Source: Vreelandella profundi
Lineage (GTDB): Bacteria; Pseudomonadota; Gammaproteobacteria; Pseudomonadales; Halomonadaceae
Direction of reading: 5' to 3'
Assembly: GCF_019722725.1 (NCBI RefSeq)
Contig: NZ_CP077941.1
Span: 2,418,001 to 2,482,000 of the forward strand
Length of the DNA stretch: 64,000 bases
In this document: positions 1-64,000 of the stretch, one piece after another
How positions within the stretch are numbered: position 1 is the first letter of the stretch
How the letters are laid out: each line of letters starts with the position of its first letter
Position numbers and translations under genes: made by a program
The notes under the pieces: model-generated
Databases searched by the model: none
The model's input: the letters and a program-made list of their open reading frames with translations, nothing else
Told to the model about the DNA's origin: nothing

Positions 1-357
1 CACGGTAATGTAGCGGCGATCTGTACGGCGCTGATCGCTGCGCTGCACCTGCGCGGCATTAGCATTGAAGGCCGTCACCCATGGTATTTCCCCACCCCTG
101 CTGAGTATGCAAAGCGGTTAGAAAGTGCCGGTTTTAAGGTTGAAAGTATCGCGCTGATTCCACGCCCAACGCCACTACCGACCGGCATGGCAGGATGGTT
201 AAAAACGTTTGCCAGCCCGTTTATGCATGGTTTGGATGAGAACGTACGTAAAGCCGTATTAGAGAATACCTTGATGCTGCTGGAGCACAGCCTTCGTGAT
301 GGGCAAGGAAACTGGACGGCAGATTATGTTCGTCTGCGCGTTTCAGCCCGCGCGTAA
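1..357 (+). CDS. SAM-dependent methyltransferase, C-terminal part
   Basis: An open frame enters from the left edge and stops at TAA 355-357, giving about 118 residues. The segment around PWYFPTPAEYAKRLESAGF resembles the C-terminal half of class I SAM methyltransferases of the UbiE/trans-aconitate methyltransferase type, where a tyrosine/proline-rich strand precedes the last beta hairpin. The SAM-binding Rossmann half would lie upstream, outside the window, so substrate cannot be inferred. It converges on moeB with only 20 bases between the two stop codons, and I see no clear terminator between them. Confidence 0.7.
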   Translation, partial: HGNVAAICTALIAALHLRGISIEGRHPWYFPTPAEYAKRLESAGFKVESIALIPRPTPLPTGMAGWLKTFASPFMHGLDENVRKAVLENTLMLLEHSLRDGQGNWTADYVRLRVSARA

Positions 358-377
358 CGTAGCCCAACGGCTGCCCC

Positions 378-1133
378 TTACCGAAGCGATGCACATACCG
401 GGCAGGCAGGGTCTCTTGGAACCTGAAAGTGGCGCCATTGGCCGTTCAAGCCATCAAACGTAGAAAGCCCTTGATGGGGTATGCCGGCGCCGCTGAGTAG
501 CTTGAAAGCTTCAATCGCTTGGAAGCAGCCAATTAAACCAACCAAAGGCGCCATAACGCCGCTTTCAGAACAGCTGAGCGCTTCGTCGCCGCTATCATCG
601 GGCGGGTAAAGGCAGGCGTAGCAGGGGCAATCGGCTCGGCGCGGATCAAACACCGCCAGCTGGCCAGAAAATCGTATGGCGGCGCCAGAAACTAACGGCA
701 CACCGGCCTTTTGTGACGCCGCATTGATGGCATAGCGGCTTGAGAAACGATCGGTGCAGTCCAGCACGACGTCCACCGAAGCGATCAGGTGTTCCAGCGC
801 GTCACCTTCTACATGCTGGTCTAACGCGATGACGTGACAGTGTGGATTAAGCGACTGCATGCTGGCCTGAGCCGAGCGCGCTTTATTGTCACCGATACTC
901 GCCTGCTGGTGAGCGATTTGGCGCTGAAGATTGGAAAGTTCAACATGGTCAGCGTCGGCAATGGTGATGCTCCCCACGCCCGCTGCGGCTAAATAAAGCG
1001 CAACCGGTGAGCCAAGGCCGCCGGCGCCAACAATCAGGGCATGGGCCGACTGCAGACGCTCTTGGCCCTCAATATCCACCTCGGGCAACATAATCTGGCG
1101 GCTATAGCGCAGCAGCGCCTGGTCATCCATCAT
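378..1133 (-). CDS. moeB: MoeB/ThiF-family adenylyltransferase
   Basis: E1-like enzyme that adenylates the C-terminal glycine of a small sulfur-carrier protein such as MoaD or ThiS for molybdopterin or thiamine synthesis in the cytoplasm. About 251 residues. The nucleotide-binding motif GAGGLGS is near residues 36-42. Two Cys pairs (CPCYAC in the middle and CPVC at the C-terminus) form the structural zinc site typical of MoeB. The ATG at 1133 was chosen because it follows a GAGGATAAG ribosome site and starts just after the lrp stop; ATG 1130 is also possible. The order hemA-prfA-prmC-moeB is conserved in Pseudomonas-like genomes, which supports moeB over thiF. Confidence 0.88.
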   Translation of the reverse strand: MMDDQALLRYSRQIMLPEVDIEGQERLQSAHALIVGAGGLGSPVALYLAAAGVGSITIADADHVELSNLQRQIAHQQASIGDNKARSAQASMQSLNPHCHVIALDQHVEGDALEHLIASVDVVLDCTDRFSSRYAINAASQKAGVPLVSGAAIRFSGQLAVFDPRRADCPCYACLYPPDDSGDEALSCSESGVMAPLVGLIGCFQAIEAFKLLSGAGIPHQGLSTFDGLNGQWRHFQVPRDPACPVCASLR

Positions 1134-1137
1134 GGGC

Positions 1138-1650
1138 TTACTTATCCTCAAATTCCTCATAGGCGGGAATGTGTAAATTAAAGCTTTCTTTTACCTCTTC
1201 CATCACCACGTAGCTTTTGGATTCTTTCACGCCCGGCAGCGTTAACACGACATCTCCCAATAGCTGGCGGTAGGCGGACATTTCGGGGATACGGCATTTT
1301 AAGATGTAGTCGAACTGGCCTGAAACAAGATGACACTCTTGGATTTGGGGGAGTTTTTCGACAGCGCGACGAAACTCATCAAAAACAGCAGGCGACTGTG
1401 TTTCTAAGCTGATCTCAACAAAGACTAATAAGTTGGCTTTTAAAGCCCGGGGATCAAGAATCGCTTGGTAGCCACGAATAATGCCGGCCTTCTCAAGCCG
1501 CTTAACGCGCTCAAGACAAGGCGTTGTGGATAACCCCACTTCCGAGGCTAAATCAACGTAGGAGATACGCGCATTCTCTTGCAGGCAGCGCAAAATTTTA
1601 AGGTCGATACGGTCCAGCGTTCTATTTTTAGGTTTCATGCCAGAATCCAT
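1138..1650 (-). CDS. lrp: Leucine-responsive regulatory protein Lrp
   Basis: Lrp/AsnC-family DNA-binding regulator of amino acid metabolism, 170 residues, close to E. coli Lrp (164) in length and sequence. The N-terminal winged helix-turn-helix contains LDRIDLKILRCLQ and TTPCLERVKRLEKAGII. The C-terminal RAM/ligand domain contains EIQECHLVSGxFDY-like and LPGVKESKSYVVMEEVK segments that are signatures of true Lrp rather than generic AsnC proteins. It lies 17 bases after prmC and a few bases before moeB, inside an otherwise conserved cluster. ATG 1638 is an alternative start; neither start has a strong ribosome site. Confidence 0.9.
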   Translation of the reverse strand: MDSGMKPKNRTLDRIDLKILRCLQENARISYVDLASEVGLSTTPCLERVKRLEKAGIIRGYQAILDPRALKANLLVFVEISLETQSPAVFDEFRRAVEKLPQIQECHLVSGQFDYILKCRIPEMSAYRQLLGDVVLTLPGVKESKSYVVMEEVKESFNLHIPAYEEFEDK

Positions 1651-1667
1651 TGCTAATAATCGGGCCG

Positions 1668-2519
1668 TTATTTTAAGCGCCCAAGAGTAACGCGTTCATG
1701 CCCGCCTAGGTCACAAACACTTTCAACGTTTTGATAGCCCGCGCTGCTGAGCGCCGCGCGCACCTTAGCCGCCTGGGTGTAGCCGTGCTCAAGCAGTAGC
1801 CAGCCAGATGGCGCTAAATAACGCTGAGCAGTATTCACCAGATGCAGTAGATCGGCCATGCCCTCAGCCCCCGCCACCAGCGCAGAGCGAGGCTCAAAGC
1901 GCACATCGCCCTGCGCTAAATGTGAATCATCGGCAGCGATATAAGGAGGGTTGCTCACAATCATATCGAACGACGCCACGCTCTTCTCATCGGTGCTTAA
2001 AGCACTAAACCAGTCGCTTTGGCAAAACACGGTATTGGTAATCGCAAGCGCCTGTGCATTACGGGCTGCCAATGCTACCGCTTCGGCGCGCACATCCATG
2101 CCGAGCACTTCCCAATCGGGCCGTTCACTGGCAAACGCTAGCGCGATAGCGCCAGTGCCCGTACCAAGATCAAGCAGGCGGCCTGCCGATGCTGTCGACC
2201 GGCTGAGCGCCAGCGCTACTAAGGTTTCGGTATCGGGCCGGGGAATTAACGTATCGGGCGAGGTGGCTAAGCGCAGCCCCCAGAACTCACGCTCGCCAAT
2301 TAAGTAAGCGACGGGCGTCCCTTGAGCACGTGCCGCCACGAGGGCATCAAAACGCGCATGCTCCCACGCCGGGCAGCGCTGGTCTCCCCAGGTATAAAGC
2401 CAGGTTCTATCACGTTTAATAACGTGGCTTAACAGCACTTCTGCATCGACGCGCGGTGAAAGTGAGCCCGCCGCCTGTAAGCGCTGTGCTGCCTGTTTAA
2501 GCAGCGCATCAAACAGCAT
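1668..2519 (-). CDS. prmC: Release factor glutamine methyltransferase PrmC
   Basis: Methylates the glutamine of the GGQ motif in release factors 1 and 2, raising termination efficiency. 283 residues, usual length. The SAM-binding motif DLGTGTG is at residues 117-123 and the catalytic NPPY at 190-193, the hallmark of N5-glutamine methyltransferases. Its ATG overlaps the prfA stop by one base (TAATG), indicating translational coupling to its own substrate gene. Confidence 0.96.
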   Translation of the reverse strand: MLFDALLKQAAQRLQAAGSLSPRVDAEVLLSHVIKRDRTWLYTWGDQRCPAWEHARFDALVAARAQGTPVAYLIGEREFWGLRLATSPDTLIPRPDTETLVALALSRSTASAGRLLDLGTGTGAIALAFASERPDWEVLGMDVRAEAVALAARNAQALAITNTVFCQSDWFSALSTDEKSVASFDMIVSNPPYIAADDSHLAQGDVRFEPRSALVAGAEGMADLLHLVNTAQRYLAPSGWLLLEHGYTQAAKVRAALSSAGYQNVESVCDLGGHERVTLGRLK

Positions 2520-3607
2520 TAGGCGTCCTGAAGAGCAGAAAGCTGTTCCGCCTGATACTCATGAATCAGCGGGCTGATGACATCGTCAAGCTGCTCGCCG
2601 CTCACCACTTCGTTGAGCTTATAAAGCGTCAGATTAATCCGGTGATCCGTAATACGCCCTTGCGGAAAATTATAGGTGCGAATCCGCTCACTGCGATCCC
2701 CAGAGCCTACCAGCGAACGACGCGCATCCGACTGCGTTTGATGCTGAGCATCGACGGCATTGCGCTTCAATTTAGCCGCCAGCAGCGACATCGCTTTGGC
2801 GCGGTTTTTATGTTGGCTACGCTCTTCCTGACACTCCACCACAACGCCGGTAGGTAAATGGGTAATGCGAATTGCAGAGTCGGTGGTGTTAACGTGCTGA
2901 CCGCCAGCGCCACTGGAGCGGTAGGTATCCACCCTCAAATCGGCGGGATTAATCGTGATATCACCGATCTCATCGACTTCAGGCATCACCGCAACCGTGC
3001 AGGCAGAGGTATGAATACGCCCCTGCGATTCGGTGGCGGGTACGCGCTGCACCCGGTGGGCACCGGATTCAAACTTCAGCTGTGCGTATACGCCATCGCC
3101 TTTAACGCGGGAGATAATCTCTTTGTAACCGCCCTGCTCGCCGTGACTAGCGCTGACAACTTCTACTCGCCAGCCGCGCTTTTCGGCATAGCGGGAGTAC
3201 ATGCGAAATAGGTCGCCAGCGAAAATAGCCGCTTCATCGCCGCCGGTTCCCGCTCGCACTTCCAAAAACACCCCGCGCCCATCATCAGGGTCTTTAGGCA
3301 CGAGCAAACGCTTTAACTCAATGTCCAGCTCAGCTAGCCGATCGCGTCCTTCGCTTAGCTCCATCTCCGCCAGTTCGCGCATATCAGCGTCACTGTCGCC
3401 GCTAAGCTGCTCGGCATCCTGCATATTGGCTTCAACGTCACGATACTGCTGCCAGGCAGCGACCAGCTCTTCTAGCTCGGAATACTCACGCGAGTAGTCG
3501 CGAAAACGCTGCTGGTTATTGATCACTTCTGGATCAGACAGCAGCATCGCCAGCTCTTCAAAGCGTTCCGAAAAGCTGTCTAAGCGTTGGCGCAAAGTCT
3601 CTTTCAT
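2519..3607 (-). CDS. prfA: Peptide chain release factor 1
   Basis: Class I release factor that reads UAA and UAG and triggers peptide release at the ribosome. 362 residues. The stop-codon recognition tripeptide PAT is at 190-192 and the peptidyl-transferase-centre motif GGQ at 235-237, within [10 protein letters not shown]. An acidic coiled N-terminal domain covers about residues 1-105. Its start overlaps the hemA stop (ATGA), so hemA, prfA and prmC form one coupled operon. Confidence 0.97.
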
Positions 3608-4911
3608 GCGGGCGTATCATCCTTCTGACGGTTAGGCACAGGCGTGGTTTCAAAAGCGGGCTTGGCGGGCAAAAGTAGCCGCGTCGCCGCATTCAGCAGC
3701 TCGTGGTGCTCTTCAGACGCAGCATCGCGTATTGCCTGTGTCGGCTGATGAAGCAGACGGTTGGTCAATTGGTGCGCTAAGCGCTCAATGACTTTAGCGG
3801 GATCTTCACCACTTGCCAGCCGCGCTAACGCCTGGTCGCGGGCAACATCGCGCAGCGCTTCGCCCTGTTGGCGATAGTCACGGATCAGCTCGCCGCCGTT
3901 ACGAATGCGCCGCTCGTGCTGCCAACTCCCGACGCCGTGCTCAATTAATGATTCGGCTTGGGCCGCGGCAACCTGGCGGTGACGACGATTCTCTTGGATC
4001 ACTTCTTCCAAGTCATCCACGGTGTAGAGAAATACATCCGCCAGATCGCCGACTTCGGGTTCAATATCCCGGGGGACGGCAATATCCACCATAAAAACAG
4101 GCCGATGGCGGCGCTTTTTAAGCGCTCGCTCAACCATGCCTTTACCAAGAATAGGCAATGGCGAGGCGGTAGAGGAGATCACAATATCGGCATGTTCAAG
4201 CGCTTCAGGAATTTCTTGCAGCGTAATCGCCGACGCGCCCAAGGGCCCTGCCACTCGCTCGGCGCGCTCACGAGTACGATTCGCCACGGTCAGTTGACGA
4301 ACGCCCGCCTCATGTAAATGCCGAGCCACCAGCTCGATGGTTTCACCTGCGCCAATCAATAGCGCCCGTGAACGGCTGAAATCATCAAAAATACGGCTGG
4401 CCATGCTGACAGCGGCATAGGCCACCGACACGGGGTTTTTACCAATACCGGTCTCGGTGCGCACCTGCTTAGCGACGGCAAAGGTATGCTGAAACAGTCG
4501 CTCAAGCTCGCCGCCCAAGCCTTTAGACTCACGCGACTGCTGATAGGCATCTTTCAGTTGGCCCAGGATCTGTGGCTCGCCCAGCACCATAGAATCCAGG
4601 CCAACGGCCACGCGCATTAAATGGCGCGCCGCATCGTTGTCTAAATAATGGTAGGCACAGCGAGTTAGCTCATCGACGCGAAGATTATGAAAGCGCCCAA
4701 GCCAATTCAATACTGCCTGTTCGCCAGCCGCATCCGTGACACAGTAAAGCTCCGTGCGATTGCAGGTTGACAGCACGACCGCTTCACTAATTTGTGGCAG
4801 GGCACGCAATTCAGCCAACGCGGCATCGAGCTGCGTTGGTGTAAAAGCGACCTGCTCACGCACGGCCACGGTGGCGGTACGATGATTTATTCCCAGGGCA
4901 AGAAGCGTCAT
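3604..4911 (-). CDS. hemA: Glutamyl-tRNA reductase
   Basis: Reduces glutamyl-tRNA to glutamate-1-semialdehyde with NADPH, the committed step of C5-pathway heme synthesis. 435 residues, slightly longer than the usual 418-430. The catalytic Cys is C50 in [10 protein letters not shown], followed by the [15 protein letters not shown] signature, a Rossmann domain starting near ALLIGAGE, and a helical dimerization tail. It is the first gene of the minus-strand hemA-prfA-prmC operon and is divergent from the TPR lipoprotein gene. Confidence 0.97.
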
Positions 4912-5169
4912 GCGTTATGCGTCTTCGCTAGTGTGTCGGACTTTTCGTCAGCCGCCGGCCTAAGCAGGCAGCTGTAACGTCAATTGTGGCTTGCTAAAAC
5001 AAGTCTTAGGTATGGTCTAAGTGAGGCATATTCAGTAGGCATAAAGATTGCCAATCACTTTTTCAAGGAGGAACATTCTATCACAGCAGGCTATCATCTG
5101 GCTCACACCACTTTGCCGCAGGCAGGCAAGCCGCTATGCTGAGCATTCGGCCACTTAATTGAGAGACGC

Positions 5170-6963
5170 ATGCGACTTCGCTCTACATTACTGGGCACCA
5201 CATCGATGGGCTCTATTTTAAGGGGTTCGACCCTATTATCCATGACCGCTGCTGCGCTGATGCTAAGCGCCTGCCAGTCTGCACCCAGCTCGCAGGATGG
5301 GCCGCTAGGCCCGTGGACAGACGACCCAATGCGCAACGCTCCGCCCATTACGCGCGGGCTTGATGCGGCAGGGCTCAGCGCACTGTTAGGGGCTGAGCTT
5401 GCTGGTCAGCGCGGCGACTATCGCTATGCCAGCCAAGGCTATCTTGATGCCGCGCAGCGCTACCAAGAGCCGGCGCTCGCTGAGCGGGCAACGTTCGCCG
5501 CCCGCTTTGGCAATGAAGCCGCCTTAATAGAAGCCTCGGCTCTGCGCTGGCGCGAGCTGGCGCCTCAAGCAGAAACGCCTAATCGCCTACTGGCGGCTTT
5601 TTCACTGCAGCGCGGTGATTGGCTCGATAGCCTAACCCAGCGTCTTTCAATTGTGGAAGCAGGCGGCCACGGCGATTTAACCGCATTTGCAGAGATTGCC
5701 GTCGCTGAAAATGCGCCATTAACGTTAATCGCCCAGCAGCTGCGCGACCACTTAGCCCAACCCAATGCCGCGCAGCTAGAGCATCATAGCGATGTAGTGC
5801 TGGCCACCGCATTGATTGAGGCGGCGCTTGGCGACACCGCCAGCGCTCAGCAGCGGCTTGATCAAGTTGAGGCGCTCGAACCTGAGTTAGCCGCGCTATG
5901 GCTGGCGAAAGCGCAGCTAGCCTTTGAGACAGGCAATCTCAAAGCGGCTCAGCAGGCTGCCGAGCAGGGTCTTAGCTTGGCACCTGACGACGTCCGCTTT
6001 ATTTTGCTATTAGCGCAGGCGGAAATTCGGCTTAGCAATATTAGCGCTGCCGAAGTTCAAACGGACGCGCTGCTAGAAAGCCATGGCGGCAATCAAGAGC
6101 TGCGTTTAGCGCTGGCCCAGCTGTATCTTGAAGAGGGCCACCCCGCCCCCGCCCAACGTTTACTCCAGCCACTGATCGGCCAACCCGACGTACCTAACGT
6201 AGCCTATTACCTGCTGGGCGCCATCACCCAAGCGCAGGGCGATATCGACAACGCCCTGCTTTATTATCGCCAGGTCAGCGAGGGCGATGAATTCATGCCC
6301 GCGCGTGCGACAGCGGCACAAATGCTGCTTGAAGAAGACCGCCTGCTGGATGCCCGCGCCTTTTTACGCATTGAGCGCATGCGCTCCGAGCGTTATTTCA
6401 CTGAGCTAGTGATGCTCGAAGTGCAGCTATTGGATGAAGCGAATCAGCGAGAGGATGCCGCTGCGCTGTTAGATCGAGAAATAACGCGAACGCCTGACGA
6501 CGAAGCGCTGCTTTATATGCGAGCGATGCGACGCTGGGAGGCGGGCGATATCACCGGCATGGAAAACGACTTACGCCAGGTACTGGTCACCGAACCAAAA
6601 AACGCCGAAGCGCTTAATGCGCTGGGTTACACCCTGGTTGATTTGAATCTTCCCGATCGCTTAGAAGAAGCCTTTGCACTTATTGAGCGTGCCTATGAAG
6701 CGGACCCCAGCAATCCTGCCGTACTCGACAGCATGGGTTGGGCCTACTACCGCCTTGGCAATCTGGAAGAAGCGTTATCCTGGCTAGAAAGTGCCTACGC
6801 GCAATTGCCGGATCAAGAAGTTGCGGCACATTTAGCCGAAGTACTCCAGGCGCTAGGGCGTGATGAAGAAGCGCGCCGAGTTCTCCAACACATCATGCAA
6901 CGAACCGACCGGCATCCGCTAATTGACCAGCTGCTGGAGCGTCACCCGGCGCTAACGCCTTAA
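5170..6963 (+). CDS. TPR-repeat outer-membrane lipoprotein
   Basis: 597-residue protein with an N-terminal signal and lipobox LMLSAC, predicting lipidation at C35. The rest is alpha-helical tetratricopeptide repeats, clearest in the C-terminal third (segments such as NAEALNALGYTL, NPAVLDSMGWAYYRLGNLEEALSWLESAY). TPR proteins at this position, between hemA and lolB, are conserved in Pseudomonas and relatives. The role is not established; the lolB neighbourhood suggests outer-membrane or lipoprotein biology, which is inference. The start is ATG 5170, with a weak ribosome site (GAGAG). Confidence 0.88.
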   Translation: MRLRSTLLGTTSMGSILRGSTLLSMTAAALMLSACQSAPSSQDGPLGPWTDDPMRNAPPITRGLDAAGLSALLGAELAGQRGDYRYASQGYLDAAQRYQEPALAERATFAARFGNEAALIEASALRWRELAPQAETPNRLLAAFSLQRGDWLDSLTQRLSIVEAGGHGDLTAFAEIAVAENAPLTLIAQQLRDHLAQPNAAQLEHHSDVVLATALIEAALGDTASAQQRLDQVEALEPELAALWLAKAQLAFETGNLKAAQQAAEQGLSLAPDDVRFILLLAQAEIRLSNISAAEVQTDALLESHGGNQELRLALAQLYLEEGHPAPAQRLLQPLIGQPDVPNVAYYLLGAITQAQGDIDNALLYYRQVSEGDEFMPARATAAQMLLEEDRLLDARAFLRIERMRSERYFTELVMLEVQLLDEANQREDAAALLDREITRTPDDEALLYMRAMRRWEAGDITGMENDLRQVLVTEPKNAEALNALGYTLVDLNLPDRLEEAFALIERAYEADPSNPAVLDSMGWAYYRLGNLEEALSWLESAYAQLPDQEVAAHLAEVLQALGRDEEARRVLQHIMQRTDRHPLIDQLLERHPALTP

Positions 6964-7091
6964 CAAAAATCATCAATGGCACGTTAAAATCAACGTGCTC
7001 ACTGAGAAGGGTAGTGATCAATAATGGTACTCTACCCCTTACGCTAAAATTTTCATCTTGCGCTTACCCTTATTTAACATGGAGCCTGTTT

Positions 7092-7739
7092 ATGCCGACA
7101 ATGACGTCCCTTTCATCCCGCTTCCCTCTCTCTATTCCTTCCTCACGCCTCTGGCTGGCGGGCATGGCGCTGCTGTTACTCGCTGGGTGTGCCTCCCAAG
7201 GCCCAATCGATGAAAGTGGCCGCCAATCCGGCCAGTGGGAGCGCCAACAGGCCGACGTAGAAGCGTTTGACACTTGGACACTAGTAGGCAAGACGGGTCT
7301 GCGCACGTCGGAAGAGAACATAAGCGCCAACCTCGACTGGAACCAGCACCCCCACTACTTTCGCATGCTGATCAGCGGCCCTTTTGGCGGAGGGCGCAAC
7401 GTGCTTGAAGGCCGTGAAGGACGTTTTTCACTTTCCAACAGCGACGGACGCTTTGAAGCTGAAACCCCCGAAGCGCTCATGGAAGAACAGCTTGGCTGGG
7501 CACTACCGGTCAGCGCCATGCCCGACTGGGTGCGCGGCCTACCCGGCGAAAATGGCAGCTATCAAATAGAAACCGACGAATTCGGCTTTCCCAGCCACTT
7601 GGCGCAAGACGGCTGGGAAATCGATTATCGCGACTGGGAGAAAGTCGATTCACTATGGCTGCCTCGTCGCCTAGTCATGCACTATGACGACGTTCGCATC
7701 ACCCTGGTGGTAAATCAGTGGCAAGCCACCGGCGAGTAA
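7092..7739 (+). CDS. lolB: Outer-membrane lipoprotein receptor LolB
   Basis: Accepts lipoproteins from LolA in the periplasm and inserts them in the outer membrane. About 215 residues from ATG 7092, which has GGAGCC upstream; an ATG further upstream would place extra residues before the signal and is less likely. Signal peptide with lipobox LLLLAGC, lipidated at about C33. The mature part, with WTLVGKTGLRT and the pattern of beta strands ending in LPRRLVMHYDDVRITLVVNQW, matches LolB. ispE follows after 24 bases, the classic lolB-ispE-prs order. Confidence 0.93.
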   Translation: MPTMTSLSSRFPLSIPSSRLWLAGMALLLLAGCASQGPIDESGRQSGQWERQQADVEAFDTWTLVGKTGLRTSEENISANLDWNQHPHYFRMLISGPFGGGRNVLEGREGRFSLSNSDGRFEAETPEALMEEQLGWALPVSAMPDWVRGLPGENGSYQIETDEFGFPSHLAQDGWEIDYRDWEKVDSLWLPRRLVMHYDDVRITLVVNQWQATGE

Positions 7740-7763
7740 TTAAGCGCACTTAAAAGAGCCGAA

Positions 7764-8636
7764 ATGATCGCACCACTAACGCTGCCAGCACCGGCAAAGC
7801 TTAATCGCATGCTGCATATTGTGGGCCGTCGTGAAGACGGCTATCACAGCCTGCAAACGCTATTCCAAATTATTGACCTCTGCGACCATATTACCTTTAC
7901 GCCTCGGCGTGATGGTGAAATCCACCTCACCAGTGCAGTTAGCGGCGTTGATCACGATGACAATTTGATCGTGCGCGCCGCGCGACTACTGCAGCAATAT
8001 AGCGGCTCGCATCAGGGCATTACTCTTGACGTTGAAAAGCGCCTGCCGATGGGCGGTGGGCTGGGCGGCGGCAGCTCCAACGCAGCGACTGTTTTGGTGG
8101 GGCTCAATCATATTTGGCAATTAGGCTTTTCTCTTAACACGCTAGCAGCGCTCGGGCTACAACTGGGAGCCGACGTGCCGGTTTTTGTGCATGGGCACAC
8201 CGCCTGGGCAGAAGGCGTTGGTGAACAGCTTACGCCGGTCACGCTTGATACTCCGTGGTTCGTGATTATTCATCCTGGCATTAGCGTCTCTACCCCTAGC
8301 GTCTTCCAAGACCCGCAATTGACACGTGACAGCCGCCCCATTACTATGGCGCGCGCACTGCAGGGGGGAGCGCCGGAGTGGCGTAACGACTGTGAAGCCG
8401 TCGTAAAGAAACGCTATCCGCCGATTGCGGAAGCGCTCGACTGGCTCGAACAGTATGCGCCTAGTCGCCTAACCGGCACGGGTGCCTGTTTGTTTGCTGC
8501 GTTTAAGACGCAACAGGCCGCACAGGCAATCGCTCATTTGTCAGCTGAACGCTGGCCTACATGGGTAGCGCACGGACTCAACACCTCCCCCCTACATGAT
8601 GACCTGGGCTATTTCACGAAAGCCCTGGGTCGCTGA
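7764..8636 (+). CDS. ispE: 4-diphosphocytidyl-2-C-methyl-D-erythritol kinase
   Basis: GHMP kinase that phosphorylates CDP-methylerythritol in the MEP isoprenoid pathway. 290 residues. N-terminal PAPAKLN carries the substrate-binding Lys (K12), the ATP-binding glycine loop PMGGGLGGGSSNAA spans about 95-108, and GADVPVF supplies the catalytic Asp near 137. The C-terminal LTGTGACLFAAF is the third GHMP motif. A tRNA-Gln remnant lies directly downstream. Confidence 0.96.
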   Translation: MIAPLTLPAPAKLNRMLHIVGRREDGYHSLQTLFQIIDLCDHITFTPRRDGEIHLTSAVSGVDHDDNLIVRAARLLQQYSGSHQGITLDVEKRLPMGGGLGGGSSNAATVLVGLNHIWQLGFSLNTLAALGLQLGADVPVFVHGHTAWAEGVGEQLTPVTLDTPWFVIIHPGISVSTPSVFQDPQLTRDSRPITMARALQGGAPEWRNDCEAVVKKRYPPIAEALDWLEQYAPSRLTGTGACLFAAFKTQQAAQAIAHLSAERWPTWVAHGLNTSPLHDDLGYFTKALGR

Positions 8637-8666
8637 AAGCGCCCGGTCATCGCAATCGTTTATTGT

Positions 8667-8710
8667 TGGGGTATCAGCATTCCCAGGTTTGAATCCTGGT
8701 ACTCCAGCCA
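8667..8710 (+). pseudogene. tRNA-Gln remnant (acceptor stem plus T arm only)
   Basis: Many gammaproteobacteria have a tRNA-Gln(UUG) gene between ispE and prs. Here only 44 bases remain: the 5' acceptor strand TGGGGTA plus TC, then the variable/T-arm segment ATTCCCAGGTTTGAATCCTGG and the 3' acceptor strand TACTCCA with encoded GCCA end. The two acceptor strands still pair over seven positions with one G-U, and the T stem CCAGG/CCTGG is intact. The D arm and anticodon arm (about 30 bases) are missing, so it cannot be a decoding tRNA. The T loop reads TTTGAAT rather than TTCGAAT. A short CCAACC/GGTTGG hairpin follows at 8708-8722. Confidence 0.82.
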
Positions 8711-8768
8711 ACCTAGGGTTGGTCAGCGTTTTCTCCCCCGATCCCCAATACTGCAAAGGTGGCTGCGC

Positions 8769-9710
8769 GTGTCAAAATTGATGGTTTTCACTGGGAACGC
8801 CAATCCCGAGCTCGCTCAAAAGATTGCCGAGAGCTTGGACAGCCGGATGGGTAACGCCACGGTGGGTCAATTTAGCGACGGCGAAATCGCAGTCGAGATC
8901 AATGAGAACGTACGTGGCAAGGACGTCTTCATTCTGCAGTCCACCTGTGCACCGACAAACGATAATTTAATGGAGCTGATTCTGATGGTCGACGCTCTTC
9001 GTCGTGCCTCAGCAGCCCGCATCACTGCGGTACTCCCCTACTTTGGCTATGCACGTCAGGATCGTCGCGTACGCTCCGCTCGCGTGCCTATTTCTGCCAA
9101 AGTCGTTGCCGACATGATGGTTAAAGCAGGCGTTGACCGCGTGATGACCATGGACCTGCACGCAGACCAGATCCAAGGCTTCTTCGACGTACCGGTCGAC
9201 AACGTATATGGCTCACCCATTCTGCTGGATGACATAGAGCGTCAGAATTACAGCGACTTAGTCGTAGTCTCTCCTGACGTAGGTGGCGTTGTTCGCGCTC
9301 GCGCCATCGCCAAACAGCTAAATGCCGATCTTGCCATTATTGACAAGCGTCGCCCTCAGGCTAACCAAGCTCAGGTGATGCATATCATCGGTGAGATTGA
9401 AGGCCGCACCTGCGTGGTCGTCGACGATATGATCGACACCGCGGGCACGCTATGCAAAGCCGGTGAAGCGCTTAAAGCGCACGGCGCCAAGCGCGTTGTG
9501 GCTTATGCGACGCATCCGATTTTGTCTGGCCCGGCGGTCGACAACATTACCAACTCCGTACTGGATGAAGTGGTGGTGACCGACACCATCCCGCTTTCTG
9601 ACGTTGCACGTCGTAGCGGAAAAATTCGCCAGTTGAGCGTTGCCGGCCTGATCGCAGAAGCGATTCGTCGCGTCAGCAACGAAGAATCCGTCAGCGCGAT
9701 GTTCCACTAA
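8769..9710 (+). CDS. prs: Ribose-phosphate pyrophosphokinase
   Basis: Makes PRPP from ribose-5-phosphate and ATP for nucleotide, His and Trp synthesis. 313 residues, near identical in architecture to E. coli Prs. The start is GTG at 8769, giving [16 protein letters not shown]. Conserved blocks include [29 protein letters not shown] (ATP site) and the PRPP-binding [12 protein letters not shown]. It ends [12 protein letters not shown] small GCCCC/GGGGC hairpin follows the stop at 9726-9740 but lacks a T tract. Confidence 0.97.
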
Positions 9711-9806
9711 TCGCCTGACGATATAGCCCCCTTTTGGGGCCACGGAAACGCTGTCATCTGGTCGCGGTCGACAGCGCCTTCCTTACTTAAACTAAGAGGC
9801 AATTCC

Positions 9807-10451
9807 ATGTCTGATTTCATCCTAAAAGCCAGCGTTCGTAACGACCTGGGGAAAGGTGCGAGCCGCCGCCTGCGTCGTGCGAACCAGCAAGTGCCGGCCG
9901 TTGTATACGGTGGCGAGAAAGGCGCGCAGTCTATCTCTGTAGAAAAAACAGCTTTCTACAAAGCGATCGAAGACGAGACGTTCTTCTCTTCAGTCATCAA
10001 ACTGATGATCGACGGCAAAGAAGAGCAGGTTGTTGTTCGTGATCTACAGCGCCACCCTTTCAAGCCGTTGTTGACCCACGCTGACTTCCTGCGCGTTGAT
10101 GCTACTCACGAAATCACCATGAACGTGCCGCTGCACGTCACGGGCGAAGAGAAGTGTGTCGGTATCAAAGATCAAGGCGGCGAACTCCACGTACTGTCCA
10201 ACGACATTGCGATCAGCTGCTTGCCGAAAGATCTGCCTGACTTCATCGAAGTCGACATCGCGGCTGTTGAGCTGGGTACGACGCTACACTTGTCAGATCT
10301 TACCCTGCCGGCCGGCGTCACCTCTGTTGACCTGTCTCACGGTGAAGAGCACGACAATGCCGTGCTAAGCATCTCTAAAGTGAAAGAGCGTGCTGAAGAA
10401 GAAGACGAAGCCGGTGAAAGCGAAGGCGAAGCAGGTTCTAGCGCCGAGTAA
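9807..10451 (+). CDS. rplY: 50S ribosomal protein L25 (Ctc form)
   Basis: Binds 5S rRNA in the large subunit. 214 residues, i.e. the long Ctc/TL5 form with an N-terminal L25 domain (about 1-95, [26 protein letters not shown]) and a C-terminal beta domain, unlike the 94-residue E. coli L25. The last 25 residues are strongly acidic ([14 protein letters not shown]), typical of halophiles. Ribosome site AGAGGC precedes the ATG. Followed by two hairpins, the second a terminator. Confidence 0.95.
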
Positions 10452-10470
10452 GTACCCCGTTAAGCACTCT

Positions 10471-10498
10471 ATTAGGGCCATGCCTGCATGGCCCTAAT
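10471..10498 (+). repeat. 12-bp perfect hairpin after rplY
   Basis: ATTAGGGCCATG (10471-10482) pairs perfectly with CATGGCCCTAAT (10487-10498) around loop CCTG. No T tract follows, so it is more likely an mRNA 3'-end stabilizer, or part of a double terminator with the next hairpin, than an intrinsic terminator by itself. Confidence 0.6.
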
Positions 10499-10518
10499 GA
10501 TGCTGACATGATGTTAAG

Positions 10519-10547
10519 ATCAAGCGCCTCGGCGCTTGATTTTTTTT
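10519..10547 (+). terminator. Rho-independent terminator after rplY
   Basis: ATCAAGCGCC (10519-10528) pairs with GGCGCTTGAT (10531-10540) and is followed by a run of eight Ts. It would separate the prs-rplY transcript from pth. Confidence 0.85.
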
Positions 10548-10635
10548 GCGGCAAGCCACCACTGGTAGCCGCCCTTCGGGCCGCCGCTTACGCGACGTCG
10601 AAAATTTCTTCTGGAAATTTTTTGGAGGTGGGAAG

Positions 10636-11223
10636 ATGAGCCAGGTAAAGGCCATTATTGGACTCGGCAACCCAGGTGCTGAATATGACGCCACGCGACA
10701 TAACGCCGGCTTCTGGTTAGTCGATGCGATTGCGCAAAGCGCCCACGGTGAACTGCGCCCGGAAAAGAAGTTTTTCGGCCACTATGCAAAAGTGCGGATG
10801 GACGAGCATGAACTCCATTTACTTAATCCCGCGACCTTTATGAATCGCAGTGGCGCCGCCGTGGCTGCACTGTGCCAGTTTTTTAAACTCACTCCCGAAA
10901 ATTTACTGGTCGCCCACGACGATCTCGACCTGCCTCCCGGTCAGGCGCGCTATAAAACGGGTGGTGGGCACGGCGGCCATAACGGGCTGCGCGACATTAT
11001 CAGCGCACTAGGCGATCAGAAGCAGTTTCATCGCGTACGGATTGGCATCGGCCATCCTGGTGAAGCACGCCAGGTGACCAATTATGTTCTGGGGCGCCCC
11101 GGCAAGGCCGAACAAGAAGCTATCGTCCGCGCCACGGATGAGTGTATTGCCACCCTGCCATTAGCACTAGCAGGCGACTGGGCAAAAGCCATGAATAAGT
11201 TACATAGCCTTAAGTCAGAGTAA
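10636..11223 (+). CDS. pth: Peptidyl-tRNA hydrolase
   Basis: Releases tRNA from prematurely dropped peptidyl-tRNA. 195 residues from ATG 10636, which has an excellent TTGGAGG ribosome site; the reading frame is open upstream but without homology. The signature GLGNPGAEYDATRHNAGFW contains the catalytic His, with the conserved Asn in NPATFMNRSG and DDLDLPPG downstream. Standard position between rplY and ychF. Confidence 0.96.
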   Translation: MSQVKAIIGLGNPGAEYDATRHNAGFWLVDAIAQSAHGELRPEKKFFGHYAKVRMDEHELHLLNPATFMNRSGAAVAALCQFFKLTPENLLVAHDDLDLPPGQARYKTGGGHGGHNGLRDIISALGDQKQFHRVRIGIGHPGEARQVTNYVLGRPGKAEQEAIVRATDECIATLPLALAGDWAKAMNKLHSLKSE

Positions 11224-11337
11224 GCTTTCGAAAGGCAATCGTTAAGTCGGTGGCTGACCGCTAGCGCATCTCGTAGAATAGCGATTAATTTCACGCCTCA
11301 CCGCCTTATTTACACAAACACTTTTCAGGAACATTTT

Positions 11338-12429
11338 ATGGGTTTCAACTGCGGCATCGTCGGTCTGCCCAACGTCGGCAAGTCCACACTGTTTAATGCA
11401 CTGACAAAGTCAGGCATCGATGCAGAGAACTTTCCCTTCTGCACCATTGAGCCGAACGTGGGTATCGTTCCGATGCCTGACCCGCGTCTCGACAAGCTCG
11501 CTGAGATCGTCAAGCCGCAGAAAGTACTGCCGACCACGATGGAGTTTGTCGACATTGCTGGCCTGGTCGCAGGCGCCTCTAAGGGCGAAGGTTTAGGCAA
11601 TAAATTCCTGGCCAATATTCGTGAAACCCAAGCAATCGCCCATGTCGTGCGCTGCTTCGATAATGACAACGTCATTCACGTAGCCAACCACGTCGACCCA
11701 CGCGCCGATATCGAAACGATTAACCTTGAGCTCGCCCTAGCCGATCTCGACACCGTTGAAAAAGCCAGCCAGCGCCTCGTTCGCTCGGTGAAAGGCGGGG
11801 ACAAAGATGCAATTGCTACCAAAGCAATTCTTGACCGCATTCAGCCGCACGTAGCGGAAGGGTTTCCGCTACGCAGCTTTGGCTTGAGCGAAGAAGAACA
11901 GCGCCAGGTGAAGAGCTTTGGCTTCTTAACGCTGAAACCCACCATGTACATTGCTAACGTCAACGAAGACGGCTTCGAGAACAATCCCTATTTGGATATT
12001 GTTAATGAAATCGCCGCTGAGGAAGGCGCGCTCGTGGTACCCGTGTGCAATCAGCTAGAAGCCGAAATCGCTGAGCTGGATGATGAAGAACGCTCTATGT
12101 TCTTAAGCGAAATGGGCATGGAAGAACCGGGGCTGGATCGCGTCATTCGTGCAGGCTACTCATTATTAGGCCTTCAAACCTACTTCACCGCCGGCGTAAA
12201 AGAAGTGCGCGCATGGACGGTGAAAGAAGGCGCCACCGCCCCTGAGGCCGCCGGCGTGATTCACACCGACTTCCAAAAAGGCTTTATCCGCGCCGAAGTT
12301 GTCGCGTACGACGACTTTGTTTCGCTGAACGGCGAGCAAGGTGCCAAAGATGCCGGCAAATGGCGTCTGGAAGGCAAAGAGTACATTGTTAAAGATGGCG
12401 ACGTCGTTCACTTCCGCTTCAACGTCTAA
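11338..12429 (+). CDS. ychF: Redox-regulated ATPase YchF (Obg family)
   Basis: Universally conserved Obg-family P-loop protein that binds ribosomes and prefers ATP over GTP; in E. coli it inhibits catalase and affects translation initiation fidelity. 363 residues. The P-loop GLPNVGKST is at 9-17, switch motifs follow ([20 protein letters not shown]), and the C-terminal TGS-like domain ends in [15 protein letters not shown]. The usual partner downstream of pth. Confidence 0.96.
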
Positions 12430-12438
12430 TTGTCACGA

Positions 12439-12484
12439 TGCCGCACTGCCCTAAGCGCATCAATGCGCTCAGGGCAGTGCGGCA
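12439..12484 (+). terminator. Long hairpin after ychF
   Basis: A 14-bp outer stem (TGCCGCACTGCCCT with AGGGCAGTGCGGCA) and a 7-bp inner stem (AGCGCAT/ATGCGCT) are separated by one A-C mismatch, with a two-base gap at the tip. It closes the pth-ychF transcript but has no T tract, so it may act as a stabilizing 3' end rather than a strict intrinsic terminator. Confidence 0.6.
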
Positions 12485-12570
12485 CGCCTGATAAATGATG
12501 GGCTTAAGAAAGCATCACCTCAAGCCATCGATACCTGCCCCAGAGTTTATCTGGCTGGAACGTATTATCC

Positions 12571-14739
12571 ATGGAAATACTGTTCAACTTACTGATCCTG
12601 GGCAGCCTACTACTCTCTATTATTGCGTTTGTGCAGTGGTTTTCTGCGCGCACAGCCTTCCCTGAAGCGACGTTACTGGCGCTAGTGGGCATTGCCCTCG
12701 GCTTTTCTTACGCCACGCTATCAACGCTGTGGCCAGAAATACACCAGTTCGACCCGCTATTGACCGCATCGCTACCTGCCGAAATCTATCTGTGGATCTT
12801 TCTGCCTCCCTTACTTTTTCAAGCGGCACTGAGTGTCGATGTCCGCGAAATGATGCCGAATGCAGCGCCTATTCTGCTGCTGGCAGTGGTCGCCGTTTTT
12901 ATTGCCACCGGCATGGTCGGCGTCTCGGTGTGGCTACTGGGCGGCGTGGCGCTCTCGGCAGGCCTGCTGCTAGGGGCGGTCATTGCGACGACCGACCCAT
13001 CGGCAGTGATTGCGATTTTTCGCAGCGTGGGTGCCCCAGCACGACTGATACGCTTGGTTGAAGGAGAAAGTCTGCTCAATGACGCTGCCGCCATTGCCAT
13101 CGTCGGCGTGCTGGTGGCATCGCTCACCGGCAATGCTGCCGCTGCCACGTGGCAAGCAGGCGCTTGGGCTCTTGCGGCCGACTTCGGTGGGGGGCTACTG
13201 TTTGGCGCCGCGGCCGGCAGAATTGGCGCTGCCGTGCTGGCATTTTTTGGCAATGATGGCAAAGCACAAACGGCGCTAACGCTTTCGTTGCCCTACCCTG
13301 TTTACCTTATTGGCGAAAGCATTGGGGTGTCGGGCGTGGTGGCGGTGGTGGCCACGGGGCTAGTGCTCAGTGGCCTAGGGCGAACGCGCACCTCGCCCGC
13401 CAACTGGGCGTATTTACAGCTACTTTGGGCGCAAATTGCCTCGCTCGCTGGTGCCACCGTGTTCCTGCTCGCCGCACTGCAGGTGCCGAAAATGCTAGAG
13501 GGCATCACGCTTGAATGGCTGCCAATGCTCGCCGTCGTTATCGTTGCGACACTGCTGGCCCGCCTAGTGGCTTTATTCGGCTTTTTGCCACTGCTCAGCC
13601 GGCTCAAACTTTCTGCCCCTATCAGCGCCAGCTACAAGCTAGCCATTACCTGGGGTGGATTGCGCGGCGCGGTGACGCTCGTGCTGGCTCTGGGAATAGC
13701 GGAGCAAACGGCGCTCCCCGAACAGATCCGCCACTTCGTGGCTATTTTGGCTACCGGCTTCGTGCTATTCAGCCTGTTAGTTAACGGCGCCAGTCTGCGC
13801 GGTGTTATTCGCTGCCTCAAGCTCAATAAGCTAAGTCACCACGACAGCGCTCTTCAGCAGCAAGCGATCCGCCTATCGACCACGGATGTCGAAAATGCTG
13901 TCAAGCGCACCGCGCACAATCTTCATATTGCCCCGTCAATCACTGAGGAGGTCATTGCACGCTACCACCGCGATATGGCCATTGAAACGGCACCGCTCGA
14001 TCTTGATCAAGCCCTTCCAGAGCGTGACCGCATGACCATCGCCCTGGTCACGCTGGCAATTCGAGAACGCGACCTTATTCCCCGCTATGGCAGCGGCGTC
14101 ACCAGCATTCACAACCTGGATGCCATGATGCATAACAGTGGCAGAACTATTGATGCCGTCCGCTCAGACGGCCGTATTGGATACAACCGAGAAGCACGTA
14201 ACATTCTGGCCACCAGCCTTTGGCTAAAACCAAGCATCTGGCTTAACCGCCACCTGCACATACGCTGGCCGCTGGCGAGGCTGCTGACCAACCGTTTCGA
14301 GCTGCTGATTTGCCGTCGTGCCGCGCTTGAGGAGCTGCGCCATTACAATGCACAGCGGCTAACGCCGCTCTTTGGCGAGCGCATGTGCGCCTTGCTTGAT
14401 GAGATACTCGACGTGCGAATTATCGCGGTTGACCAGGCGATCCAGCAAACGGAAGCACAGTTTGGCCCCCATGCGTATCGTCTTGAACAGCGCATGCTAC
14501 GACTTTTTGCGCTTCGCCGAAGCACTGAGAGCATGGAAGAAATGGTACAAGACCGACTAATTTCTCAGCAGGTTTTCGACGATGTTCAGCGCGGCTTGCA
14601 TCGCGCTTGGCGCAATGCCCTTGATCGGCCACATCTTTCACACACCGCTGAGGCGCCATTTTGGGAGCAAGAAAAAACGACACCAGAGGCTTCAAAAGAT
14701 AAATCGCCGCCAAAAAAGACTAGCGGTGAGCCAAAATAA
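12571..14739 (+). CDS. CPA1-family Na+/H+ antiporter with long cytoplasmic tail
   Basis: Inner-membrane cation/proton exchanger, 722 residues. About 12 hydrophobic segments occupy residues 1-415. The transport core motif EGESLLNDAAAIAIV with the conserved Asn-Asp pair, preceded by TTDPSAVIAIFRSVG, is typical of CPA1 (NhaP/SOS1-like) exchangers. The remaining 300 residues are hydrophilic and helical, longer than in NhaP, and may be a regulatory domain. The role is probably Na+ extrusion and pH control, expected in a halophile. Ion specificity cannot be read from sequence. Confidence 0.88.
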   Translation: MEILFNLLILGSLLLSIIAFVQWFSARTAFPEATLLALVGIALGFSYATLSTLWPEIHQFDPLLTASLPAEIYLWIFLPPLLFQAALSVDVREMMPNAAPILLLAVVAVFIATGMVGVSVWLLGGVALSAGLLLGAVIATTDPSAVIAIFRSVGAPARLIRLVEGESLLNDAAAIAIVGVLVASLTGNAAAATWQAGAWALAADFGGGLLFGAAAGRIGAAVLAFFGNDGKAQTALTLSLPYPVYLIGESIGVSGVVAVVATGLVLSGLGRTRTSPANWAYLQLLWAQIASLAGATVFLLAALQVPKMLEGITLEWLPMLAVVIVATLLARLVALFGFLPLLSRLKLSAPISASYKLAITWGGLRGAVTLVLALGIAEQTALPEQIRHFVAILATGFVLFSLLVNGASLRGVIRCLKLNKLSHHDSALQQQAIRLSTTDVENAVKRTAHNLHIAPSITEEVIARYHRDMAIETAPLDLDQALPERDRMTIALVTLAIRERDLIPRYGSGVTSIHNLDAMMHNSGRTIDAVRSDGRIGYNREARNILATSLWLKPSIWLNRHLHIRWPLARLLTNRFELLICRRAALEELRHYNAQRLTPLFGERMCALLDEILDVRIIAVDQAIQQTEAQFGPHAYRLEQRMLRLFALRRSTESMEEMVQDRLISQQVFDDVQRGLHRAWRNALDRPHLSHTAEAPFWEQEKTTPEASKDKSPPKKTSGEPK

Positions 14740-14805
14740 GCGTGGTCAGAAAGTGCTGTCGACCACGCTGGGCAGGCTGCCGATATGATTCCTGGCACGA
14801 AGCAG

Positions 14806-14833
14806 TTGACGAGCGAAATATCTCTGGTATCAT
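14806..14833 (+). promoter_or_regulatory. Sigma-70 promoter of tRNA-Met
   Basis: TTGACG (14806-14811), a 16-base spacer and TATCAT (14828-14833) are followed by a GC-rich discriminator (TCGCCCCCG) that is typical of stringently controlled stable-RNA promoters. The tRNA 5' end is 15 bases downstream. Confidence 0.7.
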
Positions 14834-14848
14834 TCGCCCCCGTTGAAA

Positions 14849-14925
14849 GGCTACGTAGCTCAGCTGGTTAGAGCACATCACTCATAATGATGGGGTCCCC
14901 TGTTCAAATCAGGGCGTAGCCACCA
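14849..14925 (+). tRNA. tRNA-Met(CAU), elongator
   Basis: 77-base cloverleaf with encoded CCA. Acceptor GGCTACG/CGTAGCC, D arm GCTCAGCTGGTTAGAGC, anticodon loop CTCATAA (anticodon CAT at 14883-14885), T loop TTCAAAT. The G1-C72 pair and overall match to E. coli metT-type tRNA indicate the elongator rather than the initiator; no K-specific signature suggests tRNA-Ile2. Confidence 0.93.
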
Positions 14926-14944
14926 AACGAATTTAAGCAGTACA

Positions 14945-14977
14945 AAAAAGCCCGCTGATCACATCAGCGGGCTTTTT
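14945..14977 (+). terminator. Rho-independent terminator after tRNA-Met
   Basis: Stem AAAAAGCCCGCTGAT / ATCAGCGGGCTTTTT around loop CAC, ending in a T tract. It is nearly symmetrical, so it may also work for the minus strand. Confidence 0.88.
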
Positions 14978-14991
14978 GCTTTGCTCTTATC

Positions 14992-15047
14992 TATTTCTAC
15001 CTGCTTATTTCTACCTGCTTATTTCTACCTGCTTATGTCTACCTACG
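14992..15047. repeat. 14-bp tandem repeat, about four copies
   Basis: Unit TATTTCTACCTGCT occurs exactly at 14992-15005, 15006-15019 and 15020-15033, followed by a degenerate fourth copy (TATGTCTACCTACG) to 15047. It sits between the tRNA-Met terminator and the 3' end of the aminopeptidase gene and encodes nothing evident. It is probably a slippage-generated minisatellite. Confidence 0.9.
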
Positions 15048-15065
15048 CCAATCTGCGTCGGTTTT

Positions 15066-16385
15066 TCAGCTCAAGGCCGCTCGATTTAAAAACAGCGTCA
15101 GCGCGCGGGTCAAGTGCTCAACGTCGTAAGTACCCGCCGTTTCCCGGATGGAATGCATTGCCCACTGGGGAATGCCAACGTCAATGGTGGGAACGCCTAG
15201 CTCTGTGGCGGTAATCGGCCCAATCGTGCTGCCGCAGCCCATATCCGCTCGCGTTACAAACGACTGTACCGGCACGCTCGCCTCGCGGCACACATCTCTA
15301 AACAGCGCCCCTGTCACGCTATTGGTGGCGTAGCGCTGGCTAGCATTCACCTTGATCACCGGACCACCGTTAATCGCAGGGCCGTGACGCTCGTCATGCT
15401 TATCGCGAAAGTTAGGATGCAGTGCGTGAGCGTTATCACACGAAATCATGTAAGACGACTGAATCAACTGAATCAGCGATTCCTCATTCCCTTTACCACC
15501 CTCACGTCCGCCCACTTGAGCATTAATGCGCTTGAGCACGTCTGCTAAAAATGGCCCTTGGGCGCCACAGGCGCTAGCGCTGCCAACTTCTTCGTGATCA
15601 TTGGCTACCAATACAGCGCCCTGGGTGCCATCGCAGGCTAACAGCGCTTCTAAGCCTACAAAACACGAAAGCAGGTTATCTAAGCGCGCACTTGCCACCA
15701 GCTGCTGCTTGACGCCGACCAAAGATGGCGGCTGCACATCATAAAAACTTAGTTCAAAATCAACTATCTCAATATCATTCAAGCCATGCTGCTCGCTTAC
15801 CCATTGCGTCAACAGCTCGCTGAGTGTGGCCGTCTCACTCTGCATCAGCACGGGCGTCATTTGCGTCTGAGCATTCAGCGCGCGGCCGCTGTTCACATCG
15901 CGATCAAGGTGAATCGCTAGGCTCGGCACCATAGCAATCGGCTGATCAACGTTAAGCAGCACGCTTTCTAAGCGCCCATCGGCATGACGCACATGCACCC
16001 TGCCCGCTAATCCCAAATCACGGTCAAACCACGGGGCTAATAACACGCCGCCGTACACCTGCACGCCCAGCTGTAGCCAGCCAGCGGATCGCTGTGTCGC
16101 GTTGGGCTTTAAGTGCAGCCCAGGGCTATCGGTATGCGCACCGATCATGCGCAGGCTGGTTAATTCAGACGCAGGCAGCTGAAAAGCAATAATTGCCGAG
16201 TCGTTGCGGGTGACGTAATAGCGCTCTCCCGGCGTCAGCTGCCAATGTGCCTTCTCTTCCAGCCGCTGAAACCCAGCTTGCTCCAAGCGTGCCGCCATAT
16301 TGCCTGCGGCATGCCATGGAGTCGGCGATTGGCGCAGAAAATCGCATAGACGCATTAAACGATCAGCGTTGAAAGTCTCGGACAT
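15066..16385 (-). CDS. apeB: M18-family aminopeptidase
   Basis: Dinuclear-zinc aminopeptidase that removes N-terminal (often acidic) residues from peptides in the cytoplasm. About 439 residues from ATG 16385; an ATG four codons upstream is possible. Metal and catalytic motifs are GAHTDSPGLHLKP (His, Asp), NDHEEVGS (Glu-Glu), SCDNAHALHPN (Asp) and a C-terminal His in IPQWAMHSIRE. TRADMGCGSTIGPI is also family-typical. It is divergent from prc. Confidence 0.93.
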   Translation of the reverse strand: MSETFNADRLMRLCDFLRQSPTPWHAAGNMAARLEQAGFQRLEEKAHWQLTPGERYYVTRNDSAIIAFQLPASELTSLRMIGAHTDSPGLHLKPNATQRSAGWLQLGVQVYGGVLLAPWFDRDLGLAGRVHVRHADGRLESVLLNVDQPIAMVPSLAIHLDRDVNSGRALNAQTQMTPVLMQSETATLSELLTQWVSEQHGLNDIEIVDFELSFYDVQPPSLVGVKQQLVASARLDNLLSCFVGLEALLACDGTQGAVLVANDHEEVGSASACGAQGPFLADVLKRINAQVGGREGGKGNEESLIQLIQSSYMISCDNAHALHPNFRDKHDERHGPAINGGPVIKVNASQRYATNSVTGALFRDVCREASVPVQSFVTRADMGCGSTIGPITATELGVPTIDVGIPQWAMHSIRETAGTYDVEHLTRALTLFLNRAALS

Positions 16386-16522
16386 GGAAATCCTCATAAC
16401 AGTAATGATTGAGTCTCATCGTGCAAATGACCTGCTACAATATCCCTCGGCCTACGCAACTCATGGGTCATACGCGAGTCTAGGGAAGAATGAGTGTACA
16501 CAAATCCGGGAGAGCTTGACTG

Positions 16523-18634
16523 ATGAGCTTGTTTGCAACGCTTTCGCGTTCGGTCGCCCTGGCTGTCATGCTGGTTATTACCAGCCCAGCAGCATTAGCG
16601 CAACTTGAGCCGACCGACGAACAACGCCAGGCGGCTGTGGAAATCGCGGACTCACTCCGCTATGGCCACTATGCTGATATTAACTTTGATGAAGCGTGGT
16701 CAGAAGACGTCTTCCAGCGCTATTTAGATATTCTAGATAGTCAGCGAGCTTACCTGTTGCGGAGTGATATTGAGCCCTACCGTCACTTAGAGTCCGACAT
16801 GGCAGACGCTATTTTCAATGGCGACTTGGACGAGGCTTTCGCTTTATACGATACGTTCAGTGAGCGGCAGCGTTCACGCTTAGAGTCATTGCTTGCACAG
16901 CTCGATGAAGGGCTAGATTTTGACTTTGAGAGCAATGAGCGCTTAGAAATTGATCGTGAAGATTCGCCATGGGCCTCGCGTAAAAGCGAGCTTGATGATC
17001 TATGGCGCAAACGCCTCAAAAACGATGCCCTCACGCTTGCGCTCACCGATCAGGATAACGAGCAGATTGAAAGCAACCTGCGCCAGCGCTACGAAGGCCA
17101 GCTCACTCGCATAGACCAAACAGAACCTGAAGACGTTTTCGGTGTGCTCATGGCCGCGATTACCAGCACCGTCGACCCGCATACCGGCTATCTTTCTCCT
17201 CGTCAAAGCGAGTCGTTTGATATTCAGATGAGCCTCTCACTGGAAGGCATCGGTGCGCTGCTTCAATCTGACGGTGAATACGTCAAAGTCGCAAGCCTAG
17301 TGCCCGGTGGCCCCGCAGAACGCGCTGGCGTCTTGGAACCGGCAGATCGCATTATTGCGGTTGGTCAAGAAGACGGTGAGATGGTTAACGTCGTCGGCAT
17401 GCGCCTGGACAACGTCGTTGATCTCATCCGCGGCCCTAAAGACTCTGTCGTTCGCCTGGATGTGATACCTGCCCAGGCGGTTGATATGACGCGCTCACAA
17501 ACCGTCGAAATCACTCGCGATACCGTTAGCCTTGAAGATCAAGCCGCTCACGGCGAAGTCATCGAGGTTGAGCGCGACGGCGAGCCGCACCGCCTTGGGG
17601 TTATCAATGTCCCTACGTTTTACGTTGACTTTGACGCATTCCAAGCCGGTGAAGAAGAATACCGCAGCACCACGCGTGACGTAGCGAGAGAAATCGATCG
17701 CCTCAAAGAAGAAGGCATAGAAGGCATTGTGCTGGATCTGCGCAACAACGGCGGCGGCGCACTGCAAGAGGCCAATTCGCTGATCGGCCTGTTTATCGAT
17801 CGCGGCCCGACGGTGCAAGTACGCGATGCGCAGGGTCGTATTCAACTGTATGGCGATACCGAAGCCGGCACTCACTACGATGGTCCGCTAGGCGTTCTTG
17901 TCAATCGGCTGTCCGCCTCTGCATCAGAAATCTTTGCAGGCGCCATACAGGACTATGGCCGCGGCCTGATCCTGGGCACATCAACGTTCGGAAAAGGGAC
18001 GGTGCAAACGCTTAATGAACTAAGCCACGGGCAAATTAAGCTAACGCGCGCCAAGTTCTATCGAATTTCTGGCGATAGCACGCAGAATCGTGGCGTTGAA
18101 CCGGATATCCTTTTTCCGAGCTTGATTGATCCCGAGCGGATTGGCGAAAGCAGCTTAGATAACGCGCTAGCGTGGGATACCGTGCAAAACGTGCAGTATC
18201 GACGCTATGGTGAGCCAGAAACCGTGCTGGACAAGCTCATTGCCCAGCATGATACCCGGGCGCAGAATAATCCGAATTTCCGCTATCTGGAGCGCCAGTC
18301 GACGCTGGCCCGCCAACTTCGCGAGCAGTACACAAGCGTAAGCTTAAATCGCGAACAGCGAAAGCGTGAAATGGAAGCCCAAGAAGCCGAACAGCTTTCC
18401 CTGGAAAATCAACGCCGCCGTGCACTGGGCCTTGACGAGCTAGAAGAGTGGATGGATGCTCGCACCGAAGGCGTAGCCGGCGCGCTAGAAGAAGAGCCGG
18501 ACGCTGAGAGCGAAGGCGAAGGCGAAGAAGACGATAAAACGTCCGTCGATCGCGCTCACGTGCTTGAGTCTGCAGAAATTTTACTTGATTACGCCAAGCT
18601 GCAAGACACCCGTCGATTAGCCGCTAAACGCTAA
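16523..18634 (+). CDS. prc: Carboxy-terminal processing protease Prc (Tsp)
   Basis: Periplasmic S41A protease that trims or degrades proteins from the C-terminus, including cell-wall hydrolases and lipoprotein substrates. 703 residues with a cleaved signal ending near SPAALA. A PDZ domain lies around residues 235-320. By alignment to E. coli Tsp (S430, D441, K455) the catalytic residues are S466, D477 and K491 in SASASEIFAGAIQDYG and TFGKGTVQ. A DUF3340-type C-terminal region contains a halophile-style acidic stretch (EEEPDAESEGEGEEDDK). Confidence 0.95.
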   Translation: MSLFATLSRSVALAVMLVITSPAALAQLEPTDEQRQAAVEIADSLRYGHYADINFDEAWSEDVFQRYLDILDSQRAYLLRSDIEPYRHLESDMADAIFNGDLDEAFALYDTFSERQRSRLESLLAQLDEGLDFDFESNERLEIDREDSPWASRKSELDDLWRKRLKNDALTLALTDQDNEQIESNLRQRYEGQLTRIDQTEPEDVFGVLMAAITSTVDPHTGYLSPRQSESFDIQMSLSLEGIGALLQSDGEYVKVASLVPGGPAERAGVLEPADRIIAVGQEDGEMVNVVGMRLDNVVDLIRGPKDSVVRLDVIPAQAVDMTRSQTVEITRDTVSLEDQAAHGEVIEVERDGEPHRLGVINVPTFYVDFDAFQAGEEEYRSTTRDVAREIDRLKEEGIEGIVLDLRNNGGGALQEANSLIGLFIDRGPTVQVRDAQGRIQLYGDTEAGTHYDGPLGVLVNRLSASASEIFAGAIQDYGRGLILGTSTFGKGTVQTLNELSHGQIKLTRAKFYRISGDSTQNRGVEPDILFPSLIDPERIGESSLDNALAWDTVQNVQYRRYGEPETVLDKLIAQHDTRAQNNPNFRYLERQSTLARQLREQYTSVSLNREQRKREMEAQEAEQLSLENQRRRALGLDELEEWMDARTEGVAGALEEEPDAESEGEGEEDDKTSVDRAHVLESAEILLDYAKLQDTRRLAAKR

Positions 18635-18650
18635 TTCATCAGGGCTAACG

Positions 18651-18684
18651 AACGCCGGCACCTTCAAAGGGCCGGCGTTTTTTT
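18651..18684 (+). terminator. Rho-independent terminator after prc
   Basis: AACGCCGGC (18651-18659) pairs with GCCGGCGTT (18671-18679), with an inner CCTT/AAGG, followed by a run of Ts to 18684. Confidence 0.9.
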
Positions 18685-18878
18685 ATGCCAAATTAATGTC
18701 GTATAAACACTACTTGAAAGCACTTAATCGCCACAGGGCAGTTTGCAGGCAGCACTAAACACCCAGCATTATTAGGCAGCGGGCTAAGATATAGGGATAC
18801 AATTAATGAGGGATAAAATACAGTAAGGCGGAAGGATCCTTGGCTGACACAGAAATAAACAACGCCAAGCGTACTAGA

Positions 18879-18954
18879 TGGCTCCTCGAACAGGACTCGA
18901 ACCTGTGACCCAATGATTAACAGTCATTTGCTCTACCAACTGAGCTATCGAGGA
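18879..18954 (-). tRNA. tRNA-Asn(GUU), copy 1 (distal)
   Basis: 76 bases with encoded CCA, read on the minus strand. Acceptor TCCTCGA/TCGAGGA, anticodon loop CTGTTAA, T arm ACAGG-TTCGAGT-CCTGT. Third in transcription order of a three-gene array; no clear terminator is seen in the next 190 bases to its left, which hold nothing else I recognise. Confidence 0.96.
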
Positions 18955-19012
18955 ATCTTGCGCTATCTTCAACGGCAAACCGTAGACGATAGGTAAATAG
19001 GGCACTACAACT

Positions 19013-19088
19013 TGGCTCCTCGAGCAGGACTCGAACCTGCGACCCAATGATTAACAGTCATTTGCTCTACCAACTGAGCTATCGAGGA
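19013..19088 (-). tRNA. tRNA-Asn(GUU), copy 2 (middle)
   Basis: Same cloverleaf as its neighbours except for a paired change in the outermost T-stem base pair: GCAGG/CCTGC instead of ACAGG/CCTGT. The change is compensated, so the tRNA should be functional. Separated from copy 1 by 58 bases and from copy 3 by 69 bases. Confidence 0.96.
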
Positions 19089-19157
19089 ACATCATAAGTT
19101 GTGTGTTTAAAGCAGTGCTTTGAATAAATATTCAACCAGCCATTGCCAGCAAAATAT

Positions 19158-19233
19158 TGGCTCCTCGAACAGGACTCGAACCTGTGACCCAATGATTAAC
19201 AGTCATTTGCTCTACCAACTGAGCTATCGAGGA
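19158..19233 (-). tRNA. tRNA-Asn(GUU), copy 3 (promoter-proximal)
   Basis: Identical to copy 1 over all 76 bases as read by eye. It is first in transcription order, directly behind the strong promoter at 19254-19281, so the three genes are probably one transcript. Confidence 0.96.
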
Positions 19234-19253
19234 ACTGCTCAAACACGGTGCGT

Positions 19254-19281
19254 AGTATACCCATAGAAATGTTATGGTCAA
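19254..19281 (-). promoter_or_regulatory. Sigma-70 promoter of the tRNA-Asn array
   Basis: On the minus strand TTGACC (19281-19276), a 16-base spacer and TATACT (19259-19254), followed by ACGCACC before the first tRNA. Both hexamers match 5 of 6 consensus bases. Confidence 0.75.
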
Positions 19282-19435
19282 GTATCGATTATTGAGGAAC
19301 GCTAGCCGCTGCTTTCTTGTATCCGTATAATACCGCCATTAAATAAAGATAACGGCCTGGTGACGATAAACACTGGCCGTACGATAACTTTCCATTCATC
19401 CTCGTCCCCCGACGACTCATAGACGACAGGTACCG

Positions 19436-20779
19436 ATGGCGAAGAAGCTCTTCATCAAAACGCACGGCTGCCAAATGAACGAGTATGATTCCTCCCGTAT
19501 GGCGGATCTGCTCGGTGAATCTCATCAGCTTGAACTCACGGATAATGAGCGCGAGGCGGATGTTATTCTGCTGAACACCTGCTCGATTCGCGAGAAAGCG
19601 CAGGAAAAGGTTTTTCATCAGCTGGGTCGCTGGAAAAAGCTCAAAGATGCCAACCCTGACTTAGTGATTGGCGTTGGCGGCTGCGTGGCAAGCCAGGAAG
19701 GTGAAGCGATTCGCAAACGTGCGCCCCATGTGGACATGATATTTGGACCGCAAACGCTGCACCGCGTGCCCTCCATGCTGGATGCTCGTAGCAATAATCA
19801 AATTGCAGCGGTCGACGTGACCTTTCCAGAAATCGAAAAGTTCGATCATCTGCCCAAGCCAAGCTCTGATGGCGCCTCGGCGTTTGTCTCGATTATGGAA
19901 GGCTGCTCAAAGTACTGCACCTTCTGCGTAGTGCCCTACACTCGCGGCGAGGAGGTTTCTCGCCCCTTTGAAGGGGTCATGGATGAAGTTATTCACCTGT
20001 CCGATCAAGGCGTGCGCGAAATAAACCTGCTGGGGCAGAACGTTAACGCCTACCGCGGTGAAAATCAGCTGGGCGATGAGATCGATCTCGCCGAGCTAAT
20101 TGCCTGCGTCGCGGCGGTAGACGGCATTGACCGCGTGCGCTTCACCACCTCACATCCGGTTGAATTCACCGAAAGCCTCATCGATGCTTTCGCCGATATT
20201 CCTGAACTGGTGAGCCATCTTCATCTACCGGTTCAGTCCGGCTCAGACCGCATTCTCACGGCGATGAAGCGTGGCCACACGGCGGCGGAATACATTGATA
20301 AGATGGAGCGTATCCGCGCCAACCGCCCGGACATTAGTTTCTCCTCTGACTTCATTATTGGCTTCCCGGGCGAGACCGAAGAAGATTTCGAAGCGACGAT
20401 GAACCTAATTCATCAAATCGGCTTCGATCACTCGTTTAGCTTTGTTTATTCGGCACGCCCAGGCACGCCTGCCTCAGGCCTACCCGATGAAACGCCGGAG
20501 AGTGTTAAAAAGCAGCGCCTAGCCATCTTGCAAGAACGAATCCTTCAGCAAACGGCACAGATTAGTCGCCGCATGATGGGAACCACCCAGCGTGTACTGG
20601 TTAACGGCTTTTCGCCACGTGACCCCGGCCAGCTTTCTGGGCGCACCGAGAATAACCGTGTGGTTAACTTCCGGGCAGCCAACCCTACCGAGCTAATCGG
20701 CTACTTTGTTGATGTTGAAATCACTGAAGCCTTCCCCAATTCGCTGCGCGGTGAGCTAGCGTCACCCGAGCGCTATTGA
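19436..20779 (+). CDS. miaB: tRNA-2-methylthio-N6-dimethylallyladenosine synthase
   Basis: Radical-SAM methylthiotransferase that adds a methylthio group to i6A37 of tRNAs reading UNN codons. 447 residues. The auxiliary 4Fe-4S cluster ligands are C12, C49 and C83 and the radical-SAM cluster C157-x3-C161-x2-C164 (GCSKYCTFC). A C-terminal TRAM domain covers about 380-445. It heads the miaB-ybeZ-ybeY-corC-lnt series found in many gammaproteobacteria. Confidence 0.97.
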
Positions 20780-20813
20780 GGGTTCGTTTAGCACAATCGT
20801 TAACACAGGTAAT

Positions 20814-20835
20814 TGCCCCGATCATGGTCGGGGCA
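20814..20835 (+). repeat. GC-rich hairpin between miaB and ybeZ
   Basis: TGCCCCGA (20814-20821) pairs with TCGGGGCA (20828-20835). No T tract follows, so it is not a clear terminator. It may stabilise the miaB 3' end within a longer operon. Confidence 0.5.
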
Positions 20836-20877
20836 GTAAGCTGAACACCACACACACTAACGAGGGGTTCCCCACTC

Positions 20878-21957
20878 TTGAGCCAGCCAACACCTCAGGC
20901 CAATCGCATTCTCACCTTAAGCCTTGAACCCAATGATCCGCAGCGCCTTGCTAGCCTTTGCGGCCAGCAGGACGAGCATTTGAAGCTGATTGAAAGCCGC
21001 CTGGACGTGACGCTGCGCAACCGGGGCAATGTGTTTCAGCTAGCCGGTGCTGCCAACCGTATTAAGGCCGCGGCCAACGTGCTGGAACATCTTTATCGCG
21101 AAACGGCAGCCAATGATCTTGACGCCGACACCGTGCATCTTTTCCTTCAGGAATCAGGGCTTGAAGCACTGGAAGACGAAGAGGAAAGCACCGGCAGTAG
21201 CGATGAAGTGATCATGCGCACACCGCGCACCATGATCAAACCTCGTGGGCTTAATCAGCAGCGCTACGTTAGTAGCATCCGTGAGCACGACATTAACTTT
21301 GGCGTCGGCCCCGCGGGCACGGGCAAAACATACCTTGCTGTGGCCGCGGCGGTCGAAGCGCTCAATCAGCAGGAAGTTCGGCGCATATTACTGGTACGCC
21401 CAGCGGTTGAAGCCGGTGAAAAGCTTGGGTTTCTACCGGGCGATCTGGCTCAAAAAATCGACCCTTACCTGCGTCCGCTTTACGATGCCCTCTACGAAAT
21501 GATCGGCTTTGAGCAAGTGGCAAAGCTAATTGAGCGCCAGGTGATTGAGATTGCGCCGCTGGCCTACATGCGCGGTCGCACGCTCAATAACTCCTATATC
21601 ATTTTGGATGAGAGCCAGAACACCACGCCGGAACAGATGAAAATGTTCCTAACCCGGATTGGCTTTGGCTCCACCGCGGTGATAACGGGCGACGTTACCC
21701 AGGTCGATCTGCCCAAAGGCCAGCGCTCAGGTCTGATCCAAGTACTCGACGTGCTAAAAGACACTCAGGGAATCGGCGTTACTCACTTTGCGGCCAAAGA
21801 TGTTGTACGCCACCCGCTGGTTCAACGCATTATCGAAGCCTACGATATGTTTGAGTCCCAGCAGGAAGTCGAAGAGCGCGCTCGCCAAGAAGCACGCCAG
21901 CAAGAACGCGATGCACGTATGCATGCTCGAGAAGATTCATGGGACCGCTCACGATGA
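20878..21957 (+). CDS. ybeZ: PhoH-like ATPase YbeZ
   Basis: PhoH-family P-loop NTPase that works with the YbeY endoribonuclease in RNA and ribosome quality control. 359 residues. KH-like N-terminal region, Walker A GPAGTGKT at 144-151 and Walker [10 protein letters not shown]. The tail is charged (residues 325-359, [16 protein letters not shown]). The start is a rare TTG at 20878; the likely ribosome site GAGGGG (20862-20867) is followed at once by CCCC, so it can fold on itself, suggesting modest translation. The stop overlaps ybeY (ATGA). Confidence 0.95.
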
Positions 21958-22469
21958 GCGAAAGAGCACTAAGCGAGATCGTGATTGATCGCCAGGCGGC
22001 TATCAACGAACCGCTGCTGCCTTCGCTGACACAGCTCACCCAATGGGTGGGCTGTGTTTTTGCGCACCACCCTGATGATCAGCGACGTGAGCTGACTATT
22101 CGCTTTGTTGATGAACTCGAAGGCCAGACGCTTAACCGTGACTATCGCGGCAAAGACAAAACCACTAACGTACTGTCGTTTCCCTTTGAGAGCCCGCCGG
22201 GTATTGAGCTACCCCTGCTAGGCGACCTAGTGATTTGTCACGCGGTCGTAGCCCAGGAAGCCAGCGAGCAAGGCAAATTATTGGAGCATCATTACGCGCA
22301 CATGGTCGTGCATGGCACTCTGCACCTGATGGGCTATGACCATATTGATGACCAGGAAGCGGAGGAGATGGAGCAGTTCGAACGTGAGCTACTGGCAGAG
22401 CTGAATATTCCCGATCCCTATGAGACGGATACCGGTGCTGGCGATGACGACAGTCGCCCCGTGCATTAA
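21954..22469 (+). CDS. ybeY: Endoribonuclease YbeY
   Basis: Single-strand endoribonuclease needed for 16S rRNA 3'-end maturation and ribosome quality control. 171 residues from ATG 21954, which overlaps the ybeZ stop by four bases. The zinc-binding signature [11 protein letters not shown] holds all three His ligands. Upstream [28 protein letters not shown] is the conserved substrate-side block. The acidic C-terminal tail is slightly longer than in E. coli. Confidence 0.96.
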
Positions 22470-22539
22470 CAAGCGGCTGCCCTAATTATTGGAGCGTCCA
22501 ATCACCTAGCAACGAATCTGGTACTATCCTTGCTCAGTT

Positions 22540-22590
22540 GATATAACAACTCCAGTGATACAACAACTCCAGCGATACAACAGCTTCAAA
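22540..22590. repeat. 17-bp tandem repeat, three copies
   Basis: GATATAACAACTCCAGT, GATACAACAACTCCAGC and GATACAACAGCTTCAAA follow each other without gaps between ybeY and corC. Divergence increases rightward. No function is evident; the spacing does not fit CRISPR. A corC promoter could lie nearby but I cannot identify it with confidence. Confidence 0.85.
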
Positions 22591-22663
22591 GATAAATTAG
22601 CCTCAGCAATTAATTAGCCACCTGACATTGCAACTGTCTGTCCGCAAACAAGAGATTTGACGC

Positions 22664-23563
22664 ATGAGCGAAGATCGATCGAGCACCCCTAGTCAAAAAT
22701 CTTGGCTCGAGAAACTCTTTGGCGCCCTTTCCGGAGATAATGACGAACCCAGCTCACGCGATGAGCTGATGACGTTTTTACGCCACACCGCAGGCAAATT
22801 AAAGCTTGATCAAGACGCCATCATGATCATTGAAGGCGCGCTTGATATTAGCGATCAGCAGGTACGTGAAGTGCTGATCCCGCGCTCGCAGGTGTCGGCA
22901 ATAGCCCTAGATCAAGCAAGCGACGGCTATTTGCCGTTAATCCAAGAAACCGGCCATTCACGCTACCCGGTGATCGGCGAAAATTTGGATGACATCAAGG
23001 GCATACTGCTAGTTAAAGACTTACTGCCGCTACTTTCGCAGACGCAAGCTCAGCGCGACGCCTTCAAGTTAGACGACATCTTGCGCCCTGCCATGTTTAT
23101 TCCCGAATCAAAGCGCCTAAACAGCTTGCTTAAAGAGTTTCGGGATACGCATAACCATATGGCGGTGGTCGTAGACGAATACGGCGGCACTGCAGGCATC
23201 ATTACAATCGAAGATATTCTTGAGCAGATCGTCGGCGATATCGAAGATGAGCACGATACCGATGAAGAGGACGATATCCGCGAGACTGAGAATGGCCATT
23301 TCGCCATTCGCGCGCTAACCCCCATCGAAGACTTCAACGAACGCTTTGATACTGAGTTCTCCGACGACGACTTTGACACCGTCGGCGGCCTGGTCATGCA
23401 ACAGTTTGGCCATTTGCCACGGCGAGGCGAACATACCATCCTCGGCGGCTGGCGATTTGTGATTCTCAACGCCGATACTCGCCGCATTCGCCTGCTTGAG
23501 GCATATCGTGATCAACGTCGTGATGAAGATGAAGACGACGACCAAGAAGACAAGCAGGCCTAG
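22664..23563 (+). CDS. corC: Magnesium/cobalt efflux-associated protein CorC
   Basis: Cytoplasmic HlyC/CorC-family protein linked to CorA-dependent Mg2+/Co2+ efflux. 299 residues. Two CBS domains span about 65-190 (VLIPRSQVSAIALDQ, VVDEYGGTAGIITIEDILEQIVGDI), then a CorC/HlyC C-terminal domain at about 205-285 (FDTVGGLVMQQFGHLPRRG). The last 15 residues are almost all acidic or Gln. Fixed neighbour of lnt. Confidence 0.94.
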   Translation: MSEDRSSTPSQKSWLEKLFGALSGDNDEPSSRDELMTFLRHTAGKLKLDQDAIMIIEGALDISDQQVREVLIPRSQVSAIALDQASDGYLPLIQETGHSRYPVIGENLDDIKGILLVKDLLPLLSQTQAQRDAFKLDDILRPAMFIPESKRLNSLLKEFRDTHNHMAVVVDEYGGTAGIITIEDILEQIVGDIEDEHDTDEEDDIRETENGHFAIRALTPIEDFNERFDTEFSDDDFDTVGGLVMQQFGHLPRRGEHTILGGWRFVILNADTRRIRLLEAYRDQRRDEDEDDDQEDKQA

Positions 23564-23626
23564 TCGACGCCACTCCATTGCCTCTCTGCCCACTCTCTCA
23601 AACTTTACCGACGATAGGTCATCGCT

Positions 23627-25108
23627 ATGGGCTTACCCCCCGCGTTTTTGTTACAGCTGCTTGCTGCGCTGGTGGCAGGCGGCTTCACCACGCTAACCGC
23701 CTCCCCTTTCGAGCTATGGTGGCTAGGCCCCGTTGCGATTGCACTGTTGTACGTTGGGCTGCACACGCTAACGCCTGCTCAAGCGGCACTTAAAGGCTGG
23801 CTATATGGCGTTGCACTGTTCGCCAGCGGTACGTCGTGGGTATATGTATCGATCCATGACTACGGCTATACCGGGGTTCCATTAGCGGTATTTCTGACCG
23901 CCCTGTTTGTGACCGTTCTAGCGCTATTCTTTGCCGGCACGTTTTGGCTCTACCGGCGCTTTACATCCGCTCGCCTCGCGTTTATTAGCTTTGCTGGGGC
24001 CTGGGTGCTGGGCGAGATACTGCGAACCTATCTGTTTACTGGCTTTCCTTGGCTACTGCTGGGCTCTGGCTACGTTGACTCGCCGCTAGCCTCCTGGGCG
24101 CCCGTTGGCGGGGTCTACTTACTGTCGCTGCTGGTCGCGCTCAGCGGCGCGCTCGCGGCGGAGCTACTGCTACGCCGTCAGTGGTGGACGCTTGCCCCAC
24201 TCGCCGCCATTTGGTTAATTCCTCTAGCACTCCCCGCGCTGTGGACCACGCAAGCCAGCGAGCCAACGCGGGTAGCATTGCTACAAGGCAACCTGCCGCA
24301 GCTGTTAAAGTGGACCTCAGAAGGTCAGCGCGTAGCTGCTAATACCTATAGCCAGCTGACCCGCGACGTTGCCGATGATGTTGATCTAATCATCTGGCCA
24401 GAAACGGCCCTACCCATGACTGAAGCTCAGGCGCGACCTGTATTGGAGCGGGTACAAGCAAATCTACCGCCCGGCGTCGCCCTGCTGACCGGCGTCGTTC
24501 AACGCGATGAGCAGGAACGCTACTTCAATGGCGTGATTGGCGTTGGCAACGTCGAAGGCAGCTATCAGAAAGAGCATTTAGTGCCTTTCGGTGAGTACTT
24601 GCCGATGGAAAGCTTATTGCGCGGGGCGATCAACTTTTTTGATCTACCCATGTCGTCCTTTACCAAAGGTGCGACTGAGCAAGCGCCCATGCAGGCAGCG
24701 GGAACCTATATTGGTAATGCGATATGCTACGAAATCATTTACCCAGGGTTAGTAGCCCGTCGCGCGCAAAGCAGCGACGTCATCGTAACCGTCTCCAACG
24801 ACACCTGGTTTGGCGCCTCTATCGGCCCTAATCAGCACCTGCAGATGGCACGGCTACGAGCGCTAGAAAATGGCCGCTACGTGCTCCGCGCGACCAGCAA
24901 TGGCATTACCGCCATTATCGACCCTACTGGCCATATCGTTGACCGTGCTCCGCAGTTTCAAACAGCCACGATTAAGGGCGAGTTCTACGCTATGGAAGGC
25001 TTAACGCCGTTTACGCGTACCGGAAGCTGGCCAGCGTGGCTGCTGGCGGGTGTGATGCTCTTAGCGGGCGTAGTTGCAGCACGAGGCGGGCGCCGAGCAG
25101 CACGCTGA
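23627..25108 (+). CDS. lnt: Apolipoprotein N-acyltransferase
   Basis: Inner-membrane enzyme that adds the third acyl chain to lipoproteins, required for Lol export to LolB. 493 residues. Six to seven N-terminal membrane segments (to about residue 208) and a periplasmic nitrilase-type domain with catalytic triad E259 (IIWPETALPM), K315 (YQKEHLVPFGEY) and C367 (NAICYEIIYP). A last membrane helix precedes the basic C-terminus. Confidence 0.96.
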   Translation: MGLPPAFLLQLLAALVAGGFTTLTASPFELWWLGPVAIALLYVGLHTLTPAQAALKGWLYGVALFASGTSWVYVSIHDYGYTGVPLAVFLTALFVTVLALFFAGTFWLYRRFTSARLAFISFAGAWVLGEILRTYLFTGFPWLLLGSGYVDSPLASWAPVGGVYLLSLLVALSGALAAELLLRRQWWTLAPLAAIWLIPLALPALWTTQASEPTRVALLQGNLPQLLKWTSEGQRVAANTYSQLTRDVADDVDLIIWPETALPMTEAQARPVLERVQANLPPGVALLTGVVQRDEQERYFNGVIGVGNVEGSYQKEHLVPFGEYLPMESLLRGAINFFDLPMSSFTKGATEQAPMQAAGTYIGNAICYEIIYPGLVARRAQSSDVIVTVSNDTWFGASIGPNQHLQMARLRALENGRYVLRATSNGITAIIDPTGHIVDRAPQFQTATIKGEFYAMEGLTPFTRTGSWPAWLLAGVMLLAGVVAARGGRRAAR

Positions 25109-25136
25109 TAAGAAATGCCACCATGCGCGGCTGACT

Positions 25137-25176
25137 AAAAAAATGCCCCGAGTCCTGTGAAGGACTCGGGGCATTT
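25137..25176 (-). terminator. Bidirectional terminator between lnt and the alcohol dehydrogenase
   Basis: A perfect 16-bp stem (AAATGCCCCGAGTCCT / AGGACTCGGGGCATTT) around GTGA. Read on the minus strand it ends in seven Ts, so it is best for the dehydrogenase, but it can also serve lnt. Confidence 0.88.
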
Positions 25177-25214
25177 CGTTGACGCCTGCCCTTAGCGAGC
25201 AGGTGCAAAGTGAT

Positions 25215-26288
25215 TTAAGCAGGGCTGTTTTTCAGCGTTGCCATGTCAATCACGAAACGATAGCGTACATCGCCTTTTTCCATGCGCTCGAAGCCTTCAT
25301 TAATCTTATTCATATCGAGCATTTCGATATCACAGGTAATGCCTTGGTCGGCGCACAGTTTGAGCAGCTCTTCAGTTTCAGCGATACCGCCAATTAAAGA
25401 ACCCGCCACAACGCGACGTTTGAAGACCAAGTTGAACGCTTCAATAGCAGGCTCAATAGGCTCAAGCAAACCAACGATAATATGCGTACCGTCATACTTT
25501 AGCGACGTTAAGTAAGGGTTAAGATCGTGCTGAACCGGTATGGTGTCGAGCATGAAGTCGAAACTTTCAGCCACGGCATCCATCTGCGCCTGATCGCTGG
25601 AAACCACGACATGATCCGCACCGTTGCGCTTTGCTTCTTCAACCTTAGCATCGGAGCGCGTGAATACGGTCACTTCAGCACCCAGCGCTTTAGCTAGCTT
25701 AACACCCATATGACCTAAGCCGCCCATGCCAATCACGCCGACTTTATGGCCTTTTCCTACGCCGTGGTGCTTGAGCGGCGAATAGGTAGTAATGCCCGCA
25801 CATAGAATCGGTGCCGCAGAGGCCAGATCAATACCATCAGGCATTTGCAGTACAAAGTGCTCACTCACCACGATAGCGTCGGAGTAGCCGCCCTGCGTCA
25901 TGGTGCCGTCTTGGCGATCTTCACCACCGTACGTCATGGTAAAGCCTTCAAGGCAGTACTGCTCTACGCCGTCTTTACAGGCAGAACAAGTACGGCATGA
26001 ATCTACCATGCAGCCTACACCAACTAGATCGCCGGCTTTGAAGCGCACGACGCTATCGCCAACAGATGTTACTCGGCCGACAATTTCGTGGCCGGGAACA
26101 ACGGGGTACTGACTCATGCCCCAGTCGTTACGCGCGGAGTGCAGATCGCTGTGGCAGACGCCGCAGTAAAGAATTTCAATCGCCACATCATCGGGGCGCG
26201 GCTGACGACGTTCAAACGTAAACGGTGCTAGCGGCTTGTCGGCAGCAAACGCTGCATAGGAATGTACTTGTGGTAGCGCTTGGCTCAT
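25215..26288 (-). CDS. Zinc-dependent alcohol/aldehyde dehydrogenase (YahK-like)
   Basis: MDR-superfamily NAD(P)-dependent dehydrogenase, 357 residues from ATG 26288 (GAGGA upstream). Catalytic zinc ligands lie in CGVCHSDLH (C45) and GHE (H67, E68). Structural zinc Cys C98, C101, C104 and C112. The Rossmann motif GMGGLGHMGVKLAKALG follows. The sequence fits the cinnamyl-alcohol dehydrogenase/YahK group, which reduce a broad set of aldehydes with NADPH. It is divergent from an AraC-family gene that probably controls it. Substrate unknown. Confidence 0.9.
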   Translation of the reverse strand: MSQALPQVHSYAAFAADKPLAPFTFERRQPRPDDVAIEILYCGVCHSDLHSARNDWGMSQYPVVPGHEIVGRVTSVGDSVVRFKAGDLVGVGCMVDSCRTCSACKDGVEQYCLEGFTMTYGGEDRQDGTMTQGGYSDAIVVSEHFVLQMPDGIDLASAAPILCAGITTYSPLKHHGVGKGHKVGVIGMGGLGHMGVKLAKALGAEVTVFTRSDAKVEEAKRNGADHVVVSSDQAQMDAVAESFDFMLDTIPVQHDLNPYLTSLKYDGTHIIVGLLEPIEPAIEAFNLVFKRRVVAGSLIGGIAETEELLKLCADQGITCDIEMLDMNKINEGFERMEKGDVRYRFVIDMATLKNSPA

Positions 26289-26479
26289 CGGTGGATTCCT
26301 CATCTTCAAAACATGGCCTTCTAAATCTGCCATTATTATTGGCCTAATCAGCGAGAATAGCGATAAACAAAGCTACGCCATTTTTGCCTATTCCTACGCA
26401 CCTACGTAATTAAATAACAAAAATAACGCCAAAATAGTTATTATTATACAAAATCCACTATAAAGTGAGAAAAGCGTTC

Positions 26480-27373
26480 ATGGCCTCTACCTCCCAGGCT
26501 GGCAATGCGCTGGCTGATGTTATCCAGCCCCTCGTTGAGGGCGATGGTATGGTTGCAACACCTTTAGCTGGCGTATCACTACTCTGCTTAAGCCGCCATC
26601 AAGTGCGCACGCCGCTGCTTTATGAGCCCAGCTTGATCATCATTGCTCAGGGACGTAAAACGGGCTATCTGGGCGATCGAGAAATCCATTACGATCCGGG
26701 CCATTACTTAGTACAAACACTGCCGCTACCCTTTGAATGTGAAACCTACGGTTCACCAGAGTCTCCCCTGCTGGGCATATCGGTACGCCTTGATCCTGCC
26801 CTATTAAGCGAAATGGTGACGGCCATGGGCGATATTGGTCATTATTCCCAGGCGCCGCTGCCAATGGCGTCTGTCGCCATGACAGAGGGCATGCAAAATG
26901 CCGTGCTGCGCTTAGCACGCTCGCTGCCTATACAGGTAGAGCATAGTACGATGGGCACAGCGCGCATTCGCGATGTGGTGTTTGAAGCACTAAAAGGAGA
27001 GCAGGGGCCCGCATTAAGGGCGCTGGTACTAGGGCACGGCCATTACTCACGCATCGTGCAGGTGCTCTCAAAGCTACATGCTAACGTTGCAGGTGAGTTT
27101 AGCGTAGAGCAGCTGGCCCAGCAGGCAAATATGAGCCCATCAACGTTTCACCAGCACTTCAAGCAGATCACGCGCTCGTCACCCGCTCAGTACTTAAAAA
27201 GACTTCGCTTGATCAAAGCGCAACAGCTGCTTGTGCAGGATAATCATAACGTCAATCAGGCCGCTGCGGCCGTTGGATACCGCAGCGTTCCTCAGTTTAG
27301 CCGCGACTATAAACGCTACTTTGGCGAACCGCCTTTGCAGCATCGCCGCCAAGAGCAGGCCTTACGGGCTTAA
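26480..27373 (+). CDS. AraC-family regulator (AraC_N type)
   Basis: Transcription factor of about 297 residues from ATG 26480; GTG 26465 in frame is an alternative. The N-terminal half (residues 1-190; YEPSLIIIAQGRKTGYLGDREIHYDPGHYL) matches the AraC_N cupin-like ligand domain (PF06719 type). The C-terminal half has two helix-turn-helix motifs (FSVEQLAQQANMSPSTFHQHFK and NVNQAAAAVGYRSVPQFSRDYKRYFG). Members such as YqhC activate nearby aldehyde reductase genes, so the divergent dehydrogenase is the likely target (inference). Confidence 0.9.
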   Translation: MASTSQAGNALADVIQPLVEGDGMVATPLAGVSLLCLSRHQVRTPLLYEPSLIIIAQGRKTGYLGDREIHYDPGHYLVQTLPLPFECETYGSPESPLLGISVRLDPALLSEMVTAMGDIGHYSQAPLPMASVAMTEGMQNAVLRLARSLPIQVEHSTMGTARIRDVVFEALKGEQGPALRALVLGHGHYSRIVQVLSKLHANVAGEFSVEQLAQQANMSPSTFHQHFKQITRSSPAQYLKRLRLIKAQQLLVQDNHNVNQAAAAVGYRSVPQFSRDYKRYFGEPPLQHRRQEQALRA

Positions 27374-27394
27374 ACTACATAGAGCGCTGATTAA

Positions 27395-27432
27395 CGCCCG
27401 ATGCTTACTTTTTAGCGCCCGATGCTTACTTT
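27395..27432. repeat. Duplicated 17-bp segment at VOC gene 3' end
   Basis: CGCCCGATGCTTACTTT occurs at 27395-27411 and again at 27416-27432, the second copy covering the VOC stop codon. A recent short duplication that left the coding frame intact. Confidence 0.75.
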
Positions 27433-27851
27433 GCGAACACTTGGCTCATGTCTTTAAACGCTTTGAACTCGAGCGCGTTACCACAAGGGTCGAGCAGAAA
27501 CATGGTGGCCTGTTCGCCTACTTCACCCTTAAAGCGTACGTAAGGCTCGATTACAAACTGGGTATCGCGTGCTTTTAAGCGCTCAGCTAACGCTTCCCAC
27601 TCGCTCCACCCTAAAATCACACCAAAGTGCGGAACTGGCACGTTATGGCCGTCAACGGGGTTGGTATGCGCGCTGTCTTGGCCTGGCGTTTTAGGCTGCT
27701 CATGAATGACCAGCTGGTGACCAAAAAAATTAAAATCGACCCACTGCTCGCTGGAGCGCCCTTCTTCCAAGCCAAACACATCATTATAAAAGGCTCTTGC
27801 AAGCGCTACGTCGTACACGGGAATTGCCAAGTGAAAAGGTGAAAGGCTCAT
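27426..27851 (-). CDS. VOC-family (glyoxalase-like) protein
   Basis: About 141 residues. Start at 27851 is preferred over 27857 because GGAG lies six bases upstream of it. Paired beta-alpha-beta-beta-beta modules with [22 protein letters not shown] at the N-terminus and a C-terminal metal-ligand region [16 protein letters not shown] are typical of vicinal-oxygen-chelate proteins (glyoxalases, dioxygenases). The substrate cannot be told. Divergent from a LysR regulator. Confidence 0.85.
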
Positions 27852-27983
27852 GAGCATCTCCTAAATCTTTGCGTTAGGTAAAATGGCTAGCGTCTTGCAA
27901 GGCCACGGTGTCATTATCCTAAGACGTGATATGCAAAAATAAAATCAATTGTTTTTTAACTAATCCACAAAAAGTATTTATGA

Positions 27984-28871
27984 ATGATTCGTGAGCTCAA
28001 AACGTTGATTGCCGTTGCCCAGGAAGGCACCTTCGCAGCGGCAGGTAATAAAATAGGCCTGACGCAAGCCGCGATCAGCGCTCAAATGAAACGCTTGGAA
28101 AGCGCCCTTGGCGTGGCTTTGTTTGAGCGTAAAGGCCGCGTTGCAATACTGACTCAGCGCGGCCAAGAAACGTTGCAGCAGGCCCACTCGCTGCTTGCGC
28201 TTTATGGCACTTTAGGGGCTTCGCCCTCCGGTCAAGAGCTGAACACTCGCGTGAACATTGGCGCTATTGCCTCTATTCAACGTACGTTTTTACCCGACAT
28301 TTTGGCCAACTTTCATCGCCGATTTCCTGAATGCTGCACCCGGGTAGTCCCCGGTCTTTCCATGGCGCTAATGAACCAGGTCGATGCCGGTGAGCTAGAT
28401 ATGGCGGTGATCATTCGCCCGCCGTTTTCGCTGCATAGCGATTTACGCTGGACGCCGCTTGCCCATGAGCCTTTTCGCTTAATAGTCCCGCGCCGACTAC
28501 CGATTGAGTCTTGGCAACAGATGCTGGCTACTCACCCTTTTGTGCGCTATGACCGCGCATCTTTTGGCGGCCGGCAGGTGGATCGCTTTTTAAGAGACAA
28601 TCACTGCCATGTCCGCGAGGTATGCGAGGTTGATGAGCTAGATGCCATTGTGCAATTAGTGGCCAATGGGGTGGGCGTGGCACTTGCCCCGCAGTCGGGA
28701 GCACTTAAACGCTGGCCTAAAGAAGTACGGGCTATTGATCTAGCCGAGCGGACGTTTCACCGCGACATTGGGCTCATCCACCGGGCTAGCGGGCATTTAA
28801 GTCCGCCCGCCGCTGCGCTCGCCGACTTACTTAACGGCTCCGCTCAAATCATCGAGCAGCCATTGAAGTAA
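27984..28871 (+). CDS. LysR-family transcriptional regulator
   Basis: 295 residues. Winged helix-turn-helix at residues 1-60 (AVAQEGTFAAAGNKIGLTQAAISAQMKRLE) and a periplasmic-binding-protein-like effector domain from about 85. It is divergent from the VOC gene with 132 bases between their starts, the usual arrangement of a LysR gene and its target. Effector unknown. Confidence 0.9.
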   Translation: MIRELKTLIAVAQEGTFAAAGNKIGLTQAAISAQMKRLESALGVALFERKGRVAILTQRGQETLQQAHSLLALYGTLGASPSGQELNTRVNIGAIASIQRTFLPDILANFHRRFPECCTRVVPGLSMALMNQVDAGELDMAVIIRPPFSLHSDLRWTPLAHEPFRLIVPRRLPIESWQQMLATHPFVRYDRASFGGRQVDRFLRDNHCHVREVCEVDELDAIVQLVANGVGVALAPQSGALKRWPKEVRAIDLAERTFHRDIGLIHRASGHLSPPAAALADLLNGSAQIIEQPLK

Positions 28872-28883
28872 TCACAAAAAAGC

Positions 28884-28914
28884 AAAAAAAACGCCAGCTC
28901 AACAGAGCTGGCGT
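28884..28914 (-). terminator. Rho-independent terminator of mqo
   Basis: On the minus strand ACGCCAGCTC pairs with GAGCTGGCGT around a four-base loop and is followed by about eight Ts (28891-28884). It ends the mqo transcript. Confidence 0.88.
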
Positions 28915-28946
28915 ATTGGTACGTGAAAAGCGTTAGTTCACACGCA

Positions 28947-30671
28947 TTAAGCGTCGGTCGTAACGTCTTGCTGCTCGGTGTCCTGTGCGTCGTTCATCTC
29001 AGCATCGTCCTCTTCAACGTCACCTTGAATCTCGTCTCCACCGCCGTTGGGTTGCGGCTCATCCGCACTGGTGTTTGCTTCTTCTTCCAGCGCTTCATCG
29101 CTGCCATTGGCAGCGGCCAAATTCGCTGGCTCGTCAAGCTCTAAAGCATTCGCAGTGTAAGCACGCACCTCACTCAACAACTCAGGATTTTCTGCGAGAT
29201 GCTGGCCGTATGAAGGCACAATTTGACGCAGAGTATCTTGCCATTCGCTACTTTCCATCTGTGCTGGGAAGGCCGTGTCAAGCAAATTCAACATGATAGA
29301 AGGTGCCGTCGAGGCGCCCGGTGAAGCGCCCATCAGAGCTGACATGGTGCCATCAGCAGAGATGACGACCTCGGTACCAAATTGCAGAGTGCCGCCGTCT
29401 TCAGGATCATTCTTGATAATCTGTACCCGCTGCCCCGCTGTCCATAGCTCCCAATCATCTGGGTTGGCTTCTGGATAAAAGGCCTGCAAGGCTTCCATAC
29501 GATCGCCATCAGACATCAGCACCTGGCCAACCAAATAGCGCACCAGGTTAAAGTTATCCAGGCCGACTTCCATCATTGGCCAAGTATTGTTGAACGTCAT
29601 TGAGCCAAACAGGTCCGTCCAGGAGCCTTCTTTGAGGAACTTGCTGGAGAACGTCGCAAACGGGCCAAAGAACAACGCCGGCTCACCGTTAAGATTACGG
29701 TAGTCTAAATGCGGCACTGACATGGGCGGAGAACCCTCGCCAGCCTTTCCGTATACTTTAATTTGATGCTGAGCGACGACGTCAGGGTTCGTGGTGTAAA
29801 GGAATTGACCACCTACCGGAAAGCCTGCATAAACACTCGCTTCAGGAATACCCGATGCCTGAAGAAGCGGTAGCGCGGCGCCACCGGCACCAATGAAGAC
29901 AAAGCGAGCGTCAACGCTGGTTTCATCGCCGCTTTCTAAGTTTTTAACCGTCACATGCCATGTATCGTCGTCATTGCGCTCAAGCCCGCGCACTTCGCTG
30001 TTCAACGACAAAGTGTAATGTTCGTTATCGCTTAGCGATTCAATCATCTGCTCTGTTTGGGCGCCGTAGTTAACCTCCGTCCCCATCTGCATTCGCGTTG
30101 CCGCAACGGGAGTATCACCATCGCGACCGGCCATCACGAGTGGCATCCACTCTGCGATCTCGTCACGGTCTTCAGAGTATTCCATATCAGCATAAAGCGG
30201 ATTTTGTACCATGGTGGCATGACGCTCGCGCAGGAACGCGACGTCATCTTCACCCCAAACAAGCGCATGATGTGGAACGGTGTTGATGAAAGCGGCCGGA
30301 TCACTCAAAACATCCTGGTCTACCTGATGCGCCCAGAATTGACGAGAAAGCTCGAACTGCTCGGTTACGTTGATCGCACGCTCAATTTCGACGTGATCGC
30401 CATCGCCCGGCGTATAATTCAGTTCCATAAAGGCGGAGTGGCCGCTGCCGGCGTTGTTCCAAGCATTCGAGCTTTCTTGACCCACTTGATCAAGGCGCTC
30501 AAAAAGCTGGATATTCCACTCAGGCTCTAACTCTTGTAGATAGGTGCCGAGCGTGGCGCTCATAATACCGCCACCAATCAACACGACGTCTACAGGCTCA
30601 TCGGCTGAAATGGGCATAGCTGCTAGCGCTAAAAGCGGCGAACAGAGTAAAAGGTTGAAACGTTTTTGCAT
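28947..30671 (-). CDS. mqo: Malate:quinone oxidoreductase
   Basis: FAD-dependent membrane-associated enzyme that oxidises malate to oxaloacetate and passes electrons to quinone in the TCA cycle. About 574 residues from ATG 30671; upstream in-frame ATGs lack homology. The hydrophobic N-terminal leader resembles that of E. coli Mqo. FAD motif VLIGGGIMSATLGTYLQELEP, then ESSNAWNNAGSGHSAFMELNYTP and FIGAGGAALPLLQ. The C-terminus carries an extra acidic, low-complexity tail of about 55 residues. Confidence 0.94.
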   Translation of the reverse strand: MQKRFNLLLCSPLLALAAMPISADEPVDVVLIGGGIMSATLGTYLQELEPEWNIQLFERLDQVGQESSNAWNNAGSGHSAFMELNYTPGDGDHVEIERAINVTEQFELSRQFWAHQVDQDVLSDPAAFINTVPHHALVWGEDDVAFLRERHATMVQNPLYADMEYSEDRDEIAEWMPLVMAGRDGDTPVAATRMQMGTEVNYGAQTEQMIESLSDNEHYTLSLNSEVRGLERNDDDTWHVTVKNLESGDETSVDARFVFIGAGGAALPLLQASGIPEASVYAGFPVGGQFLYTTNPDVVAQHQIKVYGKAGEGSPPMSVPHLDYRNLNGEPALFFGPFATFSSKFLKEGSWTDLFGSMTFNNTWPMMEVGLDNFNLVRYLVGQVLMSDGDRMEALQAFYPEANPDDWELWTAGQRVQIIKNDPEDGGTLQFGTEVVISADGTMSALMGASPGASTAPSIMLNLLDTAFPAQMESSEWQDTLRQIVPSYGQHLAENPELLSEVRAYTANALELDEPANLAAANGSDEALEEEANTSADEPQPNGGGDEIQGDVEEDDAEMNDAQDTEQQDVTTDA

Positions 30672-30821
30672 GTCATGCCCCTGGCGGTACATAAAGAACG
30701 TGCCGGAAAGATAGGCGTCCTTTATCGAGATAGGTATCATTTGTCGACGAAAGTCTAACAAAAATCCGCCACATCAGAAACATATGGCATCACTTAAATG
30801 AGAATGGATGGAATTTAGCGT

Positions 30822-31052
30822 ATGAAACCAGAAGACCTGGAAAAGCTAGTGACACGCACCATGCCTTTTGGAAAGCACGCGGGTTGGCTCATTGCCGACC
30901 TCCCCGGCCCTTACCTGAACTGGTTTGCTCGGGAGGGATTTCCTTCAGGTGAAATCGGCCAGCTGCTACAGTTGATGCAGGAAATTGACCATAATGGCCT
31001 TAGTGAGCTGTTAGAGCCACTGCGCCAGAGACCCAGACAGCGTCAAGATTAG
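30822..31052 (+). CDS. DUF3820 family protein
   Basis: 76-residue cytoplasmic protein with the DUF3820 signature MPFGKHAG...LPGPYLNWFAREGFPSG (residues 14-42). The family, annotated as putative quorum-sensing-regulated virulence factor in some genomes, has no settled function. Its TAG stop overlaps the TAA stop of the minus-strand gene that faces it (31049-31052). Confidence 0.82.
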   Translation: MKPEDLEKLVTRTMPFGKHAGWLIADLPGPYLNWFAREGFPSGEIGQLLQLMQEIDHNGLSELLEPLRQRPRQRQD

Positions 31053-31390
31053 TGCTGGCTGCGTTCGCTGACCGCTCGCTGAAACTCAGCGTGATACGCC
31101 GCCTCATGCAGCGCTCTATCAGAAGGAAAGCGCCCAAGTGCAACGGCTAGTTCAAAAAAGCCTGCTGCCGGCAAGCCATTGCCTTGCCGGCTAACCACTA
31201 ATGCGGCCATGAACGGCTTTTCTTGCGTAGCGTCTTCCCGCATTAACTGCTCAAGTGACTGAGTGACCTGGGCGATGGTACGAGGCGGGGTTAGCGACAG
31301 TGCTGAAGCGACCTGCTGATAGGTCATAGGCAGTGCCTCACGCGGTGCGCTCACGAGCAATTCGCGTAGCGCTGTTTTTATAGCGGTCAT
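31049..31390 (-). CDS. Conserved hypothetical protein, 113 residues
   Basis: I do not recognise the family with certainty. The N-terminal half (MTYQQVASALSLTPPRTIAQV) looks like a helix-turn-helix or winged-helix segment, and the centre contains PFMAALVVSRQGNGLPAAGFFELA, a likely beta-turn-beta element. No signal peptide or membrane segment. Its stop codon overlaps that of the DUF3820 gene. The frame has codon usage like its neighbours, so I think it is real. Confidence 0.65.
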   Translation of the reverse strand: MTAIKTALRELLVSAPREALPMTYQQVASALSLTPPRTIAQVTQSLEQLMREDATQEKPFMAALVVSRQGNGLPAAGFFELAVALGRFPSDRALHEAAYHAEFQRAVSERSQH

Positions 31391-31454
31391 AAAAATCTCA
31401 TTGATGGCGCAGTTGCGTTAACAATAGCTGAATACGATGTAATAAGGAGAAAAC

Positions 31455-32222
31455 GTGACGACACGCCAAAAAGCCTCTCGCCCCAACCTTAGCCGCTGGC
31501 CGGGTGTGCTCGCAGGGTTAAGCATTGTACTGCTCATCGTGGCAGCCATGATGATGGCCGGATCAGGCCCAGCATACCGCGGTGAACATATCTCGTTAAG
31601 TGAGGCATTTATCTTACTACGCAACGGCGTCTATGCCGCCGGGGCAGCGGTTGCATTAAGCCTTGTGGCGCTTCTCGTTAGTGCGATCAAACGCCGCTCC
31701 ACGCCAGCAGTGATAGCAACACTCGTTATTTTTAGTGCGGCAGCGCTGCTTTACGTGCCTTGGCAGCACTGGCAGCGTGCCCAGTCTCTACCCGCCATTC
31801 ACGACATCACCACCGATATGCAAAATCCGCCTGCTTTTGAAGCATTAGCCAGCGCTCGCCAAGCAGCGCCTAATGCACTCGCTTATCCCGGCGAAGAAAC
31901 CGCTCGGCAACAGCAAGCGGCTTATCCGGCGATAAAACCTCTCATTTTGAAGGCAACGCCCCCGGCAGTCTTGGCGGCGGCACAGGCAGAGGCAGAAGAA
32001 GCTGGCTGGCGAATTGCCAGGATTAGCGACGATCACATAGAGGCGACGGCCACGACACCCTGGTTTGGGTTTGAGGATGACGTTGTCATTCGCTTAACGG
32101 AACGCGAGGACGCAGTGCAGGTGGATATGCGTTCGGCATCGCGTATAGGCGCCAGCGATGTAGGTACTAACGCTGCGCGCATTCAAGCCTTTTTGGATGA
32201 ATTAAAAGCGCGCCTCAACTAA
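31455..32222 (+). CDS. DUF1499 membrane protein
   Basis: 255 residues with a GTG start at 31455 preceded by AAGGAG. Three hydrophobic segments in residues 18-105 anchor it in the membrane. The C-terminal region from about 150 (YPAIKPLILKATPP...GWRIARISDDHIEATATTPWFGFEDDVVIRL) matches the DUF1499 fold. The family has no assigned function; it often occurs as a small exported or membrane protein in gammaproteobacteria. Confidence 0.82.
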   Translation: MTTRQKASRPNLSRWPGVLAGLSIVLLIVAAMMMAGSGPAYRGEHISLSEAFILLRNGVYAAGAAVALSLVALLVSAIKRRSTPAVIATLVIFSAAALLYVPWQHWQRAQSLPAIHDITTDMQNPPAFEALASARQAAPNALAYPGEETARQQQAAYPAIKPLILKATPPAVLAAAQAEAEEAGWRIARISDDHIEATATTPWFGFEDDVVIRLTEREDAVQVDMRSASRIGASDVGTNAARIQAFLDELKARLN

Positions 32223-32226
32223 CGCT

Positions 32227-32589
32227 TTAATGTATTGAGCCGAGCCGGTGGCCACCTTCACGTGCTAGGATTTTCTCAGCGTCTAATGTGGCGATAGGCA
32301 CCTGATGCCGCGTAGGAATATCGCCGGTCAACTGAAGCGCCTGATAGCGCAGCGCACAAACGCGTAAAAACGAGGTGAAGTTGCCCAAATCGTGCCCAGC
32401 GTCGATGGACTCATGATAAAGCCGAGTAATCATCTGAACCGTGTTCATGTCATCACGCTGAGCAATCTCTTCAAGAAGTTGCCAGAAATAATTCTCCATA
32501 CGTACGCTGGTGACCATTCCGTCAATGCGCAGCGAGTGGGTAGCACTGCGCCACAGTTCGGGATTAGCGTTAATAAAGAGCTTACACAT
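32227..32589 (-). CDS. Ribbon-helix-helix domain protein
   Basis: About 120 residues from the ATG at 32589; 32595 is an alternative. The segment THSLRIDGMVTSVRMENYFWQLLEEIAQRDDMNTVQMITRLY has the beta-strand/helix/helix pattern of the RHH_4 (PF13467-type) DNA-binding family. The gene ends five bases from the DUF1499 stop on the other strand. Possibly a small regulator; its targets are not known. Confidence 0.75.
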   Translation of the reverse strand: MCKLFINANPELWRSATHSLRIDGMVTSVRMENYFWQLLEEIAQRDDMNTVQMITRLYHESIDAGHDLGNFTSFLRVCALRYQALQLTGDIPTRHQVPIATLDAEKILAREGGHRLGSIH

Positions 32590-32705
32590 GGGCATTGTCT
32601 CTTAGCGGCTTAATGAGTGCGGGTCGCTTGCTAATAGCATAGCGGGCAAGCGCATAGTTCGCCCAGCACAGTGCTGGGCGAACGTCGTTATCTTGCCATT
32701 CAGGC

Positions 32706-33275
32706 TTACTTATTAAGCAACGCCATAAACTGGGCAAGCCAGGCCGGATGGGCTGGCCAGGCGGGCGCCGTGACCAAGTTACCATCGGTCACGGCCTCGG
32801 TTACCTCTAGATTAGCAAAGTGGCCGCCAGCTAGTTCTACCTCTGGCTGACAGGCCGGATAAGCGGAGCACTGACGCCCCTTTAACACGTTAGCCGCGGC
32901 TAACAATTGCGCACCGTGACAAACGGCGGCGACAGGTTTGTTGGTTTCAAAAAAGTGCTGAACCATCGCCAGCACATCTTTATTTAAACGCAGATATTCC
33001 GGGGCGCGACCGCCAGGTATCACAAGCGCATCGTAGTCGGCGGGGTTGGTGCTCGCAAAATCGGCATTCAGCGCAAAGCGATGGCCAAGCCTTTCAGAAT
33101 AGGTTTGATCACCTTCGAAATCATGTATCGCGGTAGCCACAGTATCGCCCGAGGCTTTTCCAGGACAGATCGCATCCACACGATGCCCAACGGCCATGAG
33201 CGCCTGAAAAGGCACCATCGTTTCATAATCTTCAGTGAAGTCGCCGGTAATCATTAAAATGCGCTTACTGCTCAT
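32706..33275 (-). CDS. DJ-1/PfpI family protein
   Basis: 189 residues from ATG 33275 with a good AAGGAG site. DJ-1/PfpI fold with the nucleophile-elbow Cys C119 followed by His (AVCHGAQLL), conserved Glu E15 (GDFTEDYE) and [12 protein letters not shown]. Members are glyoxalase III/deglycase-like or chaperone-like stress proteins; which activity applies here cannot be read from the sequence. Upstream at 33313-33329 is a CACACGC/GCGTGTG hairpin in the leader region. Confidence 0.87.
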
Positions 33276-33431
33276 CTCATTACTCCTTATCGTTATTGGT
33301 CGAGCGATTGAGCACACGCCTAGCGTGTGAAACGAGACTAGCAAGCGCTTACCGGCAAGGGGTAGTAGTCCATTACTACAGAGCAACTTCTTCAGCTACC
33401 GTTACTTAACCCATAGCAACAGAAAGTCTTT

Positions 33432-34046
33432 TTAAGCAGGACGTTCAATAGCAAAGCGGTCGCTGATACGAAGGTAATCGCTACCGGCTAATCGACCCAC
33501 GGGCTTGAGCCGTTCCATATCAACATGGCGGCCATCCCACAGCGCATCATCAATATGAATCGAGACCACCTGGGCAAGCACTAAGGTGCCTGCTAAGGGC
33601 TGGTCGCCAAAGCGAATCATATCGAACAGTTTGCAGCCAAAAGCAACCGGCGCGTTAGCAATCCGAGGGACGCTAACACCGGGCATGCTGGCTTTTTCTA
33701 GCCCGGCCAGCGCAAACTCGTCTTCGTCTGGCGGCACGCTTGCACTGGTGACATTGAGCGCCTCAACGAGCCCTTCACTGCCCACGTGGACGACACATTC
33801 TGCGACTTCATTTAAATTGCGGACCGTGTCTTTAAGCTCTCCACTGCCGTTTAGCAACGGTGAGAATGCCAGCACAGGCGGATTGACGCTGGCTACGTTA
33901 AAAAAGGAAAACGGTGCCAAATTGGCATTGCCGTGTTTATCTTGAGTCGCGACCCAGGCAATAGGGCGAGGGCAAACAGTGCCAGACAATAAGCGATATA
34001 TAACACCTGGACTTAAGGGGGATTCATCTAGCAAGTAGTCGCTCAT
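33432..34046 (-). CDS. Flavin reductase-like, FMN-binding protein
   Basis: 204 residues of the flavin reductase-like (DIM6/NTAB) family. SGTVCPRPIAWVATQDKHGNANLAPFSFFNVASVNPP is the FMN-binding block, with GAxxVxGxSD-like VHVGSEGLVEALNVTS downstream. It likely binds FMN as a split-barrel dimer and may supply reduced flavin or reduce quinones. Divergent from the 2-hydroxyacid dehydrogenase. Confidence 0.85.
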   Translation of the reverse strand: MSDYLLDESPLSPGVIYRLLSGTVCPRPIAWVATQDKHGNANLAPFSFFNVASVNPPVLAFSPLLNGSGELKDTVRNLNEVAECVVHVGSEGLVEALNVTSASVPPDEDEFALAGLEKASMPGVSVPRIANAPVAFGCKLFDMIRFGDQPLAGTLVLAQVVSIHIDDALWDGRHVDMERLKPVGRLAGSDYLRISDRFAIERPA

Positions 34047-34153
34047 CGATAACGCCTTAATAGCTAATTTCGGGGTACGATCACTTTACAACAGCATTAC
34101 TAGCGATGATGCGTTTTATAAATATTAGTGCGGCCAAGCAAGGAGCTCTCGCA

Positions 34154-35101
34154 ATGAAGATTGCCATTCCCGACGATTATCAGGGCTGTGTTCACGATTT
34201 AGATGCTTTTCGGCAGTTGGAAGGTCACGACGTAACGGTTTATCACGACACCCTCACGGATGTAGACGCGCTGAGCGCGCGACTTAAGGACGCCGAAGCG
34301 TTGGTACTCATTCGTGAACGCACGCCCATTACGGCGGCCTTACTTGAGCGCCTGCCCAACCTCAAGGTGATTAGTCAAACCGGTGGCGGTGCGGCGCATG
34401 TTGATATGGCGGCCTGCCGCCGCCATGGCGTGACCGTGATGGCGGGCACCGGCTCGCCTAACGCCGCCGCGGAACTCACCTGGGGACTAGTGCTGGCCGC
34501 GATGCGCCATATCCCAGCCGAGGTTGAAAACCTAAAAGCAGGCCGTTGGCAGCGCACGCTGGGCACGGGGCTCAAGGGGCGCACGCTAGGTATTTTTGGC
34601 TATGGAAAAATCGGCAGCCTCGTCGCGCGCTATGGCCAGGCGTTTGACATGAAAGTACTGGTATGGGGGCGGGAAAGCACCCGCCAGCGCGCCATTGAGG
34701 CTGGCCTTGACGTTGCCAAAAGCCAGGCGGATTTTTTCCAGCGCGCCGATGTGTTAAGCCTTCACTTACGTTTGAACGATGATACCCGGGGTATCGTCAC
34801 CGCTGAATCACTCGCCCAAATGAAGCCCACCTCACTACTGGTGAACACTAGCCGTTCTCAGCTACTGGCATCACAGGCGCTTGAACAGGCGCTACGCGCC
34901 GGACGCCCAGGTCAAGCCGCGATTGACGTATTTGATGCGGAGCCTGTCGTCACAAGCTCTCTGCTCGAATTGCCCAACTTAGTCGCCACACCGCACCTAG
35001 GCTACGTCGAAAAAGACAGCTATGAGCTCTACTTTGGCGATGCGTTTAGCAACCTACTGGCTTATATCAATGGGCAGTCAGTCAATAATTTAGCTGGCTA
35101 G
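34154..35101 (+). CDS. D-2-hydroxyacid dehydrogenase
   Basis: 315 residues from ATG 34154, nine bases after AAGGAG. NAD(P)-binding Rossmann motif GYGKIG at 149-154. The catalytic triad of the family is present: R234 (NTSRSQLL, with Ser where Gly is usual), E263 (DVFDAEPV) and H281 (ATPHLGYVE). The AAELTWGLVLAAMRH segment is typical of the PGDH-like branch. Substrate unknown. Confidence 0.88.
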   Translation: MKIAIPDDYQGCVHDLDAFRQLEGHDVTVYHDTLTDVDALSARLKDAEALVLIRERTPITAALLERLPNLKVISQTGGGAAHVDMAACRRHGVTVMAGTGSPNAAAELTWGLVLAAMRHIPAEVENLKAGRWQRTLGTGLKGRTLGIFGYGKIGSLVARYGQAFDMKVLVWGRESTRQRAIEAGLDVAKSQADFFQRADVLSLHLRLNDDTRGIVTAESLAQMKPTSLLVNTSRSQLLASQALEQALRAGRPGQAAIDVFDAEPVVTSSLLELPNLVATPHLGYVEKDSYELYFGDAFSNLLAYINGQSVNNLAG

Positions 35102-35189
35102 AGTTGGTTAGTATCATTCAGCCAAGAAGCCCCGCCTCTGTGCCAATTGTGCTAGCCTTATAGGCTCATGAGTAACACAGAGGACATGA

Positions 35190-35606
35190 ATGCTCACCAT
35201 TTCCAGTAACGTTACCTTGGCTGATTGGGAGATTGATATCAGCCAGATTCGTGCCCAAGGCGCTGGCGGCCAGAACGTCAACAAGGTCGCGTCAGCAGTA
35301 CACTTGCGCTTCGACATTCTGAGTTCCACGCTGCCACCACTCTACAAAGAAAGGTTAATGGCGTTGTCCGATCAGCGCATTAGCAAAGAAGGCGTGGTGA
35401 TTATTAAAGCCCAGAGCCATCGCAAGCTTGAGCTAAATAAAGAAGATGCACTGGCACGTTTAAGAGAGCTGATACGGAGTGCCACCAAACCGCAAAAAAT
35501 TCGCCGTGCCACTAAGCCCACTAAAGGCTCACAACGCCGACGGGTTGACCACAAAACCCGCAAAGGTAAAGTCAAATCGCTGCGCGGCAAAGTATCTGCC
35601 TCATAA
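35190..35606 (+). CDS. arfB: Alternative ribosome-rescue factor ArfB (YaeJ)
   Basis: Codon-independent peptidyl-tRNA hydrolase that frees ribosomes stalled on truncated mRNA. 138 residues. GGQ at 26-28 in QGAGGQNVNKVASAVHLRF, no stop-codon recognition domain, and a very basic C-terminal tail from residue 98 (KPQKIRRATKPTKGSQRRRV) that enters the empty mRNA channel. The usual length is about 140. Confidence 0.95.
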   Translation: MLTISSNVTLADWEIDISQIRAQGAGGQNVNKVASAVHLRFDILSSTLPPLYKERLMALSDQRISKEGVVIIKAQSHRKLELNKEDALARLRELIRSATKPQKIRRATKPTKGSQRRRVDHKTRKGKVKSLRGKVSAS

Positions 35607-35644
35607 GCCATCGCTCGATACTTAACGCCAAAGAGCTTTCAATC

Positions 35645-35851
35645 ATGACTAAAACCCATGCACTCGCTAAGGTGCGGCCTATTTCGCCTTGCGTACAAAT
35701 CTGCCAAATAGAATCGTCAACATCGGTGTGCGAAGGCTGCGGCCGTACACTAGATGAAATAGCCTGCTGGGGAGCCATGACCGAAGCTGAAAAAGCCCCG
35801 GTATGGAAACGGCTGGAAGCAGAAGGTTACGTCTCAGACTCGGTGCGCTGA
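35645..35851 (+). CDS. DUF1289 protein, small Cys-rich
   Basis: 68 residues. Four cysteines C16, C20, C29 and C32 (PCVQICQIESSTSVCEGCGRT) and the CWGAMTEAEKAPVWKRLEAEG tail are the DUF1289 signature; it probably binds a metal. Function unknown. The 3' end overlaps the convergent proline-racemase-family gene by 25 bases. Confidence 0.87.
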   Translation: MTKTHALAKVRPISPCVQICQIESSTSVCEGCGRTLDEIACWGAMTEAEKAPVWKRLEAEGYVSDSVR

Positions 35852-36885
35852 TGACGATCACGCAATATATGATGTAGCTCGCCACAGGCCACCATAGGGT
35901 CGTCACAGTTGATAACGATATCAGAGTGAGCCAACAAGTAGCTGCGACCGGTGATAGTGTTTTCGACGACCTGATAATCGCCCTCTTGATGCGTGCCAGT
36001 GAAGGTGCCGATAAAGCCCGTCTCACGCAGCGAAACGGTCTCCAGCTGATCCCCCACGCTCAGCCGCCCTTCATAGTTCATTAGCGCTAAGCGTGCCGAC
36101 GTACCGGTACCTGTGGTGCTGCGGCAAATAACGCCAGGATGAACATAAGTGGTGGAACGTGAGCGTATATAACTCTCTGCTATCTGCTCCTCAGGGCCCA
36201 TAAAGTGTAAAAATGGCAATGGCCCTACATCACCAAGCGTGTAGTGGGAGAAGCCACGCTGCGCTTTAATTGCCTCAACAATTTTATAAGCGCATTCAGC
36301 CAGCGCTCGTTCCTCATCACGCACTAGCTTAAAACCAAGCTCAGTAGCATCTACCAACGCATAAAAGCCACCGCTATAAGCGATTGAGTAGGTCACATCG
36401 CCAATACTCGGCACGTGAATCGTAGCGCGATGGGTGTCGATATAACTGGGCAACCCGCTGCAGGTAACCGATTCGACAACGCCGTTATGCACCTGCGCTT
36501 CAATTTGCACGAGGCCCGCGGGCGCTTCTAGCTTGAAGCGCTGAATACCTTCTTGCTTAGGCACAATGCCGCTCTCTAGTACCGCGGTGGCCGTGCACAG
36601 CGTATTGGAGCCAGAGTAAATGGGGTAACCCATCACTTCCATAATGATGTAACCCGCGACGGCCTCCGGATGGCAGGCTGGCACCAACAAATCGACCGAC
36701 ATTTCCGGTACGCCGTAAGGCTCTTCTAGTAGCAGGCGCCGCAAACCGTCGGCGTCATCGCGCAGGTACTCCATCTGTTCGCGCACGGTGGCACCCGGCA
36801 AACTATCAATGCCTCCCGTAACAATACGGCTAACGTCGCCACCGGCGTGAGTATCCATTAACTGAATGGTGTGAAAATTATGCAC
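35827..36885 (-). CDS. Proline-racemase-family protein with non-canonical active site
   Basis: 352 residues of the proline racemase/hydroxyproline epimerase fold: MDTHAGGDVSRIVTGG at the N-terminus and TGTGTSARLA near 258-267. The two catalytic Cys positions are replaced. The usual MCGH is YSGS (S91, S93), and the usual DRSPCGTG is CRSTTGTG (T258, with C254 at the Asp position). Cys/Thr is found in trans-3-hydroxyproline dehydratases, but here the first residue is Ser. The start is GTG 36885, overlapping the upstream MDR stop by one base, so the two are translated together. Confidence 0.85.
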   Translation of the reverse strand: MHNFHTIQLMDTHAGGDVSRIVTGGIDSLPGATVREQMEYLRDDADGLRRLLLEEPYGVPEMSVDLLVPACHPEAVAGYIIMEVMGYPIYSGSNTLCTATAVLESGIVPKQEGIQRFKLEAPAGLVQIEAQVHNGVVESVTCSGLPSYIDTHRATIHVPSIGDVTYSIAYSGGFYALVDATELGFKLVRDEERALAECAYKIVEAIKAQRGFSHYTLGDVGPLPFLHFMGPEEQIAESYIRSRSTTYVHPGVICRSTTGTGTSARLALMNYEGRLSVGDQLETVSLRETGFIGTFTGTHQEGDYQVVENTITGRSYLLAHSDIVINCDDPMVACGELHHILRDRHQRTESET

Positions 36886-38075
36886 TAGCGTTGCTCCTGA
36901 GCGTCGGAAGAGATGTTTTCAAGAGCGAACAGCGCACCGTGCGAGGCCCACTGTGAATCGGGAACCAGCACAATTTTGCCCAGATAGTTGCTACCCCGAT
37001 TTACAAAATAGCGTTCGGCAGCGTGTAGCTCGGAAAGTTTAAACGCTGCGTGAAGCACAGGCTTTAATTGGCCGTCGCGAATCCAGGCAACAAGCTGTTC
37101 AGCCTCTTCACGGGTACCGTGAGAAACGCCAAACATCTGCACCTGATAAAGATAAATGCGGGTCCACATCATTTCGCTGAGATTGCCACCGCTGGCACCG
37201 GCTATTGAAAGCCGCGGATAGCTCTTACGGCCCTGCATATCGACAATCATGGTATCGATAAACAGGTTCGTCATCTCACCACCCACCAGATCCATCACTG
37301 CATCAATCGGTTTGCCGTCAGTGGTAGCCAGCACTCGCTCAACAAACGTCGGCAAGTCGCCACGATCAATCACCGCCTCTGCGCCGAGTGCGCTTAGCGC
37401 AGAGGCTTTATCACGCTGGCTGACGGCATAAGGGATGGCTCCAACGATGCGGCACAGCTGAATGAGCGCCGTCCCCACGCCACCGCTGGCGCCGCTTACC
37501 AGCACCCGCTCACCGGCACCTATATTGGCAGCTGTCATCATGTGGTAAGCGGTTTGATACGAGCACATACCCATCGACGCCAGCTCAGCATCGCGCAGCT
37601 CAGGATTCGGAACGGCGTAAAACTGATCAGCAGGTACGGCGATATATTCAGCAAAGCCACCGTCAGCCCCGTGGCCGTAATAATCCGGCGTTAGATTAAT
37701 ATCGCGACGCTCGTCAGCGTAGATATTAAAATCGAGCAGACCCCGCTCACCAATACGCTCGGCGCCAACACCTTCACCCACGGCTACCACGCGGCCTGCC
37801 ACGTCAGCGCCCTGAATACGCGGAAAGGTAAGCGTTGGCGTGCCGCCCATGGCAAACGACGTGACGTCGCCCTTGTCTTTGGTGGGATAAAGGCCTTCCC
37901 GGGCTTTTCGATCCGTGTTGTTCTTGGCCGTGGCGGTTACCTGCACCAGTACCTCACCTGCCCTGGGTTGCGGCGTAGCGACATCCTGATGGTATTCCAA
38001 TTTATCGATATCCCCATGCCCCGTTAAGAGCATGGCGGCCATCGTCGCTGGTACCATCTGTGCAGTATCGGCCAT
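36885..38075 (-). CDS. Zinc-less MDR dehydrogenase (quinone oxidoreductase-like)
   Basis: 396 residues of the medium-chain dehydrogenase superfamily. GroES-like N-terminal domain (AGEVLVQVTATAKNNTDRKAREG), Rossmann motif VSGASGGVGTALIQLCRIVGA and a C-terminal quinone-reductase-like end (LSELHAAERYFVNRGSNYLGKIVL). The zinc-binding Cys/His of alcohol dehydrogenases is not evident. Coupled one-base overlap to the proline-racemase-family gene suggests one pathway acting on the same metabolite. Confidence 0.85.
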   Translation of the reverse strand: MADTAQMVPATMAAMLLTGHGDIDKLEYHQDVATPQPRAGEVLVQVTATAKNNTDRKAREGLYPTKDKGDVTSFAMGGTPTLTFPRIQGADVAGRVVAVGEGVGAERIGERGLLDFNIYADERRDINLTPDYYGHGADGGFAEYIAVPADQFYAVPNPELRDAELASMGMCSYQTAYHMMTAANIGAGERVLVSGASGGVGTALIQLCRIVGAIPYAVSQRDKASALSALGAEAVIDRGDLPTFVERVLATTDGKPIDAVMDLVGGEMTNLFIDTMIVDMQGRKSYPRLSIAGASGGNLSEMMWTRIYLYQVQMFGVSHGTREEAEQLVAWIRDGQLKPVLHAAFKLSELHAAERYFVNRGSNYLGKIVLVPDSQWASHGALFALENISSDAQEQR

Positions 38076-38098
38076 AGCGCTGGCTCCTCTGTCTGGCG

Positions 38099-39067
38099 TT
38101 AAAACCAGTGTTTACGTTTGAATAGCCAAATCAGTATCCCACCAATTCCCAGCATGGCTCCCCACACAAAAAAATAGCCGTACTGATAGCGAAGCTCAGG
38201 CATATTTTCAAAGTTCATGCCGTAAATGCCGGCAATAAACGTCAGCGGTACAAAGATGGCGGTAATGACCGTCAGCACACGCATGGTGATATTTAGCTGG
38301 TGGGATGAAATAGAGATATAGCCATCGACTAAATCACCGCAAATCTCATAGTACATCTGCGTTAAGGTGTAGAGGCGCTCGAAGCGATCCGCGACATCGT
38401 TAATCGCGTGAAGCGTCTCGCTTTCTTCACGGGGCACATGCTCGTAGTCGTAAGCCGTTAGCTCTTGGGTAATTCCCTGGTGATAGCTAAAGATACGGCG
38501 CATTTTCACCAGCCGAGAGCGATAGGTAATGATCTTGCGCATGAGCACATCGTTACCGTCTTCGAGCAGCTCATCCTCCAGGTCGCTCAGTTCGGTTTCA
38601 AATTCGAGCAGACTATCGATATAAAAGCCGGCGGAAATATACATTACTCGCAGCGCGACATGCTCAGGGGAGTGCGCCAGCAGCGTCTTGCCGTGCTCAT
38701 TAAACAGCCGTTCAATACTGAGCGCTTCACCGGGATGAAGCGTCACTAAAAACCGTTCACCGACAAAAAAACAGACCTGCTGGGGAAGATAATTTAACTC
38801 GGCATCGAAAGATGAAATACCTCGGTAGATAATCAGCGTGTGATTATCGAACTCTTCAATTTTTGGCGGATGGCGCTCTTTATGGGCATCCTGAATCGCC
38901 ATGGGATGAAATTCAAAAGCCTCTAAAATGGTGCGTTCACTGTCCTGCGTCTCACCCTGCATATCGATCCAGATATGGCTGTCAGGCGTGGATTTCCACA
39001 TGGCCAGCAAGTCTTCATTACCTTCGTGAACCGCACCATCGGGCGTAGTAAGCATAGTTCTAATCAT
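38099..39067 (-). CDS. corA: Magnesium/cobalt transporter CorA family
   Basis: Pentameric inner-membrane divalent-cation channel, 322 residues. Long helical cytoplasmic domain, then two C-terminal membrane segments, the first ending in the selectivity motif YGMNFENMPEL (GMN). A short stretch after the last helix (KRKHWF) is cytoplasmic. In the 5' region on the same strand TAGCGCT/AGCGCTA (39087-39104) can form a hairpin. This is not the E. coli-type Mg2+ leader as far as I can see. Confidence 0.93.
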   Translation of the reverse strand: MIRTMLTTPDGAVHEGNEDLLAMWKSTPDSHIWIDMQGETQDSERTILEAFEFHPMAIQDAHKERHPPKIEEFDNHTLIIYRGISSFDAELNYLPQQVCFFVGERFLVTLHPGEALSIERLFNEHGKTLLAHSPEHVALRVMYISAGFYIDSLLEFETELSDLEDELLEDGNDVLMRKIITYRSRLVKMRRIFSYHQGITQELTAYDYEHVPREESETLHAINDVADRFERLYTLTQMYYEICGDLVDGYISISSHQLNITMRVLTVITAIFVPLTFIAGIYGMNFENMPELRYQYGYFFVWGAMLGIGGILIWLFKRKHWF

Positions 39068-39160
39068 AGTCGTCCTTGCGATTAGCTAGCGCTCAGAAGC
39101 GCTAATCGTTCTACGTACTTAGCCACTATAGCGATGCAGTCCCGGCACACCAAGCTCACG

Positions 39161-40555
39161 CTACGCGGCACCCTTCTGCACGGGCTGTTTCTTTATAGCA
39201 TAGGCGAGCACCACGCTGACCAACGTTGAAATAGTCAGTGCGCCCAGAAAGGGGCCCAGCGTTGGAATACTGCCAGGAAAGCTCGCCGCCACCACGCCTG
39301 CGCTGAAACTGCCCTGGCTTAGCCACCCTGGCAAAATAGCCCCGAGCAGCCCAGCAACACCGCCGCCAACCGCAGCTATTGGCGTCATGCGCTGCCACAA
39401 ACCTAGCAATACTGGCACCACAATGGCGGCGCAAAGTAAGTCGGCAATCAGGAAAAGGCGCAGTACCGATAACCCCTGCAAAGCAATCACCACCACGGGA
39501 ATCATTAACCCAACCGTCACCCACCGGGCGGCAACCAGCGAAACACCGCGCTGCCCGCTACGGGCGACAATGAGCGAGGCAATACCGTTTTGTAGCGTAT
39601 CGACACTGGAGGCTACCAAGGTCACAGCCAATACCAGCGCAGAGAGCGACAGCCAAGCGGGCGCATCTGTTAGCAGCGCAAAAAACGGCATCGGTGGTGC
39701 GCCCAGAGACACCCCGCTCATTGCCGCCAATATGCCTAAACCACCAATGACCATCACCACTACTATCGTCATAGCGCCGCCGAGCAATGCGCCACGCCCC
39801 AGGCTTTGGTCATCTTTAGCAGCCCATACGCGCTGCCAATAGCCCTGATGGAATAAGTTGGCGGCCGTTACCGCAATCACCAGCGTCAACGCCACGCTGA
39901 GCGCGCTGGTCACAGGAATAGCAGGCAGCGCCGCTTCGCTCGGCATAGAGGGCAGCCGCCAAAGTGCCATGCTGCCCACCACGGCCAATAGCGCCAGCAG
40001 CAGCCAGGCCTGCCAACGATCAGTAGCAAGGCTGGCTCGCAGGCCGCCCACTGCCGTATAAATAAGCGTGGCCAGCGCAACGCCAATAATCACTAAAGCG
40101 GGAGGCACATCAGACAGCAATGCCGTAATCGCACCAATCGCGGTTAGCTCAGCGGCTAGAAAGCAGGCCATATAGGCAATGGACACTAACGTGACCCAGC
40201 GCCGTACGCCGAGGCCATAGCAAGCCTCTGCAAATTCAGCGATGCTACGCCCCTCAGGAAGCGCCCGGCGAATCTTAGGCCCGTAAAGACCTAATACAAT
40301 AAAAGGTAATGCCGAGCCAAGCGCATAGCCTGCCAGGGCAAGCGGGCCCACAAAGGCACCAATTTCCGGCGGCGCAAAGAGAATCCACGCCCCCATGCCG
40401 GACGCAAGAAAGGAAAGCCCCAGGGTCGAGGCCGTTTGCGAATTGCGAGCGGTAATATAATCATCGAGCGGGCCATCAACCCAGCGTGCCCGCAGGCCTA
40501 GAAAAGCAAAGCAGCACAGCGCCGCGCCAAGTACAGCTGACGTTAGGTAAAGCAT
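39161..40555 (-). CDS. SSS-family transporter under TPP riboswitch, likely thiamine or precursor uptake
   Basis: 464 residues, about 13 membrane segments, sodium:solute symporter fold (e.g. GLSFLASGMGAWILFAPPEIG, AVGGLRASLATDRWQAW). Its start codon directly abuts a TPP riboswitch, so its substrate is very likely thiamine, hydroxymethylpyrimidine or the thiazole. This fits the predicted transporter ThiV described in comparative genomics of thiamine regulons. No thiamine synthesis gene lies nearby, so it seems to be a stand-alone uptake gene. Confidence 0.85.
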   Translation of the reverse strand: MLYLTSAVLGAALCCFAFLGLRARWVDGPLDDYITARNSQTASTLGLSFLASGMGAWILFAPPEIGAFVGPLALAGYALGSALPFIVLGLYGPKIRRALPEGRSIAEFAEACYGLGVRRWVTLVSIAYMACFLAAELTAIGAITALLSDVPPALVIIGVALATLIYTAVGGLRASLATDRWQAWLLLALLAVVGSMALWRLPSMPSEAALPAIPVTSALSVALTLVIAVTAANLFHQGYWQRVWAAKDDQSLGRGALLGGAMTIVVVMVIGGLGILAAMSGVSLGAPPMPFFALLTDAPAWLSLSALVLAVTLVASSVDTLQNGIASLIVARSGQRGVSLVAARWVTVGLMIPVVVIALQGLSVLRLFLIADLLCAAIVVPVLLGLWQRMTPIAAVGGGVAGLLGAILPGWLSQGSFSAGVVAASFPGSIPTLGPFLGALTISTLVSVVLAYAIKKQPVQKGAA

Positions 40556-40650
40556 GTCGCACTTCCTCCGCCGGTATGAACCGGATCAGGTTCCAGGGTC
40601 TGCGCAACGCGCATTCTCAGCCCTCCTTGATAAGGGCTCCCCTGGCGACA
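40555..40650 (-). promoter_or_regulatory. TPP riboswitch (thi box)
   Basis: Read on the minus strand, the element starts TGTCGCCAGGGGAGCCC, then GGGCTGAGAATG, a variable hairpin, GACCCTGGAACCTGATCC and GGTTCATACCGGCGGAGGAA. All conserved thi-box blocks are present in order. P1 pairs TGTCGC (40650-40645) with GCGACA (40560-40555). The 3' P1 strand touches the ATG, and the GGAGGAA ribosome site sits inside the conserved core, so TPP binding should block translation initiation. Confidence 0.95.
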
Positions 40651-40727
40651 GTGAATGGAGGCGCTATCCTCAATGAAAACCGCGCCTCAGTAAAGGAAAG
40701 TGAAACAAAGCAAAGGTAAAGTAACGC

Positions 40728-41336
40728 TTAACCGCTGGGCGTCGCTGCCTCGCGCGGCACGCGCCCCATCAGGTAAAACTCCTCATTAGGCGGCGTCCCC
40801 GCCAGCGTCACCAGTCGATTAGACAGGCCAAAAAAAGCAGCAATAGCGCCGATATCCCAGCAATCCTCTTGACTGAAGCCGACGGCCAGCAAGCGTGCAG
40901 ACCACTCGTCGGTCATTTCACCGATATCAATTGCGCAATGCATGGCAAAATCGAGCATCACGCGATGGCGCTCGCTAATGTGCGCCACGCGATAATTAAT
41001 CGCGACTTGGTCGGCCAGCAGCGGGTCTTTACTATAAATGCGCACCAGCGCACCGTGTGCCACCACGCAATATAAGCAGCGGTTTCGCGCACTGGTAGCG
41101 ACCACAATCATCTCTTTCTCTGCTTTAGTGAGCGACTCTGATTCCCGTTCCATTAACGCGTCGTGATAGGCAAAAAACGCCCTGAACTCAGCGGGACGAT
41201 GGGCCAGCATTAGGAAAACATTGGGCACAAAGCCCGCTTTTTCCTGAACGGCCAGAATCGTAGTGCGAATATCGTCGGGCAGATCATCGAGCGTTTCTGG
41301 CACGTTAAAGCGACTTAATGATGGCAACATAATCAC
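40728..41336 (-). CDS. AhpD/carboxymuconolactone-decarboxylase-like peroxidase-related enzyme
   Basis: 202 residues of the AhpD-like alkylhydroperoxidase fold. The redox motif CLYCVVAHG supplies C87, C90 and H94; KEMIVVATSARNR precedes it. The C-terminal sequence AIAAFFGLSNRLVTLAGTPPNEEFY matches the uncharacterised peroxidase-related family. It probably reduces peroxides through the CxxC pair; substrate not known. An inverted repeat lies just upstream. Confidence 0.87.
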   Translation of the reverse strand: MIMLPSLSRFNVPETLDDLPDDIRTTILAVQEKAGFVPNVFLMLAHRPAEFRAFFAYHDALMERESESLTKAEKEMIVVATSARNRCLYCVVAHGALVRIYSKDPLLADQVAINYRVAHISERHRVMLDFAMHCAIDIGEMTDEWSARLLAVGFSQEDCWDIGAIAAFFGLSNRLVTLAGTPPNEEFYLMGRVPREAATPSG

Positions 41337-41368
41337 CTCTTTATTGTTAATTTCAACGACTTCATTAA

Positions 41369-41398
41369 AACTGTTTACCTAATACAAAATAAACAGTT
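41369..41398. promoter_or_regulatory. Inverted repeat, probable operator
   Basis: AACTGTTTA (41369-41377) and TAAACAGTT (41390-41398) are perfect 9-bp inverted arms with centres 21 bp apart, two DNA turns. It lies 33-62 bases upstream of the peroxidase-related gene start, in an AT-rich region. It is probably bound by a dimeric repressor or activator that I cannot identify. Confidence 0.55.
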
Positions 41399-41507
41399 AA
41401 CTTAAGAAACGTTGCATCGGCAGCCCTGCTCGCCATAATGAATAACCGGGTTACGCAGAAACTTATGCGCGACGCCTACTAAATAGCTCTTTCAAAGAGA
41501 CATTGTC

Positions 41508-42200
41508 ATGAGTCATAACGAAGCTAAGGAACATATCTCTGGCCGTCTAAACGAGCTGTTTACCGACCCCTATCGAGCGTTTGAAAATAATACGGATGAG
41601 CGCCAGCTACACATCCGAATCATGCTGCATATGTTGCTTGCTCGGCCTATGAATCGGGGCCATATGACACTAAGAGTGATCCATGGCTGGGAAAATGGCG
41701 GCTTTGAACCCGAAGATCTTCAGCATGTGGACTATCCTCTCCATGGTGTGGCTGACTTTAAGCGTGCAGTTCAAGAGTTTGTCAATGCGGCAAAGCACAA
41801 CACGCCATTACCTGCCGATAAAACTGCCGTTCTAGCAACGCCTCTAGATGATGCCATTGCAGATGCTGAGGCCGTGGGTCAAGATCTTACCCTCGACATT
41901 CGCGACACGCCGGCTCGCTGGCCTGCCTTTGAAGGCGGCTTAGCCCTTTATACGTTGTTCAAAATGTACCACCGCCTCACTTATGGCGAGGATGACAACT
42001 ACCGGTGCACCCAATGTATAACACCGCTGGGCATACGCGAAATACACGAATTTCATCTTGAAGAAGGCGAATTTGCGCTACTCGTACCACAAGCGCCCAA
42101 CGTCATCAATGAACCCTCTTTACTTGTATTGCATGAGAGTCAGCTTGATCCAATCGAACAGCTGCTTGAAGAAAGCCTGACTATTTTTGATAACTTTTGA
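41508..42200 (+). CDS. Hypothetical protein, 230 residues
   Basis: I do not recognise it. The protein is soluble, without signal or membrane segment, acidic, with several aromatic stretches (RPMNRGHMTLRVIHGWENGG, YTLFKMYHRLTYGEDDNY) and a CTQC motif near 170 that may bind a metal. The C-terminus is strongly acidic. It is transcribed away from the operator-bearing region and ends just before a hairpin and the convergent mmsA. Codon usage resembles the neighbours, so a real gene is likely. Confidence 0.7.
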   Translation: MSHNEAKEHISGRLNELFTDPYRAFENNTDERQLHIRIMLHMLLARPMNRGHMTLRVIHGWENGGFEPEDLQHVDYPLHGVADFKRAVQEFVNAAKHNTPLPADKTAVLATPLDDAIADAEAVGQDLTLDIRDTPARWPAFEGGLALYTLFKMYHRLTYGEDDNYRCTQCITPLGIREIHEFHLEEGEFALLVPQAPNVINEPSLLVLHESQLDPIEQLLEESLTIFDNF

Positions 42201-42249
42201 GTAATGCGACACCGCTTAATCCATACAGGTAGCGCCCTGCCCTACTATC

Positions 42250-42277
42250 ATTAGACCCCGTTTAAGCGGGGTCTAAT
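42250..42277. terminator. 11-bp hairpin between convergent genes
   Basis: ATTAGACCCCG pairs with CGGGGTCTAAT around TTTAAG. On the plus strand a T7 run follows about 16 bases later (42293-42299), too far for a strict terminator. It may work as a weak bidirectional terminator. Confidence 0.45.
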
Positions 42278-42298
42278 GGGGCGATGAACCGCGTTTTT

Positions 42299-43798
42299 TT
42301 AGCCCAGCGAAATCGTGCTATTAATGCCACTAGAAACGTTCTCCGGCTCGAACCAGCGTGCCGTGACGGTTTTTGTTTGCGTCCAGAAAGCGATGGCCTG
42401 CTTACCGTTTGGCCCTAAATCACCGAGCTTCGACGCCCGCGAACCGGTAAAGCTGAAATATGCCACCGGTACCGGAATCGGCACGTTAATACCGATTTGC
42501 CCCACATCAATGTCGGTTTCAAAACGGCGCGCCACCCAGCCTGAGTTGGTAAAAATCGAGGTACCGTTACCGTTAGGGTTGGCATTGATAAAGGCGATGG
42601 CATCATCCAGCGTTTCAACGCTGACCACACACAGCACAGGCCCAAAAATCTCCTCACGATAAATAGTCATATCGGCGGTCACATCGGCAAATAGCGTCGG
42701 CCCAACGAAGTTACCGTTAGGGTAGCCCTCTACCTGGACATTGCGGCCATCGACCATCAGCTTGGCGCCCTCTTTTTCACCCGCATCGATTAAGCGCAAA
42801 ACACGATCACGCGCAGCGGGTGAGACCAACGGGCCTAAGTCTGCATCAAGCTGGGTACCTGGCCCCACTTTCATATTACGTGCGGCATCAACAATATCGG
42901 TTAACCATTCCCGTGCATCCCCCACGAGTACGACCACCGAGTTGGCCATACAGCGTTGGCCCGCGGCGCCAAATGCCGAACCCAGCAAGTTGTTAATGGC
43001 CTGACTGCGGTTGGCATCAGGCATGACCACGCAGTGATTCTTAGCACCCATCATCGCCTGCATCCGCTTGCCTGCTGCCGCCGCGCGGTTATAAAGCAAT
43101 GAACCTACGTGGGTTGAGCCAATAAACGAAAGCGCTTTGATATCTTGATGATCAGCAATCTGATTGGCCACATCAGGCCCACCGTGCACCACGTTGAGTA
43201 CCCCGGGCGGGATTCCAGCCTCGTGGGCCAGTTCCACCAAGCGCATGGTAGAGCTTGGGTCTTGCTCCGACGGCTTTAGAATAAAGGTGTTGCCGGTCGC
43301 AATCGCCAGCGGGAACATAAAACACGGCAACATGATTGGAAAGTTAAACGCAGTGATCCCCGCACCAACGCCGAGCGGTTGATGCATGGTGTAAACATCG
43401 ACTTCATTCGCCGCATTTTCCGCCAGCTCGCCAAGCTGCAGCGAAGTAATCGAACAAGCGTGTTCTACGACCTCTAGGCCACGACCTACTTCGCCTTCCG
43501 CATCCGGTAGGGTTTTACCATGCTCTTCGGTAATCAACGCCGCGAGTTCCGACGTGTTATCGCGAATCAAAGCCTGGAGTTTGAGCATAATGCGCATACG
43601 CTTGCCCAGCGGCACTTTACGCCACGTCTTAAACGCCTCTTTTGCGCTGCTAACAGCGCGCTCCACTTCCTCAGCCGTGCAGAACGGTACCCGAGCGACC
43701 ACTTCTTGCGTCGCAGGGTTAACCACGTCGTGCCACTCTTGGCTTTTTGACTGCACGGGCTGACCATCGATATACATAGGGATTTGGCGAACGGACAT
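42299..43798 (-). CDS. mmsA: CoA-acylating methylmalonate-semialdehyde dehydrogenase
   Basis: Oxidises (methyl)malonate semialdehyde to propionyl- or acetyl-CoA in valine and inositol degradation. 499 residues. Catalytic C283 in [11 protein letters not shown]. As is typical of the CoA-acylating MmsA/IolA group, the general-base Glu of other aldehyde dehydrogenases is replaced by Asn (MGAKNH, residue about 254). NAD motif [20 protein letters not shown]. An 18-bp palindrome lies 99 bases upstream. No mmsB is adjacent. Confidence 0.94.
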
Positions 43799-43896
43799 AG
43801 TGCTGCTCCTGTTACTTAAAAATGCGTATTTATTGTTGGAAAGCGGTTACTGACAGGCGTAGTGATAATAAATGGGTGTTCAGGGTATAGCAGCAA

Positions 43897-43914
43897 GTTG
43901 ACGTTAACGTCAAC
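43897..43914. promoter_or_regulatory. 18-bp palindrome, LiuR-like operator of mmsA
   Basis: GTTGACGTTAACGTCAAC is a perfect palindrome. Its ACGTTAACGT core resembles operators described for LiuR, a MerR-family regulator of branched-chain amino acid degradation in proteobacteria. Its target here would be mmsA, a valine-pathway gene whose start is at 43798. The assignment to LiuR is inference from remembered motif shape. Confidence 0.55.
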
Positions 43915-44076
43915 CAAGTATCACGTGAGTAAACAAAATCTTCGGCGTGGCGTCAATTAGCTTTTCCCAATTGAGACAACGCTGGCTATGCTTCGGCTAA
44001 TCAGGCCAGCCATGCCTGAGAGGATTGTTCACGATAAATGCTAGGCATGACGTGTTATAAGCACAGGGAACTATTT

Positions 44077-45132
44077 ATGCAGACTTTTAGCTGTTGCTGT
44101 GGCAATCCTGTTTTTTATGAGAATACTCAATGCCTTGCATGCCAGTCAGAAGTAGGCTGGTGTCCGAGTTGCAGCAACATTGTAGCCATTGAACCGCTGG
44201 AGAGTGGCGGCTTTCTCTGCACACACCCAGGCTGCGAAACCCCGCTAATGAAATGCTATAACTATGCCGTTGAGAACGTCTGCAACCGGATGGTGGTGAT
44301 GAAGGAAGGCCACGCTGACACGCTATGCGACTGCTGCCGCTATAACGACGTCATCCCTGACCTGGCGATTGACGGGCACCGTGAGCGCTGGGCAGCCCTT
44401 GAAGCCGCTAAGCGTCGGCTATTTCATACGCTGGATCTACTCAAACTGCCGCACGGCACCAAAGACGATGATATTGCCGTGCCCTTAAGCTTCTCGTTTA
44501 TGGCGGACGCCCTGCCCGACCAGGGGCTGTGGCGCTCGACCGCCAAGCAAGAGAAGGTATATACCGGGCATGCCTCTGGACACATTACGATCAACGTCAA
44601 AGAAGCCGATGACGTGGAGCGTGAGCGCCTGCGGGTCGATATGAATGAGTCCCACCGCACGCTGATCGGCCATTTCCGTCATGAAATTGGCCACTACTAT
44701 TGGGACGTGTTGGTGAAAGAGCGCGATGAAGAAGCCTGCCGCGCGGTATTTGGCAATCATCACCGGCCGAGCTATGCCGAAGCCCTAGAGCAGTATTACC
44801 AAACGGGCGCTCCCGCTGACTGGTCCAATCGATTCATTTCCGCTTACGCCACCATGCACCCGTGGGAGGATTTTGCTGAAACGTTCGCGTACTACTTGGA
44901 TATGGTAGCGGTGCTGGATACAGCGCTGCATATGGGCATTACCCACGTTGAATACGACGGCAGCCTAGATAGCATGCTGATTGCTTTTCATCAGGTCGGG
45001 TTAGCGGTAAACGAACTGAATCGCGATATGGGACTACTCGATTTAGCCCCTGGAGTGCTTGCCCCGCCCGTACGTGAAAAGCTGGCGTACCTGCATAAAA
45101 TCATTCAGGCCGCCAGCCCGGTACCGCGTTAA
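44077..45132 (+). CDS. Putative zinc metallopeptidase with N-terminal zinc-ribbon-like cysteines
   Basis: About 351 residues from ATG 44077. The N-terminal 60 residues hold paired Cys (SCCCGNPVFYENTQCLAC, CPSC) like zinc-ribbon knuckles. The catalytic motif HEIGH is at 202-206 (FRHEIGHYYWD) and a conserved HPWEDFAETFAYYLDM at about 261-276 supplies the third metal-ligand Glu, so it belongs to the gluzincin-like putative zinc-binding metallopeptidase family. It ends four bases from the stop of the alpha-E gene and is part of the transglutaminase/ATP-grasp neighbourhood. Substrate unknown. Confidence 0.85.
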   Translation: MQTFSCCCGNPVFYENTQCLACQSEVGWCPSCSNIVAIEPLESGGFLCTHPGCETPLMKCYNYAVENVCNRMVVMKEGHADTLCDCCRYNDVIPDLAIDGHRERWAALEAAKRRLFHTLDLLKLPHGTKDDDIAVPLSFSFMADALPDQGLWRSTAKQEKVYTGHASGHITINVKEADDVERERLRVDMNESHRTLIGHFRHEIGHYYWDVLVKERDEEACRAVFGNHHRPSYAEALEQYYQTGAPADWSNRFISAYATMHPWEDFAETFAYYLDMVAVLDTALHMGITHVEYDGSLDSMLIAFHQVGLAVNELNRDMGLLDLAPGVLAPPVREKLAYLHKIIQAASPVPR

Positions 45133-45136
45133 CCGG

Positions 45137-46153
45137 CTAGTCGTTGTCGTTATCGCCAGCGTGACTTTGGCTTTGACTTTGGCTCTGCCCCGGCGATTGC
45201 GCCACGCGCGGCACGCTGTCGTCATTAACAAAATACGTCGCGCTGAGCGTATCGTGAATGGCGGCAAAGCCAATCTGCAGCTCATCGATGAACGCATGCA
45301 GCTTGCTGGGCGAATGCGCCAGCGCTTGAATATCGGCGTCCACCACGTCGGCACGTACCAGCGAAACAGTCGCCGCTGGGCGGTCTTGTCGGGGCAATAG
45401 CGTAAGCTCATGGAGCAACGTTTCAAGACTGCAAGCAATCGAGCGCGGCAAGTTTGGGTCTTGCAGTAGAAAGCGCAGTACGTCCGGCCCCCGCACACGC
45501 AGGCGCACCTGTTGACGGTACATTTGGTAAGCGGTTAGTGATTTAAGTACGCTCATCCACTGAAGGTTTTCAAACGGCAGCAGCTCTTCAGGGTTCTGGG
45601 GCAGCAAGCTGGCAGAGCGCACGTCAACAATACGCGTGGTCATATCGGCGCGCTCTAGCTGGCGGCCCAGCTCAATAAACGTTCGCGCCGGGCCGTGGCT
45701 TAAGGTGCCTTCAATCAGCCCCGTTAGCGCCTGGCATCCGCGAATCACACTTTTTAAGAAGCTATCTCGGCGCCTTGGGCTAACGCCATTTTCGGCATGG
45801 TCGGCCACACTCAGGTAAAGCTGATTGACCTCTTCCCATATCTCTCTTGGCACAACGTCCCGCGTGGTTCTTAAGTTCTCGCGGGCACTGGCGAGTGCGG
45901 AAATAATCGAAATATCATTATCGGGATCAGCACACAAAAAGTGCACTACGTTGCGCTCATCAAAGCTGTCATGACGCGATTTAAAAGTTTCCAGGCTGCC
46001 AGTCATATCAATGAGCGGTGCCCAGCCCAACGGTAGGCGCCCTGGCAAATCAAGCATTAGATGGCTGTTAACACTTAACAGACGCGCGGTATCTTCCGCA
46101 CGTTCGATATAACGCGCCATCCAGTAAAGGTTCTCTGCAACGCGTGACAGCAT
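45137..46153 (-). CDS. Alpha-E domain protein (stand-alone)
   Basis: 338 residues, almost all helical, DUF403/alpha-E family (COG2307). Signature MLSRVAENLYWMARYIERAEDTARLL at the start. Alpha-E proteins are found with circularly permuted ATP-grasps and transglutaminase-like proteases; their biochemical activity is not established. The C-terminus is a low-complexity run (QSQSQSQSH then DNDND) encoded by imperfect 6-base repeats. The gene is four bases downstream of the ATP-grasp gene, in one transcript. Confidence 0.92.
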   Translation of the reverse strand: MLSRVAENLYWMARYIERAEDTARLLSVNSHLMLDLPGRLPLGWAPLIDMTGSLETFKSRHDSFDERNVVHFLCADPDNDISIISALASARENLRTTRDVVPREIWEEVNQLYLSVADHAENGVSPRRRDSFLKSVIRGCQALTGLIEGTLSHGPARTFIELGRQLERADMTTRIVDVRSASLLPQNPEELLPFENLQWMSVLKSLTAYQMYRQQVRLRVRGPDVLRFLLQDPNLPRSIACSLETLLHELTLLPRQDRPAATVSLVRADVVDADIQALAHSPSKLHAFIDELQIGFAAIHDTLSATYFVNDDSVPRVAQSPGQSQSQSQSHAGDNDND

Positions 46154-46157
46154 GGCG

Positions 46158-47639
46158 TTAGTCTCCTTTCACCGCGGCCGCTGCCGCTTTTTCATCGGTT
46201 TCCACAATCCAAGTATCTTTACTGCCACCGCCTTGGGAAGAGTTAACCACCAGCGAGCCCTCTATTAACGCTACTCGGGTTAAACCACCGGTGGTCACAT
46301 GAATTTCAGGCCCTGAAAGAATAAAGGGCCGTAAATCCACATGGCGCGGCTGCGGCACACCATTCGCCAGCGTAGGGGTCGTCGAAAGCGCCAGGGTGGG
46401 CTGAGCCATGTAGTTGCGCGGATTAGCTTTAATCAGTCGCGCGAACTCTTCGCGCGTTTCTTTGGTTGAACGTGGGCCAATCAGCATGCCGTAGCCACCC
46501 GACTCATTGGCAGGCTTTACCACGAGTTCATCCAAATGATCGAGGACATAGCGCCGGTCGTCTTCGAACATACACAGGTAGCTGGGGACGTTAGGCAGCA
46601 GCGGCTCCTGGTCGAGATAGTAGCGAATCAGCGCGGGAACAAAGGCATAAACGACTTTGTCATCTGCCACGCCAGCGCCGGGCGCATTGGCCAGCGCCAC
46701 TTTGCCCGCCCGCCAGGCGCGCATTAGGCCTGCCACCCCCAGCATAGAGTCAGGATTAAACACTTCGGGATCTAAAAACTCATCGTCAACGCGGCGATAA
46801 ATAACATCCACTCGGCGCATGCCTTCTACGGTGCGCATAAAAACGACATTATCGTCATCGACCAGCAGGTCACTCCCCTGTACCAGCTCCACTCCCATTT
46901 GCTGGGCAAGATAGGCATGTTCAAAGTAGGCAGAGTTATAGATCCCTGGGGTAAGTACGACGATCTGTGGTTCATCCCCCGGGCGCGGCGACATAGCTGC
47001 CAACATGTCGTAAAGCTGCGCGACGTAATCATCTACCGGCAAAATCTTGCCTGAGGCAAATAGTTCCGGCAGCACTCGCTTGGTAACGTTACGATTTTCA
47101 AGCATGTAAGACACGCCGGAAGGTATGCGCAGGTTATCTTCCAATACATACAGCGTACCGCTGCCATCGCGCACTAAGTCAGAGCCACAGATATGCGCCC
47201 ACACGCCATGGGGCGGATTAATCCCGACACACTGGGGGCGAAAGTTAACTGATTGGGCCAACACCTCAGCCGGCAGCACCTTATCCTTGATAACTTTTTG
47301 ATCGTGATAAATATCGTCGATAAATAAATTCAGCGCCTGCACACGCTGTTTAAGCCCCGCTTCTGTTTTACGCCACTCGCTGGCGGGAATAATCCGCGGC
47401 ACAATATCAAAAGGCCAAGCGCGATCAATCATTGCGCCTTCTGAATAGACGGTAAACGTAATCCCCATGGTGCGTATCGCGATCTCGGCCGCGGTTTTCC
47501 GCTCGGCCAATTCCTCGGCGCTAAACCTTGCCAACATGTTGCACAATTCACCCGCTGACTCGCGCGGCTGACCCGGTGCGGCCATCAGCTCATCGTAATA
47601 GTCACGACACGCATAGTTATTCCAATTCACTTGGCTCAT
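46158..47639 (-). CDS. Circularly permuted ATP-grasp type 2 protein (active form)
   Basis: 493 residues, COG2308 (DUF404/DUF407). The permuted ATP-grasp is predicted to make amide or peptide bonds with ATP. Conserved blocks are PRIIPASEWRKTEAGLKQR, PHGVWAHICGSDLVRDG, the ATP site DELVVKPANESGGYGM with its Lys and glycine-rich loop, and QGGGSKDTWIVE at the C-terminus. It heads the leftward operon with the alpha-E gene. A sigma-54 promoter lies upstream at 47728-47743. Confidence 0.93.
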   Translation of the reverse strand: MSQVNWNNYACRDYYDELMAAPGQPRESAGELCNMLARFSAEELAERKTAAEIAIRTMGITFTVYSEGAMIDRAWPFDIVPRIIPASEWRKTEAGLKQRVQALNLFIDDIYHDQKVIKDKVLPAEVLAQSVNFRPQCVGINPPHGVWAHICGSDLVRDGSGTLYVLEDNLRIPSGVSYMLENRNVTKRVLPELFASGKILPVDDYVAQLYDMLAAMSPRPGDEPQIVVLTPGIYNSAYFEHAYLAQQMGVELVQGSDLLVDDDNVVFMRTVEGMRRVDVIYRRVDDEFLDPEVFNPDSMLGVAGLMRAWRAGKVALANAPGAGVADDKVVYAFVPALIRYYLDQEPLLPNVPSYLCMFEDDRRYVLDHLDELVVKPANESGGYGMLIGPRSTKETREEFARLIKANPRNYMAQPTLALSTTPTLANGVPQPRHVDLRPFILSGPEIHVTTGGLTRVALIEGSLVVNSSQGGGSKDTWIVETDEKAAAAAVKGD

Positions 47640-47727
47640 GGGCGCTCTCCTAGCGCTGGGGTGGAAGCAGCAACTTCCTCAATGCTCAGTGTAGGCCTGC
47701 TGCGCGCAAAACAATCAAACAATTGAG

Positions 47728-47743
47728 AGCAAAATACGTACCA
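47728..47743 (-). promoter_or_regulatory. Sigma-54 promoter, leftward
   Basis: Minus strand TGGTACGTATTTTGCT: GG and GC elements are separated by exactly 10 bases, and only one position differs from the TGGCACG-N4-TTGCW consensus (T for C). The start would be near 47717, about 78 bases before the ATP-grasp ATG. Confidence 0.78.
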
Positions 47744-47818
47744 TCTTTGGCGATATTTCAACGCTTGCTAGCGCAAACGTTATTGGACAAGGCGAGCAAT
47801 CAAATTAACGGCCCGTTT

Positions 47819-47835
47819 CGCATTATTTTGGTGCA
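47819..47835. promoter_or_regulatory. NtrC-like enhancer site shared by two promoters
   Basis: CGCATTATTTTGGTGCA differs from the NtrC consensus TGCAC-T-N5-GGTGCA at two positions, both in the left half. Its centre is about 110 bp upstream of the leftward sigma-54 start and 121 bp upstream of the rightward one, typical enhancer distances. A second half-site (TTAGTGCAC, ending 47860) is nearby. Confidence 0.62.
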
Positions 47836-47921
47836 ATAAGTGGGTGTTATATTAGTGCACACAGCGCTTTCCACTTTAGTTAAACGCCTTAGTTAAGATA
47901 CCGGCTGCAAAATAGTAAAAG

Positions 47922-47937
47922 TGGAACGATACTTGCG
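47922..47937 (+). promoter_or_regulatory. Sigma-54 promoter, rightward
   Basis: TGGAACGATACTTGCG: GG-N10-GC spacing is exact, with A for C at the fourth position and G for W at the last compared with TGGCACG-N4-TTGCW. The start would be near 47948 and leaves a leader of about 52 bases before the ATG at 48000. Confidence 0.75.
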
Positions 47938-47999
47938 AAACGTTCGGTTATTCCTTATCCCAACCATACGGTTGATAACGGTTCTTTTGAGGGTGGCCC

Positions 48000-50900
48000 A
48001 TGACCATTCGCGTTGCCTTGTATCATCGAACGACCTACCATTTTGATCGCCCGGTGCGTCTTTCGCCCCATGTCATTCGGCTGCGTCCGGCGCCTCACTG
48101 TCGCACGCACATTGAGGCTTACTCCCTCAAGCTTTCTGGCGACGACCACTTTTTGAACTGGCAGCAGGATCCGTTCGGTAACTTCAATGCACGGGTGGTC
48201 TTTCCAGAGCCGCGTAAAGAGTTAACGATTGCCGTCGAGCTCATCGCACCGATGACGGTCATTAACCCGTTCGATTTCTTCTTAGACGATATCGCGCAAA
48301 CGATTCCCTTTGCTTACCCAGAAGCGCTGCGTCAAGAGCTCAGCCCGTATTTGGAAATTACCGAATCGGGACCGCTGCTAATAAAGTGGCTTCAGGATGT
48401 ATCCCACGAGCCCACCACGACGGTTGATTTTTTAGTCGCGCTTAACCAGCGCCTGCAGAACGATATCGGCTATCTCGTGCGCTTAGAGCCGGGCGTGCAG
48501 AGCTGCGAAGAAACCTTAACGCTTGCTAGCGGCTCCTGTCGCGATAGCGCCTGGCTGCTGGTGCAGATTTTTCGACATCTCGGGCTAGCTGCTCGATTTG
48601 TCTCGGGCTACCTCATTCAGCTTAAATCCGATGTTAAAGCGCTGGATGGCCCTAGCGGTACCGAGGTCGACTTCACTGACCTACACGCCTGGACCGAGGT
48701 ATTTCTGCCCGGCGCAGGCTGGGTAGGGCTGGACCCAACTTCGGGTCTATTCGCTGGCGAGGGTCATATACCGCTAGCCGCTACCCCAACTACCGGCAGC
48801 GCGGCCGCGATCACTGGTTTTTCCGACAAGTGTGAAGTCACGTTTGACGTGACCATGGAAGTAGCGCGCATTCACGAAGACCCGCGCGTCACCAAGCCCT
48901 ACAGCGATGAGCAGTGGCAGCGGATCTGCACGCTAGGCGATGACGTAGATGCCGAACTCCTCCAGCAGGACGTCCGCCTGACCATGGGCGGCGAACCGAC
49001 GTTTGTTTCCATTGACGATATGGAAAGCCCGCAGTGGAACACCGAAGCACTGGGCGAGCACAAGCGTGAACGAGCCGAGGCGCTGCTTACGCGCCTGCAG
49101 AATGCCTACGCACCCGGTAGCGCTATTCAACAACAGCAGGGCAAGTGGTATCCCGGCGAGCCGTTACCGCGCTGGGCGCTGGCCTGTTACTGGCGCAAAG
49201 ATGGCGTGCCGCTATGGCGAGATCCTCAATGGCTGGCCTGCCTGGAGGGCGCCGCCCAGGTAGATGTAAATGACACACTGGCTCAACGTTTCACCCAGGC
49301 GCTTAGCGAGCGCCTGGGCGTGGCTGCACGCTACTGGATTCCTGCGTTCGAGGACACCTACTACTATCTCTGGAAAGAGCAGTCGCTTCCGGTCAATGTT
49401 GATCCCCGCGAAACGAATCTGAAGGACGATGCCGAACGCTTGCGTTTAGCTCGCCTATTAGAACAAGGCTTAGATGAAGTGATTGGCTACGCTTTGCCGC
49501 TGCGCCATTCGCTTAGCCAGGCCCATCGCTGGGAAAGCGGGCGCTGGCCGCTCAAGCGCGAGCATCTATTCCTAGTGCCCGGCGATTCCCCCATGGGGCT
49601 GCGATTACCGCTTGCGGCGCTTCCCTGGGCAGACCCCGAAGAGCAGCCTCAGCCGGAATCACTGTTCGCCCACCGCCCAGCGCTAGGCGATATTCATGGC
49701 GAAGTCGCGCGCAGAAATGTCGAACAGCTGCATATTAGCGATGCTGAACGCCTGGGCCGCTCTAGCCATCCCAGCTCGTCACATCCTGAAGGCGAGTCCG
49801 TTCAACAGCAGCCGCGAGCAGACACCGACCGGGAAAGCGGCGTCATTCACACCAGCCTGTGTGTGGAGCCACGCGACGGACGTTTACACATTTTCCTACC
49901 ACCGCTGACCAGCCTTGAGCACTATCTTGACCTGCTTAGCACCGTCGAAGAGTGTGCGAAAGAGCTTGCCTGCCCGGTGATGGTAGAAGGCTACTCGCCG
50001 CCCAGAGACCCACGGTTGGAAAACTTCATGATCACTCCCGACCCTGGCGTGATCGAGGTCAATATTATGCCCGCTGCCAGCTGGCAAACCCTGGTGGCGC
50101 AAACCGAACGGCTGTACGTCGAAGCGCGGGAAACACGCCTGGGCACCGAAAAATTTATGCTTGATGGCCGTCATACCGGTACCGGCGGCGGCAACCATGT
50201 CACGCTAGGCGGCTTAACGCCGGAGGATTCGCCGTTTTTACGCCGCCCTGATTTGCTTGCCAGCCTAGTCACCTACTGGCAGCACCACCCTAGCCTCTCC
50301 TATCTGTTTTCGGGCTTGTTTATTGGCCCGACTAGCCAGGCCCCGCGGGTTGATGAAGCGCGCCATGAAGCCTTGTATGAGTTAGAAATTGCCCTTCAGC
50401 AAATACCTGAAGGCGAGGTGGTTCAACCTTGGCTGGTCGATCGGCTGTTGCGCCATCTGCTGACTGACTTAACCGGCAATACGCATCGTGCCGAGTTCTG
50501 TATCGACAAGCTTTACTCGCCGGATAGCGATAGCGGGCGTTTAGGGCTGTTAGAACTGCGTGGTTTTGAGATGCCGCCGCATGCCCGAATGGGGCTTATG
50601 CAGATGATGCTAATACGCGCGCTGGTGGCGCGCTGCTGGAAAACGCCGTATCGCGCTAAGCCGGTGCGTTGGGGCAGCGCACTGCAAGATCGTTGGATGC
50701 TGCCCCACTACTTATGGAATGACCTTGACGACGTGCTGGGCGACTTACGCCATCACGGCTTTGATTTTGATCTTAAATGGTTCGCCCCGTTCCTTGAGTT
50801 CCGCTTTCCGCTGCATGGTCGACTGCAAACCCCCATGCTGAATATAGAGCTGCGCCAAGCCATCGAGCCGTGGCACGTGTTGGGCGAAGAGGCTTCCGCA

Positions 50901-51350
50901 GGCGGCACGGCGCGTTACGTCGACTCCTCGGTTGAGCGCCTGGAAGTCAAAGTCAGCGGCATGAGCGGCGACCGCTATGTAGTGACCTGCAATGGACGCC
51001 GTGTGCCTCTTGCCGCCACCGGCCGAAACGGTGAAGCGGTTGCAGGCGTGCGCTACCGTGCCTGGCAGCCGCCTTCTGCTCTGCACCCGCAGATTCCCAT
51101 CCACGCGCCGCTCGTATTTGACGTTATCGACACCTGGAACCAGCGCTCTGTTGCGGGTTGCACCTACTATGTGGTGCACCCTACCGGGCGCAATTTCGAC
51201 ACTTTCCCAGTCAATGCCTTTGAAGCCGAAGCGCGGCGGCTAGGGCGCTTTAGTGATAGCGGCCATCGTCATGGGCATCAGGTACCCAAGGTGGAAACAC
51301 CCAGCCTTGAGCTGCCGCAAACGCTCGACCTGCGCTGGACGCCAAGCTAA
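48000..51350 (+). CDS. Transglutaminase-like protease fused to DUF2126
   Basis: 1116 residues. The first 300 form a bacterial transglutaminase-like domain with N-terminal beta region (YHRTTYHFDRPVRLSPHVIRLRP) and catalytic triad C180 (GSCRDSAWLL), H229 (DLHAWTEVF) and D245 (GLDPTSG). Residues from about 310 (RLTMGGEPTFVSIDDMESPQWN) to the end are DUF2126. The DUF2126 part holds HTGTGGGNHVTLGG and LLELRGFEMPPHARMGL blocks. Such proteins are predicted peptidases or amide-bond exchangers paired with ATP-grasp ligases. The next gene starts 21 bases later. Confidence 0.93.
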   Translation: MTIRVALYHRTTYHFDRPVRLSPHVIRLRPAPHCRTHIEAYSLKLSGDDHFLNWQQDPFGNFNARVVFPEPRKELTIAVELIAPMTVINPFDFFLDDIAQTIPFAYPEALRQELSPYLEITESGPLLIKWLQDVSHEPTTTVDFLVALNQRLQNDIGYLVRLEPGVQSCEETLTLASGSCRDSAWLLVQIFRHLGLAARFVSGYLIQLKSDVKALDGPSGTEVDFTDLHAWTEVFLPGAGWVGLDPTSGLFAGEGHIPLAATPTTGSAAAITGFSDKCEVTFDVTMEVARIHEDPRVTKPYSDEQWQRICTLGDDVDAELLQQDVRLTMGGEPTFVSIDDMESPQWNTEALGEHKRERAEALLTRLQNAYAPGSAIQQQQGKWYPGEPLPRWALACYWRKDGVPLWRDPQWLACLEGAAQVDVNDTLAQRFTQALSERLGVAARYWIPAFEDTYYYLWKEQSLPVNVDPRETNLKDDAERLRLARLLEQGLDEVIGYALPLRHSLSQAHRWESGRWPLKREHLFLVPGDSPMGLRLPLAALPWADPEEQPQPESLFAHRPALGDIHGEVARRNVEQLHISDAERLGRSSHPSSSHPEGESVQQQPRADTDRESGVIHTSLCVEPRDGRLHIFLPPLTSLEHYLDLLSTVEECAKELACPVMVEGYSPPRDPRLENFMITPDPGVIEVNIMPAASWQTLVAQTERLYVEARETRLGTEKFMLDGRHTGTGGGNHVTLGGLTPEDSPFLRRPDLLASLVTYWQHHPSLSYLFSGLFIGPTSQAPRVDEARHEALYELEIALQQIPEGEVVQPWLVDRLLRHLLTDLTGNTHRAEFCIDKLYSPDSDSGRLGLLELRGFEMPPHARMGLMQMMLIRALVARCWKTPYRAKPVRWGSALQDRWMLPHYLWNDLDDVLGDLRHHGFDFDLKWFAPFLEFRFPLHGRLQTPMLNIELRQAIEPWHVLGEEASAGGTARYVDSSVERLEVKVSGMSGDRYVVTCNGRRVPLAATGRNGEAVAGVRYRAWQPPSALHPQIPIHAPLVFDVIDTWNQRSVAGCTYYVVHPTGRNFDTFPVNAFEAEARRLGRFSDSGHRHGHQVPKVETPSLELPQTLDLRWTPS

Positions 51351-51370
51351 TGCTTTTCTCTTAGCGTTCA

Positions 51371-53824
51371 GTGCAGGATAATCCGCCCCTCACTTTTCAG
51401 GATTATAAGGAAATGACGGCCCCTGTCTCTCCCTCTCTTATCGCGCCGCTCGCTAACGGGCTCGTTGAGGACTACTTGAATCAGCTAGGCAAGGGACAGC
51501 CCGGCACATTTGACGCCATGCTTGATGGCCAAGGGCAGCTGCGCCCTGGCTGGCAAAGCCTGCTGGGTTCTTTGGAAACCCTGGGCCCAGAAGGCCGTTA
51601 TCATCAGCATGAAGAAATTCAGCGCCTGCTAGCCGAGAACGGCGTGATTTTCAATATGCACGACGAAGCCCAGGGGCGTTCTTGGCGGCTGGACCCACTC
51701 CCCTGGGTGATTGATGAAGCCCAGTGGCAAGCGTTGGAAGCGGGGCTCACGCAGCGCAGCCGCTTACTGTCCGCAATTTATGATGACATTTACGGGCCTA
51801 GAACGCTCTTTGATGCCGGCTTGCTGCCAACTCAGGCACTGCTCGCCTCCTCAGACCTACTGCTGCCTTGCCACGATTCACTGCCTAAAGATCACGCCCC
51901 GATCACCTTCCACGGCGTGGATGTGATTCAAGACACACAGGGTCAGTGGCGGGTAATGGCAGACCGGCTGCAAGCGCCCTCAGGCACCGGCTTTGCGCTT
52001 GAAAATCGTATTTTGATGGCGCGCGCGCTGCCGGACATGTACCGCAATGCGCCGCTTAAACGCTTAGCCGGCTTTCTTGACCTGCATCACCGCACGCTTA
52101 TCGCCATGGCCTACCAACACCGCGATAACCCGACGCTTATCTTGTTGACGCCGGGGCCAGCAAGCCCACGCTATTTTGAGCACGCTTACCTGGCCAACTA
52201 CCTCAATATTGCGCTGGTAGAAGGCCAGGATTTAGTCGTGCGCGACACCCAGGTGTGGCTGCGCACGCTGGGTGGCTTGCAGCCAGTGGATGTAATATTG
52301 CGCCACTGCGACGATAGTTACTGCGACCCGCTAGAGCTACGCGGTGACTCTCAGCTCGGCGTGCCAGGGCTACTGCAAGCGATGCGTGCTGGCGGCGTGG
52401 CGCTTTCTAACGCGCTGGGGGTCGGTATTTTGGAATCCCCTGTACTCGCCGACTACCTGCCTGCGCTGTGCGAGCACCTACTGGGCGAAACGTTACTGCT
52501 TGCCAATGCCGACGCCACGACTCAGCCAGCCACCGCACCCATTTTTGACAGCTACCTGCAGCGTTTAGCGCCCACCACGCTCAATCTGCGCTGCTTTGTG
52601 ACGCGCACGCCTGCTGGTGGCGCCGCTAAAACGCCTGCGACGAGCGAATACCAGGTCATGCCCGGCGGCCTAGCTTGGGTTGGTGAGCCCGGTTCCCCCT
52701 CGCTCAGCAGCACAGTCGTTAAAGATGTATGGGTCACGGCTGCCTCACCTCAGCCGCATGTTAGCCAGCTACGCCAGGCCCGAGGCCCGGTGGTGGCCAC
52801 TCGCGATGGAACAGACCTGCCTAGCCGAGTGGCTGAAAGCCTGTTTTGGCTGGGCCGCTATGGCGAAAGGCTAGATACCCGCGCTCGCCTGCTGCGTGAA
52901 GCGCTGCTGAGATTAATGGAGTATGACCAGGACGAGATTGCTGACCAGCTGCTTGATGAGCTGCTGCTGGCGCTGGATATCACCACGCTCAATGAAGACG
53001 ACGAACACCGACTTCTGGCACCGCTCGTTGGCTTTGATCAGAAGCGCACGGCGCTGCTGGCTCAGTTTGACGATGTCGACCCCCAGGCCTTGCAGCCGCT
53101 GTTTGCACAGCTGATGCGCAATGCCCGCAGCGTGCGTGATCATTTAGGTGACGACTCTTGGCGCGTGGTACATCAATTACGCCAACGAATAGCGACGTTT
53201 AATCCAAGCCTAGGCACCAGCGCTGCACGGCGTGCCTGTGAAGGTCTCTCTGCCCAGCTGGCGGCCTTCTTTGGGCTGTGTAACGAAACCATGCCACATC
53301 ACTATGGCTGGCGCTTTATGGATATTGGCCGATTCTTAGACCGCGTGCTGGGGCTTCTCTCGCTACTTAAGCTGACGCTCAATGCTTCGCACACGCCGGG
53401 GCTGGCCCTGTGGGAAGTAGTGCTGGCGACGACCGATAACTTCACCGCTTACCGGCGGCGCTATCGCAGCGAGCTTCATCCAGCGGCGATTCTAGATTTA
53501 CTGCTGTTCGATGAAACCAACCCACGCTCGGTGGGCTACATGCTCAAACGCCTTGAGCGTCAGATGGAGCGTTTACCCGGCACAACGTCACCTTATCGTA
53601 ACGCTGAACGGCGGCTATTAATTCAAGCCAATGCGGCGCTGCACCTTGCAGACATTGATCGCTTAAGCCACTTAGCCGATACACCCTCGGCACAAAAGGC
53701 ATTAGAACAATTGCTGGATGCTCTCATTGAACCGTTAAGCGCGCTTTCCGAAGCCGTTGGTCAGAGCCATTTCAGCCACGTGGAGCGCCCGCGCCAATTG
53801 GTTAGCATGGAGCCCAATGCATGA
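51371..53824 (+). CDS. Fused permuted ATP-grasp (degenerate) and alpha-E protein
   Basis: 817 residues, GTG start at 51371. Residues 1 to about 470 align with the 493-residue ATP-grasp (RLQAPSGTGFALENR, YFEHAYLANYLNIALVEG, VDVILRHCDDSYCDP). After LCEHLLGETLLLAN, roughly 60 residues are missing, namely those that carry the ATP-site Lys and GGYG loop in its partner. Residues from about 480 (PSRVAESLFWLGRYGERLDTRAR) are an alpha-E domain. It therefore looks like a non-catalytic or scaffold version. The stop overlaps the next ATG (ATGA). Confidence 0.9.
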   Translation: MQDNPPLTFQDYKEMTAPVSPSLIAPLANGLVEDYLNQLGKGQPGTFDAMLDGQGQLRPGWQSLLGSLETLGPEGRYHQHEEIQRLLAENGVIFNMHDEAQGRSWRLDPLPWVIDEAQWQALEAGLTQRSRLLSAIYDDIYGPRTLFDAGLLPTQALLASSDLLLPCHDSLPKDHAPITFHGVDVIQDTQGQWRVMADRLQAPSGTGFALENRILMARALPDMYRNAPLKRLAGFLDLHHRTLIAMAYQHRDNPTLILLTPGPASPRYFEHAYLANYLNIALVEGQDLVVRDTQVWLRTLGGLQPVDVILRHCDDSYCDPLELRGDSQLGVPGLLQAMRAGGVALSNALGVGILESPVLADYLPALCEHLLGETLLLANADATTQPATAPIFDSYLQRLAPTTLNLRCFVTRTPAGGAAKTPATSEYQVMPGGLAWVGEPGSPSLSSTVVKDVWVTAASPQPHVSQLRQARGPVVATRDGTDLPSRVAESLFWLGRYGERLDTRARLLREALLRLMEYDQDEIADQLLDELLLALDITTLNEDDEHRLLAPLVGFDQKRTALLAQFDDVDPQALQPLFAQLMRNARSVRDHLGDDSWRVVHQLRQRIATFNPSLGTSAARRACEGLSAQLAAFFGLCNETMPHHYGWRFMDIGRFLDRVLGLLSLLKLTLNASHTPGLALWEVVLATTDNFTAYRRRYRSELHPAAILDLLLFDETNPRSVGYMLKRLERQMERLPGTTSPYRNAERRLLIQANAALHLADIDRLSHLADTPSAQKALEQLLDALIEPLSALSEAVGQSHFSHVERPRQLVSMEPNA

Positions 53825-54687
53825 ACTACACGCTGCGGCATACTACGCGCTATGACTACAGCGCCCCGGTCACGCTGTGCCATAGTGAAGCGCGTGTATT
53901 GCCACGAGAAACACCCCACCAGCAGTGTGGCGTTTCTGAGCTGCACATTAGCCCTGCCCCGCAGGTGCAAATGGAGCGCCGCGATGTGTTTGGCAACCGT
54001 GTACTGTATTTCGCCATGGAAGACGTTCATCAGCGTCTGGATGTCACGGTGATAACCTCGCTGAGCACTCAGCCGCTGGCCGCGCTGCCGAGCACATCAC
54101 CAGCGTGGGAAGACGTCGTTAAACATCTTAGCCAAGACGCTCGCTTTGACGTTCAGCTCTATCGCTTAGACTCGCCGTTTATTCGCCGCAACCCTACATT
54201 AGCCGCTTTCGCACGCGAGTGTTTCACGCCGGGCCGGCCGTTAGTTGAAGCGGCATTAGCACTTAACAATCTGATTCACAGCACGTTTGAATACGACCCA
54301 AGCTTCACCACGCTAGCGACGCCGCTGAGCGAAGTGCTCACCAATCGGCGCGGCGTCTGCCAAGACTTCGCTCATCTAGCCATTGGCGCATTACGCTCGA
54401 TAGGCCTCACGGCCCGCTACGTCAGCGGCTATTTGGAAACTCAGCCGCCGGCTGGGCAGCCGCGCTTAATTGGCGCGGATGCCTCTCATGCATGGCTGGC
54501 CACCTGGATTCCTGAATGGGGCTGGTTGGCACTTGATCCTACCAACGGCACCGTGCCCGGCGAGCAGCACCCCGTGCTCGCCTGGGGGCGAGACTATGCC
54601 GACGTGGCGCCGCTTAAAGGCGTGATGAATGGCGGTGGCGAGCATCGTTTGGAGGTAAATGTTGATGTGCTGCCCGCTGCAGGCTAA
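53821..54687 (+). CDS. Transglutaminase-like protease, stand-alone
   Basis: 288 residues of the bacterial transglutaminase-like cysteine protease family (COG1305). N-terminal beta domain (YTLRHTTRYDYSAPVTLCHSEARVLPR), then the triad C180 (NRRGVCQDFAHL), H223 (DASHAWLATW) and D239 (LALDPTNG). No signal peptide is visible, so it acts in the cytoplasm unless exported otherwise. It is the last gene of the rightward operon, overlapping the fusion gene by four bases. Confidence 0.93.
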   Translation: MNYTLRHTTRYDYSAPVTLCHSEARVLPRETPHQQCGVSELHISPAPQVQMERRDVFGNRVLYFAMEDVHQRLDVTVITSLSTQPLAALPSTSPAWEDVVKHLSQDARFDVQLYRLDSPFIRRNPTLAAFARECFTPGRPLVEAALALNNLIHSTFEYDPSFTTLATPLSEVLTNRRGVCQDFAHLAIGALRSIGLTARYVSGYLETQPPAGQPRLIGADASHAWLATWIPEWGWLALDPTNGTVPGEQHPVLAWGRDYADVAPLKGVMNGGGEHRLEVNVDVLPAAG

Positions 54688-54805
54688 CGCGCATTCTGTC
54701 TATCTCGGCGTAGTAATAGTTATTTGTTGTGTAACTATTAATGGAAAACCAAATAACGTTCTGTCATTTCGTGTACTCAGTACTATTTAAAAGGGCTCTA
54801 CGTTT

Positions 54806-56530
54806 ATGTTCCAAGTTGATCATCTCATTTTACTTGCCGCGATACTGATATTAGTCGGCATCGTGTCAAGCAAGCTATCTGCGCGTCTTGGCTTACCTGT
54901 TTTAGTACTGTTTTTAGTTATAGGAATGTTAGCGGGTGAGAGTGGTGTTGGTGGCATCGCCTTCGATAACCCCGCCGGTGCGCATGCGCTCGGCACCCTG
55001 GCACTTGCGATGATTCTATTTGATGGCGGGCTGCAAACGCCGACATCCTCAATTAAGAAAGTATGGAAACCCGCTGCGCTACTGGCGACTTTCGGGGTAT
55101 TAATCACCGCCATTATTACGGGCTTAGCGGCGGCTTACATTCTTGATTTGCCATTGTTGGAAGGCCTGCTGTTAGGTGCGATTGTCGGCTCAACGGACGC
55201 AGCGGCGGTCTTTTCCCTACTGCGCAATGCCGGCATACATATCAACAAAAAACTCAAATACACCTTAGAAATAGAAAGCGCCTCGAACGATCCGATGGCG
55301 ATTTTCCTGACCGTAGGCCTGCTAGAAATACTGGTTAACGGCATGCAGCCAGGCGTGGGCTTGCTGGAGCTTTTCGTACTCCAAATGGGGGTGGGCGCAC
55401 TCGTAGGGCTTGGGGTCGGCTGGGCGTCAGTGAAAATCATTAATCGCATACATCTTGTCGCATCGGGGCTTTATCCGGTGATGGTCGCGGCCTGCGGCTT
55501 TCTCTCATTTGGTATCTCGGCCAATGTGGGAGGCAGCGGTTTCCTAGCGATTTTTTTAACCGGCGTGGTGATAGGTAATCATAGAATTGTCTTCCAACGC
55601 AGCACCTTCTTATTTCATGACGGCTTGGCCTGGCTAAGCCAGATCATGATGTTTGTGGTGCTCGGACTCCTCATTAATCCCCTTTCGCTACTCGATGTCT
55701 GGCTTGAAGGTCTCATCATCGCCGCCGTGCTGATCCTGGTTGCGCGTCCGATTGCCGTTATTCCGATTATGCGTTTATTTGGCTTCAACGCCCGCGAAAC
55801 GACGTTAGTCGCCTGGGTCGGCTTGCGGGGCTCGGTACCGATTATCCTGGCTATTTTCCCGCTGATGTTTGGGCTCGAGGGAGCGGAATTAATCTTCAAC
55901 GTGGTGTTTTTCGTGGTGCTTATTTCAGCCACCATCCAGGGCACGACGCTTCCGCTCGTCGCTCGTCGGCTTAAGCTCACTGAAAAGCCGCCCGCCTTAT
56001 CAGCGGCCAGTATTGAAATCACGGCAATTGAAGAAGTCGATGCTGATATCGTTGAGTACACGCTGAGCGAGCACCCGAGGGCGGCAGGAAGGCGGCTTTC
56101 ACAAATGGCCTTGCCGGATACCACCGTGGTCGCCATGATTACCCGTGGTAAAGATGTCATTCCACCGCGTGGCTCAACGACGTTAATGGCCGGTGATCAT
56201 CTGTTTGTGGTGCTTCGTCCTGAAACGCGCCCGTTTATTGACTGCGTGTTCTCTGATGCCGTGGATGACATCAGCAACGAATTACCTGATCAGGAGTTGA
56301 AGCTTAAGGGGAGCACTAAGATAGATGATTTACACCACTCCTATGGCCTGTTGATCCAAGAAGAGGATCAGCATATGACGCTGGATTCGCTGCTACGCAA
56401 CGCCCTAGCCGGCCAGCCAAATGCTGGCGACTCGATGCAGATTGAAGGGCTGACGTTGGCGGTACTAGAAACGCTCGGTGGCCGCATCACTACGGTAGGC
56501 TTAACGGTACAGGAAAAGCCTAATCAGTAA
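54806..56530 (+). CDS. CPA1-family K+/H+ antiporter with TrkA-C domain (NhaP2/CvrA-like)
   Basis: 574 residues. Twelve to thirteen membrane segments occupy residues 1-390 with the transport-site pair in ESASNDPMAIFLTVG. A TrkA-C (RCK-C) domain covers about 400-475 (EVDADIVEYTLSEHPRAAG...MAGDHLFVVLRPE), followed by a CorC/HlyC-like end. Domain order matches NhaP2/CvrA, which exports K+ and helps growth at low osmolarity or high K+. It differs from the first antiporter (12571-14739), which has no TrkA-C domain. Confidence 0.92.
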   Translation: MFQVDHLILLAAILILVGIVSSKLSARLGLPVLVLFLVIGMLAGESGVGGIAFDNPAGAHALGTLALAMILFDGGLQTPTSSIKKVWKPAALLATFGVLITAIITGLAAAYILDLPLLEGLLLGAIVGSTDAAAVFSLLRNAGIHINKKLKYTLEIESASNDPMAIFLTVGLLEILVNGMQPGVGLLELFVLQMGVGALVGLGVGWASVKIINRIHLVASGLYPVMVAACGFLSFGISANVGGSGFLAIFLTGVVIGNHRIVFQRSTFLFHDGLAWLSQIMMFVVLGLLINPLSLLDVWLEGLIIAAVLILVARPIAVIPIMRLFGFNARETTLVAWVGLRGSVPIILAIFPLMFGLEGAELIFNVVFFVVLISATIQGTTLPLVARRLKLTEKPPALSAASIEITAIEEVDADIVEYTLSEHPRAAGRRLSQMALPDTTVVAMITRGKDVIPPRGSTTLMAGDHLFVVLRPETRPFIDCVFSDAVDDISNELPDQELKLKGSTKIDDLHHSYGLLIQEEDQHMTLDSLLRNALAGQPNAGDSMQIEGLTLAVLETLGGRITTVGLTVQEKPNQ

Positions 56531-56555
56531 GAGAAGCCATCCACCACATTAACGC

Positions 56556-57263
56556 CTAGGCCGTTTCGTAAGCGGCCTTTAGGCGATAAAACTCTTCTAC
56601 AATCGCGGCCATTTCGTCTGCGTCGTAACTGCAAAGCCCGCTAACCACGAGCTTTTTAGAACCGACCCCGACTGCCTCACCGGCAGACTCAATGGAAAAC
56701 TCCAACAGCGCATCCGCGCGTTTCCCCTGAACACTCAGCGACGATTGATTTAACGTTAAACCCGGTGAAAAACCATCTAAGCGCTTGAGTGAAAAGCCCA
56801 TGCTGTCGTAGATTACCAGTGGGCGCTTAGGGTTGAACATTACCCCATGCTGCTCCATCAGTGGTTTTAAATAGTGCGGGAAGTTTTTGCCCGAAAACGC
56901 TACATAGCAGCGCGCAAAGGCTTCCACTGCGGCTACGTCGTGGGTAATCTCACCACTGCGCAGCACCTGTAAGTAGCATTTCCCGCTCTCATCGCAGACA
57001 TGAATTGAGCCGTTATCCGCTTCGCAAAATTTAAGCGGTGTCTCCGCCGCCACCATGTTGGTGAAGCGAAACTCCATCTCCCGCGACAAGCCGAATTTTG
57101 TCAGTACCAGTACAAATAGCAGGTCGCCAGGAACGCAAAAACGGCGTGCCCCCGGATTATGGATAGGGTTGTAATCGCCAGCCACGCCTTTAGCGAAACG
57201 GCTGGCCTGCTCTGCAGAGATCACGACATACTCTCCGCGCTGCGCGTAAAAATCCTTAAACAT
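56556..57263 (-). CDS. DUF3581 family protein
   Basis: 235 residues. N-terminal AEQASRFAKGVAGDYNPIHN resembles the hydratase-like hot-dog signature (DxNPIH), and the second half repeats a weaker hot-dog-like pattern (ALLEFSIESAGEAVGVGSKKLVVSG). This agrees with the DUF3581 family of gammaproteobacteria, which has no known function. No catalytic residues can be named beyond the Asp/His motif. Confidence 0.82.
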   Translation of the reverse strand: MFKDFYAQRGEYVVISAEQASRFAKGVAGDYNPIHNPGARRFCVPGDLLFVLVLTKFGLSREMEFRFTNMVAAETPLKFCEADNGSIHVCDESGKCYLQVLRSGEITHDVAAVEAFARCYVAFSGKNFPHYLKPLMEQHGVMFNPKRPLVIYDSMGFSLKRLDGFSPGLTLNQSSLSVQGKRADALLEFSIESAGEAVGVGSKKLVVSGLCSYDADEMAAIVEEFYRLKAAYETA

Positions 57264-57372
57264 GGCGTTTGCTGCCTGCCTAGCGTTGAAATCGAAAACC
57301 CATCAGTGCCCAACGTCGCGCATAATGCCATAAAATACGGCTCAACAGGAGTTATCTGCTAGGGAAGCCACT

Positions 57373-60318
57373 ATGTCAGATGCCAGCAAGCGTAAAAATC
57401 GCCTTCCCCGCCTGCTATTAAGGGTGTTGATTGGCTTACTGTTTATCGTCGCTATCTGGGTGGCGGGCAGCTATTGGCTGCTCAACAGCCAGTGGCTGCC
57501 CGAGCGCATTTCTCAATTTGACGGCATTGAGATACGTTGGGAACAGGGCGCCAGCCGCCACCCCGGGCGCTGGGAAGTAGAGGGGCTGTATTTAGCACGC
57601 GAAGATGCGGCGCTGCCCATCAGCATTGAGGCCGAACGGGCGACGCTTTCGCTCTCTCTATTGGCCTTATTACGCGGAGAGCTGCATATCGAAGCGCTGG
57701 ATGCCGAAGGCATTCGCCGCCTCACGGTGGGTGATATCGCCCTGGAGGCGCAGGGCCAGCTGCACGTGGCGGATACCACGTTAACGCGCGACACCTTAGC
57801 GATCCCCGACTTTTCACTGGCCATTACTGACGGCCGCTTAGTTCGTTTAAGTGATCAAGCTACGCTAGTACGCGATATCAATCTTAACGCGGAGGCAACG
57901 CTCACCAGCGTGACACCCGTGGCCGCTGCAACGGGCGAACTTAATCCCGATCTATTGGCAGCGCTTTCTGCACAGATTCAGATTGAGGCGCAGGCAGATG
58001 CCTGGGATGTTTTCATGCCTTATCTTGATGCCCTGCCCTGGCTTACTCTTGAGGGGCGCGGGGATTTAGCCGGCACGCTTGATCTAACGGCTGGCGAGTT
58101 ACAGCACGGCAGTGTTTTAACCTTGGACTCGCCAACGCTGCGTTTAGCGGTCGATGAACAGCGCCTACGCACATCCAGTGGCTCACCGCGCTGGCTCATT
58201 GCAGACAACCCTCCCCCGCGCCACACGGCCACTGGCAACGGCCAAGTCCGCTTGGCGGTCGAGAATGATCAGCTGCATTTTTCGACCCAACTGGCTAACG
58301 TAACGCTTGCTGATACTCACCCCTATGCTGAACATGCTGAACTACGCCTTGCCACACAGATATCCAATCAGCGGCTGGACCGGCTTGACCTTCCCACCGA
58401 TGTCACACTTGCCTTACAGGGCAGCGTGATTCGCCTGGACATGTTTGATCGCTATTTAGCGGCGACCCTTGACGGCAAAGGCATACGGCTTTCCGGCAAT
58501 GGGCAAATAGAGGCGAGCGCCACGCTCGTTGATGCGCGCCCTCAGCATGCGGCGCTGACCATTCAGGCACCGCTACTTGCTGCCGAGGCCCTGGATTTCA
58601 AAACACAGGGTAGCGGCTCGCTAAACGCACGACTCACGCCTGACGAATACGTTGACGCCCGCTTATCGTTCGCTAATGCAACCTTAACGCATCATCAGCA
58701 AACATTGCTTGCCGATGCCGACATCACGTTAACGGCAAACAGCCCGCTAGATACACAAAGAGCGCGCCAAGAAGCCACGGCAACGCTCAGTTGGCAAGCG
58801 GCGCAGCTACCCGACATTAGCGTACTGCAAACGTACCTGGGGGCGGTATTACCTGAGCCTGCCCCGCTTCAACTGCTGAGCGGCCAAGCCACCAGCCACG
58901 GCCAGTTTCAGTTAACGTCTGAGCAGGCGACTGGGCAAGTGCATCTCTCCGGCGAAGGAATGACCACCCGTTGGCAGCACGGTGAAAACGCCGGCACGCT
59001 AACCAGTGATATGCAGCTTTTTCTGCCTATTCGACAAGCGGCGCTAGATAGCTCCGCGTTGAATATCAGCGGCACTCGGCTGAGCTGGCAAGTGGCCAGC
59101 CTAGAGCAGCCTGACGAGCAACTAGAAAGTATTTTGATTCTCACCGACGGTCGATTTCAACGTCGCGAAAACGTGCCTAGCGGGCAGTTTTCCCTTGAAG
59201 GTAGCGTGCAGCAGCTGGGCTTTTTAAATACTTTTTTACCCGATGCTCATGGCCTATCGCTGGCAGGCAGCGGTCAGCTTTTTGCGCAAGGAGCCTTTCG
59301 CGATAACCAACTCCTAGCACCTACCCGGCTACGCGTGAATGCTAATCAGCTTGAGGTCGCCTTTCTCGACTACTTGGCTACCGGGCGCGGTGAACTCACC
59401 GCTCAGCTGGATAGCGCTGAGCAGGCCCAGCTATCGCTGGGTATCCCCCAATTTGCGCTGATGCGCCAAAACGACGACCGCCCTCACCTTGAAGGCCGCC
59501 ACTTTGCGCTTACCGCCCAAACCGATCGTTTTAGCGAGGTGCTTCAGTCGCCGCTGCCGGAGCACTTCGTCACCCGCATCGCTATGCCGATTATCGATGT
59601 GCCAGACTTTACTCGCTACAACCGCTATCTGCCCGACGATGCCGGGATTCGCTTGCTAGGCGGGCAAGCGAATCTTGCCAGCGAATGGCGGCTTGATGGG
59701 CTAGAGGCCCAGGGAGAGATCACGCTTCGTGCCTTTGGTGCTGACATGGAGCTACTTGATCAGCGCTTACGTGGCGATATTGAATTTTATTTAAACCTGA
59801 CAGAAGGCGATTTAGATGCGCGACGCTTCACCGCCAACGACTCATTTCTACGCTTAGAAAACGTGTTTCGGCTAAGTGAGCAAGGTGCACAGGATGCCGG
59901 CTGGTGGATACAACTCAGTATGGATCAAGCGCAGCTTGAATGGGATGACCCTATTCGCCTAACGAGCCAGCTTCGTTTAGGAATGCGCGATACGGGCTTG
60001 CTGGCACGGCTGTTTTTAGCCCGTGCCCGTGAAAGTGACTGGCTAGGCAGATTGTTAAACGTGCACGATATTAACGGCACGGCTCGACTGCAGGTCGGCG
60101 ACCAACGTATTCGGCTGCAAGATCTTACGCTTACCGGCGGGCCGCTACTGCTGCTCTCCGACGTTACTCTGCAAGACAAAAGCGCTAACGGAGCACTTTA
60201 TGCCCGCATTGGTGCCTTAGGCATTGGCGTAGAGCTAATCGACAGCGAACCTACCCTACGGGTGATACAGCCGCGCCGATGGTTTGATCATTGGCAAAAA
60301 ACTAACCACCCAGAATGA
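57373..60318 (+). CDS. AsmA-like large envelope protein
   Basis: 981 residues. One N-terminal membrane anchor (LLLRVLIGLLFIVAIWVAGSYWLL, about 15-38), followed by a long beta-rich periplasmic part with repeated short strand patterns, similar to AsmA/TamB/YdbH-type proteins that bridge inner and outer membranes for phospholipid transport. The C-terminal GTARLQVGDQRIRLQDLTLTGGP is an AsmA-C-like element. The exact family (YdbH versus AsmA) is uncertain. It converges on the YadS-like gene with five bases between stops. Confidence 0.75.
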   Translation: MSDASKRKNRLPRLLLRVLIGLLFIVAIWVAGSYWLLNSQWLPERISQFDGIEIRWEQGASRHPGRWEVEGLYLAREDAALPISIEAERATLSLSLLALLRGELHIEALDAEGIRRLTVGDIALEAQGQLHVADTTLTRDTLAIPDFSLAITDGRLVRLSDQATLVRDINLNAEATLTSVTPVAAATGELNPDLLAALSAQIQIEAQADAWDVFMPYLDALPWLTLEGRGDLAGTLDLTAGELQHGSVLTLDSPTLRLAVDEQRLRTSSGSPRWLIADNPPPRHTATGNGQVRLAVENDQLHFSTQLANVTLADTHPYAEHAELRLATQISNQRLDRLDLPTDVTLALQGSVIRLDMFDRYLAATLDGKGIRLSGNGQIEASATLVDARPQHAALTIQAPLLAAEALDFKTQGSGSLNARLTPDEYVDARLSFANATLTHHQQTLLADADITLTANSPLDTQRARQEATATLSWQAAQLPDISVLQTYLGAVLPEPAPLQLLSGQATSHGQFQLTSEQATGQVHLSGEGMTTRWQHGENAGTLTSDMQLFLPIRQAALDSSALNISGTRLSWQVASLEQPDEQLESILILTDGRFQRRENVPSGQFSLEGSVQQLGFLNTFLPDAHGLSLAGSGQLFAQGAFRDNQLLAPTRLRVNANQLEVAFLDYLATGRGELTAQLDSAEQAQLSLGIPQFALMRQNDDRPHLEGRHFALTAQTDRFSEVLQSPLPEHFVTRIAMPIIDVPDFTRYNRYLPDDAGIRLLGGQANLASEWRLDGLEAQGEITLRAFGADMELLDQRLRGDIEFYLNLTEGDLDARRFTANDSFLRLENVFRLSEQGAQDAGWWIQLSMDQAQLEWDDPIRLTSQLRLGMRDTGLLARLFLARARESDWLGRLLNVHDINGTARLQVGDQRIRLQDLTLTGGPLLLLSDVTLQDKSANGALYARIGALGIGVELIDSEPTLRVIQPRRWFDHWQKTNHPE

Positions 60319-60323
60319 TAGTG

Positions 60324-61040
60324 TTAGCGCTTTTTTCGCTCTCGACGAATCATTCTGACCCGCTCCTTGGCTTTTTGCGGGCTAGACAGCGGCACTGCGC
60401 TCTCATCATGGGTTTTCGGCGGCACAGTGACCCAGGCAAACACCGGCAGCGCTAAATGCCAGTGAATTGCCGCTAAGCGCAGCCCTAGCGTTACGCTTAA
60501 TGAGGCGCCAATGGTGATCGTCAGCGGTACGCCCAAGGCGTCTAGCACCACGTAAACAATCCCACCGGCCATTGCAGCGGTGGCGTAGATCTCTTCGCGC
60601 AGCACCATGGGAACTCGCTGGGCCAACACATCACGGATCATACCCCCCGCTACGCCGGTCATCATGCCCATCAATACGGCCACAGTGCCGGAGCTACCGA
60701 GTAACAGCGCCTTATGCGTGCCAATCACCGTAAATAACGCCAGTCCAAATGCATCAGCCACCGGTAAAAAGCCACGAGAAAGGCGATGGATATAGTGAAA
60801 CCCCACCAAGGACACGCACACCGTGGCTAAAATCACCCATAGATACGTCGGGTCCGTCACCCAAAATACCGGTCGTACGCCCAGGACTAAATCACGAATG
60901 GTACCGCCACCAATCCCGGTTACCGCTGCCAGTACCAGCATCCCCATCGGGTCCATTTTTGACCGGCATGCCAAAATAACGCCTGAAAGCGCAAACACAA
61001 TAACGCCCGCCATATCCAGCCAGTAGATCACCCCCGACAC
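60324..61040 (-). CDS. TRIC/YadS (UPF0126) family channel
   Basis: About 238 residues; the GTG at 61040 has AAGGAGAGGGG just upstream and starts right before the first hydrophobic segment. Seven membrane segments in two repeats, each with the GGTIRDL/GGMIRDV signature (VTGIGGGTIRDLVLG and MTGVAGGMIRDVLAQR). Prokaryotic TRIC-like proteins form trimeric cation (K+) channels. A basic tail (KAKERVRMIRRERKKR) follows. Confidence 0.9.
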   Translation of the reverse strand: MSGVIYWLDMAGVIVFALSGVILACRSKMDPMGMLVLAAVTGIGGGTIRDLVLGVRPVFWVTDPTYLWVILATVCVSLVGFHYIHRLSRGFLPVADAFGLALFTVIGTHKALLLGSSGTVAVLMGMMTGVAGGMIRDVLAQRVPMVLREEIYATAAMAGGIVYVVLDALGVPLTITIGASLSVTLGLRLAAIHWHLALPVFAWVTVPPKTHDESAVPLSSPQKAKERVRMIRRERKKR

Positions 61041-61144
61041 GCCCCTCTCCTTTTGTTCGCCTGCGATTAAGGCAGGCAGAATAACACCTCTGCCACAGCT
61101 CATGAGGCCAACGTTGTTTACTTTTTAAGCATCAAACGCCGATT

Positions 61145-61182
61145 TTGTAAGAGATTGCCTACACGGCTTGTAAGACATTGCC
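61145..61182. repeat. 15-bp direct repeat upstream of vgrG
   Basis: TTGTAAGAGATTGCC (61145-61159) and TTGTAAGACATTGCC (61168-61182) differ at one base and have a 23-bp period, about 100 bases before vgrG. The spacing is close to two helical turns, so it may bind a regulator of the T6SS genes. The rest of the 241-base intergenic region shows no other clear element. Confidence 0.5.
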
Positions 61183-61281
61183 GCTAGATAGCGCACAAGG
61201 GTTGCTGTGAGGGGTCAGGTCGTTATCCTGATCGTTTCTCATTTGTTTAGATTACTCTTGTCAATTATCCCTGGAGGGGGC

Positions 61282-63408
61282 ATGACGCTTAGCACCGGTT
61301 TGCAATTCACGGTGACGCTTCCCGGCGTTAATGATATCGCGGTGATCAACTTCACCCACCGCGAGATACTCTCCCAGCCCTTTGAACTGGCGATTAATCT
61401 GGCAAGCCGCGATGGCAGCCTAGACGCCGCTGACCTGCTTGATCGCGACGCCACCCTGACGATTTGGCAGGACGGCAAGGCCTTGCGCCGAGTGCACGGC
61501 ATTGTCAGCGAGTTTGGCCGTGGCGACCGGGGCCACCGCCGCACCTTCTACTCGCTAGTACTGCGCCCAGCCCTCTGGCGGCTTTCGCTACGCCAGAACT
61601 CGCGGATTTTCCAGAAGACCGACCCGCTCACCATCATCAATACCCTATGCGATGAGCGTGGTATCACCGATGTGGCTTTTGCCGTCAATCGCACTCTTCC
61701 TGAGCGCGAGTACTGCGTTCAATACCGCGAGACAGACCTAGCTTTTATTGAGCGCCTCGCCGCCGAAGAAGGCCTGTTTTACTTTCATGAATTTGCTGAA
61801 CGAGGTGAAGGCAGCGATGGCGGCTCCCACCGGCTGATCTTTGCCGACGATCCGCAAGTGCTAACGAGCCTAGGCGAACGCACTTATCACAGCCGGGCGG
61901 GGGGCACGGCTCCCAGCCGCCATGTACGCAAGCTGAGTCAAAAGGCCCGCGTCGCTGCGGCCTCCGCCACGCTGAAAGACTACAGCTTCAAGAACCCGGC
62001 CTACGCCCAGTTACACGAACACTTAGGCCGTGATGTGGAAGCCCACGGGCAGCAGTCTGACTACGAACATTTTGATTACCCCGGCCGCTATAAGCAGAAC
62101 GCCTCCGGCGAGCCCTTTACCCGCATTCGCCTGGAGCAGCTTCGCCGCGAAGCCATTACCGCCAGTGCCGAAAGTGATCTGCCCGAACTCGCGCCTGGCT
62201 TGCGCTTTAGCCTGACCGATCACGATACTGACAGCCTTAACCGCGATTGGCAGGCGATAAGCGTTACTCACCACGGTGAACAGCCCCAGGCGCTGGAAGA
62301 AGACGGCATGACTCAGGGTGATGCCAACGGGATGACCCGTTATTACAATCAGGTCACGCTAATTCCCGGTGATGCCCCTTGGCGGGCCATCCCTAATCCC
62401 AAGCCCCGGGTCGATGGCCTTCAGGCCGCCTTTGTGGTCGGCCCCGAGGGCGAAGAGATCCACTGCGATGAGCACGGCCGGGTCAAAGTCCAGTTCCCCT
62501 GGGATCGCTACGCCGAGCCTAATACCGCCGGGGCTAGCGGCGAAGCCGCTGGGAAAGACGCCAGCTGCTGGGTACGCGTCGCCCAAGGCTGGGCAGGCGG
62601 CGGCTACGGTAGTATCGCCATTCCCCGCATTGGGCATGAAGTGATTATCTCGTTTCTGGAAGGCGACCCGGATCAGCCCTTGGTCACCGGGCGTACCTAT
62701 CACGCGGTCAATACCGCGCCCTACCCACTGCCGGCGCACAAAACCCGCACGGTGCTGCGCACCCAGAGCCATAAAGCCGAAGGCTTTAACGAACTGCGCT
62801 TTGAAGACGAAGCAAATGAAGAACAGATTTGGCTGCATGCCCAGAAAGACCTGGAGTTGCTCACGCTCAACGACCGTATCGAAGAGATCCGCAACGACAG
62901 CTTCTTGAAGGTCAAGAACGACCGCATCAGCGAGATCGACAACGACGACCACCACACGGTGCACGGCAATCGTTTCGAGCACACCGAAGGCCAGCAGCAC
63001 TTCAACGTGCAAGGCTCCCTGCATATCAACGCCGGCCAAGCCTGGCTCAGCGAAAGCGGCCGTGAGCTACACATCAAGGCCGGCCATAAAGTCGTGCTTG
63101 AAGCGGGTGACGAACTCACCCTGAACGCCGGCGGCAGTTTTCTTAAGTTAGATGGTAGCGGCATTACGATCGTTGGCCCAAAAGTACGCGTTAATGCCGG
63201 CGGAAACCCTGGCAATGGCTCCGGGCAGGCCGTGGAAGGCCCGCTTCTGCCAGGGCATGCGGTGGCTGAGGTGCATGAAGCGATACCGCCGGTGACTCAT
63301 GAGGCGCTACTGGAAGCTTCAGCACAGGAGGCCAGCATCATCCAGCTATGCCAAAAGCAAACCGATGGCAGTTGCCCACTGGCTGACTGCCCATGCAGAG
63401 CGACTTAA
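61282..63408 (+). CDS. vgrG: Type VI secretion tip protein VgrG
   Basis: Spike protein of the type VI secretion system (TssI), 708 residues from ATG 61282 with GGAGGGGG upstream. N-terminal gp27-like domain (residues 1-370), gp5 OB-fold (about 390-480; DEHGRVKVQFPWDRYAEPN, WVRVAQGWAGGGYGSIAIPRIGHEVIISFLEGDPDQP) and a beta-helix needle of repeats (EIRNDSFLKVKNDRISEIDNDD). The C-terminal extension ends in a Cys-rich segment (CQKQTDGSCPLADCPC) with no obvious effector domain, so cargo is probably carried through the adaptor encoded next. Confidence 0.94.
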   Translation: MTLSTGLQFTVTLPGVNDIAVINFTHREILSQPFELAINLASRDGSLDAADLLDRDATLTIWQDGKALRRVHGIVSEFGRGDRGHRRTFYSLVLRPALWRLSLRQNSRIFQKTDPLTIINTLCDERGITDVAFAVNRTLPEREYCVQYRETDLAFIERLAAEEGLFYFHEFAERGEGSDGGSHRLIFADDPQVLTSLGERTYHSRAGGTAPSRHVRKLSQKARVAAASATLKDYSFKNPAYAQLHEHLGRDVEAHGQQSDYEHFDYPGRYKQNASGEPFTRIRLEQLRREAITASAESDLPELAPGLRFSLTDHDTDSLNRDWQAISVTHHGEQPQALEEDGMTQGDANGMTRYYNQVTLIPGDAPWRAIPNPKPRVDGLQAAFVVGPEGEEIHCDEHGRVKVQFPWDRYAEPNTAGASGEAAGKDASCWVRVAQGWAGGGYGSIAIPRIGHEVIISFLEGDPDQPLVTGRTYHAVNTAPYPLPAHKTRTVLRTQSHKAEGFNELRFEDEANEEQIWLHAQKDLELLTLNDRIEEIRNDSFLKVKNDRISEIDNDDHHTVHGNRFEHTEGQQHFNVQGSLHINAGQAWLSESGRELHIKAGHKVVLEAGDELTLNAGGSFLKLDGSGITIVGPKVRVNAGGNPGNGSGQAVEGPLLPGHAVAEVHEAIPPVTHEALLEASAQEASIIQLCQKQTDGSCPLADCPCRAT

Positions 63409-64000
63409 TGCGTTACGTAGCAAAGCTACCGGAGCAAAGAGAGCGGCGTTACTGGTTGGTCGATACCGCCAGCCTTCCCGAGGGGGAAGTGTTACGCCGT
63501 TTTTATGCCACAACAAACCAACCAATGTTTCGCTGGCTATACGACGGCACGCCCTATCAGGCAGTACGAGACAGCGGCCCGGCACTCCTAGACATCACAC
63601 AAGACGACAGCGTTTGGCAGCAATATGCCGCTAAATGGATGCAACATGCCGCCTCGATAGTTATCGACACGCCGGCTTCTCTGAATGACCTGCAACAGCG
63701 CCTCGCCGCCTGCCTTACCATTGACACGCCTGGGAACGGGATGGGCTTGCTGCGCTTTCACGAGCCGGCAGTCTTGCACCTCTTATTGGGGGAAAAAAAA
63801 CTCGACCAGACAGACCGTCTTGCCCTGATGGATAAAGACACCTGCTGGTCGTGGCCGCTTTGCCGGAGTGCTGACGGTATTGTTTATGAACGCCATTTCT
63901 CGACTGGCGGCAATAGTATACCGAGTGGCAAGGCACTACGGCTGGACGAGGAGACTCAGCACCGCCTGCAAGGCTTGAGGCAGTTTTCCCGGCTAATGCC
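63393..64000 (+). CDS. DUF4123 T6SS adaptor (Tap/TEC), partial
   Basis: Reading frame open from ATG 63393 to the window end (202 codons, no stop). Sequence RYWLVDTASLPEGEVLRRFYAT and GLLRFHEPAVLHLLL are the DUF4123 signature. Such adaptors load specific effectors onto VgrG and are encoded between vgrG and the effector. It overlaps the vgrG end by 16 bases; the in-frame ATG 63408 overlapping the vgrG stop (TAATG) is an equally good start. The effector gene should lie beyond 64000. Confidence 0.85.
   Translation, partial: MQSDLMRYVAKLPEQRERRYWLVDTASLPEGEVLRRFYATTNQPMFRWLYDGTPYQAVRDSGPALLDITQDDSVWQQYAAKWMQHAASIVIDTPASLNDLQQRLAACLTIDTPGNGMGLLRFHEPAVLHLLLGEKKLDQTDRLALMDKDTCWSWPLCRSADGIVYERHFSTGGNSIPSGKALRLDEETQHRLQGLRQFSRLM

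Follow-up and report, generated by a model that had tools for sequence, protein, structure and literature searches.

The window (the whole 64-kb stretch of DNA that was analysed) carries two divergent gene arms, which are separated by a gap of 360 bp (47640-47999) and start with the open reading frames 46158-47639 on the reverse strand and 48000-51350 on the forward strand. The following genes were assigned by domain search:

46158-47639, reverse strand: circularly permuted (CP) ATP-grasp protein (PF14403/PF04174), left arm
45137-46153, reverse strand: Alpha-E protein (PF04168), left arm
48000-51350, forward strand: protein with transglutaminase N-terminal and core domains and a DUF2126 amidoligase domain, right arm
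51371-53824, forward strand: fusion of CP ATP-grasp and Alpha-E, right arm
53821-54687, forward strand: transglutaminase-like protein, right arm

Genes of CP ATP-grasp, Alpha-E and transglutaminase proteins are thus grouped at this locus, as belongs to an amidoligase/transglutaminase system. The names DUF404/407 and DUF403, used for some of these proteins, are taken here to mean CP ATP-grasp and Alpha-E, respectively. The closest named relatives of the locus are Vreelandella and Halomonas. The genome (3.64 Mb, one contig) contains a single match for rpoN and an NtrC ortholog (148604-149980), which is located behind glnA (145814-147202). With 748.8 bits against a cut-off of 558.6, this ortholog is the only one above the cut-off among five genome matches that span more than 300 positions of the NtrC model. 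A scan of positions 46100-48100 against Rfam gave no match at gathering scores.

A zinc-ribbon Peptidase_Mx gene (44038-45132, forward strand) lies convergent to the Alpha-E gene. Its homologue occupies the same flank at 24 of 27 Halomonadaceae loci, being absent from L017, L022 and L023 (in L017 and L023 the sequence ends there), and in L038 and L078 it is found beyond the opposite end of the system. This gene may belong to the amidoligase system.

Several putative control elements were located in the gap:

47688-47694, reverse strand: CTACACT, lying downstream of the left sigma-54 site and possibly a basal -10 element for the left arm
47728-47743, reverse strand: predicted left sigma-54 (-24/-12) promoter TGGTACGTATTTTGCT, reading into the CP ATP-grasp and Alpha-E genes, with a predicted start at about 47717
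47819-47835, no strand assigned: NtrC-like enhancer CGCATTATTTTGGTGCA with the core GCAnnAnnnTnnTGC
47852-47859, forward strand: second NtrC-like half-site TTAGTGCA, 24 bp further and often TTGGTGCA in relatives, aligned by eye
47905-47933, forward strand: CTGCAA-N17-GATACT, a weak, near-invariant sigma-70-like pair overlapping the right sigma-54-like site
47922-47937, forward strand: right sigma-54-like site TGGAACGATACTTGCG (GG-N10-GC), with a predicted start at about 47948

The first-pass annotation, made from the sequence alone, had proposed a leftward sigma-54 motif with GG-N10-GC spacing, and TGGTACGTATTTTGCT was found exactly as described. It agrees with the consensus TGGYAYG-N4-TTGC; the sigma-54 consensus given in the part of PMC5491218 consulted is GGcacg-N4-ttGC. 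This site ranks first among 127,970 window positions in the scan with the sigma-54 matrix, and is the sole window match, and one of five in the genome, to TGGYAYGN4TTGCW with no mismatches. The reversed control of this pattern gave four genome matches, so that the pattern by itself is not enriched. Since pattern matches in the window alone are expected by chance at such lengths, conservation was used as the test.

The window was aligned with 27 Halomonadaceae loci, making 28 closely related loci whose counts are not independent, and scores were obtained with sigma-54 and NtrC matrices of unfitted weights. The matrix scan and the comparison of the same gap in relatives, which the annotation had suggested as checks, came out in its favour for the left promoter and the NtrC site: 24 of the 28 loci retain the core of the left sigma-54 promoter, and an NtrC site scoring at least 9 is present in 21. 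Both GG and GC of the right site are intact in 20. It is this conservation that raises the predicted motif set above chance.

The left core TGGYAYG-N4-TTGC is retained in 23 of the 27 relatives, while its 4-bp spacer differs among them (TATT, CATT, TATA, GAGT), a pattern expected from selection on the -24 and -12 elements. The core is absent from L020 and L021, which both have the left gene, from L024, where a different leftward sigma-54 site lies closer to the right gene, and from L017, where the contig ends and the left arm with its sigma-54 site is out of sequence. In 21 of the 28 loci, the motif CTAMACT occurs no more than 60 bp from the start codon of the left arm; it is perhaps a basal promoter, like the one at enteric glnA.

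An NtrC-consensus-shaped site between the two promoters had also been proposed. The published consensus is a 17-bp dyad, TGCACCAnnnTGGTGCA, with the core GCAnnA/TnnTGC (PMC8743547, seen in part), and CGCATTATTTTGGTGCA matches the core exactly and the full dyad in one half only; the other half, GCATT, is degenerate and was counted against the NtrC model. The core match on its own proves nothing, since its single occurrence in the window compares with 2.08 expected by chance. The position of the site is conserved in relatives: NtrC scores of at least 11 were obtained in 19 of the 28 gaps (shuffled mean 0.5) and of at least 9 in 21 (shuffled mean 1.35), which leaves seven gaps without a site at the lower threshold. 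The distances to the predicted starts, 111 bp on the left and about 120 bp on the right, agree with the 110 and 121 bp estimated originally. In 15 of the 28 loci, the site lies 74-77 bp from the left promoter; the gap of L015 was entered in this count as 203 bp, so its left site, found by other scans, was missed there. In several relatives the dyad is cleaner than that of the window, examples being AGCACTTTTTAGGTGCA in L016 and the very good dyad AGCACCAATTTGGTGCA, which remains before the right arm in L017. In many alignment rows, inspected by eye, the second half-site TTGGTGCA follows 22-24 bp beyond the NtrC site. Another conserved block, TTTCCAC..TTAAACGCCTTA, lies at 47867-47895, past the NtrC site and ahead of the right promoter. 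A search with GCACCN5GGTGC at up to three mismatches was useless as an NtrC test (331 matches against 354 expected).

A composite pattern, NtrC-N60-90-sigma54, loosened in advance so as to admit the window's own site, has three matches in the genome including this locus, and its control has none. The motif pair also occurs between glnA and ntrC (L087, G000:C1:147307-147435), where the NtrC dyad AGCACCAATATGGTGCA lies 96 bp before the sigma-54 site TGGCGCGCTTATTGCA. The open reading frame between this ntrBC-type promoter and ntrC is presumably ntrB, and the sigma-54 site falls within the longest reading of this putative gene in the mechanical list of open reading frames. Upstream of glnA itself, TGGCATGATCTATGCT is accompanied by the half-site TTTTGGTGCA, and no NtrC dyad scoring 9 was found there. 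The degenerate dyad of the window is thus not unusual in this genome, as glnA has a half-site without a scoring dyad. On the proper strand of amt there is only a weak pair about 500 bp out (sigma-54 11.2 and NtrC 9.7, 96 bp apart), which counts against the NtrC model, amt being an expected NtrC target.

The annotation had placed sigma-54 motifs on both arms, and GG-N10-GC is indeed present on both, but the right one is weak. Three other sites in the 64 kb, one of which is the left site, score as high or higher. GG and/or GC of the right site are lost in eight of the 28 loci (L012, L014, L016, L017, L020, L023, L024 and L026; in L012, by eye, GG and CTGCAA are kept and GC is lost), whereas CTGCAA is found in 27 and [GA]ATACT in all 28. 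The sigma-54 signature is therefore not the best conserved feature on the right, and the right site was rejected as an equal of the left one. A sigma-70-type promoter, as predicted from this alignment, is a serious rival to sigma-54 at this site. A generic sigma-70 consensus scan flagged neither CTGCAA-N17-GATACT nor CTACACT; its one match inside the gap lies at 47850-47822 on the reverse strand (shuffled mean 0.6).

Of 390 genomes sampled from the order, 119 have DUF2126, and upstream parts of 80 of the 119 loci were taken, leaving out some from genera already covered and most partial matches. Sigma-54 scores of at least 13 were obtained for 20 of 36 ATP-grasp-led operons, 19 of 33 solo DUF2126 genes and, in divergent gaps, seven of 11 rightward and nine of 11 leftward stretches, with shuffled means of 0.15-0.6. 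At the same threshold there was none on the wrong strand of the 69 ATP-grasp-led operons and solo genes, and none in 36 internal gaps, a control of 250 bp that is shorter than the 450-bp upstream stretches compared with it. Counted by genera, a rightward site was found in 24 of 44, against none of 41 on the wrong strand; one of the 20 genera without it, g1, the genus of the window, has a leftward site. The full layout, with strong sigma-54 sites both ways and a central NtrC dyad, was found in genus g66 of another family (L136, L139 and L160), and in g52, of which four loci were taken, L183, L184 and L189 have back-to-back sigma-54 sites with no NtrC dyad above threshold.

Among 53 loci from outside the Halomonadaceae, many of them from Methylococcales, 22 have a sigma-54 site scoring at least 13; in L058, L060 and L068 an NtrC-like dyad lies 84-86 bp upstream. 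A motif TGGAAC-N6-TGCW was observed about 85-105 bp before the DUF2126 gene in Methylococcales L030, L035, L036, L040-L042, L044-L049, L053, L056 and L057. In L030 it is a variant with TTGCT. The motif may be a sigma-54 promoter whose -24 element is unusual. Besides the 22 loci scoring at least 13, others of the 53 keep TGGAAC-N6-TGCT at a lower score.

In the wider phylum, 60 loci were taken from 120 genomes with DUF2126, leaving out the order itself, matches that were split or partial, and some genomes of genera already covered; 57 were usable, and three of the four 'coLA' rows (L203, L242 and L251, more than 4 kb) were set aside. Nine loci reach a sigma-54 score of 13. Six come from the 15 solo loci within the same class, one family accounting for five of the six, and the other three (L254, L256 and L259) are divergent loci with a leftward site. 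None of the 35 solo loci outside the class has such a site, indicating that in this sample the link with sigma-54 belongs to certain lineages, chiefly gammaproteobacterial, and not to the system everywhere. Outside the Halomonadaceae, 13 of 84 sigma-54 sites (10 loci) have an NtrC score of at least 13 in the stretch 40-220 bp upstream, compared with 0.28 when this stretch was shuffled; the collections overlap (L009/L163, L025/L171 and L017/L150 are apparently the same loci), and some sites are counted twice. NtrC dyads are clearly enriched before these sites, and the 71 sites without a dyad leave room for other activators or half-sites elsewhere.

Nitrogen control of similar clusters has been described, in the portions of the papers that were available. 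In Burkholderia cenocepacia H111, the cluster I35_5080-83 (BCAM1233-1236) consists of genes of DUF404/407, DUF403, transglutaminase-like and large transglutaminase-like proteins, which under nitrogen limitation changed by -8.2, -9.4, -9.4 and -6.0 fold, respectively, in an ntrC mutant, and the cluster is named among the common sigma-54/NtrC targets (PMC5491218). In wild-type Pseudomonas putida, nitrogen limitation raised PP_2686-2688 11- to 15-fold, with 1.12 for PP_2685 (PMC7801951), and in another study PP2685-2687 were raised, with 11.1 for PP_2685 (PMC3325844); nitrogen induction is also cited in two papers on Anbu (PMC6376114, PMC5666114). In the P. putida rpoN mutant of PMC7801951, PP_2686-2688 were still raised 14- to 20-fold, and the urt genes, which are assigned to NtrC, rose 7-17-fold. 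This would point either to sigma-54 independent control there or to a leaky mutant. As far as these excerpts go, this induction is the main contrary datum for sigma-54. Transglutaminase-like genes met in the consulted parts of PMC12096838, PMC12239564, PMC8567248 and PMC10274813 belong to other systems or could not be linked to the one in the window.

It is probable (about 0.75 for each statement) that the gap 47640-47999 is an Ntr-type control region, with nitrogen limitation as its likely trigger, and that the left arm is under the control of NtrC and sigma-54, judging from the motifs and their conservation. The proposal of nitrogen limitation as the trigger gains from the conserved sites, the NtrC ortholog and the B. 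cenocepacia target cluster, as excerpted (PMC5491218). Under nitrogen limitation, phosphorylated NtrC would bind the central site or sites, loop to the RNA polymerase-sigma-54 waiting at 47728-47743 and, by hydrolysing ATP, allow transcription of the CP ATP-grasp and Alpha-E genes; the same enhancer could serve the sigma-54-like site 47922-47937 of the right arm. We infer NtrC binding, looping and the transcription starts at this locus, as well as an amide or peptide product that is made or broken when nitrogen is short. The right arm probably has basal expression here with at most a partial NtrC boost, because its sigma-54-like site overlaps a better conserved sigma-70-like element.

That in this organism a single NtrC enhancer is shared by both arms, each fired by sigma-54, can be proposed only tentatively. 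The right site has an exact GG-N10-GC and in 13 loci, the window included, is 84-86 bp away from the NtrC-like site, and the strong sites on both sides in g66 and g52 and the TGGAAC-N6-TGCT motif of many Methylococcales speak for it as well, but the loss of GG and/or GC under a persisting CTGCAA-N17-GATACT, together with the three other sites in the 64 kb that equal or beat the right site in score, speaks against it. It is improbable that another sigma-54 activator works at the enhancer in response to a signal other than nitrogen: the four further matches to the NtrC model and the many sigma-54 loci of the order without an NtrC-like dyad would allow this, but CGCATTATTTTGGTGCA fits the NtrC core, the pair of NtrC and sigma-54 motifs is present between glnA and ntrC as well, and a cluster with these kinds of protein has been published, in the part consulted, as dependent on ntrC (PMC5491218). 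Equally improbable are sigma-70 or sigma-S promoters for both arms (CTACACT on the left, CTGCAA-N17-GATACT on the right) with the sigma-54 motifs as relics or chance. In favour of this reading, both elements persist in L020, which has lost the sigma-54 motifs of both sides, and in L021, which has lost the left one, and the excerpted P. putida rpoN data would fit; against it, the left core is kept over a varying spacer, sigma-54 enrichment is strand-specific across the order and the sigma-70 scan flagged neither element.

The NtrC and sigma-54 reading of the gap also bears on the role of the system, for which the accessible literature offers no settled substrate. It had been called a system without known role, which is right for its biochemistry as far as that literature goes; for clusters of this type, control by nitrogen had been published before, in the sources as excerpted. 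Of the annotation's steps, the suggestion that the system may store nitrogen is the weakest. Stores are usually built in excess, so an ordinary nitrogen store is less likely for a system induced by starvation, and a set of amide-making and amide-cutting enzymes would fit recycling or remodelling better. It is conceivable, yet on balance doubtful, that the system has long formed a module within the nitrogen-starvation regulon of many Gammaproteobacteria and that, in lineages with divergent arms, one NtrC assembly fires two outward sigma-54 promoters and keeps the amide-making and amide-cutting arms in step for the recycling of protein or peptide nitrogen. The sigma-54 sites in 24 of 44 genera, together with the published NtrC dependence, suggest a growth condition in which to seek the product, and the divergent layout with one enhancer is a natural test of a single NtrC site serving two promoters.

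Among known systems, the amidoligase systems of Iyer et al. 2009, as described in papers citing them, have the same domain set as the window. The B. cenocepacia cluster has the same four protein kinds, matched by names only, and in the part of the source consulted its gene numbers suggest one cluster, whereas the window has two divergent arms. The P. putida operon PP_2685-2688 (the Anbu operon) shares ATP-grasp, Alpha-E and transglutaminase with the window and is raised by nitrogen limitation, but differs in having the proteasome-like Anbu (PP_2685), according to the same excerpts. Eight proteins of the window were scanned for domains, with models that did not include one of Anbu, and none of the matches was of that kind. 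Word searches of the available text of two sigma-54 surveys (PMC12316311, PMC3162934) found neither transglutaminase nor ATP-grasp, and the accessible literature on this system with sigma-54 or NtrC yielded no paper on promoters of the divergent arrangement. As in regions of the glnA/ntrBC type, the NtrC dyad of the window lies 75-100 bp before a -24/-12 promoter; unlike them, the window has one enhancer between two divergent promoters, of which the left also has a conserved basal-looking element. Since NtrC/sigma-54 control has already been reported from experiments on the same kinds of genes in another bacterium, the layout is informative and not new in kind: such control is already familiar from clusters of these proteins, and the divergent arrangement around a shared enhancer is a new variant of it.
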